From Clostridia bacterium (GTDB taxonomy: Bacteria > Bacillota > Clostridia > Christensenellales > Aristaeellaceae): a stretch of DNA of 44,074 bases. Location of the stretch: the NCBI GenBank assembly GCA_017552535.1, contig JAFZPV010000047.1:1-44074 (forward strand), read 5' to 3'. This document shows positions 1-44,074 of the stretch, piece by piece. The position numbers and the translations under genes are program-made. How positions within the stretch are numbered: position 1 is the first letter of the stretch; the number at the start of each line of letters is the position of its first letter. A model generated the notes under the pieces. The model had not been told where the DNA came from, did no database searches, and was given only the letters and a program-made list of their open reading frames with translations.

Positions 1-651
1 CAGCTTCAGCGCGTTGGCTTTTACGGCGTCCTTTTCCTCGCCCTTCAGAGGGCTGCCGCCGATGATGATATCCAGCTGCTCGCCGTCGATGAACTCCGCG
101 GCGCTCTTTTTCATCTGGTCCTGGCCCAGGTGGGGCAAAATGTCGCTGATGCAGAACACGGGGTCCTTGTCGTCCTCGCCCACGCACAGCTCGATCACGC
201 TTCCGTCCTTTTTCACCACCACGCCGTGGATGGCCAGGGGCAGCGTGAGCCACTGGAAGCTCTTGATGCCGCCGTCGTAGTGGGTGTCCATATACGCCAG
301 GCCGTCGCTTTCGTACATGGGATTCTGCTTCACATCCAGGCGGGGCGAATCGATATGCGCTCCGATGATGTTCATGCCCTTTTCCAGCGGCTGGCTGCCG
401 GCGATAAAGAGCATCACGCACTTGTCCATGTATGTATAATACAGTTTTTCACCGGCCTTGAGCTTTTTGCCGGAGGCGATGCGGGCCGCCAGGTCCTTAA
501 AGCCCTTCTTTTTTGCCAGGCGCACGGTCTCCTTCACGCATTCGCGCTCGGTCTTGCCCGCGCTCAGAAAGGCCTTGTAGCTTTCGCCCAGCGCCTGAAC
601 CTTCGCCATTTCCTCTTCGGTATAGCTCTTCCATGCCACTTCGCGTTCCAT
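1..651 (-). CDS. M18-family aminopeptidase, 3' end cut by window edge
   Basis: This is the N-terminal 217 codons of a zinc aminopeptidase of family M18 (aminopeptidase I type), a cytosolic exopeptidase that trims N-terminal residues from peptides. The frame stays open to base 1, so the C-terminal half lies outside the window. The family's first metal motif H-I-D-S-P-R-L-D is at about residues 99-106 (His99 and Asp101 expected at the metal centre), followed by a Y-D-G-G-I-K-S-F-Q-W stretch near residues 125-134, typical of this family. The ATG at 651 is chosen because a GGAGGG ribosome binding site lies just upstream and a perfect consensus promoter (685-713) precedes it. No signal peptide is seen. 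Family assignment is confident; substrate preference is unknown. Confidence 0.85.
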   Translation of the reverse strand, partial: MEREVAWKSYTEEEMAKVQALGESYKAFLSAGKTERECVKETVRLAKKKGFKDLAARIASGKKLKAGEKLYYTYMDKCVMLFIAGSQPLEKGMNIIGAHIDSPRLDVKQNPMYESDGLAYMDTHYDGGIKSFQWLTLPLAIHGVVVKKDGSVIELCVGEDDKDPVFCISDILPHLGQDQMKKSAAEFIDGEQLDIIIGGSPLKGEEKDAVKANALKL

Positions 652-684
652 GTATGTTCCCTCCGATCCAAAAATCCTGTCTGC

Positions 685-713
685 ATTATATTGCGCCCGC
701 AGGCCGCTGTCAA
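685..713 (-). promoter_or_regulatory. Consensus sigma-A promoter of the M18 aminopeptidase gene
   Basis: On the minus strand, TTGACA (708-713) is followed by a 17-bp spacer and TATAAT (685-690). Both hexamers match consensus exactly. The expected transcript starts about 25-30 nt upstream of the aminopeptidase ATG. It lies just past the end of the upstream ABC ATPase gene, so the aminopeptidase has its own strong promoter even if some read-through occurs. Confidence 0.85.
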
Positions 714-723
714 CTAAGGCAGG

Positions 724-1302
724 TTAAAGCGCGTTAAAATCCAGTATACGGCCGCCGAACACGGCAGCTTCGTCGGGATCGTGCGTCACCAGCAGAAGGG
801 TCCTGCCCCTGAGCGCTTCCTGTATGACCCCGGCTGCCCGGGCGCGGGTGTCTTCGTCCAGGCCCTTGAAGGGCTCGTCCATGATGACGATGTCCGCGTT
901 TGCCACCAGCGCCCGCGCCACGGAAACGCGCCGCGCCATGCCGCCGGACAATAGCCGCACAGGCTTGTGCATGCTGTCGCCAAGGCCCAGCTTCGTAAGC
1001 GTTTCAACGATCTTTTCGTCCTGCCCGCGGAGCGCGAGCCTGCAGTTTTTAACGGCGCTCATGTGATTCACCAGCCGGTCTTCCTGAAACACGCAGGACA
1101 GGCGCGCGCCTTCCGGCAGTAGGATCTCGCCGTCCTCCGGCGTTTCCAGCCCCAGGATCAGGCGCATGAGCGTGGTCTTGCCGCAGCCGGAGGGCCCCAT
1201 CACGCAGGTGGTCTGCCCGCCGGGAAAGCGGCAGCTCAGGTTGGAAAGCACGGTCTTGGGGCCATAGCGCTTCGTGACGTTCCGAATCAGGATGTCGTTC
1301 AT
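724..1302 (-). CDS. ABC transporter ATP-binding protein, SsuB/TauB-type
   Basis: A 192-residue ATPase subunit of an NMT1/SsuABC-type importer, which powers solute uptake at the inner face of the membrane. Visible motifs are Walker A G-P-S-G-C-G-K-T-T (about residues 37-45), the ABC signature L-S-G-G-M-A-R-R-V, Walker B D-I-V-I-M-D-E-P and the H-loop V-T-H-D-P-D-E-A. It is shorter than usual (about 240-260 aa) because the C-terminal tail after the H-loop is minimal. It overlaps the permease gene by ATGA (1299-1302), so the two are translationally coupled. The substrate cannot be read from the sequence; family members carry sulfonates, nitrate, bicarbonate or pyrimidine precursors. Confidence 0.9.
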   Translation of the reverse strand: MNDILIRNVTKRYGPKTVLSNLSCRFPGGQTTCVMGPSGCGKTTLMRLILGLETPEDGEILLPEGARLSCVFQEDRLVNHMSAVKNCRLALRGQDEKIVETLTKLGLGDSMHKPVRLLSGGMARRVSVARALVANADIVIMDEPFKGLDEDTRARAAGVIQEALRGRTLLLVTHDPDEAAVFGGRILDFNAL

Positions 1303-2090
1303 TCCGCATCACCCCATTTCCGGGCCGCTTTGCGCATGGCCGTCTTCAGAAGGAAGCTGAACAGGCTGTTCAGCATCACGATGGCCAGCGTCCAGCTGAG
1401 GGTGTCGGCGCTGTTCAAGCGGCTCTTGGCTTCATACAGTTTGCGCCCGATGGAGCCGGCGGGAATGGCGATGTACTCCGCCGCGGTACCGCTCTTCCAC
1501 GCAAGGCCCGAAGCCACCTCCATGGCCGCGGACAGATGCGGCAGAAGCGCGGGCAGGTAGACCGCCTTGAGCCTGCCACCGAAGGACAGGCCGAACACCT
1601 TCGCCATCTCCAGCATTTTGGGGTCCGCCGCACCGAATCCCGTGAGGGTATGGGTGTAAAACACGGGAAAGCAGATGAGAAAGGCGATGAACACGCTGAG
1701 CGACCTGTCGCTCAGCCAGTAGAGCACCAGGATGATGAAACTCACCACGGGGATGGACCGGATCACCGCCAGGAGCGGCCTGAGCAGTTCCCGTATAAAG
1801 TTCGAAAAGAACGCCGCCCCCAGCAGCACGCCGGCAAGCGCACCCGCCAGCAGGCCGCTCATGATGGTAAATGAAGAAAACAGGACTCTCCGCCAGAAGT
1901 CGGAGGTCCTGATCAGCTCAAAAAGCCGCCCGATCACCTGCAGCGGAGAAGCCAGCAGGATCTGCTGGGCGTCCGCGTCCATGAGCATGGAAACGGCCTG
2001 CCATACCAGCAGCCACACCAGCGCCGCCCAAAGCTTCGGCCTCGGGCGGCGGGTGGCGGCATCGTTACGGGACGAAATAGAAGTCCTCAT
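1299..2090 (-). CDS. ABC transporter permease, SsuC/TauC-type
   Basis: A 263-residue inner-membrane permease (BPD_transp_1 fold) that pairs with the ATPase encoded next to it. Hydrophobic segments recur through the protein (about residues 23-41, 75-100, 106-130, 135-155, 235-250). The cytoplasmic coupling loop appears as a degenerate EAA motif around F-G-L-S-F-G-G-R-L-K-A-V-Y-L-P-A-L-L-P. The first 26 bases overlap the end of the binding-protein gene. The ATG at 2090 is taken because an AAAGG sequence lies about 8 nt upstream, but a later start before the first membrane segment is possible. Substrate unknown. Confidence 0.88.
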   Translation of the reverse strand: MRTSISSRNDAATRRPRPKLWAALVWLLVWQAVSMLMDADAQQILLASPLQVIGRLFELIRTSDFWRRVLFSSFTIMSGLLAGALAGVLLGAAFFSNFIRELLRPLLAVIRSIPVVSFIILVLYWLSDRSLSVFIAFLICFPVFYTHTLTGFGAADPKMLEMAKVFGLSFGGRLKAVYLPALLPHLSAAMEVASGLAWKSGTAAEYIAIPAGSIGRKLYEAKSRLNSADTLSWTLAIVMLNSLFSFLLKTAMRKAARKWGDAE

Positions 2091-3009
2091 CCGGAACCTT
2101 TCCGCCCACGGCGGAGGCGTCCTGCGCGGCCAGCACGTTCAGATAGCCGGAAAGCATAAAGCGCATCTCTTCCCCGGTCACGCATACGATGTTGCAGTAG
2201 GGCAGCGCCTTGAGGGCAACGGCTGCATCGATGATGCCGTACTCCCCGATCAGGGAAGCGGCCTCTTCGTTGTGGGCGTTCACGTATTCGACGCTGGCGG
2301 CGTATTCCTCCAGGAAGGCGGCTGCCTTGTCGGGATTGGCCTTGACGAAGTCCGCCCGGGCGCACACCACGCCGGTGATCATGCCGCTGCCGTTATCAAG
2401 CCGGTCCCACTCCGCGGTCATGTCCACGGCGATGCGGATGTCGTCCTTCTTGCTCTGAGCCACGGTCACAAAGGGCTGGGGCAGCATGGCGCAGGCGGTG
2501 TCGTCGCCGATGAGCGCCATCAGGCATTCGCTGTGCTCGCTCTTCCACTGGATGTCCACGTCGGTCTCGGGATCGAGGCCGTTTTCGCGCAGCAGATAGT
2601 TCAGGGCGTATTCGGGGGTGGAACCCATGCCGGAAGCGTAGACGGTGCGGCCCTTGAGGTCCGCGATGGTGCTCACGCTGTCGCCCCGCTCAACGATGTA
2701 CAGTACGCCCAGCGTGTTGACCGCCAGCACCTGGATGTTGCCCTGGGTCTTGTTGTACAAAACGCTTGCCAGGTTGGCAGGCACGCAGGCGATGTCCAGT
2801 TCGCCCTTGATGAGCTTGGGGGTGATCATGTCCGGAGCGCCGGCCAGGGTGAAGGCGTAGGCTTCTTTGCCTTCCTCGTCCTTCATCATCTTGACCATGC
2901 CCATGCCCGTGGGGCCGTTGAGGGCCGCGACGTTCACAGTTCCCTCCGCACAGGATACCGCGCCCAGCACGAAAATAAGCGCCAGCAGTACGGAAACGAT
3001 TCTTTTCAT
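2065..3009 (-). CDS. ABC transporter substrate-binding protein, NMT1/SsuA-like
   Basis: A 314-residue extracytoplasmic solute-binding protein. The N-terminus has a basic start, a hydrophobic core (residues 5-18) and A-V-S-C at residues 17-20, which could be a weak lipobox, so membrane anchoring as a lipoprotein is plausible. The body has the periplasmic-binding pattern of the NMT1/SsuA group (L-A-G-A-P-D near residue 58, L-K-G-R-T-V-Y-A near 123-130, F-V-K-A-N-P-D-K-A-A-A-F near 231-242). RBS AGAGG precedes the ATG. It heads the importer genes and follows the small NrdD-like gene by 45 bp. Ligand unknown. Confidence 0.88.
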   Translation of the reverse strand: MKRIVSVLLALIFVLGAVSCAEGTVNVAALNGPTGMGMVKMMKDEEGKEAYAFTLAGAPDMITPKLIKGELDIACVPANLASVLYNKTQGNIQVLAVNTLGVLYIVERGDSVSTIADLKGRTVYASGMGSTPEYALNYLLRENGLDPETDVDIQWKSEHSECLMALIGDDTACAMLPQPFVTVAQSKKDDIRIAVDMTAEWDRLDNGSGMITGVVCARADFVKANPDKAAAFLEEYAASVEYVNAHNEEAASLIGEYGIIDAAVALKALPYCNIVCVTGEEMRFMLSGYLNVLAAQDASAVGGKVPDEDFYFVP

Positions 3010-3054
3010 CGCTTTATCCTCTTTTCTTTGCTTTGAAGCCGATACCTGCGCAGA

Positions 3055-3324
3055 TCACACCGCGTGCTTTACGCGGTCCTTTTCCTCGCTGCGTTTGGCG
3101 TTGTTGAAGCGGTCCAGCGTGCCCACCAGGTAGCCGGTGATGCGGCGGATGCGCTCAAAGGGCAGCTTCGCCGTGTAATAGTGGATGTCGGCATACTCGC
3201 CGTCCAGCTTGACCTCGACCTTTTCCAGGGCCCTGCCATACTTTTCGCGGCCACGGGCGATGTAGGCCTGCTTTTCTTCCTCGCTGATCTCAGCGCCGGT
3301 AGAGATGAATTCGATATCTGTCAT
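3055..3324 (-). CDS. Small stand-alone protein resembling the NrdD glycyl-radical C-terminus
   Basis: An 89-residue soluble protein with no cysteines. Residues 59-86 (I-R-R-I-T-G-Y-L-V-G then D-R-F-N-N-A-K-R and E-K-D-R-V-K-H) resemble the C-terminal glycyl-radical segment of class III anaerobic ribonucleotide reductases, where an R-x-T/C-G-Y core is followed by an asparagine/lysine-rich N-x-G/A-K-R and D-R tail. Gly64 would be the radical-position glycine. The Cys4 zinc site of full NrdD is absent and there is no large catalytic domain, so it is not an enzyme by itself. Short proteins of this kind are often annotated as 'anaerobic ribonucleoside-triphosphate reductase'. RBS AGGAGG sits 9 nt before the ATG. 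It is first in the ABC importer transcription unit and follows a terminator. The homology is by eye only. Confidence 0.6.
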   Translation of the reverse strand: MTDIEFISTGAEISEEEKQAYIARGREKYGRALEKVEVKLDGEYADIHYYTAKLPFERIRRITGYLVGTLDRFNNAKRSEEKDRVKHAV

Positions 3325-3348
3325 GTTTTTTCGCCTCCTGATGCCTGT

Positions 3349-3354
3349 ATTGTA
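3349..3354 (-). promoter_or_regulatory. Candidate -10 element for the NrdD-like/ABC importer unit
   Basis: TACAAT on the minus strand lies 25 nt upstream of the ATG of the NrdD-like gene. It is well placed just after the terminator of the upstream operon. No convincing -35 box was found at 16-18 bp, because that position falls within the terminator stem, so this is tentative. Confidence 0.35.
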
Positions 3355-3365
3355 CCACGAAATCC

Positions 3366-3395
3366 AAGAAAAATTCGTTGCTTTCGCAACGAATT
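3366..3395 (-). terminator. Rho-independent terminator of the serC operon, GAAA tetraloop
   Basis: Read on the minus strand, a perfect 10-bp stem (AATTCGTTGC with GCAACGAATT, 3372-3395) closes on a GAAA tetraloop and runs into a T-rich tract. It starts 4 bp after the Crp/Fnr stop codon, so it ends the serC-serA-DUF1015-Crp/Fnr transcript and separates it from the downstream NrdD-like/ABC unit. Confidence 0.85.
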
Positions 3396-3398
3396 ATG

Positions 3399-4031
3399 TT
3401 ATGGTTTGCGCCTGACTTCGATGTGGTTTTTCCGGTAGTCGATCAGGCCTTCCTCCCGCATCCGGCTCATCTCCCGGGACAGGGCCGAGCGGTTCACGCC
3501 GAGGTACGCCGCCAGGCTCTCCCGGTCGAAGGGCAGGTCGAAAACCGGCCCCTGCTGGCGCATGTACAGCATGAACAGCGTCATGAGCTTGTCCCGCAGG
3601 GTCAGCTTGCTGAGCACCCGGATGCGCTCGTTCATGGAGAGCGTCTTGGCCGTGAGCATGGATAGGAACCTGGCCGCGGGTCCTTCCCGCAGGGCGTCGG
3701 CGCTGAGCCAGTATACCTCCGTGTTCATGATCGCCTCGGCGTACACCGGCGATTCGTCCGCCATGCGGAAGCACAGGGATTCGGCGAAGGTCTGGCCCGG
3801 CTGCACCGTGGCCATGATCATGTGGTGGCCGTCGATGTCGTCGCTCATCACCTGCACGCCGCCGCTCAAAACGATGGCGAAGCGCTTGACCGGGTCCCCC
3901 ACCCGCAGCAGGCTGTCCCCTTTCGCGTAAGCCCGGCGGTGGGCCTGGTAGAGCCTGAGCTCGAAGGATATCTCCTCGTCGGTCATGCCGCGGAACAGCG
4001 GGCTTTGACGCAGCACGTCCCTTTCGTTCAT
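3399..4031 (-). CDS. Crp/Fnr-family transcriptional regulator
   Basis: A 210-residue regulator with an N-terminal cyclic-nucleotide-type beta-roll (about residues 12-125; F-A-I-V-L-S-G-G-V-Q-V near 51-61, P-G-Q-T-F-A-E-S near 78-85), a dimer helix (about 125-150) and a C-terminal winged helix-turn-helix (L-A-A-Y-L-G-V-N-R-S-A-L-S-R-E near 174-188). There is no N-terminal cysteine cluster, so it is not an Fe-S oxygen sensor of true FNR type. The effector is unknown. Its ATG overlaps the DUF1015 stop (ATGA), making it the last gene of the serine operon, and an intrinsic terminator follows directly. Autoregulation of the operon is a reasonable guess because repeated motifs lie upstream of the serC promoter. 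Confidence 0.88.
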   Translation of the reverse strand: MNERDVLRQSPLFRGMTDEEISFELRLYQAHRRAYAKGDSLLRVGDPVKRFAIVLSGGVQVMSDDIDGHHMIMATVQPGQTFAESLCFRMADESPVYAEAIMNTEVYWLSADALREGPAARFLSMLTAKTLSMNERIRVLSKLTLRDKLMTLFMLYMRQQGPVFDLPFDRESLAAYLGVNRSALSREMSRMREEGLIDYRKNHIEVRRKP

Positions 4032-5269
4032 CCAAGAAGCCTCGCTTCCAGGTAAAAGCGCTTTTCGTCCGCCTCGCCCATGGAAAAAGCCTTGCGGGGC
4101 AGCACGCCCAGGGAGCGTATGGAGGGGAACAGCGCGCTTTTGTCAATGGTGCCCAGCCCGATCCCCGCCGCGCCCTGGGAAAGGCATATCTCCCTTAACG
4201 CCCCGTCCCCGTGCACGTAGTCCAGCCTGACTCCGGTATGGCGCAGAACATAATCGTCCAGCCAGGGTTGCACCCAGGCGGCGTCGATCAGCGTTTCGCC
4301 GCTTTCCACGCGGAAGGCTTCCTCCCTCCGGCCGTCGGTAAAGCAGATGGAGCCGCCCTGGGCGAGGCGCGCCTGCCTGCCTTCGAGCCACAGGGCAAAG
4401 TCCTTTTTCAAGTCTCCGGCGTCCGCGCCGAACACGGCCCGGTGAATGGGCTTGAACAGAAGGGCCGGACAGTGCAGGTTCACCACCTCCGCCAGGGCAA
4501 AGCGGGCAGGATGCCGCGCCTGTTCTTCGGCGGAGAGGCCCCTTTTGACGTTTTCCCAGCAGGCCTTTGCGGATGCCAGGGAATGGTTGCCGTCGCCCAC
4601 GGCGAACAGAAAGCCGTCCGAGCGCTCCATTAGCGCGCTCATCGCCCGGTCGATCTCGTTAAGGATCGCGCCGTCCTCCACAGCCCAGCCCGTCAGGTGC
4701 CCGCCGGACATCATGAGCTCAAAATCGTACAGCGGCTGGCGCGCTTTCACCTTGTCCCACACGCGTTCCACCAGCAGGCCCTCCGGGTCATCCGCCAGGA
4801 GCATCACGTGGGGACACTCCACCAGCGCCCCTTCACGGATGCGCATGCGGGCGGGAAGCCGCTCGACGATCGTCTTTTCGCTGGCGCGGATGGGCTTCAG
4901 GTTTCCGGGCGCAAAATCGTAGGCTTCCAGGTCCACAAGGCCGACCAGCCCGGGACGCAGCCCCGAAAACGTGCGCCTGAGCGTTAAGACGTATCCATTA
5001 CGCACAGCCTTTTCAAGCGTGCCGTCGCTGACATATGTTTCCATGGCCCGCCGGATCATGGGCAGGCGCTGGGGGGCCTTGTCCAGATCGATCTCCGGCT
5101 GGATGAGGTTAAGGGCGCTGGGGGCGTCCCCCACGATGCTTTCCACCCTGTCCCAATAGTCCCGCTGGGAGGTGTACTGGTCGCATGCGATGACCGCCCA
5201 CCGCTCATAGGAAGCGCGGCGGGCGGGCAGGCAGATGTCGCATGGCATAAAGCCGTGTTCAAAACCCAT
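4028..5269 (-). CDS. DUF1015-family protein in the serine operon
   Basis: A 413-residue cytosolic protein of the DUF1015 family. The hallmark F-A-V-G-D-G-N-H-S-L-A-S-A-K is at about residues 222-235, and the usual ending L-P-R-K-A-F-S-M-G-E is near 391-400. The D-G-N-H core recalls the D-G-H-H-R motif of ParB/sulfiredoxin-fold serine kinases (SerK, SbnI), which interconvert serine and phosphoserine. It lies 17 bp after serA and overlaps the Crp/Fnr gene. The window contains serC and serA but no recognisable phosphoserine phosphatase (serB), so this protein may act at the phosphoserine/serine step. That role is inferred from context and motif. RBS GGAG lies 6 nt before the ATG. Confidence 0.85.
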   Translation of the reverse strand: MGFEHGFMPCDICLPARRASYERWAVIACDQYTSQRDYWDRVESIVGDAPSALNLIQPEIDLDKAPQRLPMIRRAMETYVSDGTLEKAVRNGYVLTLRRTFSGLRPGLVGLVDLEAYDFAPGNLKPIRASEKTIVERLPARMRIREGALVECPHVMLLADDPEGLLVERVWDKVKARQPLYDFELMMSGGHLTGWAVEDGAILNEIDRAMSALMERSDGFLFAVGDGNHSLASAKACWENVKRGLSAEEQARHPARFALAEVVNLHCPALLFKPIHRAVFGADAGDLKKDFALWLEGRQARLAQGGSICFTDGRREEAFRVESGETLIDAAWVQPWLDDYVLRHTGVRLDYVHGDGALREICLSQGAAGIGLGTIDKSALFPSIRSLGVLPRKAFSMGEADEKRFYLEARLLG

Positions 5270-5286
5270 GGTTGGCTCCTTGCCGG

Positions 5287-6450
5287 TCAGGCGAGCGTGC
5301 GCACCTTGTATACCGTTTCCAGCGCGCTGATCTCGTTGATGAGCGCGGGCGTAGGTGCGTCGTCCAGGTCCAGGATGGTCACCGCGTGCACGCCGCGGGA
5401 ACGGTTGAGCATGTTGCTGATGTTGATGTTGCGGGCGGAGACCCGGCTGGTGACCGACGATACCACGTTGGGCACGTTGGCGTGGAACACCACCAGGCGC
5501 GGGGAAGCCAGGGGGCCGGGATCGGCGTCCGGGAAGTTGACCGAGTGGGAAATGGCGCCGGTCTTGAGGTAATCGTCCAGCTCCGTAGCGGCCATGCGCA
5601 CGCAGTTGTCTTCACTCTCCGGCGTGGAAGCGCCCAGGTGCGGGATGCACACCGCGTTTTTCACGCCCAGCAGTTTCTCTGTGGGGAAATCGCACACGTA
5701 GCGGCGAAGCTGTCCACTCTCCAGAGCGGCGATCACATCGTCGTAGACCGCCAGTTCGCCGCGGGAGAAGTTGAGCAGCGCCGCGCCCTTCTTCATGCGG
5801 GCGAAGGTGGCGGCGTTGAACTTGCCGCGGGTCTCGTCCGTAAGGGGCACGTGCACGGTGATATAGTCGGCGTTTTCGATGATCTCGTCTTCGCTCTTGG
5901 CGTGCTTTACCGAGCGGCTGAGCTTCCAGGCGTTGTCCACGGAAATGTAGGGATCGTAGCCCAAAACCGTCATGCCCAGCGCCGCGCCGGCGTTGGCCAC
6001 CAGCAGGCCCACCGCGCCCAGGCCGATCACGCCCAGGGTCTTGCCCTGGATCTCCGGACCCACAAAAGCCTTTTTGCCCTTTTCCACCAGGGCTTCCACG
6101 CCCGCCTGGCCCTTGAGAGAAGCGGCCCACTCTATGCCGCCCACGATGTCGCGGCTCGCCAGCAGCAGGCCCGCCAGCACCAGTTCCTTCACGGCGTTGG
6201 CGTTGGCGCCGGGGGTGTTGAACACCACCACGCCGCGCTTTGCGTAGTCGTCCAGGGGAATGTTGTTCACGCCCACGCCCGCGCGGGCAACGGCCCACAC
6301 GCTGTCTTCCAGGGCGTAGGAATGCATGTCCGCCGAGCGGACGATGATGGCGTCAGGAGAATCGCAGGCATCCGTGAGCGCGTACTCGTTTTCGTCGATC
6401 ACCTCGCGCCACACGCCGGACACGGGATTGAGCAGCTTGATATGTTTCAT
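5287..6450 (-). CDS. serA: D-3-phosphoglycerate dehydrogenase
   Basis: A 387-residue NAD-dependent enzyme catalysing the first step of serine synthesis, 3-phosphoglycerate to 3-phosphohydroxypyruvate. The Rossmann glycine motif G-L-G-A-V-G is at 143-148. The catalytic Arg is in F-S-R-G-E (Arg230), the Glu probably in D-F-P-T-E (about 259) and the His in P-H-L-G-A-S-T (His271). Residues about 317-387 form one C-terminal ACT domain, which usually mediates serine feedback; the intervening domain of longer SerA forms is absent, as in compact clostridial types. The ATG overlaps the serC stop (ATGA), so expression is coupled. Confidence 0.95.
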   Translation of the reverse strand: MKHIKLLNPVSGVWREVIDENEYALTDACDSPDAIIVRSADMHSYALEDSVWAVARAGVGVNNIPLDDYAKRGVVVFNTPGANANAVKELVLAGLLLASRDIVGGIEWAASLKGQAGVEALVEKGKKAFVGPEIQGKTLGVIGLGAVGLLVANAGAALGMTVLGYDPYISVDNAWKLSRSVKHAKSEDEIIENADYITVHVPLTDETRGKFNAATFARMKKGAALLNFSRGELAVYDDVIAALESGQLRRYVCDFPTEKLLGVKNAVCIPHLGASTPESEDNCVRMAATELDDYLKTGAISHSVNFPDADPGPLASPRLVVFHANVPNVVSSVTSRVSARNINISNMLNRSRGVHAVTILDLDDAPTPALINEISALETVYKVRTLA

Positions 6451-7529
6451 AGCTTTATCTTCTCCGCTTCAAATTGCTTCATCACGTCGATGAGCTTCTG
6501 CACGCCCGCTACGGGCATGGCGTTGTAGATGCTGGCGCGCATGCCGCCCACCAGCCGGTGGCCCTTGATGTTGGCGATGCCGTTCTGAGTGGCGTATTTC
6601 ACGAACTCTGCGTCCGTGTCCGCGTCGCCGGTGCGGAAAGTGACGTTCATCAGCGAGCGGCTTTCGCGCTTTGCCGTGCCCTTGAACAGCTTGCTCTCCT
6701 CCAGATAGTCGTACAGCAGCTTCGCCTTCACCTGGTTGCGCATGTATATCACGCGCACGCCGCCCTCTTTTTTGAGCCACTCCAGGCACAGCCCGGCCAT
6801 GTAGATGGGATAGGTGGCGGGGGTATTGATCATGCTGCCCGCTTCCGCCTGCACCTGCCAGTTGAAGATCTTGGGGGTATCGGGCCGGGCGTGACCGATC
6901 AGGTCCTTGCGCACGATCACCACCACCACGCCGGCGGGGCCGATGTTCTTCTGCGCGCCGGCGAAGATCACGCCGAACTTGCTCACGTCCACGGGCTCGG
7001 ACAGGATGTTGGAACTCATGTCCGCCACCAGCGGCACCTTGCCCGTATCGGGGATGGAGGTGTAGCGCGTTCCGAAGATGGTGTTGTTGGTGGTGATGTA
7101 GAAGTAGTCGGCGTCCGGGGTCATGTTTTCGGGTTTGATCTCGGGAATGTAGGTGTAGTTGTCCTCGCGTGAGGAGGCCACCACGTTCACCTGGCCGTAC
7201 TTCTGCGCTTCCACCAGTGCGCCGTGGGCAAAGTTGCCGCTGTCCACGTAGTCGGCCTTGGTCTTCAGCAGGTTCATCGCCACGCCCGCGAACTGGCCGG
7301 TGGCGCCGCCCTGCAGCATGAGCACCTCGTAATCGTCGCTGATGCCCATCAGCTCCCGAAGCAGGCTCACAGTGTGGTCGTAGATCTCAATATAGCCCTT
7401 GGAACGGTGGCTCATCTCCATGACGGACATGCCGGTGTTTCCGTAGGACAGCATCTCCCGCGCCGCCTGCTCCAGGGCTTCTTCCGGCAGCATGGAAGGG
7501 CCTGCCGCAAAATTGTATACTCTGTTCAT
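6447..7529 (-). CDS. serC: Phosphoserine aminotransferase
   Basis: A 360-residue PLP enzyme (class V aminotransferase) converting 3-phosphohydroxypyruvate and glutamate to O-phosphoserine. The N-terminal Y-N-F-A-A-G-P-S-M-L-P is diagnostic. The PLP lysine is Lys194 in A-G-A-Q-K-N-I-G-P-A-G, H-R-S-K-G is at 41-45, and the C-terminal G-H-R-x-V-G-G-M-R-A-S-I-Y-N-A substrate loop is present. Length is typical. It is the first gene of the operon, with a sigma-A promoter at 7561-7589 and an AAGGAG RBS before the ATG. serA follows by start/stop overlap. Some homologues also serve vitamin B6 synthesis. Confidence 0.96.
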   Translation of the reverse strand: MNRVYNFAAGPSMLPEEALEQAAREMLSYGNTGMSVMEMSHRSKGYIEIYDHTVSLLRELMGISDDYEVLMLQGGATGQFAGVAMNLLKTKADYVDSGNFAHGALVEAQKYGQVNVVASSREDNYTYIPEIKPENMTPDADYFYITTNNTIFGTRYTSIPDTGKVPLVADMSSNILSEPVDVSKFGVIFAGAQKNIGPAGVVVVIVRKDLIGHARPDTPKIFNWQVQAEAGSMINTPATYPIYMAGLCLEWLKKEGGVRVIYMRNQVKAKLLYDYLEESKLFKGTAKRESRSLMNVTFRTGDADTDAEFVKYATQNGIANIKGHRLVGGMRASIYNAMPVAGVQKLIDVMKQFEAEKIKL

Positions 7530-7560
7530 CGCTTAAGCTCCTTATCAGGTGATAGGATGC

Positions 7561-7589
7561 ATTATAAGCCCAGATGAACAAAAATGCAA
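7561..7589 (-). promoter_or_regulatory. Sigma-A promoter of the serC operon
   Basis: Minus-strand TTGCAT (7584-7589), 17-bp spacer, TATAAT (7561-7566). The transcript would start around 7554, giving a leader of only about 25 nt, too short for a riboswitch or T-box. One copy of the upstream direct repeat (7591-7613) abuts the -35 box. Confidence 0.85.
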
Positions 7590-7590
7590 G

Positions 7591-7675
7591 TGGTTAAAAG
7601 CGAATTATGCAAATTTTGTATTAATAAAGCCGGTTTTTGCAAAATTATGTAATTGTCAAACGCGAATCATGCATA
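7591..7675. repeat. Pair of 23-bp direct repeats upstream of the serC promoter
   Basis: Copy 1 (7591-7613) and copy 2 (7653-7675) share 18 of 23 bases around a common core GCGAAT-N-ATGCA, starting 62 bp apart. An A/T-rich stretch between them has further ATTATG/TTTGCAAA half-sites (about 7605-7652). Copy 1 touches the -35 box, a classic repressor or activator position. The binding protein is not known; the operon's own Crp/Fnr regulator is one candidate. The rest of the 152-bp gap between trmB and serC holds only the promoter. Confidence 0.6.
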
Positions 7676-7681
7676 ATCGTT

Positions 7682-8338
7682 TCAGCGCTTTACCGCGATG
7701 AGCGCCTTGATGGGAATGCCCTGGGAAGAGAAGAGCTTTTCGTGCTCGGAGATGTAGTTGGGATGGGACGCTTCGGCGTGCAGATCGCGCGTAAGCTCCT
7801 TTATCTCAAAGCCCGCCTGGGGAAAATAGGAAAGCGACGCCTCAAACAGCTCGTCATTGTCGGTCTTGAACCAGATCTCGCCCCCGTCCGCCATAAAGCC
7901 GCGGTAGATGTTCAGAAGCCGCGTATGGGTGAGGCGGTGCTTTTCCTGGCGGTGCCGCTGCGTCCAGGGGTTGGGAAAGCTGATGTATATGCGCCTGACC
8001 GCGTCCTCAGGCGCGAAGACGCGGGATATGAGCTCGATCTCGTAATTCATCAGCTTTAAGTTGTCCACGGCCCGCCTGTCCGCAAAGGCAAACTCGGCGT
8101 TGCGCTTGGCCACGCCCAGCACGCTGGAATTGATGTCTACGGCCACCAGGTTGACGCCCGGGTTTTCCAGCGCCATCAGTGCGGTAGACACGCCCTTTCC
8201 GCAGCCCAGCTCCAGTTCCAGCGGCGCTTCGCGCCGGAACGCCTCCGCCCAGCGGCCCCGGTATTCCTCCGGCTGCCGGATATAAAACGGGCAGGCCTCC
8301 AGTTCGGGGCGCGCCCACTTTTTGAGCCTCATCCTCAT
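7682..8338 (-). CDS. trmB: tRNA (guanine-N7-)-methyltransferase
   Basis: A 218-residue SAM-dependent enzyme that methylates G46 in the tRNA variable loop. The SAM-binding motif is L-E-L-G-C-G-K-G (about residues 42-49). Family signatures include the acidic V-A-V-D-I-N strand end, I-S-F-P-N-P-W-T-Q-R-H-R-Q-E-K-H-R-L near 119-136 and F-K-T-D-N near 157-161. Length is normal. Two in-frame ATGs (8338 and 8332) are possible; the first has a GAGG 7 nt upstream. It lies 9 bp after the metallophosphoesterase gene and is the last gene of that run. Confidence 0.95.
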   Translation of the reverse strand: MRMRLKKWARPELEACPFYIRQPEEYRGRWAEAFRREAPLELELGCGKGVSTALMALENPGVNLVAVDINSSVLGVAKRNAEFAFADRRAVDNLKLMNYEIELISRVFAPEDAVRRIYISFPNPWTQRHRQEKHRLTHTRLLNIYRGFMADGGEIWFKTDNDELFEASLSYFPQAGFEIKELTRDLHAEASHPNYISEHEKLFSSQGIPIKALIAVKR

Positions 8339-8347
8339 GGGTATACC

Positions 8348-9130
8348 TCACACGATCAAATGGATCTCGCTGTCCGCGCCCACGCGCACAGGATACTTGC
8401 TGTAGCCAACGCCCCGGCTCACCAGCAGCAGCGTTTTGCCGAAACGTCGGCATCCGGACAGAAGCGCATAGTCGTAGCGCGCCTCGTAGGGCAGCAGGTA
8501 GCAGGTCAGGCCCAGCACGTTGATCTGCCCGCCGTGGGTGTGGCCGCACAGCATCAGGTCCGCGCCCGCGTCCAGCAGGAAGCGGTGCGGCGCGTGGCTG
8601 AGAAGGATGCGGTAATCGTTTTTATCTTCATCCTCCTCAGATGAACCTTCCGGGAAAAACAGCCCTTCGGCGGAAGGCGTGTGCGTGTAGGCGTCCTCCA
8701 CCCCCGCCACCGTTACGCCGCAGCCGCAGAACGTGAAGCGGCGCGCTTCGTTGCACAGGTATTCCGCGCCGTACTTCGCGTAGACCTCGGCCTGGGCTTT
8801 CCGGTCGCCGTCCAGGATGCCGTCGTCGTTGTTGCCCGGCACGGCGCACACCGGCGCGAGCGGAAAAGCGCCGCGCAGGGCGCGCAGAAAAACATCGAGC
8901 CCTTCGCCGTACTCCGCCAGGTCTCCGCCCAGCAAAATGAGGTCCGGGGCCGCTTTCGCGCAGCTGGACACCACCCTTTCGGCCATCTCGGGATGGTCTT
9001 TGCGCAGGTGTACATCGGCGATAAACAGAATGCGCGCGGGCGCGCCCACACGCATTTCCACGAGTTTTGGCGGTCTGAACAGGGCCTTGCCTATCCGGAT
9101 CAGGCCGCTGGGCCGGGCAAAACGCTTCAC
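8348..9130 (-). CDS. Calcineurin-like metallophosphoesterase, YkuE-type
   Basis: A 260-residue metallophosphoesterase with all dinuclear-metal motifs: A-D-V-H (Asp39, His41), G-G-D (Asp70), G-N-N-D (Asn100), S-H-A-P-H (His179) and G-H-T-H-G-G-Q (His197, His199). This spacing matches the YkuE/YaeI group of surface or membrane-associated phosphoesterases. There is no clear signal peptide or membrane segment here, so it is probably cytosolic or peripherally bound. An acidic loop S-S-E-E-D-E-D-K-N-D near 163-172 is lineage-specific. The start is GTG at 9130 with AGGAG 9 nt upstream. The substrate is unknown. Confidence 0.88.
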   Translation of the reverse strand: MKRFARPSGLIRIGKALFRPPKLVEMRVGAPARILFIADVHLRKDHPEMAERVVSSCAKAAPDLILLGGDLAEYGEGLDVFLRALRGAFPLAPVCAVPGNNDDGILDGDRKAQAEVYAKYGAEYLCNEARRFTFCGCGVTVAGVEDAYTHTPSAEGLFFPEGSSEEDEDKNDYRILLSHAPHRFLLDAGADLMLCGHTHGGQINVLGLTCYLLPYEARYDYALLSGCRRFGKTLLLVSRGVGYSKYPVRVGADSEIHLIV

Positions 9131-9156
9131 GATGGCGTTCTCCTTTTTTGGGGAAG

Positions 9157-9186
9157 TTTGGAGTTTGGAGTCAGGAGTCAGGAGTT
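9157..9186. repeat. Short tandem heptamer repeat in the 96-bp gap before the metallophosphoesterase gene
   Basis: About four tandem 7-bp units of the form TTTGGAG/TCAGGAG fill 9157-9186 between DUF6062 (ending 9227) and the metallophosphoesterase start (9130). The two unit variants alternate as pairs. No hairpin or promoter is evident here. On the minus strand the units read as C/T-rich and do not resemble ribosome binding sites. Confidence 0.6.
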
Positions 9187-9226
9187 AAAGTTTGTTGAAA
9201 TATGCTCCCTGTAAGCGGTAGAGAGG

Positions 9227-9940
9227 TCATTCTTTTCCCCGCAGCTTCAGCACCGTGCGGGGCAGGGCGTCGCGGCTGTTGCCCCAGGGCTTGTCCGCGT
9301 TTTTATGATCGAACTTCAGGGTGAACCACTCGATCTCGCCCTCCAGGCGGGCCAGGTTCTTCATCTCCACGTCGTTGAGCATATCGGTGTACTGTTTGAG
9401 CTCCTGGCCGTTCAGCTGCTCCGGTCCCGCCTTGAGCAGTTCGCCATAATGCTTGAGGCAGAAGCCCTTGGAAGATGCCAGCGTGGAGCGGAAGGAGCCG
9501 TCCTTTTTCCACAGGTACACAGTGGTGTATACGTAGCGGTCCATGGTGGCGTTCAGCCGGTCGCAGAGGATGCAGCTGTCCGTGATGGGGCTCAGATCCA
9601 CGCCGGCCGCGGGCGCTTTGCGGGAAAACAGGCCGCCCCTGGCGGGCACGTTCTGCACCGCCATGCGGCTCTCGCCCAGGCGCGCCATGGTCTGCTTTAA
9701 GTACGTGTGCGCCATCAGGGCCACGCCCAGGCGCTTGTCGCCAACCATCATCATTTTAAAGTGCCTGGCGCAGAAGCCCTTGGTGTTCACCTCCACGCGC
9801 ACATCCGGCTCCATCACGCTGCCGCCGGTAAAGGAGACCACGTAGTTTTCCTCGTTGGTCTGCCTGAGCTCGCACAGCGGGCACTCGCAGTCGGTCTTGA
9901 ACGCGTCCCACACAGGGATGGTATCGATGTGCTGCCTCAT
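9227..9940 (-). CDS. DUF6062-family protein with two CxxC...CxxH motifs
   Basis: A 237-residue cytosolic protein. It contains two similar metal-binding-like repeats: C-P-L-C (Cys20, Cys23) with C-A-R-H (Cys57, His60), and C-I-L-C (Cys123, Cys126) with C-L-K-H (Cys161, His164). Each repeat runs C-x2-C, about 33 residues, then G-F-C-x2-H, suggesting an internal duplication binding two metal ions, probably zinc. The pattern matches the DUF6062 family common in Clostridia, whose function is not known. Its ATG overlaps the scpB stop (ATGA), so it is co-translated with the condensin subunit. Confidence 0.75.
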   Translation of the reverse strand: MRQHIDTIPVWDAFKTDCECPLCELRQTNEENYVVSFTGGSVMEPDVRVEVNTKGFCARHFKMMMVGDKRLGVALMAHTYLKQTMARLGESRMAVQNVPARGGLFSRKAPAAGVDLSPITDSCILCDRLNATMDRYVYTTVYLWKKDGSFRSTLASSKGFCLKHYGELLKAGPEQLNGQELKQYTDMLNDVEMKNLARLEGEIEWFTLKFDHKNADKPWGNSRDALPRTVLKLRGKE

Positions 9941-10473
9941 ACTTTTACCTCGCCTTCACTCAGGTTCTGCTTTTCTTCGGGCAGGTCACCAAGCCCCTCC
10001 AGGCCGAAATGCCTTAAGAACTTGTCGGTGGTGCCGTACAGGATGGGCCGGCCCAGCGTCTCGCGGCGGCCCTGCTCCTCGATGAGGCCCCGGGCCAGAA
10101 GAAGCTGCACCGAATAGTCGCACTTCACGCCGCGCACCGCCTCGATCTCGCTCTTGGTGACCGGCTGCCGGTAGGCGATGATCGAAAGCGTCTCCAGCAC
10201 CGCCTGAGACAGGGTCTGCTTTTTGACCGGCTGCAGGAACATCTCCACATACATGGCATATTCGGGATTGATGGACAGCTGGATGTCCCCGCCGTGGCGG
10301 TTCAAACGTATGCCGCGCTTGTCCAGCAGGCAGCTTTCCCTCAGCTGCTCGATGGCCGGTTCCAGTTCCGTCCGGGTGAGGTTCAGCGCGTGGGCCAGCG
10401 CCTCGGCGTTCACCGGTTCGCCCGCCACGTACAGTATGGCCTCCAATACGCCGCACATCTCGCTAATTTCCAT
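9937..10473 (-). CDS. scpB: Segregation and condensation protein B
   Basis: A 178-residue kleisin-interacting winged-helix protein that, with ScpA and SMC, forms the bacterial condensin. Typical features are the start E-A-I-L-Y-V-A-G-E-P-V, the segment L-S-Q-A-V-L-E-T-L-S-I-I-A-Y-R-Q-P-V-T (about residues 87-105) followed by K-S-E-I-E-A-V-R-G-V, and L-G-R-P-I-L-Y-G-T-T-D near 140-150. Length is normal. Unusually, scpA is not next to it; the upstream neighbour is a CBM9-like gene 12 bp away and DUF6062 follows by overlap. Confidence 0.93.
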   Translation of the reverse strand: MEISEMCGVLEAILYVAGEPVNAEALAHALNLTRTELEPAIEQLRESCLLDKRGIRLNRHGGDIQLSINPEYAMYVEMFLQPVKKQTLSQAVLETLSIIAYRQPVTKSEIEAVRGVKCDYSVQLLLARGLIEEQGRRETLGRPILYGTTDKFLRHFGLEGLGDLPEEKQNLSEGEVKV

Positions 10474-10485
10474 GCTCGTCCCCTG

Positions 10486-11139
10486 TTACTCCGCAATGAT
10501 GAGGTCACCGAAATACTCCGGACGGTGAAAGTCCGGCTTTTCGGTGCCCACGTGGTTCCAGCAGCCGTAGTGCTCGTGCAGAAGCGGACCGGAGCACTTG
10601 TAGAAGTTGCCCTTCAATCTTTTTGCTCCAAGAGGCGCCGCGCCGAAATGGCGCTCGATCAGGGAAAACGGCACGGTGAAACTCACCGTCCAGAGTTCCC
10701 CTGACCGCACGCAGGTGCGTATGTCCATATCCTTTACGGGCTCAGCGTGCACGAACCTGCCGAACCTGTCCCGGCCATAGCCCACGTGGGCGATGCCGGA
10801 AGGATTGATTTCGATATTCAGGTAGGCCTGCGTCTTCTCCGGAAAAAGAGAAACGAAAAACTCCATGCAGCTGTCCTCGCAGGGCGAACCGCCAAAGCGC
10901 GTTTCCCGCGAGATGACCGGTGTCTCCCAGGCATACATGAGCACCGCAAGGCCGTCCTGCGCCATGCCCACCCGTGCGCAGGCACGGCAGTGGTACGGAT
11001 AGGCGCCCAGCCACGGGTAGTCCGCGATGTCCGCTTCGTCCATTTCCGCCCATACGCCGCTTAAGCGTTCGGGATCAAAGGATGCGTCCAGCGGATACGC
11101 TTCCGCCCTGCCGTTTATGCGTCTGACTTCATACGTCAT
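10486..11139 (-). CDS. CBM9-like (carbohydrate-binding module family 9 type) protein
   Basis: A 217-residue protein with no signal peptide or membrane segment. The order of features, including A-E-M-D-E-A-D-I near 31-38, a central C-x-E-F-F-V-S-L-F-P-E near residue 90-102, Y-L-N-I-E-I-N-P-S-G near 105-114 and a C-terminal N-F-Y-K-C-S followed by W-N-H-V-G-T-E-K-P-D-F-H-x-P-E-Y-F-G, matches single-domain CBM9-like proteins found in Clostridia. Family 9 modules bind sugars in secreted enzymes, but this stand-alone, apparently cytosolic form has no assigned role. It lies between parB and scpB with gaps of 10 and 12 bp. Confidence 0.72.
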   Translation of the reverse strand: MTYEVRRINGRAEAYPLDASFDPERLSGVWAEMDEADIADYPWLGAYPYHCRACARVGMAQDGLAVLMYAWETPVISRETRFGGSPCEDSCMEFFVSLFPEKTQAYLNIEINPSGIAHVGYGRDRFGRFVHAEPVKDMDIRTCVRSGELWTVSFTVPFSLIERHFGAAPLGAKRLKGNFYKCSGPLLHEHYGCWNHVGTEKPDFHRPEYFGDLIIAE

Positions 11140-11149
11140 GTTTTATCCC

Positions 11150-12043
11150 TCACAGCGAGCTCTGATCCATTGCTTCCAGCACGCTCCATATGCCCTCCAG
11201 GTCTTCCCTGGAAGAATAGGAGATGATCAGGCGGCCCTTGTTTTCGTCGCCGTCGATGCGGGCCCGGGTGCCGAAGGTCTCACGCGCCATGCGCTCCAGC
11301 TGCTTGATCTCCTGGGTCTTGGGCGGCTTTGGCGTTTTTGCTTCGCTCGCGTCCGGCAAAGCGGCGATGCGCTCCAGCTGGCGCACGCTCCAGCCCTGCT
11401 GCACGCACAGGGAGGCCAGACGCCTCTGCCGTTCCGGGGAAAGGGTGACCAGCGCCCTGGCGTGGCCGGCGCTCAAGCGCCCCGAGGAGAGCAGCTTCAA
11501 TACTTCCTCATCCAGCGTGAGCAGGCGCAGCGTGTTGGTCACGGCGCTGCGGCTCTTGCCCACCACCTGGGCAGTCTGCTCCTGGGTGAGATCGCACTTT
11601 TCCATCAGCGTTTTGATGCCCAGGGCCGTTTCCACCGGATCGAGGTCGGCGCGCTGGAGGTTTTCGATCAGGGCGGTCTTGAGCCGCGTCATCTCGTCCC
11701 AGGAGCGCACGATGGCCGGAATGGTGCTTTTGCCCGCCAGGCGGCTGGCGCGGAAGCGCCTTTCGCCCACGATGATGGAATAGCGGTCCCCGTTCGGCCT
11801 GACCACGATGGGCTGGATCACGCCCACCGAGGCGATGGATTCCGCCAGCTCCCTCAGGGCGTCTTCGTCAAAGCGCTTGCGGGGCTGGTCGGGGTTGATG
11901 TCGATCAGGCTGAGCGACAGCTCCCTCACCGCGTCCGTCTCGCCGGCGTCTTCGCGCCTCAGGCTCGCGCTCTCCTGGTCGATATCCCCCAGAAGGGCGC
12001 CCAGGCCTCTGCCCAGTCCGTGGGGTGCGGTCTTTTTATTCAT
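11150..12043 (-). CDS. parB: Chromosome-partitioning protein ParB/Spo0J
   Basis: A 297-residue CTPase/DNA-clamp protein that loads at parS sites and recruits SMC. It has the N-terminal G-L-G-R-G-L-G-A-L-L ParA-interaction motif (about 9-18), the ParB box I-N-P-D-Q-P-R-K-R-F (about 49-58), the CTP-binding G-E-R-R-F-R (about 92-97), the helix-turn-helix E-Q-T-A-Q-V-V-G-K-S-R-S-A-V-T-N near 154-169 and a C-terminal dimer domain. It follows parA by 3 bp. No full parS site was seen in the window. Confidence 0.95.
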   Translation of the reverse strand: MNKKTAPHGLGRGLGALLGDIDQESASLRREDAGETDAVRELSLSLIDINPDQPRKRFDEDALRELAESIASVGVIQPIVVRPNGDRYSIIVGERRFRASRLAGKSTIPAIVRSWDEMTRLKTALIENLQRADLDPVETALGIKTLMEKCDLTQEQTAQVVGKSRSAVTNTLRLLTLDEEVLKLLSSGRLSAGHARALVTLSPERQRRLASLCVQQGWSVRQLERIAALPDASEAKTPKPPKTQEIKQLERMARETFGTRARIDGDENKGRLIISYSSREDLEGIWSVLEAMDQSSL

Positions 12044-12046
12044 GGC

Positions 12047-12811
12047 TCATCCCTCGTTTCGCTTGATCAGTTCGCTTGCCAGCTTGCGGTAGGCGTCCGC
12101 GCCCGCGCAGAGCGGATCGTAAAGGTGTATGGGCAGCCCGTGGCTGGGCGCCTCGCTCAGGCGCACGTTTCTGGGCACCACTGTGGCGAACACCTTGCCC
12201 TTGAAATACCGCTTAACCTCGCTCACTACCTGCAGGCCCAGGTTCGTGCGCCCGTCCAGCATGGTGAGCACCACGCCCTCCACGTCCAGAGCCGGATTCA
12301 GCCGCTTTCTCACCAGGGTCAGCGTGTTCATCAGCTGGCCCACGCCTTCCAGCGCATAGTATTCGCACTGGATGGGCACCAGCACGCTGTCTGCCGCGGT
12401 CAGGGCGTTCAGGGTGAGAAGGCCCAGGGACGGCGGAGAATCGATAAAGATATAATCGTAGTTTTCCCGCACGGGCGCCAGGGCTCTTTTGAGCACGCTT
12501 TCGCGGCCCTCTTCCCCCACCAGCTCGATCTCGCAGCCGCTTAAGTCCACGCTGGAGGGCAGCACGGACAGGTTTTTGAAGCGCGTCACGCGTATGGCCT
12601 TCTCTGCCGGGTGCTCGCCCGTCATCACGCCGTACAGCTCGTATCCGCCCTTGACGCTCACGCCCAGGCCGCTGGTGGCGTTCCCCTGGGGGTCCAGGTC
12701 CACCAGAAGCACTTTTTTGCCCGCGTCCGCCAGGCACGCGGCCAGGTTGACCGCCGTTGTGGTTTTTCCTACGCCGCCCTTCTGGTTGGCGGTGGCGATG
12801 ATCTTTGCCAT
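12047..12811 (-). CDS. parA: Chromosome-partitioning ATPase ParA/Soj
   Basis: A 254-residue deviant-Walker ATPase. The N-terminus A-N-Q-K-G-G-V-G-K-T-T-T (about 8-19) carries the signature lysine; V-D-L-D-P-Q-G-N-A-T (about 37-46) and I-D-S-P-P-S-L (about 122-128) complete the active site. Length matches chromosomal Soj. RBS GGAGGAG precedes the ATG. It is coupled to parB and lies 1 bp after the YgjP-like gene. With ScpB and an MreB-like protein in the same operon, the context is chromosome organisation and cell morphogenesis. Confidence 0.95.
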   Translation of the reverse strand: MAKIIATANQKGGVGKTTTAVNLAACLADAGKKVLLVDLDPQGNATSGLGVSVKGGYELYGVMTGEHPAEKAIRVTRFKNLSVLPSSVDLSGCEIELVGEEGRESVLKRALAPVRENYDYIFIDSPPSLGLLTLNALTAADSVLVPIQCEYYALEGVGQLMNTLTLVRKRLNPALDVEGVVLTMLDGRTNLGLQVVSEVKRYFKGKVFATVVPRNVRLSEAPSHGLPIHLYDPLCAGADAYRKLASELIKRNEG

Positions 12812-12812
12812 C

Positions 12813-13526
12813 CTACGCTCCTCCGCTTGCCCCGCCCGGGGATAATGTAAGCTCGCTTCCGTGCTTTTTGAGCCATCTGCGCCATATGCCGTAATCCGGC
12901 ATCCGGCGGCCTACCTCCGCCCAGAACAGCGCGGAATGATTGAAATACAAAAGATGGCACAGCTCGTGTATGACCACGTACTTCAGGCATTCGGGCGGAG
13001 CCATGATGAGTTTCCAGTTGAAGTTCAGGTTGTGTTTTGCCGAGCAGCTGCCCCAGCGGGTTCGCTGCTCCCGTATCGTCACGCGCCCGTAGCTTTTGCC
13101 CACCGTGGGCGCCCACACGTCCAGTTCACAGCGTATTTTTTCAAGCGCCCGCTTTACGAGCCAGGCCTTCAGGGCCGCCGCAGCGTCTTCGGCTCTGCCC
13201 GAAGGCAAAAGGACGGTGATCTTGTTCCCGTCCGCCAGCACCTGCGTCTTTGGAGCCTTCTTTACCTCCACCGGCAGCATACGCCCTTCGTAGGGCAGCG
13301 TGCCGGGCAGGGCGGGGCGGGCGGAAGCCATGCTCCTGTGCGCCCTGTCGATCTCGGGGAGCTTTTCGGCCACCAGCCTGTCGGCTTCCCTCAGGGAATA
13401 GCCCTTGGGCGCATAGAGGCGTATCTTTCCTTCCGGCAGGGCCTGAAGCAAAAGCGTCGTGCGGTTTTTTGCCTGCACAAGGGTATACTCCACGCGCCTT
13501 CTGCCAACGGTCACAAGACGTATCAC
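12813..13526 (-). CDS. YgjP-like (DUF45) zinc metallopeptidase
   Basis: A 237-residue cytosolic protein of the YgjP/WLM-related metallopeptidase family. The zinc motif H-E-L-C-H is near residues 190-194 and the third ligand region is N-H-S-x-x-F-W near 199-205. The preceding R-W-G-S-C-S segment (about 157-162) and the C-terminal W-R-R-W-L-K-K-H-G are typical. The start is GTG at 13526, overlapping the MreB-like stop as GTGA. The substrate is unknown. It sits between mreB-like and parA, a position that does not by itself suggest a role in partitioning. Confidence 0.88.
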   Translation of the reverse strand: MIRLVTVGRRRVEYTLVQAKNRTTLLLQALPEGKIRLYAPKGYSLREADRLVAEKLPEIDRAHRSMASARPALPGTLPYEGRMLPVEVKKAPKTQVLADGNKITVLLPSGRAEDAAAALKAWLVKRALEKIRCELDVWAPTVGKSYGRVTIREQRTRWGSCSAKHNLNFNWKLIMAPPECLKYVVIHELCHLLYFNHSALFWAEVGRRMPDYGIWRRWLKKHGSELTLSPGGASGGA

Positions 13527-14530
13527 AGCCTGAGCCCCGCCTCGCGCCAGTCGTTGATCAGGGGCGAATACAGTTCGGAATCGTCCAGGATCATTTTAAG
13601 TCCCCTGGCCGCGGCCTCCTGCGGGTCGTCCGCTGCCTTCACCGGCACGCCCAGGGCGCTTTGCAGACACTCCGCGAGGCCGCCCAGCAGGCTTCCGCCT
13701 CCGGTGAGCGTCAGGCCGTTTTTCTCCAGGTCTTCCGCCAGGGAGGGCGTAAGCGCGTTCACGGCGCCAAAGCACATTTCCAGCATGCCCGCCACCACCT
13801 CGTTCAGGCTGTCCTGGGCGAGGGCGGGTTTTAAGAGCATATACTTCGGCAGCCGGCTCACGGGGTCGAACACCGGCAGGGTCAGTTCCCTGTCCGCGTC
13901 CTGAAAGGCCGCATGCTTGAGGATGCGGGCCACCCGCTCGGATACGACTACGCCCTCCTTCTGCCTCACGGCTTCGCGGATGGCTTCGTCGGCCCTCGCC
14001 ATGCCGTATCCGATGCGCCGGTACAGCACGCGCCGGCCTCCCGCCATGGCGGAAAAGCTCATGTGCTCCGCGCCGATATCCAGCAGAAAGCAGCCCTCCG
14101 GCCCCATCACGTCCAGGCCGCAGCCCAGCGCGGCAGCCGTATCCGACGCGGCAATGCCCATCACGTCCATGCCAGCGTCCAGGGCGGCGCTCATCAGCGT
14201 TTCGCCCATGCCCTCGCTGATCGAGGGCGACACCAGCGCCAGCGCCCTGCGGCGGGCCAGCACGCGCTTTTCGTCGCTGAGCACCAGGCGGCTCATCCAC
14301 TTGCCCAGAAGCTTCGGGTCCGTGGGGATCCCCGCCCGCATGGCCTGGCTGAGCGTGATGCCCGCGCTCTGCCGGCCAAGGTAGGAATACGCCCGGTCCC
14401 CCCAGGCGAAGGGCGCGTCCGCGTCCCGGCGGAAGGCGGACCAGGCGGCCTCGACGCGGATCTCGTCGGTGAGCGCCGTTACCATGCGCACGGTATCCGC
14501 GCCGAAGTCAAAGCCGTAGTACCACTGCAT
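13523..14530 (-). CDS. Divergent MreB-like actin-fold protein
   Basis: A 335-residue protein with the overall order of MreB: an N-terminal F-D-F-G-A-D (about 8-13, phosphate-1 region), M-R-A-G-I-P-T-D (about 64-71, equivalent to the R-P-x-K-D-G-V-I-A-D turn), an S-P-S-I-S-E-G strand, G-C-G-L-D-V-x-G-P-E-G (about 136-146) and a C-terminal T-G-G-G-S-L-L-G-G-L adenosine loop. The phosphate-2 loop, normally D-I-G-G-G-T, reads D-I-G-A-E-H (151-156), so nucleotide hydrolysis may be weak or lost. It follows the dehydrogenase gene by 4 bp and overlaps the YgjP-like gene. It is probably a specialised paralogue; the true cell-shape MreB would lie elsewhere. Confidence 0.7.
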   Translation of the reverse strand: MQWYYGFDFGADTVRMVTALTDEIRVEAAWSAFRRDADAPFAWGDRAYSYLGRQSAGITLSQAMRAGIPTDPKLLGKWMSRLVLSDEKRVLARRRALALVSPSISEGMGETLMSAALDAGMDVMGIAASDTAAALGCGLDVMGPEGCFLLDIGAEHMSFSAMAGGRRVLYRRIGYGMARADEAIREAVRQKEGVVVSERVARILKHAAFQDADRELTLPVFDPVSRLPKYMLLKPALAQDSLNEVVAGMLEMCFGAVNALTPSLAEDLEKNGLTLTGGGSLLGGLAECLQSALGVPVKAADDPQEAAARGLKMILDDSELYSPLINDWREAGLRL

Positions 14531-14534
14531 CCGG

Positions 14535-16100
14535 TCAGCCTCTCAGCGCGTGGATCTGCTTTCTGACCTCGCCCGCGCCGGAATTCATCTTCACGAAGGC
14601 GTTTATGATGTCGTCCGCCAGGCCTGCCTTGGCCAGGTCCACGCCGAAGATGCTCTCGTCCGAAAGGATGGGCATAAGCACCTCGCGGGCCTTTTCGTTA
14701 TGCATAAAGCTCACGCCCGCCAGGCGCTTGTTCATCTCGTCCATGCGGGGATCGGGGGAAGGCTCGAAGGCCTTGCCTTCGTCGTCCACGCCCATCAGGT
14801 AGCGCAGCCAGCCGGCTTCCACCAGGCGGATGCCCTGAAGCACGCCAAGGTCCAGCCCGCGCTCGATATAGGCCTTGATGGTCTCGCCGAAGCGGATGGA
14901 CAGCTTCTGGCTGGTATCGGTGGCGATGCGCTGGGGCGTGTCGGGCAGAAAGCAGTTGGGCAGGCGGTTTTCAAGCACTTCGCCCAGGAACACCTTCGGC
15001 TGCATGATGCCGGGGTCGGTCACCACGGGCAGGCCCTCCACGTAGCCGATGCGCTCCACCATGGCCTTCAGGTCGTCGTCCTTCATTTCCTGCCAGATGG
15101 TTTTGAAGCCCAGCAGGCAGCCGTACACGGCCAGGCAGGTGTGCAGGGGATTTAAGCAGGTGGTCACCTTCATGCGCTCCACCTTTTCCACCGTCTCGCG
15201 GGTGGTGTAGTATACGCCGGCCTCGTCCAGGGGCAGGCGGCCCGCCGGGAAATCGTCCTCGATCACCAGGTATTCCTTCTCCTCGGCGTTGACGAAGGCG
15301 GAGGTATAGGTGTTTTTGCCGGTGATGATCAGGCCGCCGTCCTCAAAGCCGTCCTCGGCCAAAAGCTTCATCACGTTCTCGTCAGGGCGAGGGGTGATCT
15401 TGTCGATCATCGTCCAGGGGAAGGACACTTTTTTGTCGATATAATCGATAAAGTCCTGCCCGACGTGGCCGTTTTTGAGCCAGGAGCCCGCCACGAAGCG
15501 CACCGCGTTTTCCAGCTTTTCGCCGTTGTGGGAGCAGTTGTCCATGCTCACCAGGGCGATGGGCAGCGCGCCTGCTTCATAGCGCTTCAGCAGCAGCTTG
15601 GTGAGGTAGCCGATCAGGCCGGAAGCGTCCTCAGGTTTGCCCTGGGCGTCCTTTTCGGCAAAGCGCAGGGAGTAGCCCTTTTCGGTGATGGTGAAGGAGG
15701 CCATTTTGAGGCTGGGGCTTTCGAAGATCTCCTTCGCCCGCGCGTCGTCCGCGGCGGTGAGGGACTCGCAGATGCTGGCCAGCACTTCTTTTTTCACGCT
15801 TCCGGAACTGATGAGCGTGACGCCCACGGACAGGTCGTCGAAGGGCTTGTAGGCCTTTTCGATGATCTCGGGGTCGAAGCCCTCGAACACCGTGATGCCC
15901 GTATCCATCTTTCCGGCGTTCAGAAGCCGCTGAGCCACCGAGCCCAGGAAGGCACGGAAGATGTTGCCCGCGCCGAAGTGTATCCACTGCGGGGATGCTT
16001 TCGTGCGCGCCCTCACGGCCTTCACGTCGTATTCGGGCAGGGCATAACCCTTGGAGAGCCACGCTTCCCGGTTTTCAAGCGCCTGAATGTTGAGCTTCAT
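14535..16100 (-). CDS. Mannitol dehydrogenase / fructuronate reductase family protein
   Basis: A 521-residue member of the polyol-specific long-chain dehydrogenase/reductase family (mannitol 2-dehydrogenase, fructuronate reductase UxuB, tagaturonate reductase UxaB). The N-terminal nucleotide motif is I-H-F-G-A-G-N-I-F-R-A-F (about 40-51). The catalytic K-x5-N-x2-H signature appears as K-V-T-T-C-L-N-P-L-H near residue 316-325. Which hexulose or hexuronate it reduces cannot be decided. An upstream in-frame ATG at 16193 exists, but 16100 is chosen because GGAGGAG lies 7 nt before it and the promoter (16141-16169) would exclude the longer start. It heads the operon leading to mreB-like and parAB. 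Confidence 0.88.
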   Translation of the reverse strand: MKLNIQALENREAWLSKGYALPEYDVKAVRARTKASPQWIHFGAGNIFRAFLGSVAQRLLNAGKMDTGITVFEGFDPEIIEKAYKPFDDLSVGVTLISSGSVKKEVLASICESLTAADDARAKEIFESPSLKMASFTITEKGYSLRFAEKDAQGKPEDASGLIGYLTKLLLKRYEAGALPIALVSMDNCSHNGEKLENAVRFVAGSWLKNGHVGQDFIDYIDKKVSFPWTMIDKITPRPDENVMKLLAEDGFEDGGLIITGKNTYTSAFVNAEEKEYLVIEDDFPAGRLPLDEAGVYYTTRETVEKVERMKVTTCLNPLHTCLAVYGCLLGFKTIWQEMKDDDLKAMVERIGYVEGLPVVTDPGIMQPKVFLGEVLENRLPNCFLPDTPQRIATDTSQKLSIRFGETIKAYIERGLDLGVLQGIRLVEAGWLRYLMGVDDEGKAFEPSPDPRMDEMNKRLAGVSFMHNEKAREVLMPILSDESIFGVDLAKAGLADDIINAFVKMNSGAGEVRKQIHALRG

Positions 16101-16140
16101 AATCCTTCTCCTCCGAATGTACATATTGTCCTTAGTTTGT

Positions 16141-16169
16141 ATTATACCGCAACGCGGCCGATTTCTCAA
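16141..16169 (-). promoter_or_regulatory. Sigma-A promoter of the dehydrogenase-parAB-scpB operon
   Basis: Minus-strand TTGAGA (16164-16169), 17-bp spacer, TATAAT (16141-16146), 40 nt upstream of the dehydrogenase start codon. It is the only strong promoter seen for the closely spaced gene run down to at least 9227. Confidence 0.8.
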
Positions 16170-16265
16170 CTGCCCAGCACAAGAAAAACACAATATTCAC
16201 CTTGCCGTCCGTTTTTTTCCGGGTCCGGAAAGCACCGCGTGCCTCCCCCCGACCGCAAAAACGGG

Positions 16266-16294
16266 TTTACAGCGAGGGAATTATGGTATATAAT
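16266..16294 (+). promoter_or_regulatory. Sigma-A promoter of the GH5 glycosidase gene
   Basis: TTTACA (16266-16271), 17-bp spacer, TATAAT (16289-16294), about 28 nt before the chosen ATG at 16322. It is divergent from the dehydrogenase promoter, with about 96 bp between the two -35 boxes, in which no clear operator was found. Confidence 0.8.
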
Positions 16295-16321
16295 CGAACA
16301 AACGAAGAAGAGGTGAACCGC

Positions 16322-17266
16322 ATGAAAACAAGGGGCTTTTACCGGGGCGTGAATCTGGGCGGCTGGCTTTCCCAGTGCGATTATTCCGCCGGGCGCATAA
16401 ACGGCTTTATCACCGAAAAGGACATAAACACCATAGCCTCCTGGGGGCTGGACCACGTGCGCATCCCCGTGGACCACAACGTTCTGGAGGATAAAAACGG
16501 CGCTTTGGACGGCCCGGGCTTCGCCGCGCTGGACAGGGCGCTTTCCTGGTGCGGAAAGCGGGGCCTGAAAGCCGTGATCGACCTGCACAAAACGGCGGGC
16601 TTTTCATTTGATCCCGGCGAGTGCGAGGCGGGCTTTTTTGAAAACGAAGCGTACCAGGCACGCTTTTACCGGCTGTGGCAAGTGGTCGCGCGCCGGTTCG
16701 GCGGACGCGCGGACGTGGCCTTCGAGCTGCTCAACGAAGTGACCGACCAAAGCTATATCGGCAGCTGGAACCGGATATCCCGGGAGTGCATCCGGGCGAT
16801 ACGCCTGATCGACCCGAAGGTGCTGATCCTGGTGGGCAGCTACCACAACAACAGCGCCGCTGCGGTGCCCGCGCTGGACCCGCCCGCCGACGAGAACACG
16901 GCCTACAACTTTCACTGCTACGATCCGCTGCCCTTCACCCACCAGGGTGCGCCCTGGGTGCCATCCCTGGACAAAAGCGCCAGGCCGTCCTTTGACAGCA
17001 TGGACCTGCCGGAAGACTATTTCGAAACGCGCTTTGCCCCGGCCCTTGAGGCGGCCCGCAAATACGGCTCGCCGCTGTACTGCGGCGAATACGGCGTGAT
17101 CGACCGCGCCAGACCCGAAGAAGCGCTCAAATGGTTCAGCCGCATCCACGCTGCCTTTGAAAAGTTCGAAATCGCCCGCGCCGCCTGGAGCTACAAGCAG
17201 ATGGATTTCGGCCTGAGCGACGCCCGCCTGGACGGCGTACGGGACGAGCTGATCAGGCTGCTGTAA
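16322..17266 (+). CDS. Glycoside hydrolase family 5 protein, intracellular
   Basis: A 314-residue (beta/alpha)8 glycosidase of family 5 (endoglucanase/exoglucosidase type). The opening F-Y-R-G-V-N-L-G-G-W-L (6-16) is typical of the clan. The acid/base is Glu139 in E-L-L-N-E-V and the nucleophile is Glu256 in Y-C-G-E-Y-G. H-x-Y at 198-200 and D-L-H-K at 87-90 line the active site. There is no signal peptide, so it probably acts inside the cell on imported oligosaccharides. An upstream ATG at 16202 is rejected because the promoter lies inside that extension; GAGGTG precedes 16322. A terminator follows directly. Confidence 0.9.
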   Translation: MKTRGFYRGVNLGGWLSQCDYSAGRINGFITEKDINTIASWGLDHVRIPVDHNVLEDKNGALDGPGFAALDRALSWCGKRGLKAVIDLHKTAGFSFDPGECEAGFFENEAYQARFYRLWQVVARRFGGRADVAFELLNEVTDQSYIGSWNRISRECIRAIRLIDPKVLILVGSYHNNSAAAVPALDPPADENTAYNFHCYDPLPFTHQGAPWVPSLDKSARPSFDSMDLPEDYFETRFAPALEAARKYGSPLYCGEYGVIDRARPEEALKWFSRIHAAFEKFEIARAAWSYKQMDFGLSDARLDGVRDELIRLL

Positions 17267-17292
17267 AGCAAAGCATTCCTATATATAATTTA

Positions 17293-17331
17293 CCGGCGGC
17301 AGAGCCTGCACAGGGCCCTGCCGCCGGTTTT
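17293..17331 (+). terminator. Rho-independent terminator after the GH5 gene
   Basis: A 10-bp G/C-rich stem (CCGGCGGCAG, 17293-17302, with CTGCCGCCGG, 17318-17327) with a 15-nt loop is followed by TTTT. It lies 26 bp after the GH5 stop, between convergent genes, and may also act weakly on transcripts from the DprA-like gene on the other strand. Confidence 0.8.
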
Positions 17332-17376
17332 ATGACGATATTGCTCAGCCGTGTTTCACGGTTACAGCCGCGCGCC

Positions 17377-18333
17377 TCACAGGAAGCTCAGCTGTTCCGC
17401 GTCCGGGCGGAGCCATTCCTCCACGCGGTCGGCCACGCTGAAGCTCTCCAGGTCGTCCACCTTTTCGAAGCCGCGGGACGCGAGGGACGCGTTTTGCGGA
17501 TAGGCTTCGTCATCATACACGTACAGGTGCCGGCACCAGCCCCGGCGCGCGGCTTCGGCTTCTCCCCTGCGGCTGTCGGTGGTGATCACGAAAGCGGCCT
17601 GGGACAGGGCGAACAGAACGCGGTTGCGCCGGGCGGCGTCCTGCGTTCCGGCCCCGGACAGGGGATGCGCTCCCGAGATAAGCAGCATGCTGCCCTGCAA
17701 AAGCGCAGGGGCGTTTTCCGCCTGCCGCGAAAAAGCCTGAAGCCCGCCCGTGAGCGCGCATACCAGCCGCGCGTCCTGCCTGAGCGCTTCCTCCCGCGCC
17801 GCGCGGCACGCGCCCATCTCGTCCCCGGCGGCGACGCCCAGGCCGTTTACCGCCGCGCGCATGACCAGCGCCCTCACGCCCGTGCGGGCGCGCCGGGTGG
17901 TCTGCACGCCGGATATGCCCAGTATCCCCAGGTACGGCGCCTGCAGAAGCTCCAGGTTGCCTTTGGCAAAGAGCGCGGGGCTGCAGTACAGGCCCAGGCG
18001 CCTTTTGACACCCTGGGGGTAAGCGCTGTCGAAGGGCGTAACGATCTCCGTTTGGTCGTCCGCGCACTCGTCGATGAGGCGGCTCAATTGCATGTCCCTG
18101 TCCATGAGCAGGCACAAACGGTAGGCGGTGGCCTCATCCGTGCCCAGCAGGCGCATGACGCCCGCCACGTCCAGGCCCATCAGCGAGCCCAGGGAGGTTT
18201 CGCCGCTCAGGTCCAGCTGTCCCGCCACCGCCGAAAACTCTTCCGCGGAAAGGGGTCTCAGCGCGACCTCGCCGCCGGGGTCCAGCGGCAGGGTGAGCAG
18301 CATCATCGCATAAGCTTCATCGGTATGTCGCAT
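17377..18333 (-). CDS. Divergent DprA/Smf-like protein
   Basis: A 318-residue protein with the layout of DNA-processing protein A. An N-terminal helical region is followed by Y-P-Q-G-V-K-R-R-L-G (about 104-113), P-A-L-F-A-K-G-N-L-E-L-L (about 118-129) and a Rossmann-like domain ending with A-A-R-R-N-R-V-L-F-A-L-S-Q-A-A-F-V-I (about 240-257). Key DprA residues are altered: the G-S-R nucleotide-type motif reads G-V-Q (about 140-142). It may not bind single-stranded DNA or RecA normally. It is 9 bp after the PHP gene, at the end of the hydrogenase cluster, an unexpected setting for a transformation protein. Confidence 0.7.
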   Translation of the reverse strand: MRHTDEAYAMMLLTLPLDPGGEVALRPLSAEEFSAVAGQLDLSGETSLGSLMGLDVAGVMRLLGTDEATAYRLCLLMDRDMQLSRLIDECADDQTEIVTPFDSAYPQGVKRRLGLYCSPALFAKGNLELLQAPYLGILGISGVQTTRRARTGVRALVMRAAVNGLGVAAGDEMGACRAAREEALRQDARLVCALTGGLQAFSRQAENAPALLQGSMLLISGAHPLSGAGTQDAARRNRVLFALSQAAFVITTDSRRGEAEAARRGWCRHLYVYDDEAYPQNASLASRGFEKVDDLESFSVADRVEEWLRPDAEQLSFL

Positions 18334-18341
18334 GGCTATCC

Positions 18342-19037
18342 TCAGGACAGAATATAGTCGAAAAACGCGTCCGCGGTGGGCGCGGACAGGTCCAGAAACT
18401 CCGTGCGCTCAAAGATGTTTTCCAGATAGTGCGCGTCGGAGGAGTGCAGCTGCTTTACGTCCGGTATGCCCTTATGGGGCAGGGGCAGGCCTACGGATAC
18501 CTCCAGCGCCGGGAACGGAACGTCCGGCGGCAGGAAGCCCAGCGCCTGCAGTATGCCGTTGGAGCCCCGGTTGATGTGCGCGGGTATCGCAAGGCCGCCC
18601 CGCTGGGTGACCATGTCGAACAGCTTGTTTACGGAAAGGTCCAGCGCGCTGATCAGGAGCCTGGGCTCCTCGCCGGTGATCTCGTCGTCCTCGTTCATGT
18701 ACGCCTGCACGCCGAAAAGCTGGGGCTTGTTTTTGATGGGCGGCAGATGGGGGTATATCTCCTCCGAAAACGCCGCCGCCTCTTCCACCGTGCGGAAGTA
18801 GGCCAGCATGTGGGCCTCCTCCTGCGTGGTCAGCTCCATGCCCGGCACCAGCCCGATGCCCACCGCGTCGGCCACCTTTTTGATGCTCTTCAGCTGGCCG
18901 GCGGTGTTGTGGTCGGTCACGGCGATCAGCTCCAGCCCCTTGAGATAACACATGTTCACGATGTTGTTGGGCGTCATGTCCATGTCCCCGCAGGGGGAGA
19001 GGCAGGAGTGCATGTGCAGGTCGACGGCGTATTTCAT
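18342..19037 (-). CDS. PHP-domain metallophosphoesterase
   Basis: A 231-residue PHP-domain protein. Metal ligands are seen in D-L-H-M-H-S (about 6-11), C-G-D-M-D-M-T-P (about 16-23) and V-T-D-H-N (about 40-44), with further histidines in I-P-A-H-I-N-R (about 152-158) and the C-terminal S-S-D-A-H-Y-L-E (about 200-207). Such proteins hydrolyse phosphoesters, such as nucleotides or histidinol phosphate, but this subgroup is uncharacterised. It starts 1 bp after the DRTGG stop. The same gene order of hydrogenase, DRTGG and PHP recurs in Clostridia, suggesting a shared pathway. Confidence 0.85.
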   Translation of the reverse strand: MKYAVDLHMHSCLSPCGDMDMTPNNIVNMCYLKGLELIAVTDHNTAGQLKSIKKVADAVGIGLVPGMELTTQEEAHMLAYFRTVEEAAAFSEEIYPHLPPIKNKPQLFGVQAYMNEDDEITGEEPRLLISALDLSVNKLFDMVTQRGGLAIPAHINRGSNGILQALGFLPPDVPFPALEVSVGLPLPHKGIPDVKQLHSSDAHYLENIFERTEFLDLSAPTADAFFDYILS

Positions 19038-19038
19038 C

Positions 19039-19380
19039 TCAGCACGCGCCGATACCCGCCGCCGCCAGGCGGCCGCAGATGTCGAAGGCTGTCAGGCCGC
19101 TGGAGAGCACGCTGATGCCCTCCTCGGAGGCCTTTTCCAGCACCTCGTCTTCCACATGGATGCCTTCAGGGATGATCACGCAGCTCATGTCGTGCAGGGA
19201 GGCCACGGCGATCACGTTCATGTGCGTCTGCACCGTTACCCACGCCATGCCCTCGCGCCCGTGGGCCATCACCCAGGACAGAAGGTCGCAGGAATAGCCT
19301 TCCCGCACCGGGCGGGAGGTGTCGGTATCCTTGGTGAGCAGGGCCGCGCCCAGCACGGAAGCAACATCGTTGACGGTCAT
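19039..19380 (-). CDS. DRTGG-like domain protein (second copy)
   Basis: A 113-residue single-domain protein resembling DRTGG domains, a CBS/serine-kinase-associated regulatory fold. The pattern V-N-D-V-A-S-V-L-G-A, C-D-L-L-S-W-V-M-A, V-I-I-P-E-G-I and G-I-S-V-L-S-S matches the other small DRTGG protein encoded at 21173-21523. ATG 19380 is chosen over the ATG at 19386 because AGGAG lies 8 nt upstream of it but only 2 nt upstream of the other. It lies between the hydrogenase homologue and the PHP gene. Function unknown; a ligand-sensing role is inferred. Confidence 0.7.
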   Translation of the reverse strand: MTVNDVASVLGAALLTKDTDTSRPVREGYSCDLLSWVMAHGREGMAWVTVQTHMNVIAVASLHDMSCVIIPEGIHVEDEVLEKASEEGISVLSSGLTAFDICGRLAAAGIGAC

Positions 19381-19398
19381 ATGCATATCTCCTATCGA

Positions 19399-20721
19399 TT
19401 ATTCTCTCGTCAGTTCGCTGATCTCCACCATCTGCTTGGCCATTTCGGAGACCTTCTGCTTGAGCAGGAACAGGCAGTCCAGTTCCCGCGCGTAGCCGCA
19501 CACGATATCCTCTGCCAGCGCCCGGCAGGTGGGCGAGCCGCAGGAACCGCAGTCCAGGCCCGGAAGCTGCTTGGCGATCTCCTCGATGCGGTCCATCTTT
19601 TTGAGCGCCTCGGCAAAATCCTGATCCAGCTTCATGGCCTCGATGGGCCGGATGGGCTTATCGAAGCACAGGTCGTTGCCCAGGCTCCTGACCTCCTCCA
19701 GGCTCACGGCGTCGGAGATCTTTTCCTTGGGCAGGTCCACCACCAGCTTGCGGATGCGGTTGCGGGCGATGTATACGTTTTCAAACACGATGGGGCCGCC
19801 CACGCAGCCGCCGTCGCAGGCCAGGCCTTCGAAGTACTTGAGGTCGGGCAGGCGGTCGTTTTCGATCTCCTCCAGCACCTTGCTAACGTTTTCGATGCCG
19901 TCCACGGCCAGGGCTTCTTCCTCCTCGATGGCCAGGCTCTCGCCGCCGGTGCGCGCCCAGCCGATGCCAAGCGCCGTGCACTTTTTCTGCTCGCTGTCCT
20001 CGGCGGCCTGAGCGCTTTTGTCGCGGCGCAGCTGGCTGGACAGAAGGCCGTAGATCTCGATGATGGAGATGGCGCCGTCCACCGCGCTCTTTTCGTGGCC
20101 GATGGGATTGCGGATGGCGGTGGCCTTGGAGGCGCAGGGGGTGATAAAGAAACAGCCCACTTCCTCCGGCCTTACGCCGTGCTTTTCGCAGAACTCCTTG
20201 CGGGCCACGGTGGCCGCGATCTCCATGGGCGAGCGTACGTCCACCACGTTTTCGATCAGCTCGGGAAAGCGCACCTGTATGAGCCTGAGCACCGCGGGGC
20301 AGGCCGAGGAGATCAGAGGATGCGGGCAGTTGGGGCTCTTTAGCTTTTCCATGATGGCGCGGGAGGCGATGTCCGCGCCCCGGGCCACGTCGAACACGTC
20401 GCTGAAGCCCATGCGCAAAAGGCCCCGGGAGATGCTGGAAATGTCCGAAAGTTTTTTGAACTGCCCGTAGAGCGTAGGCGCGGGCAGCGCGATCTTGTAT
20501 TTGAAGCGGTTGATGGAGGACAAAGGATCGGTCACGGCGATCTTGGCATGCTGCTGGCAGACGCGGATGCACTCGCCGCAGTCGATGCAGAGCTCGTCTA
20601 TGATGGTGGCGCGGCCCTTGCGGATGCGGATGGCCTCCGTGGGGCAGCGCTTTAGGCAGCTGGTGCAGCCCACGCATTTTCCCTTGTCGAGCTTTACGGA
20701 ATGCAGGTTATTCGCGGCCAA
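19399..20721 (-). CDS. HydS-like [FeFe]-hydrogenase homologue with altered proton relay
   Basis: A 440-residue iron-sulfur protein. Two N-terminal ferredoxin-type clusters are ligated by Cys16/19/22/26 and Cys45/48/51/55. The H-cluster motifs follow: L1 as S-S-A-C-P (138-142), L2 as T-P-C-A-S-K (194-199) and L3 as F-E-G-L-A-C-D-G-G-C (297-306). The four H-cluster cysteines are kept (141, 196, 302, 306), but the proton-shuttle Cys of T-S-C-C-P is Ala140 and the L2 Met is Thr194. A C-terminal Cys391/394/399/408 site is a further [4Fe-4S] domain. This is the pattern of sensory, slow HydS-type hydrogenases rather than bulk H2 producers. It has no PAS domain. The start is TTG at 20721 with a GGAGG site 7 nt upstream. 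Confidence 0.85.
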   Translation of the reverse strand: MAANNLHSVKLDKGKCVGCTSCLKRCPTEAIRIRKGRATIIDELCIDCGECIRVCQQHAKIAVTDPLSSINRFKYKIALPAPTLYGQFKKLSDISSISRGLLRMGFSDVFDVARGADIASRAIMEKLKSPNCPHPLISSACPAVLRLIQVRFPELIENVVDVRSPMEIAATVARKEFCEKHGVRPEEVGCFFITPCASKATAIRNPIGHEKSAVDGAISIIEIYGLLSSQLRRDKSAQAAEDSEQKKCTALGIGWARTGGESLAIEEEEALAVDGIENVSKVLEEIENDRLPDLKYFEGLACDGGCVGGPIVFENVYIARNRIRKLVVDLPKEKISDAVSLEEVRSLGNDLCFDKPIRPIEAMKLDQDFAEALKKMDRIEEIAKQLPGLDCGSCGSPTCRALAEDIVCGYARELDCLFLLKQKVSEMAKQMVEISELTRE

Positions 20722-20733
20722 AGCGGACCCTCC

Positions 20734-21159
20734 TTATTTGTTGATGTCGAATATCATTTCGATGCGGGTGCCCTCGCCTACCTTGGAATCGATGTGGAAG
20801 CGGTCGGCGTTGCGGGCCATGTTGGCAAGGCCCATGCCAGCGCCGAAACCCATCATGCGCACGTCGTCCGAGGCAGTGGAATAGCCCTCGCTCATGGCCA
20901 GGTCTATATCGGGTATTCCGGGACCCACGTCCTCGCTGATCAGCGAAACGTTTTCGGGGTTCATTTCCAGCGTGAGCTTACCGCCGTCGGAGTGGATCAC
21001 CAGGTTGATCTCCGCCTCGTAGCAGGCGATGGACAGGCGGCGGATGACCCCCGGGTCCACGCCCAGCTTTTTGAGCAGGCGCTTGATCTGCGCGGAAGCC
21101 TCGCCCGCGGTGACGAAGTCCATGGCTTCCACGGGAAACTCTTCTTTTAATATACTCAT
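20734..21159 (-). CDS. RsbW-like ATP-binding protein (GHKL, anti-sigma type)
   Basis: A 141-residue GHKL ATPase domain on its own. The N-box is E-A-E-I-N-L-V-I-H (about 48-56), the G1 box D-V-G-P-G-I (about 77-82) and the G2 box G-F-G-A-G-M-G-L (about 104-111). Stand-alone domains of this type are serine kinases or anti-sigma factors (RsbW/SpoIIAB). Here it lies between a DRTGG gene and the HydS-like gene with gaps of 12-13 bp, suggesting it relays a redox or H2 signal. Its partner (anti-anti-sigma factor or PP2C phosphatase) is not in the window. Confidence 0.85.
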   Translation of the reverse strand: MSILKEEFPVEAMDFVTAGEASAQIKRLLKKLGVDPGVIRRLSIACYEAEINLVIHSDGGKLTLEMNPENVSLISEDVGPGIPDIDLAMSEGYSTASDDVRMMGFGAGMGLANMARNADRFHIDSKVGEGTRIEMIFDINK

Positions 21160-21172
21160 ATCCGTGACCCCG

Positions 21173-21523
21173 TCAGCCCTTCGTGCCGTTGTACAGGCCG
21201 CCCTCGTACAGCTTGCCGCTGGCGATGAACAGCGTTAGGTGGGTGCCCATCACGTTGATGCCGTTTTCGTTGGCCATTTCCAGCGCTTCGGCGGAGGGCA
21301 GCTTGCCCCGGGTAAACACCACCGCGCGGATATCCAGCATGTCGCAGGTGCGCATGACCTGCGGGTTCACCAGCCCCGTCAAAAGCACCATGTGCTCCTT
21401 GGGAAAGGCCAGCACGTCGCTCATCATGTCGCTGGAGCAGGCGCACTGTACCTCCAGATCCTCATCGAAATTGTCGCTCAGGGGCTGTGCGGAGAGGATC
21501 TCGCAGATGCGTTTGAGTGTCAT
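21173..21523 (-). CDS. DRTGG-domain protein (first copy)
   Basis: A 116-residue single-domain protein resembling the DRTGG family, as in the second copy at 19039-19380. Features are the N-terminal K-R-I-C-E-I-L, C-S-S-D-M-M-S-D-V-L-A (about 29-39), L-L-T-G-L-V-N-P-Q-V-M-R-T (about 47-59) and A-V-V-F-T-R-G-K (about 67-74). It is the first gene of the hydrogenase-homologue cluster, with a sigma-A promoter at 21642-21670 and a leader of about 110 nt in which no riboswitch-like structure was recognised. Function unknown. Confidence 0.75.
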   Translation of the reverse strand: MTLKRICEILSAQPLSDNFDEDLEVQCACSSDMMSDVLAFPKEHMVLLTGLVNPQVMRTCDMLDIRAVVFTRGKLPSAEALEMANENGINVMGTHLTLFIASGKLYEGGLYNGTKG

Positions 21524-21641
21524 ACGTATGAACCGCCTTTCTGCGTGCGGCGCGTTCCGCCGACGCCTGTCGTGATGCCGGGGCGCGTTTCACCCTTCAT
21601 CCCAAAGAAGAAGCGGACTGCGCGCCATTTTCATGTTAAGT

Positions 21642-21670
21642 ATTATATACCATTTTTTACCCGATTTCAA
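21642..21670 (-). promoter_or_regulatory. Sigma-A promoter of the DRTGG-HydS cluster
   Basis: Minus-strand TTGAAA (21665-21670), 17-bp spacer, TATAAT (21642-21647). It drives the six-gene unit from 21523 down to 17377. Confidence 0.8.
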
Positions 21671-21760
21671 CACCCCTGCAGCCGCAGCGGCCGAAAAAAC
21701 ACGGCGGCCGGTTTTGAATTTTTATACCGTCTCAAAATTCATTTTTATGATATTCCGGGT

Positions 21761-21784
21761 TTTATGCGAATTTGTTTGCATAAA
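21761..21784. promoter_or_regulatory. Inverted repeat upstream of the peptide-transporter promoter (candidate operator)
   Basis: Seven-base arms TTTATGC (21761-21767) and GCATAAA (21778-21784) are separated by 10 bp, ending 14 bp upstream of the -35 box of the transporter promoter. The spacing suits an upstream activator or repressor dimer. The motif shares GCGAAT and GCATAA pieces with the repeats before serC, so the same regulator might bind both; that link is speculative. The remainder of 21524-21760 holds only the divergent promoter and an A/T-rich tract. Confidence 0.45.
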
Positions 21785-21798
21785 TAACATGTTTTTTA

Positions 21799-21827
21799 TT
21801 GCAATTTCCCACAGCATGTGGTATCAT
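21799..21827 (+). promoter_or_regulatory. Sigma-A promoter of the peptide-transporter/alr operon
   Basis: TTGCAA (21799-21804), 17-bp spacer, TATCAT (21822-21827), about 50 nt upstream of the binding-protein start codon. Confidence 0.75.
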
Positions 21828-21877
21828 GCACATAAATATGGCCGTTGTAAACGGTCTCAATGCATGGAGGGAACATC

Positions 21878-23719
21878 ATGAAGAGATTGCTCATGCTCGC
21901 GCTGTGCGCGGTGCTCGCGTTCAGTTTTTGCGCGCCCGCCACTGCCGAGGACGCAAAGGTGGTGTACCGCTCGCTGTATTCCGGCGAGATCACCAGCCTC
22001 AACTATCTGACCACCTCTACCACCAGCGAATTCACCATCGCCGCCAACGTTGTGGACACCCTGGTGGAGCGCGACTGCTACGGCGGTTACGTGCCCTGCC
22101 TGGCTGAGAGCTGGGAGACCAGCGACGACGGCCTGACCTGGACCTTCCATCTGCGCAAGGGCGCCACCTGGGTGACGTACACCGGCGAGTATTACGCCGA
22201 CGTCACTGCCGAGGACTTTATTACCAGCGCCAAATACCTGCTGAACGCGGCAAACGCTTCCTCCACCGCCTGGATCCTGACCGACTACATCCTCAATGCC
22301 GAAGCGTATTATGACTATACCGACGGCGAGGGCAGCGAGATCGCGTTTGAAGACGTCGGCATCAAGGCCCTTGACGATTACACGATCGCCTACACCACTG
22401 CGGAGCCATGCCCCTACTTCCTGTCCATGATGGATTACGTGTGCTATATGCCCGTAAACGCCAAATTCCTCGAGGAGAAGGGCGCTGACTTCGGCCTTGC
22501 CACCGGCCCCGACACCATCCTGTACTGCGGCCCCTACATCCTGAGCGATTTCGTGCCCCAGGAAAAGCGCGTCTACACCAAGAACGAGACCAACTGGGAC
22601 GCCGAACACGTCTACATCGACGCGATCGAGCAGATCTACAATAAAGAAGCCGGCACCATCAGCCCAGAGCTGTACCTGCGCGGCGAAGTGGACGAGGCCG
22701 ACATTTCCTCCACCATCGCTGCCGAGTGGCTGGCGGACCCCGAAAAGGCGGATCTCATCCATCCCGTGCGCCAGTACGGCCAGTATTCCTATTTCTGGAC
22801 CTTCAACTTCGACGCGCAGTTCGACGCGGACTGGGAGCCCGAGAACTGGACCAAGGCTGTAAACAACGAAGCCTTCCGCCAGTCCATCCGCTATGCGCTT
22901 GACCGCCTGAAGGCCAAGACCGTCATCGAGCCCGAAAACCCCGAAGACCTGCTGAGCGACACCATTATGCCCAAGGGCATCTGCGTGCTCAACGGCGTGG
23001 ATTACACCGAAATGGGCGCACTCGCCGACGCCGCTTTTGAAATGGACACCGACAAGGCGCTTGAATACAAACAGCAGGCCATCGAAGAGCTGACCGCCGC
23101 CGGCGCCACCTTCCCCATCAAGATCATGCTCACCTACAACGTTTCCTCTTCCAGCTGGGCTGAGGAGAGCATCGTGGTCGAACAGCAGCTGGAAGGCGTG
23201 CTGGGCACCGACTATATCGACATCATGGTGGAAGGCCGCCCCTCCTCCGGCTTCCTGCGCGACGTGCGCCGCAGCGGCAAATACGCGTTCATGAAGTGCA
23301 ACTGGGGCCTCGACTTCGACGATCCCGTCAACCTGACCGAGCCCTTCAAAGAGAAGAACAACTACAACTTCCTGATCAAGGCCACCGATCCCGCGCTGAT
23401 GAACGACGAAGGCACGCTGGTCTACTACGACCTGCTTTCTGCCGCGAAGGCCATGCCCGGCACCGACATGCAGGCGCGCTACGAGGCGTTTGCCGAGGCG
23501 GAAGCGTACCTCATCGACCACGCCATCATCATCACCTTCGGTTCCAACAACGGCGGCTATACCGCGTCCCGCCTCAATCCCTTCGAGGGACAGTTCGGCG
23601 CCACGGGCCTGGCCTCCTGCCGCTACAAGGGCCAGCACCTGCTGGACAAGCCCATGAGCACCGACGAGTATTACGACGCCTACGACGCGTGGCTGGAGGC
23701 CAGAAGCGCACAGAACTGA
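21878..23719 (+). CDS. Peptide-type ABC transporter substrate-binding protein (SBP family 5)
   Basis: A 613-residue extracytoplasmic binding protein of the OppA/DppA family. The first 23 residues form a signal peptide ending A-T-A before E-D. Family signatures are L-A-E-S-W-E-T-S-D-D-G-L-T-W-T-F-H-L-R (about 68-86), Y-T-T-A-E-P-C-P-Y-F near 164-173 and F-R-Q-S-I-R-Y-A-L-D-R near 332-342. ATG 21878 is preferred over 21860 because GGAGG lies about 7 nt upstream and the shorter form begins directly with the signal peptide. It is followed by an attenuator hairpin, then the permease genes. Ligand unknown; short peptides, perhaps from cell wall, are likely. Confidence 0.9.
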   Translation: MKRLLMLALCAVLAFSFCAPATAEDAKVVYRSLYSGEITSLNYLTTSTTSEFTIAANVVDTLVERDCYGGYVPCLAESWETSDDGLTWTFHLRKGATWVTYTGEYYADVTAEDFITSAKYLLNAANASSTAWILTDYILNAEAYYDYTDGEGSEIAFEDVGIKALDDYTIAYTTAEPCPYFLSMMDYVCYMPVNAKFLEEKGADFGLATGPDTILYCGPYILSDFVPQEKRVYTKNETNWDAEHVYIDAIEQIYNKEAGTISPELYLRGEVDEADISSTIAAEWLADPEKADLIHPVRQYGQYSYFWTFNFDAQFDADWEPENWTKAVNNEAFRQSIRYALDRLKAKTVIEPENPEDLLSDTIMPKGICVLNGVDYTEMGALADAAFEMDTDKALEYKQQAIEELTAAGATFPIKIMLTYNVSSSSWAEESIVVEQQLEGVLGTDYIDIMVEGRPSSGFLRDVRRSGKYAFMKCNWGLDFDDPVNLTEPFKEKNNYNFLIKATDPALMNDEGTLVYYDLLSAAKAMPGTDMQARYEAFAEAEAYLIDHAIIITFGSNNGGYTASRLNPFEGQFGATGLASCRYKGQHLLDKPMSTDEYYDAYDAWLEARSAQN

Positions 23720-23756
23720 ATCGCGCTGACAGGTTTTCGGTAAAACCGTTTCTTGA

Positions 23757-23798
23757 GCGGGGGCGGAGCTTACTCCGTCCCCGCGCGGTATAGTTTTT
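23757..23798 (+). terminator. Attenuator hairpin between binding-protein and permease genes
   Basis: A 12-bp G/C-rich stem with one G-T pair (23757-23768 with 23773-23784) closes on CTTA and is followed, after 9 nt, by TTTTT (23794-23798). A smaller hairpin (GGTTTT-CGGT-AAAACC, 23732-23747) precedes it. Partial termination here would make far more binding protein than membrane components, a common arrangement in importer operons. The offset of the T-tract suggests incomplete termination or an mRNA 3'-end stabiliser. Confidence 0.7.
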
Positions 23799-23835
23799 CA
23801 GCCGTCCTTATTCTTTTCATCAAGGTCGAACGATT

Positions 23836-25029
23836 ATGAGATTGAGTATCCTGGCCTCTCAGCTTGCTGCTTTTTCAGGCAGGCACGGGCAGAACAAGCG
23901 CCCGCCGGAGGAAAGCCGCCCCGGCTCAAAGCAGCCCAAGCCGCTCGGCATCGGCGTTTCGGCGCTGCTCGTGCTTCCTGTCGCGGCGGCCATCCTGCTT
24001 TCAGGCAGCACCGCGGGCGTGAAGCTCATCCTGCTGATGCTTTTGGGGCTGCTCGTGGGCTTCGTGTACATCGTCATCGAGCGCAGGCTGGTCAAATATA
24101 CGCTCAAACGGCTTCTTGGCAGCGCGCTGACGCTGTTCATCATCGTGGCGGTGGTGTTCATTCTGCTCAGGCAGATGCCCATCGAAGGTTACTTCGACAA
24201 TTTCGACAAGCTGAACGAGACCCAGGTAAACGTCAAGCTCAAGCAGCTCGGTCTCACCCAGCCGATCTATAAACAGTTCTGGGATTTTCTGGTAAAGCTT
24301 TTCCACGGCGATCTGGGTTCCTCCACGCGCTACAGCGCGGGCACCCCCATCACCTCGATCATCGCCAAAAAGGCGCCCATTTCCATCTATATCGGCCTGA
24401 TGAGCATGGCTTTGTCGCTGGTGCTGGGCATTCCGCTGGGCGCCGCCATGGCCCGCAGCAAAAGCGGGTTCTGGGACAGATTCGGCACGGTGTTCATCGT
24501 TCTGATCAACGCGGTGCCCGCCGCCGTTTACTACATTTTCATCCAGATGTACGGCACCAGCTGGATGGGCATATCCATGCTGTTTGACAGAAACAACTGG
24601 GTCACCTGGATTCTGCCCGTGTTCTCCATGTCGCTGGGTTCCATCGCCAGTTACGCCATGTGGCTCAGGCGCTACATGCTGGACGAGATCAACAAGGACT
24701 ATATCCGCCTGGCGCGCGCCAAAGGCGTGCCCTCGCGCAGGCTCATGTTCCGGCACGTGTTCCGCAACGCCTTCGTGCCCATGATCCAGTATATCCCCGC
24801 TTCGCTTTTGTATACGGTCTGTGGTTCCATATATATCGAATCTCTGTACTCCATCCCCGGCATGGGCGGGCTTCTGGTGGACGTGATCGGTCGCCAGGAC
24901 AACCCCATGGTGCAGGCGCTGGTGATGATCTACTCCTGCATCGGCATCGTCGGCCTGCTGCTGGGCGACCTTTTGATGGCGGTCATCGACCCGCGGATCA
25001 GTTTTGTGAAAAAGGAAGGTGTGCGCTGA
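23836..25029 (+). CDS. Peptide-type ABC transporter permease, DppB-like, with extra N-terminal helices
   Basis: A 397-residue inner-membrane permease. Residues from about 86 onward are canonical DppB: Y-T-L-K-R-L-L-G leading into the first usual membrane helix (95-112), G-D-L-G-S-S near 156-161, the coupling-loop region Y-I-R-L-A-R-A-K-G-V-P near 293-303 and the ending L-M-A-V-I-D-P-R. The first 85 residues are extra, comprising a basic, proline-rich stretch (about 15-36) and two additional hydrophobic segments (about 38-56 and 61-81). Family members usually have 300-340 residues. The RBS is weak (AAGG about 10 nt upstream), so a start within this extension cannot be excluded. Confidence 0.88.
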   Translation: MRLSILASQLAAFSGRHGQNKRPPEESRPGSKQPKPLGIGVSALLVLPVAAAILLSGSTAGVKLILLMLLGLLVGFVYIVIERRLVKYTLKRLLGSALTLFIIVAVVFILLRQMPIEGYFDNFDKLNETQVNVKLKQLGLTQPIYKQFWDFLVKLFHGDLGSSTRYSAGTPITSIIAKKAPISIYIGLMSMALSLVLGIPLGAAMARSKSGFWDRFGTVFIVLINAVPAAVYYIFIQMYGTSWMGISMLFDRNNWVTWILPVFSMSLGSIASYAMWLRRYMLDEINKDYIRLARAKGVPSRRLMFRHVFRNAFVPMIQYIPASLLYTVCGSIYIESLYSIPGMGGLLVDVIGRQDNPMVQALVMIYSCIGIVGLLLGDLLMAVIDPRISFVKKEGVR

Positions 25030-26438
25030 TGAAAGGACCGTTCGAAACCAAAAAGCGCCGCCTGGAAGACAGCGTGAACGCGGCGGTGGAAAAAAACCTG
25101 TCCCGGGAAGAGGAAGACGCGCTGTTCACCCCCGCTCCCTTCGATCCCACCGCCGGCGAAAAGACAGGTTACTCCAATTATTCCTACTGGCGCTCCACCT
25201 TCCGCGCCTTCTGGCACAACCGCACGGCCCTGGTGATGCTGGTGGTTCTGGTGGTGCTGGTGGCGTTTACGCTTTTGCAGCCCCTGCTGCCCGGCCAGTA
25301 CGAAGCCAACACCGTGAACAACAACCCCCTGACCGGCATCCAGCTGCAGAACCAGGCGCCCTCCACCACCACCTCCTATATGACTGTTCCCGCGGGCACG
25401 GTGCTGCTGGGCGAAAAGCTGAACGACGACTGGTACGCCGTGAGCAACGTGGCGTCCGTCATCAAAAAGCGCCAGAAGTTCACCCTCACCCAATACGGGC
25501 CGGACTGGTGCACGGTCGAATACAACGGCACGACGGGCTATGTGAAAAACAATTTCCAGACCAGCCTGAAGCTTCCCGAGGACCCGGAAAACACGCCCTA
25601 CCAGAGCTATTCCAATTTCCAGCTCCAGATGTACACCGAGCCCGCCGACATGACCAACGGCGGCGAATCGCTCTATGCGGCTGCCAGCGACCTGACCCCC
25701 TTGGGCGACGGTCGGTTTGAGACCGCGGGGGCGACCGAGCTGCGCACGATGCCCAGCCGTTCCCCCTTCCTCTTCGGCACCAACAACATCGGGCAGGACC
25801 TGTGGGCCCGTGTATGGAGCGGTACGCGCACCTCGCTGTGGATCGGCTTCGTGGTGGCCGTATTCGAGGCCCTGATCGGCATCGCGGTGGGCATCGTGTG
25901 GGGCTACGTGCGCGCCCTGGACCGCCTGATCACCGAGATCTACAACGTGATCGACAACATTCCCACCACCATCATCCTGATCCTGGTCTCCTACATCATG
26001 CGCCCCAGCATATCCACGCTCATTTTTGCCATGTGTCTCACGCGCTGGCTGGGCATGGCGCGCTTTATCCGCAACCAGATCATCATCATCCGCGACCGCG
26101 ACTACAACCTGGCCTCCCGCTGCCTGGGCACCGAGCCCACCCGCATCATGCTCAGGAACCTGCTGCCCTACCTGGTGAGCGTGATCATGCTCCGCATGGC
26201 CCTGGCCATTCCCAGCGCCATCGGCAGCGAAGTGTTCATCACCTATATCGGCCTGGGTCTGGACGTGAACACCCCCTCGCTGGGCAACCTGATCAACGAA
26301 GGCCGCAAGCTGGTGACCAGCGCGTCGCTGAGGTATCAGCTGATCTTTCCCGCCATCGTGCTGAGCCTCATCACCATATCCTTCTACATCATCGGCAACG
26401 CCTTCGCGGACGCCGCCGACCCCAAGAATCACGTATAG
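25029..26438 (+). CDS. Peptide-type ABC transporter permease, DppC-like, with inserted SH3b-like domain
   Basis: A 469-residue permease; relatives have about 280-320. After a cytoplasmic N-terminus and helix 1 (about 67-84), some 150 residues are inserted before the family motif F-G-T-N-N-I-G-Q-D-L-W-A-R (about 249-261). Inside the insert, residues about 118-176 (V-P-A-G-T-V-L-L, D-D-W-Y-A-V, Q-Y-G-P-D-W-C-T-V-E-Y-N-G and T-G-Y-V-K) look like a bacterial SH3 fold. The remaining helices and the coupling loop (D-Y-N-L-A-S-R-C-L-G-T near 358-368) are normal. Its ATG overlaps the dppB-like stop (TGATG). The insert should lie outside the membrane. Confidence 0.88.
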   Translation: MKGPFETKKRRLEDSVNAAVEKNLSREEEDALFTPAPFDPTAGEKTGYSNYSYWRSTFRAFWHNRTALVMLVVLVVLVAFTLLQPLLPGQYEANTVNNNPLTGIQLQNQAPSTTTSYMTVPAGTVLLGEKLNDDWYAVSNVASVIKKRQKFTLTQYGPDWCTVEYNGTTGYVKNNFQTSLKLPEDPENTPYQSYSNFQLQMYTEPADMTNGGESLYAAASDLTPLGDGRFETAGATELRTMPSRSPFLFGTNNIGQDLWARVWSGTRTSLWIGFVVAVFEALIGIAVGIVWGYVRALDRLITEIYNVIDNIPTTIILILVSYIMRPSISTLIFAMCLTRWLGMARFIRNQIIIIRDRDYNLASRCLGTEPTRIMLRNLLPYLVSVIMLRMALAIPSAIGSEVFITYIGLGLDVNTPSLGNLINEGRKLVTSASLRYQLIFPAIVLSLITISFYIIGNAFADAADPKNHV

Positions 26439-26453
26439 AAAGGAGCCGAAACC

Positions 26454-27497
26454 GTGGAAGAACCGATTTTGACGGTACGAAACCTGAATCTCAAATTCAG
26501 TCTGCGCGGTCAGACGCTCCATGCGCTAAGGGACGTGTCCTTGGACGTATACAAGGGCGAGAGCCTCGCCATCGTGGGCGAAAGCGGCAGCGGCAAGAGC
26601 GTGCTCACCAAATGCTTTATGGGCCTGAACGACCAGAACGGCTTTATTGAGAGCGGCTCGATACGCTATAAGGGCGAAGAGCTCACCCAGTTCAGAAAGG
26701 AAAGCGACTGGCTGCGCATCCGGGGCCGGGAGATCGCCATGGTGATGCAGGACCCGATGACCAGCCTGAATCCCCTCCGGACCGTCGGCGCGCAGATCCT
26801 GGAAGCGATTGAGCTGCACCAGAAGGACCTTACCCCCGCCCAGGCCCACAGGGCCATGCTGGATATGCTCTCCGCCGTGGGCATCGCCGATCCGGAAAAG
26901 CGCTCCAGACAGTATCCCCACGAATTTTCCGGCGGCATGCGCCAGCGGGTGGTGATCGCCATCGCCATCGCCTGCAGGCCCAACATCCTTATATGCGACG
27001 AGCCCACCACGGCGCTGGACGTGACGATACAGGCCCAGATCCTGGCCCTCATCAAACAGCTGGTAAAGGAGAGGGGCATCACCGCCATATACATCACCCA
27101 CGACCTGGGCGTGGTGGCCAACGTCTCCACCCGCATCGCCGTGATGTACGGCGGCGACATCGTGGAGATCGGCACCTCCGAGGAGATCTTCTACGACCCC
27201 CGCCACCCCTACACCTGGGCGCTGCTCAGCAGCCTGCCCCAGCTGGGCGTGAAGGGCGAAAAGCTGTATTCCATCCAGGGCACGCAGCCCAACCTCTTTG
27301 CCAAAGTGCAGGGAGACGCCTTCGCGCCCCGCAATCCCTACGCCCTGGAGATCGACTTTGTGAAGCGTCCCCCCATGTTCGAGATCTCCCCCACCCATTC
27401 GGCCCGCACCTGGCTGCTGGACCCCAGATCGCCCAAAATGGAGCCTCCTCAGATCATACAGAAGCTTATGCGCCGGGAGGTGAGTCTGCGTGGCTGA
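26454..27497 (+). CDS. Peptide-type ABC transporter ATP-binding protein, OppD/DppD-like
   Basis: A 347-residue ATPase. Motifs are Walker A G-E-S-G-S-G-K-S (42-49), Q-loop [10 protein letters not shown] (about 98-107), signature F-S-G-G-M-R-Q-R-V (about 160-168), Walker [12 protein letters not shown] (about 182-192) and H-loop I-T-H-D-L-G-V-V. The C-terminal oligopeptide-transporter region is present but lacks the usual Cys cluster for an iron-sulfur site. The start is GTG at 26454 with AGGAG upstream. The stop overlaps the next ATPase gene by 8 bp. Confidence 0.93.
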
Positions 27498-28413
27498 GCC
27501 GCTGCTTCAGGTTAAGCATCTTTCGGTGGTTTTCGGCAAGCGCAAAAGCGCCTTCAAAGCCGTAAACGACGTATCCTTTGACGTCTGCCGGGGCGAGACC
27601 TTCGGCCTGGTGGGCGAGAGCGGAAGTGGCAAGACCACCATAGGCCGCGCCATCATCCGCGTGGTGCCCGCCCAGCAGGGCGAGATCATCTTTGACGGCC
27701 AGCGGATCGACGGCCGCATCTCCAAAGAGCTGGACCGGCAGGTGACCAGCCGCATACAGATGATCTTTCAGGACCCCATGGCGTCGCTGAACGAGCGCGC
27801 GAAGGTGGACTATATCGTATCGGAAGGCATATACCGCAAATACCCCAAAGCGCAGCGCGAAAAGCTGGTGGAAAAAGCGCTCAACGACGTGGGCCTTCTG
27901 CCGGAATTCGCCAGCCGCTTCCCCCACGAGTTTTCGGGCGGACAGAGGCAGCGCATCGGCATCGCCCGCGCGCTGATCATGCAGCCGGATTTCATCGTGG
28001 CGGACGAGCCCATCAGCGCCCTGGACGTATCCATCCGGGCCCAGGTGCTTAACCTCCTGAGCGACCTTCAGAAGGCGCGGGGGCTCACGTACCTGTTCAT
28101 CTCCCATGACCTAAGCGTGATGCGCTTCATCTGCGACCGCATCGCCGTGATCCACAAAGGCGTGATCGTGGAGCTGGCCGATACCGAGAAACTATTTAAG
28201 CATCCGCTGCACCCCTATACCCGGGCGCTTCTGTCCGCCGTGCCCCTTCCCGATCCCATCAGCGAAAGGGAGAAGGTGCTCACCGTGTACGATCCGTCCG
28301 TGCACCGTTACGAAACGGATCTGCCCCGCTGGACGGAGCTGGAGCCCGGCCACTTCGTGCACGCCAACGCCGCCGAAGAGGCCGAATACCGCAAGCTTCT
28401 GGAGGACGAATGA
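27490..28413 (+). CDS. Peptide-type ABC transporter ATP-binding protein, OppF/DppF-like
   Basis: A 307-residue second ATPase, forming the expected heterodimer with the preceding one. It has Walker A G-E-S-G-S-G-K-T (42-49), Q-loop F-Q-D-P-M-A-S-L-N near 94-102, signature [10 protein letters not shown] near 152-161, Walker [13 protein letters not shown] near 174-185 and H-loop I-S-H-D-L-S-V-M. The start is GTG at 27490 behind GGAGGTGA, within the end of the previous gene. Its stop overlaps the alanine racemase ATG, so transporter and racemase are translationally coupled. Confidence 0.93.
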
Positions 28414-29558
28414 ACATGGACGCTGCCGAAGCCCGCTCCCGCTGCTGGGTGGAGATCGACCTGGACGCGCTGAAGAGCAATTATGAGACCGCGCTTTCCA
28501 TGCTGTCGCCCGGTGCGCGGGTGATCTGCGTGCTGAAGGCCAACGCCTACGGCATGGGCGCGAATGCGGTCAGCCGCGCGCTTTACGGCTGGGGCGCGCG
28601 TTTTTTCGCGGTGGCCTGCTATGCGGAGGCCCGGGAGATCAAAAGCCTTCTGCCGGACGCGGACGTGCTGGTGATGGGGCTGGTGAGCCCCGGGGAATGC
28701 GAAAGTGCGGTCAGAAACGGCATCGTGCTCACCTGCTGGAACGAGGCAAGCGCGCGCCTGATCCTTTCTTCCTCCGAAAAGGCCGGCGCGCCGGCCCGCG
28801 TGCACATCAAGGCGGACACGGGCCTGCACCGCCTGGGCTTTGACGCAGGCAGCTTCGACGCCATGCTCCGCTTCGCCCGGGACGAACGCGTCCGCGTGGA
28901 GGGGCTGTACACCCATCTGGCACTGAGGAACAAGGAAAACGACCTGGAGCAGTTCCGCCTCTTCGACCGGGCGGACGCGCTTCTGCACAGCGCGGGCATA
29001 TCCGGATACATGCGCCACGCCTGCGATTCCATCGGCATGGTGCGCTATCCCGAGCGTCACATGGACGCGGTGCGCCTGGGCGCGTGGCTGTACGGCGTGT
29101 GCCCCTACCGCTATGCGCATCCCGAGCTCGACAAACCGGTCGCCCGCTTCATGACGCGCATTTCTGACATCCATACCGTGCGCGCGGGCGATTATATCGG
29201 CTACGACGAGGATCATCCCCTGCCCCGGGACACGCGGGTGGCCACGCTTCCGGCGGGCTACGTGGACGGCTATCCGCGCCTGAACAGCCTGGGCGAGGTG
29301 ATCGTGCGCGGCCACCGCGCGCGGGTGCTGGGCCTGGTGTGCATGGATCAGATGATGGTGGACGTGACGGACGTTCCCGGCGCCCGGGCCGGCGACGAGG
29401 TGACGCTTCTGGGCGACGGGATCAGCCTGAACGAATACGCCGAGATCGCCCGCATGAACCGCAACGAATGCCTGAGCCGCGTTGGCCGGCGCGTGCCGCG
29501 CATATACCTGCAGGGCGGCCGGATCGCGGAGATACAAAGGGATATACCGTTTGAATGA
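28410..29558 (+). CDS. alr: Alanine racemase
   Basis: A 382-residue fold-type III PLP enzyme interconverting L- and D-alanine, which supplies D-Ala for peptidoglycan. The PLP lysine is Lys43 in [10 protein letters not shown]; the motif's usual final His is Met here. The second catalytic base is Tyr284 in A-G-Y-V-D-G-Y, and C-M-D-Q-M-M is at 311-316. Length is normal. Two ATGs are possible (28410 and 28416); GGAGG is 4 nt from the first and 10 nt from the second. It is coupled to the peptide importer genes. A related amino-acid racemase specificity cannot be excluded. Confidence 0.93.
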
Positions 29559-29571
29559 TCGGTCGGGCGTG

Positions 29572-29607
29572 AACAAAGCACACTGCGTCAGCGCAGTGTG
29601 CTTTGTT
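29572..29607. terminator. 16-bp hairpin between convergent alr and membrane-protein genes
   Basis: A perfect 16-bp stem (29572-29587 with 29592-29607) closes on TCAG. It lies 13 bp after the alr stop and 16 bp from the end of the minus-strand gene. The arms end in CTTTGTT on either strand, giving a modest T-rich 3' side both ways. It is probably a bidirectional terminator. Confidence 0.75.
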
Positions 29608-29623
29608 GATGTCCGCAAAGGGA

Positions 29624-30544
29624 TCAGGTGAACTTCCGCTTCCGGTCAACGGTGTTGGGGCGCACGGGGCGGCGCACGAAGGGGTACAGGGGCGACAGCA
29701 CCAGCGCGGCGGGAAGCGTGATGAGCAGTATGGCCGGCCAGGCGGCGCCGGCGCTCACGGCTGCGGGACAGATAAGGCTCAGAAGGGGCGGCAGGGCGAT
29801 GACCGGCAGGCGCAGAATGTCCGGCAGGGCGCTCTCCCGAAGGCGCCTCAGGGCATAGCGCACGGTCAGAACGGCGTACGCCGCCAGCATCCCCCAGGCC
29901 TCCAGGTGCATGCCCAGCAGGCGGCGCTGGGTCAGGTCCTTCAAGGCTTCAAAGGGCATGACCAGCGCCAGCGACATGATCAGCATGGGCGTAAAACGCA
30001 CCGTGAAGCGGGGCTTTGGCAGCCTGCTAAGCGCGAAAGCCAGCGCCATGAGCGCACACAGGAGCGCGCCCTGGATCATTTCTGCGCAACAGCGTGAAAA
30101 ACCGTGGGCGTCCAGAGCCGTAAACAGGCCCTGCGCCGCGGTCACGCGCCCGAGCGGCGCGTCCGAGATCAGGTACAGCGCCGCCGCCAGCGCGAAGAAG
30201 GGTGCGCCGAACGCGTCCAGCGCCCGCCTGAAGGTCTTCGGCGCGCGCCTGAATGCGAGCTTTATACCCGCAAAAAAGCCGCACAGCGCGAAAAACAGTA
30301 TACGTCCGCCGGAAAGCGGGTTGAAGACCGCGTTTTTGTCCAGCAGCCAGTAGCTGAGCTTGCCCATAACCAGCATGCCGACGAGGCCCGCGCACAGGCC
30401 TTTTACTGCCTTCAGGCGCTTGAAGCCCTTCCTTTGGGCCTGCCGCAGGCAGGCAAAGCAGAAAGCCGCCAGGGTCAAAAACACAAGCAGTCCGTGCAGG
30501 GTCAGATATGCGCTTCCCAGGCGCAGGATGATGTGCGTCTTCAT
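29624..30544 (-). CDS. Multi-pass membrane protein, possibly divergent Lgt-like
   Basis: A 306-residue, strongly hydrophobic protein with about seven or eight predicted membrane segments. The outline (a leading G-S-A-Y-L-T-L-H-G-L-L segment, a second helix with basic loop, then G-G-R-I-L-F-F-A-L-C-G-F-F-A-G-I near 79-94) recalls prolipoprotein diacylglyceryl transferase (Lgt), but the catalytic His and the G-R-x-G-N-F-x-N-x-E-x-x-G motif are missing. It is unlikely to be an active Lgt. It overlaps the gene of the secreted peptidoglycan-binding protein (ATGA), so the two may work together at the membrane. Function unknown. Confidence 0.5.
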   Translation of the reverse strand: MKTHIILRLGSAYLTLHGLLVFLTLAAFCFACLRQAQRKGFKRLKAVKGLCAGLVGMLVMGKLSYWLLDKNAVFNPLSGGRILFFALCGFFAGIKLAFRRAPKTFRRALDAFGAPFFALAAALYLISDAPLGRVTAAQGLFTALDAHGFSRCCAEMIQGALLCALMALAFALSRLPKPRFTVRFTPMLIMSLALVMPFEALKDLTQRRLLGMHLEAWGMLAAYAVLTVRYALRRLRESALPDILRLPVIALPPLLSLICPAAVSAGAAWPAILLITLPAALVLSPLYPFVRRPVRPNTVDRKRKFT

Positions 30545-31764
30545 GGATTGCTCCTTCCTGCGCCCCGCAGTGTGGCGAAATACAGGATGTTGCTCACGTT
30601 TCGGTCTCCGGCGAAGGTAAAGCGCGTGAGGTCTCCAAAGCAGGTATACACGCCCTGCTCCCCCATGAGGGCGGCGTTCATGCAGCCCGCCTCCAGCATG
30701 CGCTGAGCCAGCTCCGAAACGGTCTTTTCCGCATACATCAAAACGTACTCGCCGTCCTGTTTCTGTCCAAAGGCCAGATACGCTTTGGTTTCGTCCTGCC
30801 GGGGCCCCGCCTGCACGATGCCATTGATCACCAGAGCATGGGGCACGCTCATGGCCTGGTAGATATTATCCCCGTGGTCCCGGCAGCCCTTTTCCGCCCC
30901 GGAAGGCCCGTATACGTGCATCTCGCCGCTCATGTCGATCAGCACGAGGGCGTCGCGCCCGCTGATCTTTTCGGTAAGCGGTATGCCCTGGCGCGTCTCC
31001 ACGGACGTTGGCCTTACCGCGTAATCCGGGCCCGCGAAGCCCACCACCGCGTTGTTGGCAAGGCACAGCTGCTCAAGAGCGGCGGTCTGGGGCATATCGT
31101 AGCTGCCGGCCAGGGCGCTTTGCAGCTGGCTGGGGCTTTGCACCTTGATGCGCACGATCAGCGCGCCGTCCGCCCTTTCCAGGCGGGCGCGGATGGTGCC
31201 GTCGTCGTATCCCGTGCCGCCGAACAGCTCGCTGTCGGGAGCGGGCGCAGGCTCAAAGGCGTACATGTTGAGCACCGGCGGCGCGGGGGTGGGCGTGGGC
31301 GTAGGCGCCCGGGTCACCTCCACGAAGGGCGTGTACACGCGCCCTGCGGCGTCTATCAGGTTCTCGCCCTCAAACAGCAGCTTCTGCGTGTCCGGCCCGG
31401 CCAGACCGTCCACCTGCATGCCGTTGTTCCGCTGGAACGCCACCACCGCCAGGAACGTGCTGTCCCCGTAAAAGCCGTCCGCCTCGCCGGAGTAATAGCC
31501 CAGCTGGCTGAGCTTTGCCTGCATGGCCGCCACCGAATCCAGGTGCTCGTTCATGTTCTTCTTGCTCACCAGCGTGTATTCGCCGGGGATCGGCAGCGGG
31601 GTGGGCGTGGGCGCGGGCGTGGGACTCGGCGCAGGCGTTGGCGTTAAAGACGGCGCGGGCAAAGTACGCTGGGGCATCACGCGCACCGCCCTGTCGGAGG
31701 GCGTGAACAGCATTATCAGCGTCACGGTCAGCGCCAAAAGCGCGTATGGCAAAATCCGTTTCAT
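30541..31764 (-). CDS. Secreted peptidoglycan-binding, phosphodiester-glycosidase-like (NAGPA) protein
   Basis: A 407-residue extracytoplasmic protein. It has an N-terminal signal/anchor (about 4-20), a Pro/Thr-rich linker (about 37-59), a PG_binding_1 domain (about 75-132; L-S-Q-L-G-Y-Y-S-G-E-A-D-G-F-Y-G then V-A-F-Q-R-N-N-G-M-x-V-D-G), a second P-T-P-T-P linker and a C-terminal domain (about 195-400) resembling the phosphodiester glycosidase/NAGPA family. In that domain, the usual N-L-D-G-G-G-S near the C-terminus reads A-L-M-G-E-Q-G, so the active site looks eroded. It lies 13 bp after the SNF2 helicase gene. It probably acts at the cell wall; enzymatic activity is doubtful. Confidence 0.72.
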   Translation of the reverse strand: MKRILPYALLALTVTLIMLFTPSDRAVRVMPQRTLPAPSLTPTPAPSPTPAPTPTPLPIPGEYTLVSKKNMNEHLDSVAAMQAKLSQLGYYSGEADGFYGDSTFLAVVAFQRNNGMQVDGLAGPDTQKLLFEGENLIDAAGRVYTPFVEVTRAPTPTPTPAPPVLNMYAFEPAPAPDSELFGGTGYDDGTIRARLERADGALIVRIKVQSPSQLQSALAGSYDMPQTAALEQLCLANNAVVGFAGPDYAVRPTSVETRQGIPLTEKISGRDALVLIDMSGEMHVYGPSGAEKGCRDHGDNIYQAMSVPHALVINGIVQAGPRQDETKAYLAFGQKQDGEYVLMYAEKTVSELAQRMLEAGCMNAALMGEQGVYTCFGDLTRFTFAGDRNVSNILYFATLRGAGRSNP

Positions 31765-31777
31765 GCTTTTCTCCCCG

Positions 31778-34700
31778 TTATGACAGAAGCTCCAGCAGCT
31801 CTTCTATGCTCAGCCTGCTGAGGTCGCCGTTTTCGTTGTCGGTTACCACTTTGGCGAGATCCAGCTTTTTGTACTGCAGGCGGACGATGTTCTCCTCGAT
31901 GGTGTCGGAGGCGATCAGCTTGTACACCTGCACGGCGCGGCTCTGGCCGATGCGGTAGCAGCGGTCGGTGGCCTGGTTCTGGGCGGCGATGTTCCACCAG
32001 GGGTCGAAGTGGATCACGGTGTCGGCCCCGTTTAAGTTGAGGCCCGTTCCGCCCGCCCTCAGGGATATCAGGAACACGCTGCCTTCGCCCGCGTTGAAGG
32101 CGTTCACCAGCCGCGCGCGCTCGTCCACGGGCGTATCGCCCTGGAGGGTGAAAAACGGGATGCCTTCTTCCGACAGCCTTTGGCCGATGCGGCTTAACAT
32201 GGTGGTGAACTGGGAAAACACCAGTATCCGGTGGCCGTTGTCGATAAGCTCCTTCACCATGCCGGCGCACTCGTCCAGCTTGCAGCTGTCGTTTTCGTAT
32301 CCCTCCACGCACAGCGCCGGGTCGCAGCATATCTGGCGAAGCCGCGTGAGCATGCTCAGGATCAGAAGCTTGTCGGAAGCCTGAGAGCTTTCCATGCGGC
32401 GTTTGACCTCGGCGGCATAGGCCAGGTAGAGCTTGCGCTGCCGGTCGCCCATCTGGATGTAGCAGTTGGTCTCCGTCTTGGGCGGCAGTTCCGTGAGCAC
32501 GTCCTTTTTCATGCGCCTTAAGATGAACGGGCGCACGAGTTTGGACAGCGCGGCCCTGGCCGCCTGATCGCCGTGCTCGGAGATTGGCGTTTCGTACTTT
32601 TCGCGGAAACGCGCGTAGGTGCCCAGATAGCCGGGCATGATGAAATCGAAGATGTTGTACAGTTCGCTCAGGCGGTTCTCCACGGGCGTGCCCGTGAGCG
32701 CAAAACGCGTGCGGGCGCTTAACTGCATAACGCTTTTGAACAGCTTGGTCTCCCGGTTCTTGATATACTGCGCCTCGTCCAGCACGCACACGCGGTAGTC
32801 GTTTTTCGCGTGCAGGCCGATGTCGTTGCGCATCAGGTCGTAGGATGTGACGATGATATCGTATTCCCGCGCGGCGGCGATCTGAAGCGCGCGCTCCGCC
32901 TGCCCTCCGCCCAGGATGCATCTTTTGAGTTCAGGCACCCATTTTTCGATCTCCGCGCCCCAGGATATGGCCACCGACGCGGGGCATACGATCAGCGCGG
33001 GCCCTGTGCCGCCCTCCCTTTTGAGTGCCAGAAGGAAGGCAAGCACCTGCAGCGTCTTGCCCAGGCCCATATCGTCGGCCAGGATGCCGCCAAAACCGTA
33101 TTTATCCAAAGTCCGCAGCCAGCGGTAGCCCGTCTTCTGGTATTCCCTGAGCACCCCGTCCAGGGGCTCGGGCACGGCAAAGTCGCTCTCCTCCACGCTC
33201 TTGAAGTCCCTGAGCAGCCGCCTGTAGTCCGCGTCCTTTTCCAGCCGGACGCCTTCGTCGTCCTTCAGCGCCTCGTCCAGGAACACGGCCTTGTACAGGG
33301 GCACCAGGGCGGTGCCTTTGGCCAGGCCCTGGGCCTTTACGCCCAGGTTTTCCACAGCCTGGGAGAATGCCTGGAACCGGCCGTCTGACAGGTCCAGGAA
33401 GCTGCCGTCCTTCAGGCGGTAGAACCGGCGCTTTTCCCGCACCTGGCGCATGAGGGCGTCCAGCTCCTCCGCGGGGAACTCGTCGGTGTCCAGCGAAAGC
33501 TCCAGCATGCCCCCGCGCACCCGCGCCTTCACCACGGGCCTGGGCACCCTGCCGTTCATCACGTTGCGCAGGCGGTCGGAAACGAACACCTCGCCCAGGT
33601 CAGCCAGGTCCTTGGCGCCGCTTTTGAGCAGCTCGTACATCCTCTCCTCGTCCGTAAGGGTATAGGCGTATTCGCCCGGCGCGGGGGCGTCGAACCAGCG
33701 GGTGAGGACGGACAGCGCTTCCTCCTCGCGGGGTATGTCGCGGCGCACGTCGGCGTATGCGTCTTCGGGGGAGCCGCATTCCACGAAGGTGCCGTCGTAG
33801 GTAAAGTTGGGCACAGCCGTGAGCAGGCCGCGCTCGGGCATGTCCAGAAGAAAGCGTATCTTCAGCTCGTTGGGCATGAAGGGCTGCAGGGCGGCCAGCT
33901 GATCGCTGTCCGTGTAGGGCATGAGCCGTGGCAGCACCCGCGCGCAGAAGCGTTCGGCGCGCCGGGGCGTAAGGATCAGCCCGCTGCGGGTCAGGGCGCT
34001 GCCGGCGGCCAGCGGCCTGATCGCGGAGGCGAAGTCCGGGCTCAGGCGCAGGATGCACAGGGACGGGAACACCGCATAGGTATAGCTTCCGGAATCGTAC
34101 AGCGTCATACCCTCGTCCACCCGCACGCGCAGGCTGCCGCTGATGACGCTGATATCCACCGGGTTTTCGGGATCCCTTTCGTCCAGGATGAACGAGCCGC
34201 CTTCCCGGCAGGGCAGCTTTTCGCCCCGGTACATATCGAACAGCGCGTCGAAGCTCTCGCCGCTCAAGGGGATGTCCCTCACGTCCCCGAAGGCCTCGCT
34301 GACGGCGCTGCTTTTGCGCCCGATCAAGAGCGCAAGCCCCCGGGCGTAATTGCACACGAGGCTCACGAGCCTTTTGCTCCTGTCGTCAAAGGCGTTGAAG
34401 TCGTGATCGAACACGAAAGTCTCGCCGTACTGGAACATGCAGGGCTTTTCCATCCTTTCGGCGAAGGCGATCAGGCCCTTGATGATGTACGTGCGCTCCC
34501 TGCCGATGCGGAAAGCCGCCATGGGACGGCCGTCCTCAAAGGACAAAACCGGCTGCAGGGTCACAGGCTTTGACTGCGTTTCCCCGGGCAGATCCGGCGA
34601 ATAGGCGGCGATCAGGGCGTCCGCTTCGTCGTCAAGGCTGCGCCTGAGCAGGTCCGGCGATTCGGATACGGCGTATTTGATGAGCAGCGCGCAGGCGTGA

Positions 34701-34936
34701 ACGCAGCGCCCGGTGCTCAGGTTTTCACGGCAGTCGCAGTACGTCAGGGCATAGCCGTCGTACAGCTCGGCGCGGCAGCGGCAGCCGTCCACCGTGCCGC
34801 TGACCACCAAACGGCCCAGGGGCAGGCGGCTGCGGCTGATCCGCCCCGCCTCGCCGGCCAGGTATGCGTCCATGCCCCGCACGAACGTATCCCGTCCAAA
34901 GACGCTTTCGATGTACTTTAAGTCCAGTCCGTTCAT
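31778..34936 (-). CDS. SNF2-family helicase with SWIM zinc finger
   Basis: A 1052-residue Swi2/Snf2 ATPase. An N-terminal SWIM zinc finger (about 50-85: C-D-C, then C-V-H) is followed by a long bacterial SNF2-associated region and a C-terminal helicase core. The core has Walker A D-D-M-G-L-G-K-T near residue 620, the D-E-A-Q box near 720, T-G-T-P-V-E-N-R near 750 and helicase motif V/VI H-F-D-P-W-W-N and Q-A-T-D-R-C-Y-R-I-G-Q near 1000. The ATG at 34936 (overlapping the peptidase stop) is chosen over an upstream in-frame start inside the peptidase gene. Such proteins remodel protein-DNA complexes; the bacterial role is mostly unknown. Confidence 0.92.
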   Translation of the reverse strand: MNGLDLKYIESVFGRDTFVRGMDAYLAGEAGRISRSRLPLGRLVVSGTVDGCRCRAELYDGYALTYCDCRENLSTGRCVHACALLIKYAVSESPDLLRRSLDDEADALIAAYSPDLPGETQSKPVTLQPVLSFEDGRPMAAFRIGRERTYIIKGLIAFAERMEKPCMFQYGETFVFDHDFNAFDDRSKRLVSLVCNYARGLALLIGRKSSAVSEAFGDVRDIPLSGESFDALFDMYRGEKLPCREGGSFILDERDPENPVDISVISGSLRVRVDEGMTLYDSGSYTYAVFPSLCILRLSPDFASAIRPLAAGSALTRSGLILTPRRAERFCARVLPRLMPYTDSDQLAALQPFMPNELKIRFLLDMPERGLLTAVPNFTYDGTFVECGSPEDAYADVRRDIPREEEALSVLTRWFDAPAPGEYAYTLTDEERMYELLKSGAKDLADLGEVFVSDRLRNVMNGRVPRPVVKARVRGGMLELSLDTDEFPAEELDALMRQVREKRRFYRLKDGSFLDLSDGRFQAFSQAVENLGVKAQGLAKGTALVPLYKAVFLDEALKDDEGVRLEKDADYRRLLRDFKSVEESDFAVPEPLDGVLREYQKTGYRWLRTLDKYGFGGILADDMGLGKTLQVLAFLLALKREGGTGPALIVCPASVAISWGAEIEKWVPELKRCILGGGQAERALQIAAAREYDIIVTSYDLMRNDIGLHAKNDYRVCVLDEAQYIKNRETKLFKSVMQLSARTRFALTGTPVENRLSELYNIFDFIMPGYLGTYARFREKYETPISEHGDQAARAALSKLVRPFILRRMKKDVLTELPPKTETNCYIQMGDRQRKLYLAYAAEVKRRMESSQASDKLLILSMLTRLRQICCDPALCVEGYENDSCKLDECAGMVKELIDNGHRILVFSQFTTMLSRIGQRLSEEGIPFFTLQGDTPVDERARLVNAFNAGEGSVFLISLRAGGTGLNLNGADTVIHFDPWWNIAAQNQATDRCYRIGQSRAVQVYKLIASDTIEENIVRLQYKKLDLAKVVTDNENGDLSRLSIEELLELLS

Positions 34937-36003
34937 ATGATCCTTTCGTCTCTGGCAAGCGCGTTCAGGGGGACTCCGCCCTCCGGCGTGACGGCCACCA
35001 GATCCTCCACGCGCACGCCGAAGCGTCCCGGCAGGTACACGCCGGGCTCCACGGAGAACACCATGCCGGGCGTGCAAACCTCTTCGCTGGTCTGGCTCAC
35101 GTCCGGGAATTCGTGCACTTCCAGGCCGATGCCGTGGCCGGTGCGGTGGATGAAATACCTGCCGTAGCCTGCTTCTTCGATCACCGCGCGGGCCGCCCTG
35201 TCCACGTCGCGCAGCTTTACGCCGGGCCGTACGGCGGCTTGCCCCGCGGCGTTGGCCCTTTTCACAACATCGTACACTCGCTTCTGTTCGTCTGTGGCGC
35301 AGGACAAAAATACCGTGCGCGTCATGTCGGAGCAGTATCCGGCGTATATCAGGCCCACGTCCAGGATCGCACTGTCTCCCGGGCGGGAGATGGTATCGTC
35401 CGTGGCGTGATGGGGTTCGGCGCAGTTCGGGCCGAAACAGATGAGCGCGTCGAAGCTCTCCCCCTGAGCGCCCAGGTCTTTAGCCGCCTGCCGGTACAGG
35501 CCGGCCACTTCGTTTTCCGTCATGCCGGGGCGGAGGCGCTCCATCGTCCGCGCCAGGGCTTCGTCGTTCTTGCGGGAGCTTTCCGCCATGCACTTCAGCT
35601 CTTCCTCGGTCTTGATCATGCGCGCCCTGTCCACGCAGCCGGAGCCAAGCCTGAGGCGCACGTCGGGCCGGCTCTCCATCAGCGGCAGGGCGAAGCGGCA
35701 GGTAAAGTCCTTGTCCACGCCCAGAACGCCCGGCTTCACGCAGGCGGAGAGCGCCTCGGAGGCGGGCTGCGTGTCGTCGTATTCCACCAGGCGCGCGCCT
35801 TCAGGCGCCTTCATGGCAAACAGGGCGTTGGCCACCAGCGTGGCGCCGCCGTCATCGGTGATCAAAAGCGCGATCAGGCGCTCGCCGGGGTGCGTGTACC
35901 GGCCCGTAAGGTACCGTATGCTCATGGGAGAAGTGACGAGCAGCTGCTTCAGGCCCGCCTTCTGCATTCCCCCGATCACCTTTTGAAGCTGCGGTCTATT
36001 CAT
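34933..36003 (-). CDS. Xaa-Pro aminopeptidase/dipeptidase (M24 family)
   Basis: A 356-residue M24 metallopeptidase cleaving next to proline. An N-terminal creatinase-type domain (about 1-125) is followed by the pita-bread fold with five metal ligands visible: Asp in I-L-D-V-G and C-S-D-M-T-R-T, His in R-T-G-H-G-I-G-L, Glu in S-V-E-P-G and Glu in V-R-V-E-D. Length is typical of clostridial PepQ/YpdF-type enzymes. RBS GGAG lies 6 nt before the ATG. The start overlaps the RsmC-like gene by 8 bp and the stop overlaps the SNF2 gene. Cytosolic peptide recycling is the likely role. Confidence 0.92.
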   Translation of the reverse strand: MNRPQLQKVIGGMQKAGLKQLLVTSPMSIRYLTGRYTHPGERLIALLITDDGGATLVANALFAMKAPEGARLVEYDDTQPASEALSACVKPGVLGVDKDFTCRFALPLMESRPDVRLRLGSGCVDRARMIKTEEELKCMAESSRKNDEALARTMERLRPGMTENEVAGLYRQAAKDLGAQGESFDALICFGPNCAEPHHATDDTISRPGDSAILDVGLIYAGYCSDMTRTVFLSCATDEQKRVYDVVKRANAAGQAAVRPGVKLRDVDRAARAVIEEAGYGRYFIHRTGHGIGLEVHEFPDVSQTSEEVCTPGMVFSVEPGVYLPGRFGVRVEDLVAVTPEGGVPLNALARDERII

Positions 36004-36592
36004 CGCTTTCTCCTCCCGCGCACAGCACCCAGTAGCCCTTTTCCCTTTCGATCACCCGGGCGTTTGCTTTTTTCAGGTATTTCAGAGCACTCTCCGCCCC
36101 CTGCTGGCGGCGGATCACGATGTACAGCCTCCCACCGGGGGCAAGGCGGGACAGCGCCTCATCGAACAGGCGGTATATCACCTGCTTGCCCGCGCGGATG
36201 GGCGGGTTGGTGATCACGGCGTCAAACGTGCCCTCCACCTTTTCCAGCCCGTCCGAAACCACGACCCGCGCGTTTTTTACGCCGTTCAGGGCCAGGTTCT
36301 TTTCCGCCAGGGCGGCGGCGCGCTCGTTCACGTCGCTCATCACGATCTGCGCCTCAGGATGCCTGCGGCCCAGGATGACGCCCACCGGTCCCCAGCCGCA
36401 GCCAAGGTCCAGGATGCGCCCGGCAAGGGGCGGCAGCGCTGACAGCAGGATGCGCGTGCCCTCGTCCAGCTCGTTGATGGAAAACACGCCCCGGTCGCAG
36501 GCAAAGCGGAAGGTCTCGCCCGCGAAGGCCGTTTCGAATGCGGTTTCCCGGCTCTCGCTCGAGGGCCGGCCCGTGTAATAATGCTCGCTCAT
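35996..36592 (-). CDS. RsmC-like 16S rRNA (guanine-N2) methyltransferase family protein
   Basis: A 198-residue class I SAM methyltransferase matching the catalytic half of RsmC (MTS family). It has I-L-D-L-G-C-G-W-G-P-V-G (about 60-71), the N6/N2-methylase motif N-P-P-I-R-A-G-K (about 130-137) and a C-terminal V-I-R-R-Q-Q-G-A near 158-165. The opening H-Y-Y-T-G-R-P-S-S is usual for the short Firmicute form. It is overlapped by the RsuA gene upstream and the peptidase gene downstream, consistent with an rRNA-modification pair. Target assignment is by homology. Confidence 0.87.
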   Translation of the reverse strand: MSEHYYTGRPSSESRETAFETAFAGETFRFACDRGVFSINELDEGTRILLSALPPLAGRILDLGCGWGPVGVILGRRHPEAQIVMSDVNERAAALAEKNLALNGVKNARVVVSDGLEKVEGTFDAVITNPPIRAGKQVIYRLFDEALSRLAPGGRLYIVIRRQQGAESALKYLKKANARVIEREKGYWVLCAGGESDE

Positions 36593-37314
36593 ATCTCCGT
36601 CATTCCCGCCGCCCGGTACAGCAGCGCTTCCTCGCTTTCACTCAGGAGCCTTGATTCGCCCTCAGCCAGTTTCTCGTCCAGCGCAAGGCCCGCAATGTTA
36701 AGGCGCTTGAGCCTAAGCACCGGATGCCCGACCTTCTCGAACATGCGCTTGACCTCGTGGAATTTGCCCTCCGTTACCCGCACGCGGCACAGGGTGTTTT
36801 CGCCTTCCGCGCAAGCGGGTTCCAAAGCGGCGCTGCGGGCCGTAAAATCCCCCAGGTCCAGGCCGTTTCTGAAAGCCTCGACCTCCTTCTCGCCCACACG
36901 CCCCTCCGCCAGGGCCTCGTAGAGCTTTTCCACGCCGCGCTTTGGGGAGATCAGCCGGTGGGCCAGCTGGCCGTCGGTGGTCAGGATCACAAGGCCCGTA
37001 ACGTCCTTGTCCAGCCGCCCCACGGGACCCATATGCGCCCGGCGCAGGGCCGGCGGCACCAGGTCCATCACGGTGCGCTCGCCCTTTTCGTCCCGGGTGG
37101 CGGTGAGGACGCCCGCGGGCTTATACAGCATCAGGTGCGTGTGGAGCTTAAGCGCAAGCGCCCGCCCGTCCAGGCAGACCGCATCAGGCACGGCAACCGG
37201 CAGCCCCGCGTCTTTTTCGCATTTTCCGTTCACGCTCACGCGCCCGGACTGTATCGCCCGGCGCGCCTCGGAGCGGCTCATGCCCGCAAGCGAAAGCGCT
37301 TTGTCCAGCCTCAC
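36589..37314 (-). CDS. RsuA-family pseudouridine synthase
   Basis: A 241-residue pseudouridine synthase. An N-terminal S4 RNA-binding domain (about 1-55: M-R-L-D-K-A-L-S-L-A-G-M-S-R-S-E-A-R) precedes the catalytic domain with G-R-L-D-K-D-V-T-G-L (about 98-107), where the Asp is the nucleophile. The size and motif fit RsuA, which modifies 16S U516, though RluB/E/F relatives are similar. The start is GTG at 37314 behind GGGAGG. It is the first gene of a six-gene minus-strand unit and diverges from gyrB. Its promoter (37337-37365) contains a palindrome. Confidence 0.9.
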   Translation of the reverse strand: MRLDKALSLAGMSRSEARRAIQSGRVSVNGKCEKDAGLPVAVPDAVCLDGRALALKLHTHLMLYKPAGVLTATRDEKGERTVMDLVPPALRRAHMGPVGRLDKDVTGLVILTTDGQLAHRLISPKRGVEKLYEALAEGRVGEKEVEAFRNGLDLGDFTARSAALEPACAEGENTLCRVRVTEGKFHEVKRMFEKVGHPVLRLKRLNIAGLALDEKLAEGESRLLSESEEALLYRAAGMTEI

Positions 37315-37336
37315 ACGAACACCTCCCTATGATACA

Positions 37337-37365
37337 AGTATAACATGTTTGACAATGTCAATCAA
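37337..37365 (-). promoter_or_regulatory. rsuA-operon promoter with a palindrome in the spacer
   Basis: Minus-strand TTGATT (37360-37365), 17-bp spacer, TATACT (37337-37342). The spacer contains a 13-bp palindrome TTGACA-A-TGTCAA (37349-37361), whose outer bases run into the -35 box. A dimeric repressor bound here would block polymerase; none is identified. Confidence 0.65.
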
Positions 37366-37421
37366 GTGCGCAAAAGCAGGAAAATCATAACACCAACTAA
37401 ATGTACTTTTGTGCGCAAATA

Positions 37422-37430
37422 TGGTATACT
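37422..37430 (+). promoter_or_regulatory. Candidate extended -10 promoter for gyrB
   Basis: TGGTATACT is an extended -10 (TG-N-TATACT), about 39 nt upstream of the gyrB ATG. No good -35 box lies 17 bp upstream, which extended -10 promoters can tolerate. A 9-bp direct repeat GTGCGCAAA occurs at 37366-37374 and 37411-37419, the second copy just before this -10. Confidence 0.5.
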
Positions 37431-37441
37431 TATTATAGTAG

Positions 37442-39403
<1,962 letters not shown>

Positions 39404-39423
39404 TATAAAGGGGCTTACGGCAT

Positions 39424-42003
39424 ATGAACGATCAGTACAACATCGGCAACCTTACGCCGCTGGACATAGAGGAAGAGCTTAAAAAATCCTTTATCTCCTA
39501 CGCGATGGCGGTCATCGTTTCCCGCGCCCTGCCGGACGTGAGGGACGGCTTGAAGCCCGTGCACCGCCGCATCCTGTACAGCATGATGGAGCTGGGCAAC
39601 ACGCCCGACAAGCCCTACCGCAAGTCCGCCCGCATCGTGGGCGACGTGCTGGGCAAATACCATCCCCACGGCGACAGCGCCGTGTACGACGCCATGGTGC
39701 GCCTGGCGCAGCCCTTCAACACCCGCTACACGCTGGTGGACGGCCAGGGCAACTTCGGCTCTGTGGACGGCGACGGCGCGGCAGCCATGCGATACACCGA
39801 GGTCAGGCTGGACAAGCTGGCCATGGAGATGGTGCGCGATCTCGACAAGGAGACTGTGGACTTCTATCCCAACTTCGACGAGACTCTCATGCAGCCCGAG
39901 GTCATGCCCTCCCGCTTCCCCAACCTGCTGGTGAACGGCTCCGCAGGCATCGCCGTTGGCATGGCTACCAACATCCCGCCCCACAACCTGGGCGAGGTGA
40001 TAGACGCCTGCGTATACCTGATCGACCACCCGGACTGCGAGGTGGACGACCTGATGCGCTTCGTGAAGGGCCCGGACTTCCCCACCGGCGGCATCGTGCT
40101 GGGCCAGAGGGGCATATATGACGCCTACCACACGGGCCGCGGCCGCATCATCGTGCGGGCCAAGCACGAGATCGAGGACATGGGCCAGAACCGCCAGCGC
40201 ATCGTGGTGACCGAGATCCCCTACATGGTCAACAAGGCGAACCTGGTGGCCAAGATCGCGGAGCTGGTGCACGACAAGCGCCTGGAGGGCATCACGGACA
40301 TACGCGATGAGTCCGACCGCAACGGCATGCGCATCGTGATCGAGCTGCGCAGGGACGTTTCCGCAAACGTGGTTTTGTCTTACCTGTACAAGCACACCCA
40401 GATGCAGGACACCTTCGGCGCCATCATGCTGGCGCTGGTGAACGGCGAGCCCAAGATCCTCTCCCTCAAGAGCATCATCAAGCACTATGTGGACCACCAG
40501 AAGGACGTCATCACCCGCCGCACCCGCTACGAGCTGAACAAGGCGGAGGCCCGCGCCCACATCCTGGAAGGCCTGCTGATCGCCCTGGACCGCATAGACG
40601 AGGTGATCAGCCTCATCCGCTCCAGCAAAACGCCGCCCGAGGCCAGGCAGGGCCTGATGGACCCGCTGGGCATCGACGACAAGCAGGCCCAGGCCATCCT
40701 GGACATGCGTCTGCAGCGCCTGACGGGCCTGGAGCGCGACAGGCTGCAGGAGGAATACGCCGAGCTGGAAAAGCAGATCGCATATTACAAGGCCGTGCTG
40801 TCGGACGAAGGCCTGCTGATGGGCATCATCAAGGACGAGATCACCGAGATCAAGCGCCGCTACGCCGACCCGCGCCGCACCGAGATCAGCGCCCTGGACG
40901 GCGAGATCGACATGCTGGACCTCATCGAGGAAGAAGACATGGTGGTCACCATCACCCACAACGGCTACATCAAGCGCCTGGCTTCTTCCACCTACCGCGC
41001 CCAGAGGCGCGGCGGCAAGGGCATTATCGCCGCCCAGGCCAGGGACGAGGACTTCGTGGAGCAGCTTTACGTCACCAGCACCCACGACGCTGTGATGTTC
41101 TTTACCGACCGGGGCCGTGCGTTCAAAAAGTTCTGCTACGAGATCCCCGAAGCCGGACGCACCTCCCGCGGCACCGCAGTGATCAACATGCTGCAGCTGG
41201 ATCCCGGCGAAAAGGTGACCGCCATCCTGCCCGTGCCGGAAGAGAATCAGGACGAATACTACCTGATCATGGCCACGAAGAAGGGCATCATCAAGCGCGT
41301 GGAGCTGAGCGCCTTCGCCAACATCCGCAAGTCCGGCCTGATCGCCATCACCCTGCGCGAAAACGACTCCCTGATCGCCGTGCGCCTCACGAAGGGCGAC
41401 AGCCAGCTGATGCTGGGCAGCCGCAACGGCCTGTCCATCCGCTTTGAAGAGAGCGAGCTGCGCGCCATCGGCCGCAGCGGCATGGGCGTGCGCAGCATGG
41501 ATCTGGGCGAGGACGACGAGGTAGTGGACATCTCGGTGGTGGACGAGAGCAAGACCGTGCTGGCCATCACCGAAAACGGATACGGCAAGCGCACGAGCCT
41601 GGACGAGTTCCGCGTGCAGAGCCGCGCAGGCAAGGGCATCAAAGCCATGCAGATCACCGAGAAGACCGGCAAGCTGGCTGCCCAGCTGCTGGTGAGCGAG
41701 GACGAAGACCTGATGCTCATCACCGTGGACGGCACCATCATCCGCATCCCCGTGTCCTCCGTGTCCATGCAGGGCCGCTCCACCCAGGGCGTGCGCCTGA
41801 TGCGCGTGGGCGACAGCCGCATCAGCCGCGTGGCGCCCGCCGCGAAAGAAGACGAGGTGCCCGATGCCGAAGAAGGCGAGCAGGCCCCAGCTGAAAACGA
41901 AGCCGCTCCCGAGAACGTGAACGGCAACGGCCCCGACGCCCTGGACCGCCTGCTGGACGATCTGGAAAAGAACCCCGAACCCAGCGGTGAGGACGAGATC
42001 TGA
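39424..42003 (+). CDS. gyrA: DNA gyrase subunit A
   Basis: An 859-residue gyrase subunit that cuts and rejoins DNA. The catalytic tyrosine is Tyr124 (A-A-M-R-Y-T-E). The quinolone-resistance region [10 protein letters not shown] keeps Ser85 and Asp89 (E. coli 83 and 87), so no classic resistance change is present. The C-terminal beta-pinwheel has the GyrA box Q-R-R-G-G-K-G near residue 526, which distinguishes it from ParC. The last 50 residues form an acidic, Ala/Pro/Asn-rich tail. RBS AGGGG precedes the ATG. A strong terminator follows. Confidence 0.97.
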
Positions 42004-42023
42004 TCCATCAATAACGGTTTTTC

Positions 42024-42055
42024 AGCGGGAAGCGCGCAGGCGTTTCCCGCTTTTT
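42024..42055 (+). terminator. Rho-independent terminator of gyrBA
   Basis: A 12-bp stem with one G-T pair (42024-42035 with 42040-42051) closes on GCAG and is followed by TTTTT. It starts 21 bp after the gyrA stop. Confidence 0.9.
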
Positions 42056-42113
42056 CATGCAAAGGATAAAAAGGGCTCTTCACGGATAGTCAGCGAATGT
42101 TGGTCCGGCGTTC

Positions 42114-42213
42114 CACCTCATCACCGCCTTCGGCGGAGCTTCCCCTCAAGGGGAAGCCTTTTATCCCTTCTCCTCGAGGAGAAGGTGGGGCGCGAAGCGG
42201 CTCGGATGAGGTG
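42114..42213. repeat. 100-bp nested palindromic repeat element
   Basis: The element is bounded by 9-bp inverted ends, CACCTCATC (42114-42122) and GATGAGGTG (42205-42213). Inside are three consecutive perfect hairpins: CCGCC-TTC-GGCGG (42124-42136), an 8-bp stem GCTTCCCC/GGGGAAGC with loop TCAA (42138-42157), and a 20-bp palindrome CCTTCTCCTC/GAGGAGAAGG (42166-42185). No open frame of note lies here. It looks like a dispersed palindromic or MITE-like element; I recall similar sequences in Clostridia but could not search. It fills much of the 299-bp gap between gyrA and pfp, whose other contents are two terminators. Confidence 0.75.
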
Positions 42214-42252
42214 TCGGTTTTCACAAGTCCCTGAGTTCACAAGAAGAACCAT

Positions 42253-42287
42253 AAAAATCCCCCGGCTCCGCAGGGAACCGGGGGATT
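42253..42287 (-). terminator. Rho-independent terminator of the phosphofructokinase gene
   Basis: On the minus strand, a 10-bp stem (AATCCCCCGG with CCGGGGGATT, 42256-42287) is followed by a T-run (42253-42257). It begins 15 bp after the stop codon of the gene at 42303-43544. Confidence 0.88.
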
Positions 42288-42302
42288 GCTCTATGTATCG
42301 GT

Positions 42303-43544
42303 TTATGCCTTTACCTTTTTGAGGTTCACGAAATCGGGCAGGCCGTTCACATGGCCCATCTGGGTCTCGCCCTGGATCAGGGGCAGCGCGTAGGCGATGA
42401 ACTTCTCGTTCACGTTGTCGCCTTCCTCGTTGATCCACTCACGCGGCACCTTCTTCTCAGCGTTGGCCACCACGGTCAGGTCGAACAGCTTGGTGCTGCA
42501 GGTGTACTTGCCGTTCTCGCGGGTACACTCGAAGCCCACCATCTTGTCGGTCACGCCGGCGATGGCGTTATTGGCCGCGGCCTGGCCGGCAGCGAAGGAT
42601 TCCTCGATGTCGGTCTGGCTGGCGCAGTGGGCAGCGCAGCGCTGCAGCAGGCTCAGTTCAATGCCGCGCACCTTGGCGCCGGTGGCGTTTTTGCACTCCT
42701 GAGCCAGGTAGGCCGCCAGGCCGCCCAGCTGCTTGTGGCCGAACGCGTCCACAGCGGCGTCGGACACGGCGTATTCCACGATGAACTTGCCGTCCTTGTC
42801 GTGGATGCCTTCGGAAACGGCCACCAGCACGTTCTTATTTTTGGCATAGATGTCCTTCACCTTCTTAAGGAAGGAGGGCATATCGAAGTCGACCTCCGGC
42901 AGATACACCAGGTCGGGGCCGTTGCCGGTCAGGGAAGCCAGGGCGGCGGCGCCGGTGAGCCAGCCGGCGTGGCGGCCCATGCACTCGATGATGGTGATCA
43001 TGCCCTTGTCGTAAACGTGGCAGTCACGGTACACTTCGGCCACGGAGGTGGCGATGTACTTGGCGGCGGAGGCGAAGCCGGGGCAGTGGTCGGTGCCGGC
43101 CAGGTCGTTGTCGATGGTCTTCGGGATGCCCATGCAGCGCACTTCGTAGCCGTTCTTCAGCATGAACTTGCTGATCTTGTTGCAGGTGTCCATGGAGTCG
43201 TTGCCGCCGTTGTAGAAGAAATAGCGGATGTCGTACTTCCGGAACATCTCCAGGATCTTCTTATAATCGGTATCGTCTTCGTCGGGATCGGCGATCTTGT
43301 AGCGGCAGGAACCCAGCGCGGAGGAGGGCGTGTACTTCATCTTCGCAAGCTCGGCGGGGTCTTCCTTGCCCAGGTCGAACAGATTATCGTTCAGCAGGCC
43401 CACGATGCCGTTCTGCATGCCGTAGACCTTGGTGATAACGTCGCTGTCCAGCGCGGCCTTGATCGCGCCGTACGCGGAAGCGTTGATAACAGAGGACGGT
43501 CCGCCGCTCTGGCCGATGACCGCAGCACCCTTCAATACTGACAT
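42303..43544 (-). CDS. pfp: Pyrophosphate-type 6-phosphofructokinase
   Basis: A 413-residue phosphofructokinase that phosphorylates fructose 6-phosphate, probably with pyrophosphate and reversibly. The phosphoryl-donor motif is G-G-N-D-S (113-117); ATP enzymes have Gly at the fourth position and PPi enzymes Asp. The second determinant reads P-K-T-I-D-N-D (141-147) with Lys rather than Gly, again PPi-type. M-G-R-H-A-G-W-L near 195-202 binds the sugar phosphate. Length fits the roughly 400-residue PPi clade. It is monocistronic, with a consensus promoter and a terminator. A PPi-linked glycolysis suits an anaerobe. Confidence 0.93.
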   Translation of the reverse strand: MSVLKGAAVIGQSGGPSSVINASAYGAIKAALDSDVITKVYGMQNGIVGLLNDNLFDLGKEDPAELAKMKYTPSSALGSCRYKIADPDEDDTDYKKILEMFRKYDIRYFFYNGGNDSMDTCNKISKFMLKNGYEVRCMGIPKTIDNDLAGTDHCPGFASAAKYIATSVAEVYRDCHVYDKGMITIIECMGRHAGWLTGAAALASLTGNGPDLVYLPEVDFDMPSFLKKVKDIYAKNKNVLVAVSEGIHDKDGKFIVEYAVSDAAVDAFGHKQLGGLAAYLAQECKNATGAKVRGIELSLLQRCAAHCASQTDIEESFAAGQAAANNAIAGVTDKMVGFECTRENGKYTCSTKLFDLTVVANAEKKVPREWINEEGDNVNEKFIAYALPLIQGETQMGHVNGLPDFVNLKKVKA

Positions 43545-43578
43545 GTTTCCTTACCTACCTTCTCAATTGATCCCGCAG

Positions 43579-43607
43579 AATATAGCATAAAACAAACTTT
43601 GTGTCAA
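43579..43607 (-). promoter_or_regulatory. Sigma-A promoter of the phosphofructokinase gene
   Basis: Minus-strand TTGACA (43602-43607), 17-bp spacer, TATATT (43579-43584), 34 nt before the ATG at 43544. The AAGGA ribosome binding site is in the short leader. Confidence 0.85.
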
Positions 43608-43640
43608 GCGCGCGATTGTTACGCGGCTGTGAGCAAAAGC

Positions 43641-43797
43641 GCACAAGAGTGGCCCAAATCCCAGAGGTGGCTTGGAGGGGCCGCAGCCCCTCCAATTTCA
43701 ATCCGCAGGGCCGGCTTTGCCGGCCCGAGGAGCGGTTTTTGCGCCCGAAAACTCCACAGAGTTTTAGCGAAAACCGAAAACCTGTCACGAAAACCGG
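43641..43797. repeat. Structured repeat element, copy A
   Basis: No convincing gene is present in 43608-44074; this stretch holds two copies of one structured element. Copy A has hairpin 1 TGGAGGGG/CCCCTCCA (43673-43694), hairpin 2 GGGCCGGC-TTT-GCCGGCCC (43708-43726), and a terminal stem-loop: outer 10-bp stem CGGTTTTTGC/GCGAAAACCG (43733-43742 with 43767-43776) and inner 7-bp stem AAAACTC/GAGTTTT with loop CACA (43748-43765). The single-stranded link AATTTCAATCCGC between hairpins 1 and 2 is identical in copy B. The transcribed strand is unknown. It begins 33 bp upstream of the -35 box of pfp. Confidence 0.8.
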
Positions 43798-43860
43798 AAA
43801 TCATCAGACGTTTCGAATCAGAATCACTCAAACGACCCCAAAATCTGCACCGGAGCTGTT

Positions 43861-44067
43861 GCATAAGTAGGGGAAACCCACTCGGTGGTTTGGAGGGGTT
43901 TACCCCTCCAATTTCAATCCGCCGGGCCGGCTATGCCGGCTCGAGGAGCGATTTTTGCGAAGGCGAGCTTGCCCGCCGAGAGCAAAGAATCGCTTCATTG
44001 CAGTTTTTTCGCCCGGAAATGCCCGCAGGCATTTCAGAAAAAACTGAAAACCTGTTGCACAAGCTGG
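43861..44067. repeat. Structured repeat element, copy B (with an extra hairpin)
   Basis: Copy B keeps hairpin 1 TGGAGGGG-TTTA-CCCCTCCA (43891-43910), hairpin 2 GGGCCGGC-TAT-GCCGGCTC (43924-43942) and the terminal stem-loop: outer CAGTTTTTTC/GAAAAAACTG (44001-44010 with 44037-44046), inner GAAATGCC-CGCA-GGCATTTC (44016-44035). Relative to copy A it has about 50 bp more, forming an added bulged stem AGCGATT...AATCGCT (about 43947-43994). The GCCCG internal loop and the trailing AAAACCTGT match copy A. GTTGCA-C-AAG at 44054-44063 resembles the start of a unit (43858-43867), so a third copy may begin at the window edge. Confidence 0.8.
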
Positions 44068-44074
44068 TGAATGA

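Follow-up and report, generated by a model that had tools for sequence, protein, structure and literature searches.

When a folded DNA element occurs twice and the two copies differ at both members of a base pair while staying paired, has selection acted on an RNA, or has something happened to the DNA itself? Paired compensatory changes are commonly read as strong evidence for a structured RNA, and the repeat family described here, found at the right-hand end of a 44,074-nt contig from a Clostridia bacterium, bears on that use of them. This stretch, called the window below, is one whole contig of its genome (G000; 2.39 Mb, 62 contigs, 77% complete). The window ends in two copies of the element, A and B, whose features are given here with a neighbouring gene and one feature from elsewhere in the genome; the hairpins are numbered P1 to P6 in their order in complete copies.

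42303..43544, minus strand: phosphofructokinase gene (PF00365, E 2e-59), start codon toward copy A, outside the element
43622..43851 (about; 5' end estimated), plus strand: copy A, diverged, with no P3 and with a 3' module broken off at the start of copy B (profile matches, sequence)
43672..43695, plus strand: copy A hairpin P1 (sequence, fold)
43708..43726, plus strand: copy A hairpin P2 (sequence, fold)
43733..43776, plus strand: copy A hairpin P4, with outer stem, GCCCG internal loop and inner stem P4b (sequence, fold)
43733..43742 / 43767..43776, plus strand: copy A outer stem CGGTTTTTGC/GCGAAAACCG, one T-G pair (sequence)
43748..43754 / 43759..43765, plus strand: copy A inner stem AAAACTC/GAGTTTT (sequence)
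43852..44074, plus strand: copy B, young, cut by the contig end at 44074 and so lacking some 100 bp of its 3' module
43852..43867, plus strand: copy B 5' end motif GGAGCTGTTGCATAAG (family form GGGGCTGTTGCAnAAG)
43890..43911, plus strand: copy B hairpin P1 (sequence, consensus fold)
43912..43920, plus strand: link TTTCAATCC, conserved and unpaired (consensus of 98 copies)
43924..43942, plus strand: copy B hairpin P2 (sequence, consensus fold)
43947..43994, plus strand: copy B hairpin P3 (sequence, consensus fold)
44001..44046, plus strand: copy B hairpin P4 with inner stem P4b and CGCA tip (sequence, covariation, consensus fold)
44001..44010 / 44037..44046, plus strand: copy B outer stem CAGTTTTTTC/GAAAAAACTG (sequence)
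44016..44023 / 44028..44035, plus strand: copy B inner stem GAAATGCC/GGCATTTC (sequence)
44047..44055, plus strand: copy B tail AAAACCTGT (sequence)
44053..44074, plus strand: start of the 3' module of copy B; P5 and P6 would fall past the contig end (from L024 and other full copies)
L086, 3148..3871 (G000:C6, about 27647..28370): IS200-like element with a Y1 transposase (PF01797) in a copy of the repeat

An earlier note, made from the letters alone, had described a two-copy structured element with compensatory changes in its terminal stem-loop, and a rereading of the sequence bears this out: three successive inner-stem pairs differ between copies A and B and are paired in both, the outer-stem pairs differ as claimed, and the GCCCG internal loop, the link AATTTCAATCC and the tail AAAACCTGT are common to the two. 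The element is real and not a chance likeness, with at least 59 match rows in its own genome, but the unit is longer than described, at about 320 bp. What had been seen as an extra stem of copy B is P3, which copy A lacks; in part of the other copies the P3 position holds a different stem sequence. The possible third unit near 44057 was a misreading of the start of copy B's own 3' module (TGTTGCACAAG...), which is seen in full copies including L024 and which resembles the 5' end of the element (GCTGTTGCATAAG). Copy A gives profile matches at 43648-43743 and 43732-43834 and ends in a tail (ATCATCAGACGTTTCG..CCCCAAAA) similar to the 3' module seen elsewhere in the family; copy B starts within this module, so that B is nested in A or A is truncated. 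The seven best other matches spanning copy B are 92-99% identical to it, and the 5' end motif of copy B is an inverted match to TGCAACAGCCCC, the 3' end of complete copies. No shuffled sequence folds as well as copy A (z -4.1, 200 shuffles) or as the full reference copy L024 (z -7.5 and -8.2 on the two strands, 100 shuffles each).

On the plus strand, a complete element runs from the end motif GGGGCTGTTGCAnAAG through P1, the link TTTCAATCCGCA, P2, P3, P4/P4b and a further link to P5 and P6. P1 has the stem GGAGGGG/CCCCTCC, P3 is a variable hairpin, and P4 carries the asymmetric internal loop GCCCG and the inner stem P4b with its CGCA tip; the link from P4 to P5 holds CGTTTCG, P5 is about 15 bp with a 3-nt loop, and P6 is GGGGCTG..CAGCCCC. 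The ends of complete copies are related as GGGGCTGTTGCA...TGCAACAGCCCC, forming 12-bp inverted ends, and a local CAGCCCC partner follows the end motif GGGGCTGTTGCAnAAG in 13 of 52 cases. Since P6 or the 5' motif is missing from many older copies, the ends listed are candidate ends. Hairpin modules are gained and lost among copies: an optional 83-nt module of three small hairpins sits at one fixed insertion point in the first arm of P4 (L041, L048, L053, L059, L082, L083, L085 and L091), the 3' module stands on its own at L089 and L092, and copy A is without P3. Solo terminator-like hairpins of GGGGCTGTTGCA or GGGGCTGYTGCA type, lacking the rest of the element, also occur in genomes of the genus (L084, L098, L101), and are either remnants or the lineage's ordinary terminators.

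How widely is the element spread? With L024 as query, and 40 of 91 first-look candidates scored, its own genome gave at least 59 match rows, 14 of which are short second matches of palindromic parts; the main rows, at least 45, come to at least 41 places once four split copies are merged. Eighteen of the 45 main rows are at least 94% identical, and 14 touch a contig end. Matches were present in all seven genomes of the genus, with raw rows (which include the palindromes' short second matches) numbering at least 59 in G000, at least 56 in G002 and at least 41 in G006, the latter two being lower bounds likewise drawn from 40 first-look candidates, and 16, 11, 4 and 3 in the others. The prediction of many genomic copies is thereby confirmed. 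A wider set reaching up to order level had matches in 9 of 20 genomes (its own included) and 3 of 14 genera. Further analysis used 98 copies, namely profile matches over at least 225 model positions without L083 and L088 (repeats of L032 and L040); copies A and B are too short and lie outside this set. The 98 were reduced to 94 at less than 95% identity for a tree, and to 92 at a 93% cut-off, among which the median pairwise identity is about 64%. At two loci, L118 (G006) and L092 (G000), the same gene (84% over 341 aa) appears to precede the element with the two orientations opposite, by six-frame matches of which some are possibly antisense; these are possibly independent insertions.

The copies are found in a characteristic place. 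Neighbouring genes of the 98 copies were called approximately, with a codon model trained on the window, whose own copies are not among the 98. A right neighbour was called for 92 copies and is on the opposite strand in 68. The stop codons of 62 of these 68 convergent genes fall between -40 and +50 nt from the element end; 7 of 24 same-strand right neighbours start within that range. Where both neighbours were called (n=81), the arrangements were 31 (-,-), 28 (+,-), 17 (+,+) and 5 (-,+). A stop codon stands within 60 nt of an element end in 76 of 98 copies, and there is a strong preference for positions right behind stop codons. Copy A itself lies upstream of the phosphofructokinase gene, on the promoter side, and its right neighbour falls past the contig end. 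In 86 of 98 copies P5 has a perfect stem of 10 bp or longer; among these 86, the 8 nt after P5 include at least 5 T in 44 when read in the direction of the abutting gene, versus 7 in the opposite direction. The flank outside P6 is T-rich by the same measure in 14 of 42 copies, a moderate share, while to the left of the 5' motif an A-rich flank (at least 5 of 8 nt being A, in 17 of 52) gives part of the copies a terminator-like end on the minus strand. Two copies scanned for signals had three terminator-like sites each, against shuffle means of 0.9 and 1.1 (about 2 sd above), and no promoter-like site.

Relatives that lack the element show what such sites look like otherwise. In G000 it lies a few bases behind alaS (PF01411). 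The 3' end of alaS is readable in five relatives, none of which has a match to the element profile there; inspection by eye shows a hairpin and a T-run at this place in G001, G003 and G006, and a hairpin with no clear T-run in G002 and G005. The phosphofructokinase loci of relatives, with the upstream region readable in four, also gave no profile match. The absence in relatives rests on these two orthologous loci, beyond which gene order differs between species.

Is the pairing of the stems more than a product of shared descent? Against a null of 60 structure-free alignments simulated on the tree of 94 copies, eight column pairs reached E<=0.05; seven of these correspond to P4b and P5 base pairs (97-100% standard pairing), and the eighth is not a pair. 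The significant covariation that the earlier note had predicted was thus found, and pairing is kept beyond relatedness under the simulation model. Changes on single branches of the tree were two-sided in 75 cases and one-sided in 13 for P4b (slid controls 12/137 and 13/139), and 59 and 37 for P5 (slid controls 10/143 and 12/169), counts that depend on the tree, among whose copies recombination is possible. In the outer stem of P4, one-sided changes (47) exceed two-sided ones (17). P4, P4b and P5 together hold 29 G-U, 16 A-C and 23 other cells among 3083 (G-U 0.9%), versus 22 G-U in 290 cells (7.6%) of the RNase P RNA of the genus, a control in which 3 of 6 alignments were counted. Over all helices on the plus strand there are 373 G-U and 168 A-C cells, the G-U being mostly in P1 (186/1359) and P3 (124/1357) and some of them coming from fixed G-U columns or poor alignment; in P2 the order is reversed (A-C 55, G-U 25), as it is in P4b, so the strand signal is inconsistent between helices.

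Several copies suggest how arms may come to match without selection on an RNA. P4 is fully symmetric in three of the 98 copies: in L026 and L114 the 5' side has been rewritten as the complement of the 3' arm, and in L027 the 3' side as the complement of the 5' arm. In each case the rewriting erases the internal loop that most other copies keep, and the loop is still there in L033, to which L026 is 99% identical over ungapped columns. P5 loops are seen inverted over unchanged stems. On the identical stem CGCTCAAAATGAATC (n=16, counted in the 98-copy set, as a wider tally of 104 P5 tips has a few antisense matches), the loops include TTT five times, AAA four times, and GCA and TGC once each. Template switching has been described as a source of paired substitutions with just such footprints, arm homogenisation and loop inversion (PMC8794818). 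The multi-base, two-sided stem changes and loop inversions are alike in both cases; the substitutions described there are in RNA genes, and here they are in a mobile-looking DNA repeat (PMC8794818). One copy, L165, counts against a DNA-level account of the pairing, having lost the internal loop although its P4 is no perfect palindrome. It nonetheless looks as if some matched hairpin arms arose by DNA-level copying of one from the other, and exchange between copies is another way in which whole hairpins could move. Because of the arm rewriting, the P5 loop inversion, the rarity of G-U in P4, P4b and P5, and two-sided changes on single branches, covariation alone is not proof of an RNA here.

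These observations weigh on the idea of a functional structured RNA, be it a 3' UTR element, an sRNA or a riboregulator, that exists in many dispersed copies and is held in its pairing by selection on the RNA. Such an RNA would account for covariation that exceeds the tree-simulated null, for the several unpaired stretches that are highly conserved beside variable stems, and for the CCGCAG tip, which is present in 78 of 98 copies and inverted in none. The overall excess of G-U over A-C on the plus strand and the terminator-like end that an A-rich flank gives to the minus strand also argue for it. We nevertheless consider it rather unlikely, since G-U pairs in P4, P4b and P5 are about as rare as A-C and far rarer than in RNase P RNA, arm rewriting destroys a conserved internal loop, the P5 loop inverts, the two scanned copies have no promoter-like site, and no Rfam family matches.

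If the element is instead moved as DNA, what moves it? One candidate is an IS1182-type transposon that, as reported for IS1272, replaces the stem-loops it targets; a MITE derived from it would explain both the location at terminators and the short inverted repeats. The 12-bp inverted ends, whose sequence presumably resembles that of IS1182 ends, fit with this, as do the terminator-like hairpins seen by eye at the alaS site of relatives. However, of the two domains that we take to mark IS1182-type transposases, PF13751 has no match in G000 and PF05598 none in the seven genomes, and no pair of end motifs framed a transposase at 20 loci scanned within about 3 kb for a second motif (16 sites read). 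IS1272 is described as targeting inverted repeats without duplications (PMC5678879), whereas 6-7 nt direct repeats at two copies here hint at target duplication; on balance an IS1182-type origin seems distinctly improbable. Still less probable is an element of RAYT/REP-like or IS200/IS605-like type, mobilised by a Y1 transposase through its recognition of single-stranded hairpins. The hairpin architecture would suit it, and the one Y1 transposase of G000 does lie inside a copy, but this gene looks like an IS200-like insertion that interrupts the copy, the repeat resuming on its far side. PF01797 was found in two of the seven genomes and in none of the other five, among them G002 and G006, which are 94% complete and have at least 56 and at least 41 match rows. 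That the copies are ordinary terminators of the lineage, alike by convergence, is scarcely credible: solo hairpins of GGGGCTGYTGCA type do exist, but copies at unrelated sites share long stretches, with their unpaired parts, at identities of at least 94%, which contradicts it.

The reading we prefer, to which we give a probability of about 0.62, is that the element is a MITE-like modular hairpin repeat of about 320 bp, putatively non-coding, which has spread through the genus and stands in place of, or next to, intrinsic terminators at gene 3' ends. Near-identical and diverged copies are dispersed over the genome, one is nested in another or follows a truncated one, and relatives lack the element at two orthologous loci. 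It is short and occupies at least 41 places in G000, and complete copies have terminal inverted repeats, which many older copies are without. In a set of 27 copies, the mean direct repeat at the two ends is 1.56, which is not above that of shuffled flanks (1.31, sd 0.25). At two loci the ends are flanked by direct repeats of 7 nt (L090) and 6 nt (L023), possibly a short target-site duplication. An autonomous partner with the same ends was found neither in the 20 scanned loci nor through PF13751, PF05598 or PF01797, G000 being 77% complete.

Under the MITE-like reading, a mobiliser acting on the short inverted ends would have spread the element within the genus. Insertion would either prefer terminators or be tolerated only there, and P5 and P6 would then take over termination for the abutting gene. 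The arms may be kept matched partly by template switching during replication, in which one arm is copied onto the other, and partly by exchange between copies, with selection perhaps keeping certain unpaired motifs such as TTTCAATCCGCA, the CGCA tip and CGTTTCG. A more specific version is tentative and on the doubtful side: a mobile family supplying replacement terminators or 3' UTRs, homing to the intrinsic terminators behind stop codons and substituting its own hairpins, in which arm-copying stems would produce RNA-like covariation without RNA function. The earlier note had left the choice between a structured RNA and a hairpin-substrate mobile element. The mobile half has good support; to argue from compensatory changes to a function as RNA is unsafe, given the arm-copying and loop-inversion events at the DNA level and the lack of a promoter-like site in the two scanned copies. 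The element may still act as RNA, in a terminator or 3' UTR structure.

A repeat with dozens of natural copies, some with whole-arm copying or loop inversion, offers a gauge of the covariation that mutation alone can produce, and this one occupies many gene 3' ends in an uncultured lineage. The view that it belongs to no named family agrees with Rfam, which gave no match in the window at gathering thresholds (the 3' module lies beyond the window) and six weak matches far below the cut-off at a permissive threshold, and with the literature searched, in which no description of such a repeat family was found.

Among known systems, REP units are shorter than the element's 320 bp or so. REP/BIME sequences with RAYT are nevertheless like it in being extragenic hairpin repeats in mosaic arrangement (PMC2817692), with the difference that five of the seven genomes here have no Y1 transposase match. 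The inverted-repeat-replacing transposition of IS1272 (PMC5678879) shares stem-loop targets and terminal inverted repeats with our element, and differs in its transposase, of which no match was found here (PF13751 in G000, PF05598 in seven genomes). Two further likenesses come from Streptococcus pneumoniae (PMC3049150). BOX elements there are built of boxA, boxB and boxC modules, with optional inner modules and reported target duplications. Like the present element they are modular, tightly folded, interspersed, and clustered or nested with other repeats; they differ in host group and layout, and here there is close attachment to stop codons and a hint of duplication in 2 of 27 copies (PMC3049150). 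SPRITE is, like our element, a terminator-like repeat enriched near gene 3' ends, and has been suggested to be co-opted as a terminator, but it consists of one 18-bp duplex with a U-rich tract, in contrast to a chain of several hairpins of about 320 bp (PMC3049150). By analogy, the element may work like the pneumococcal BOX and SPRITE repeats, as a family that host group and layout set apart from both as they are described.
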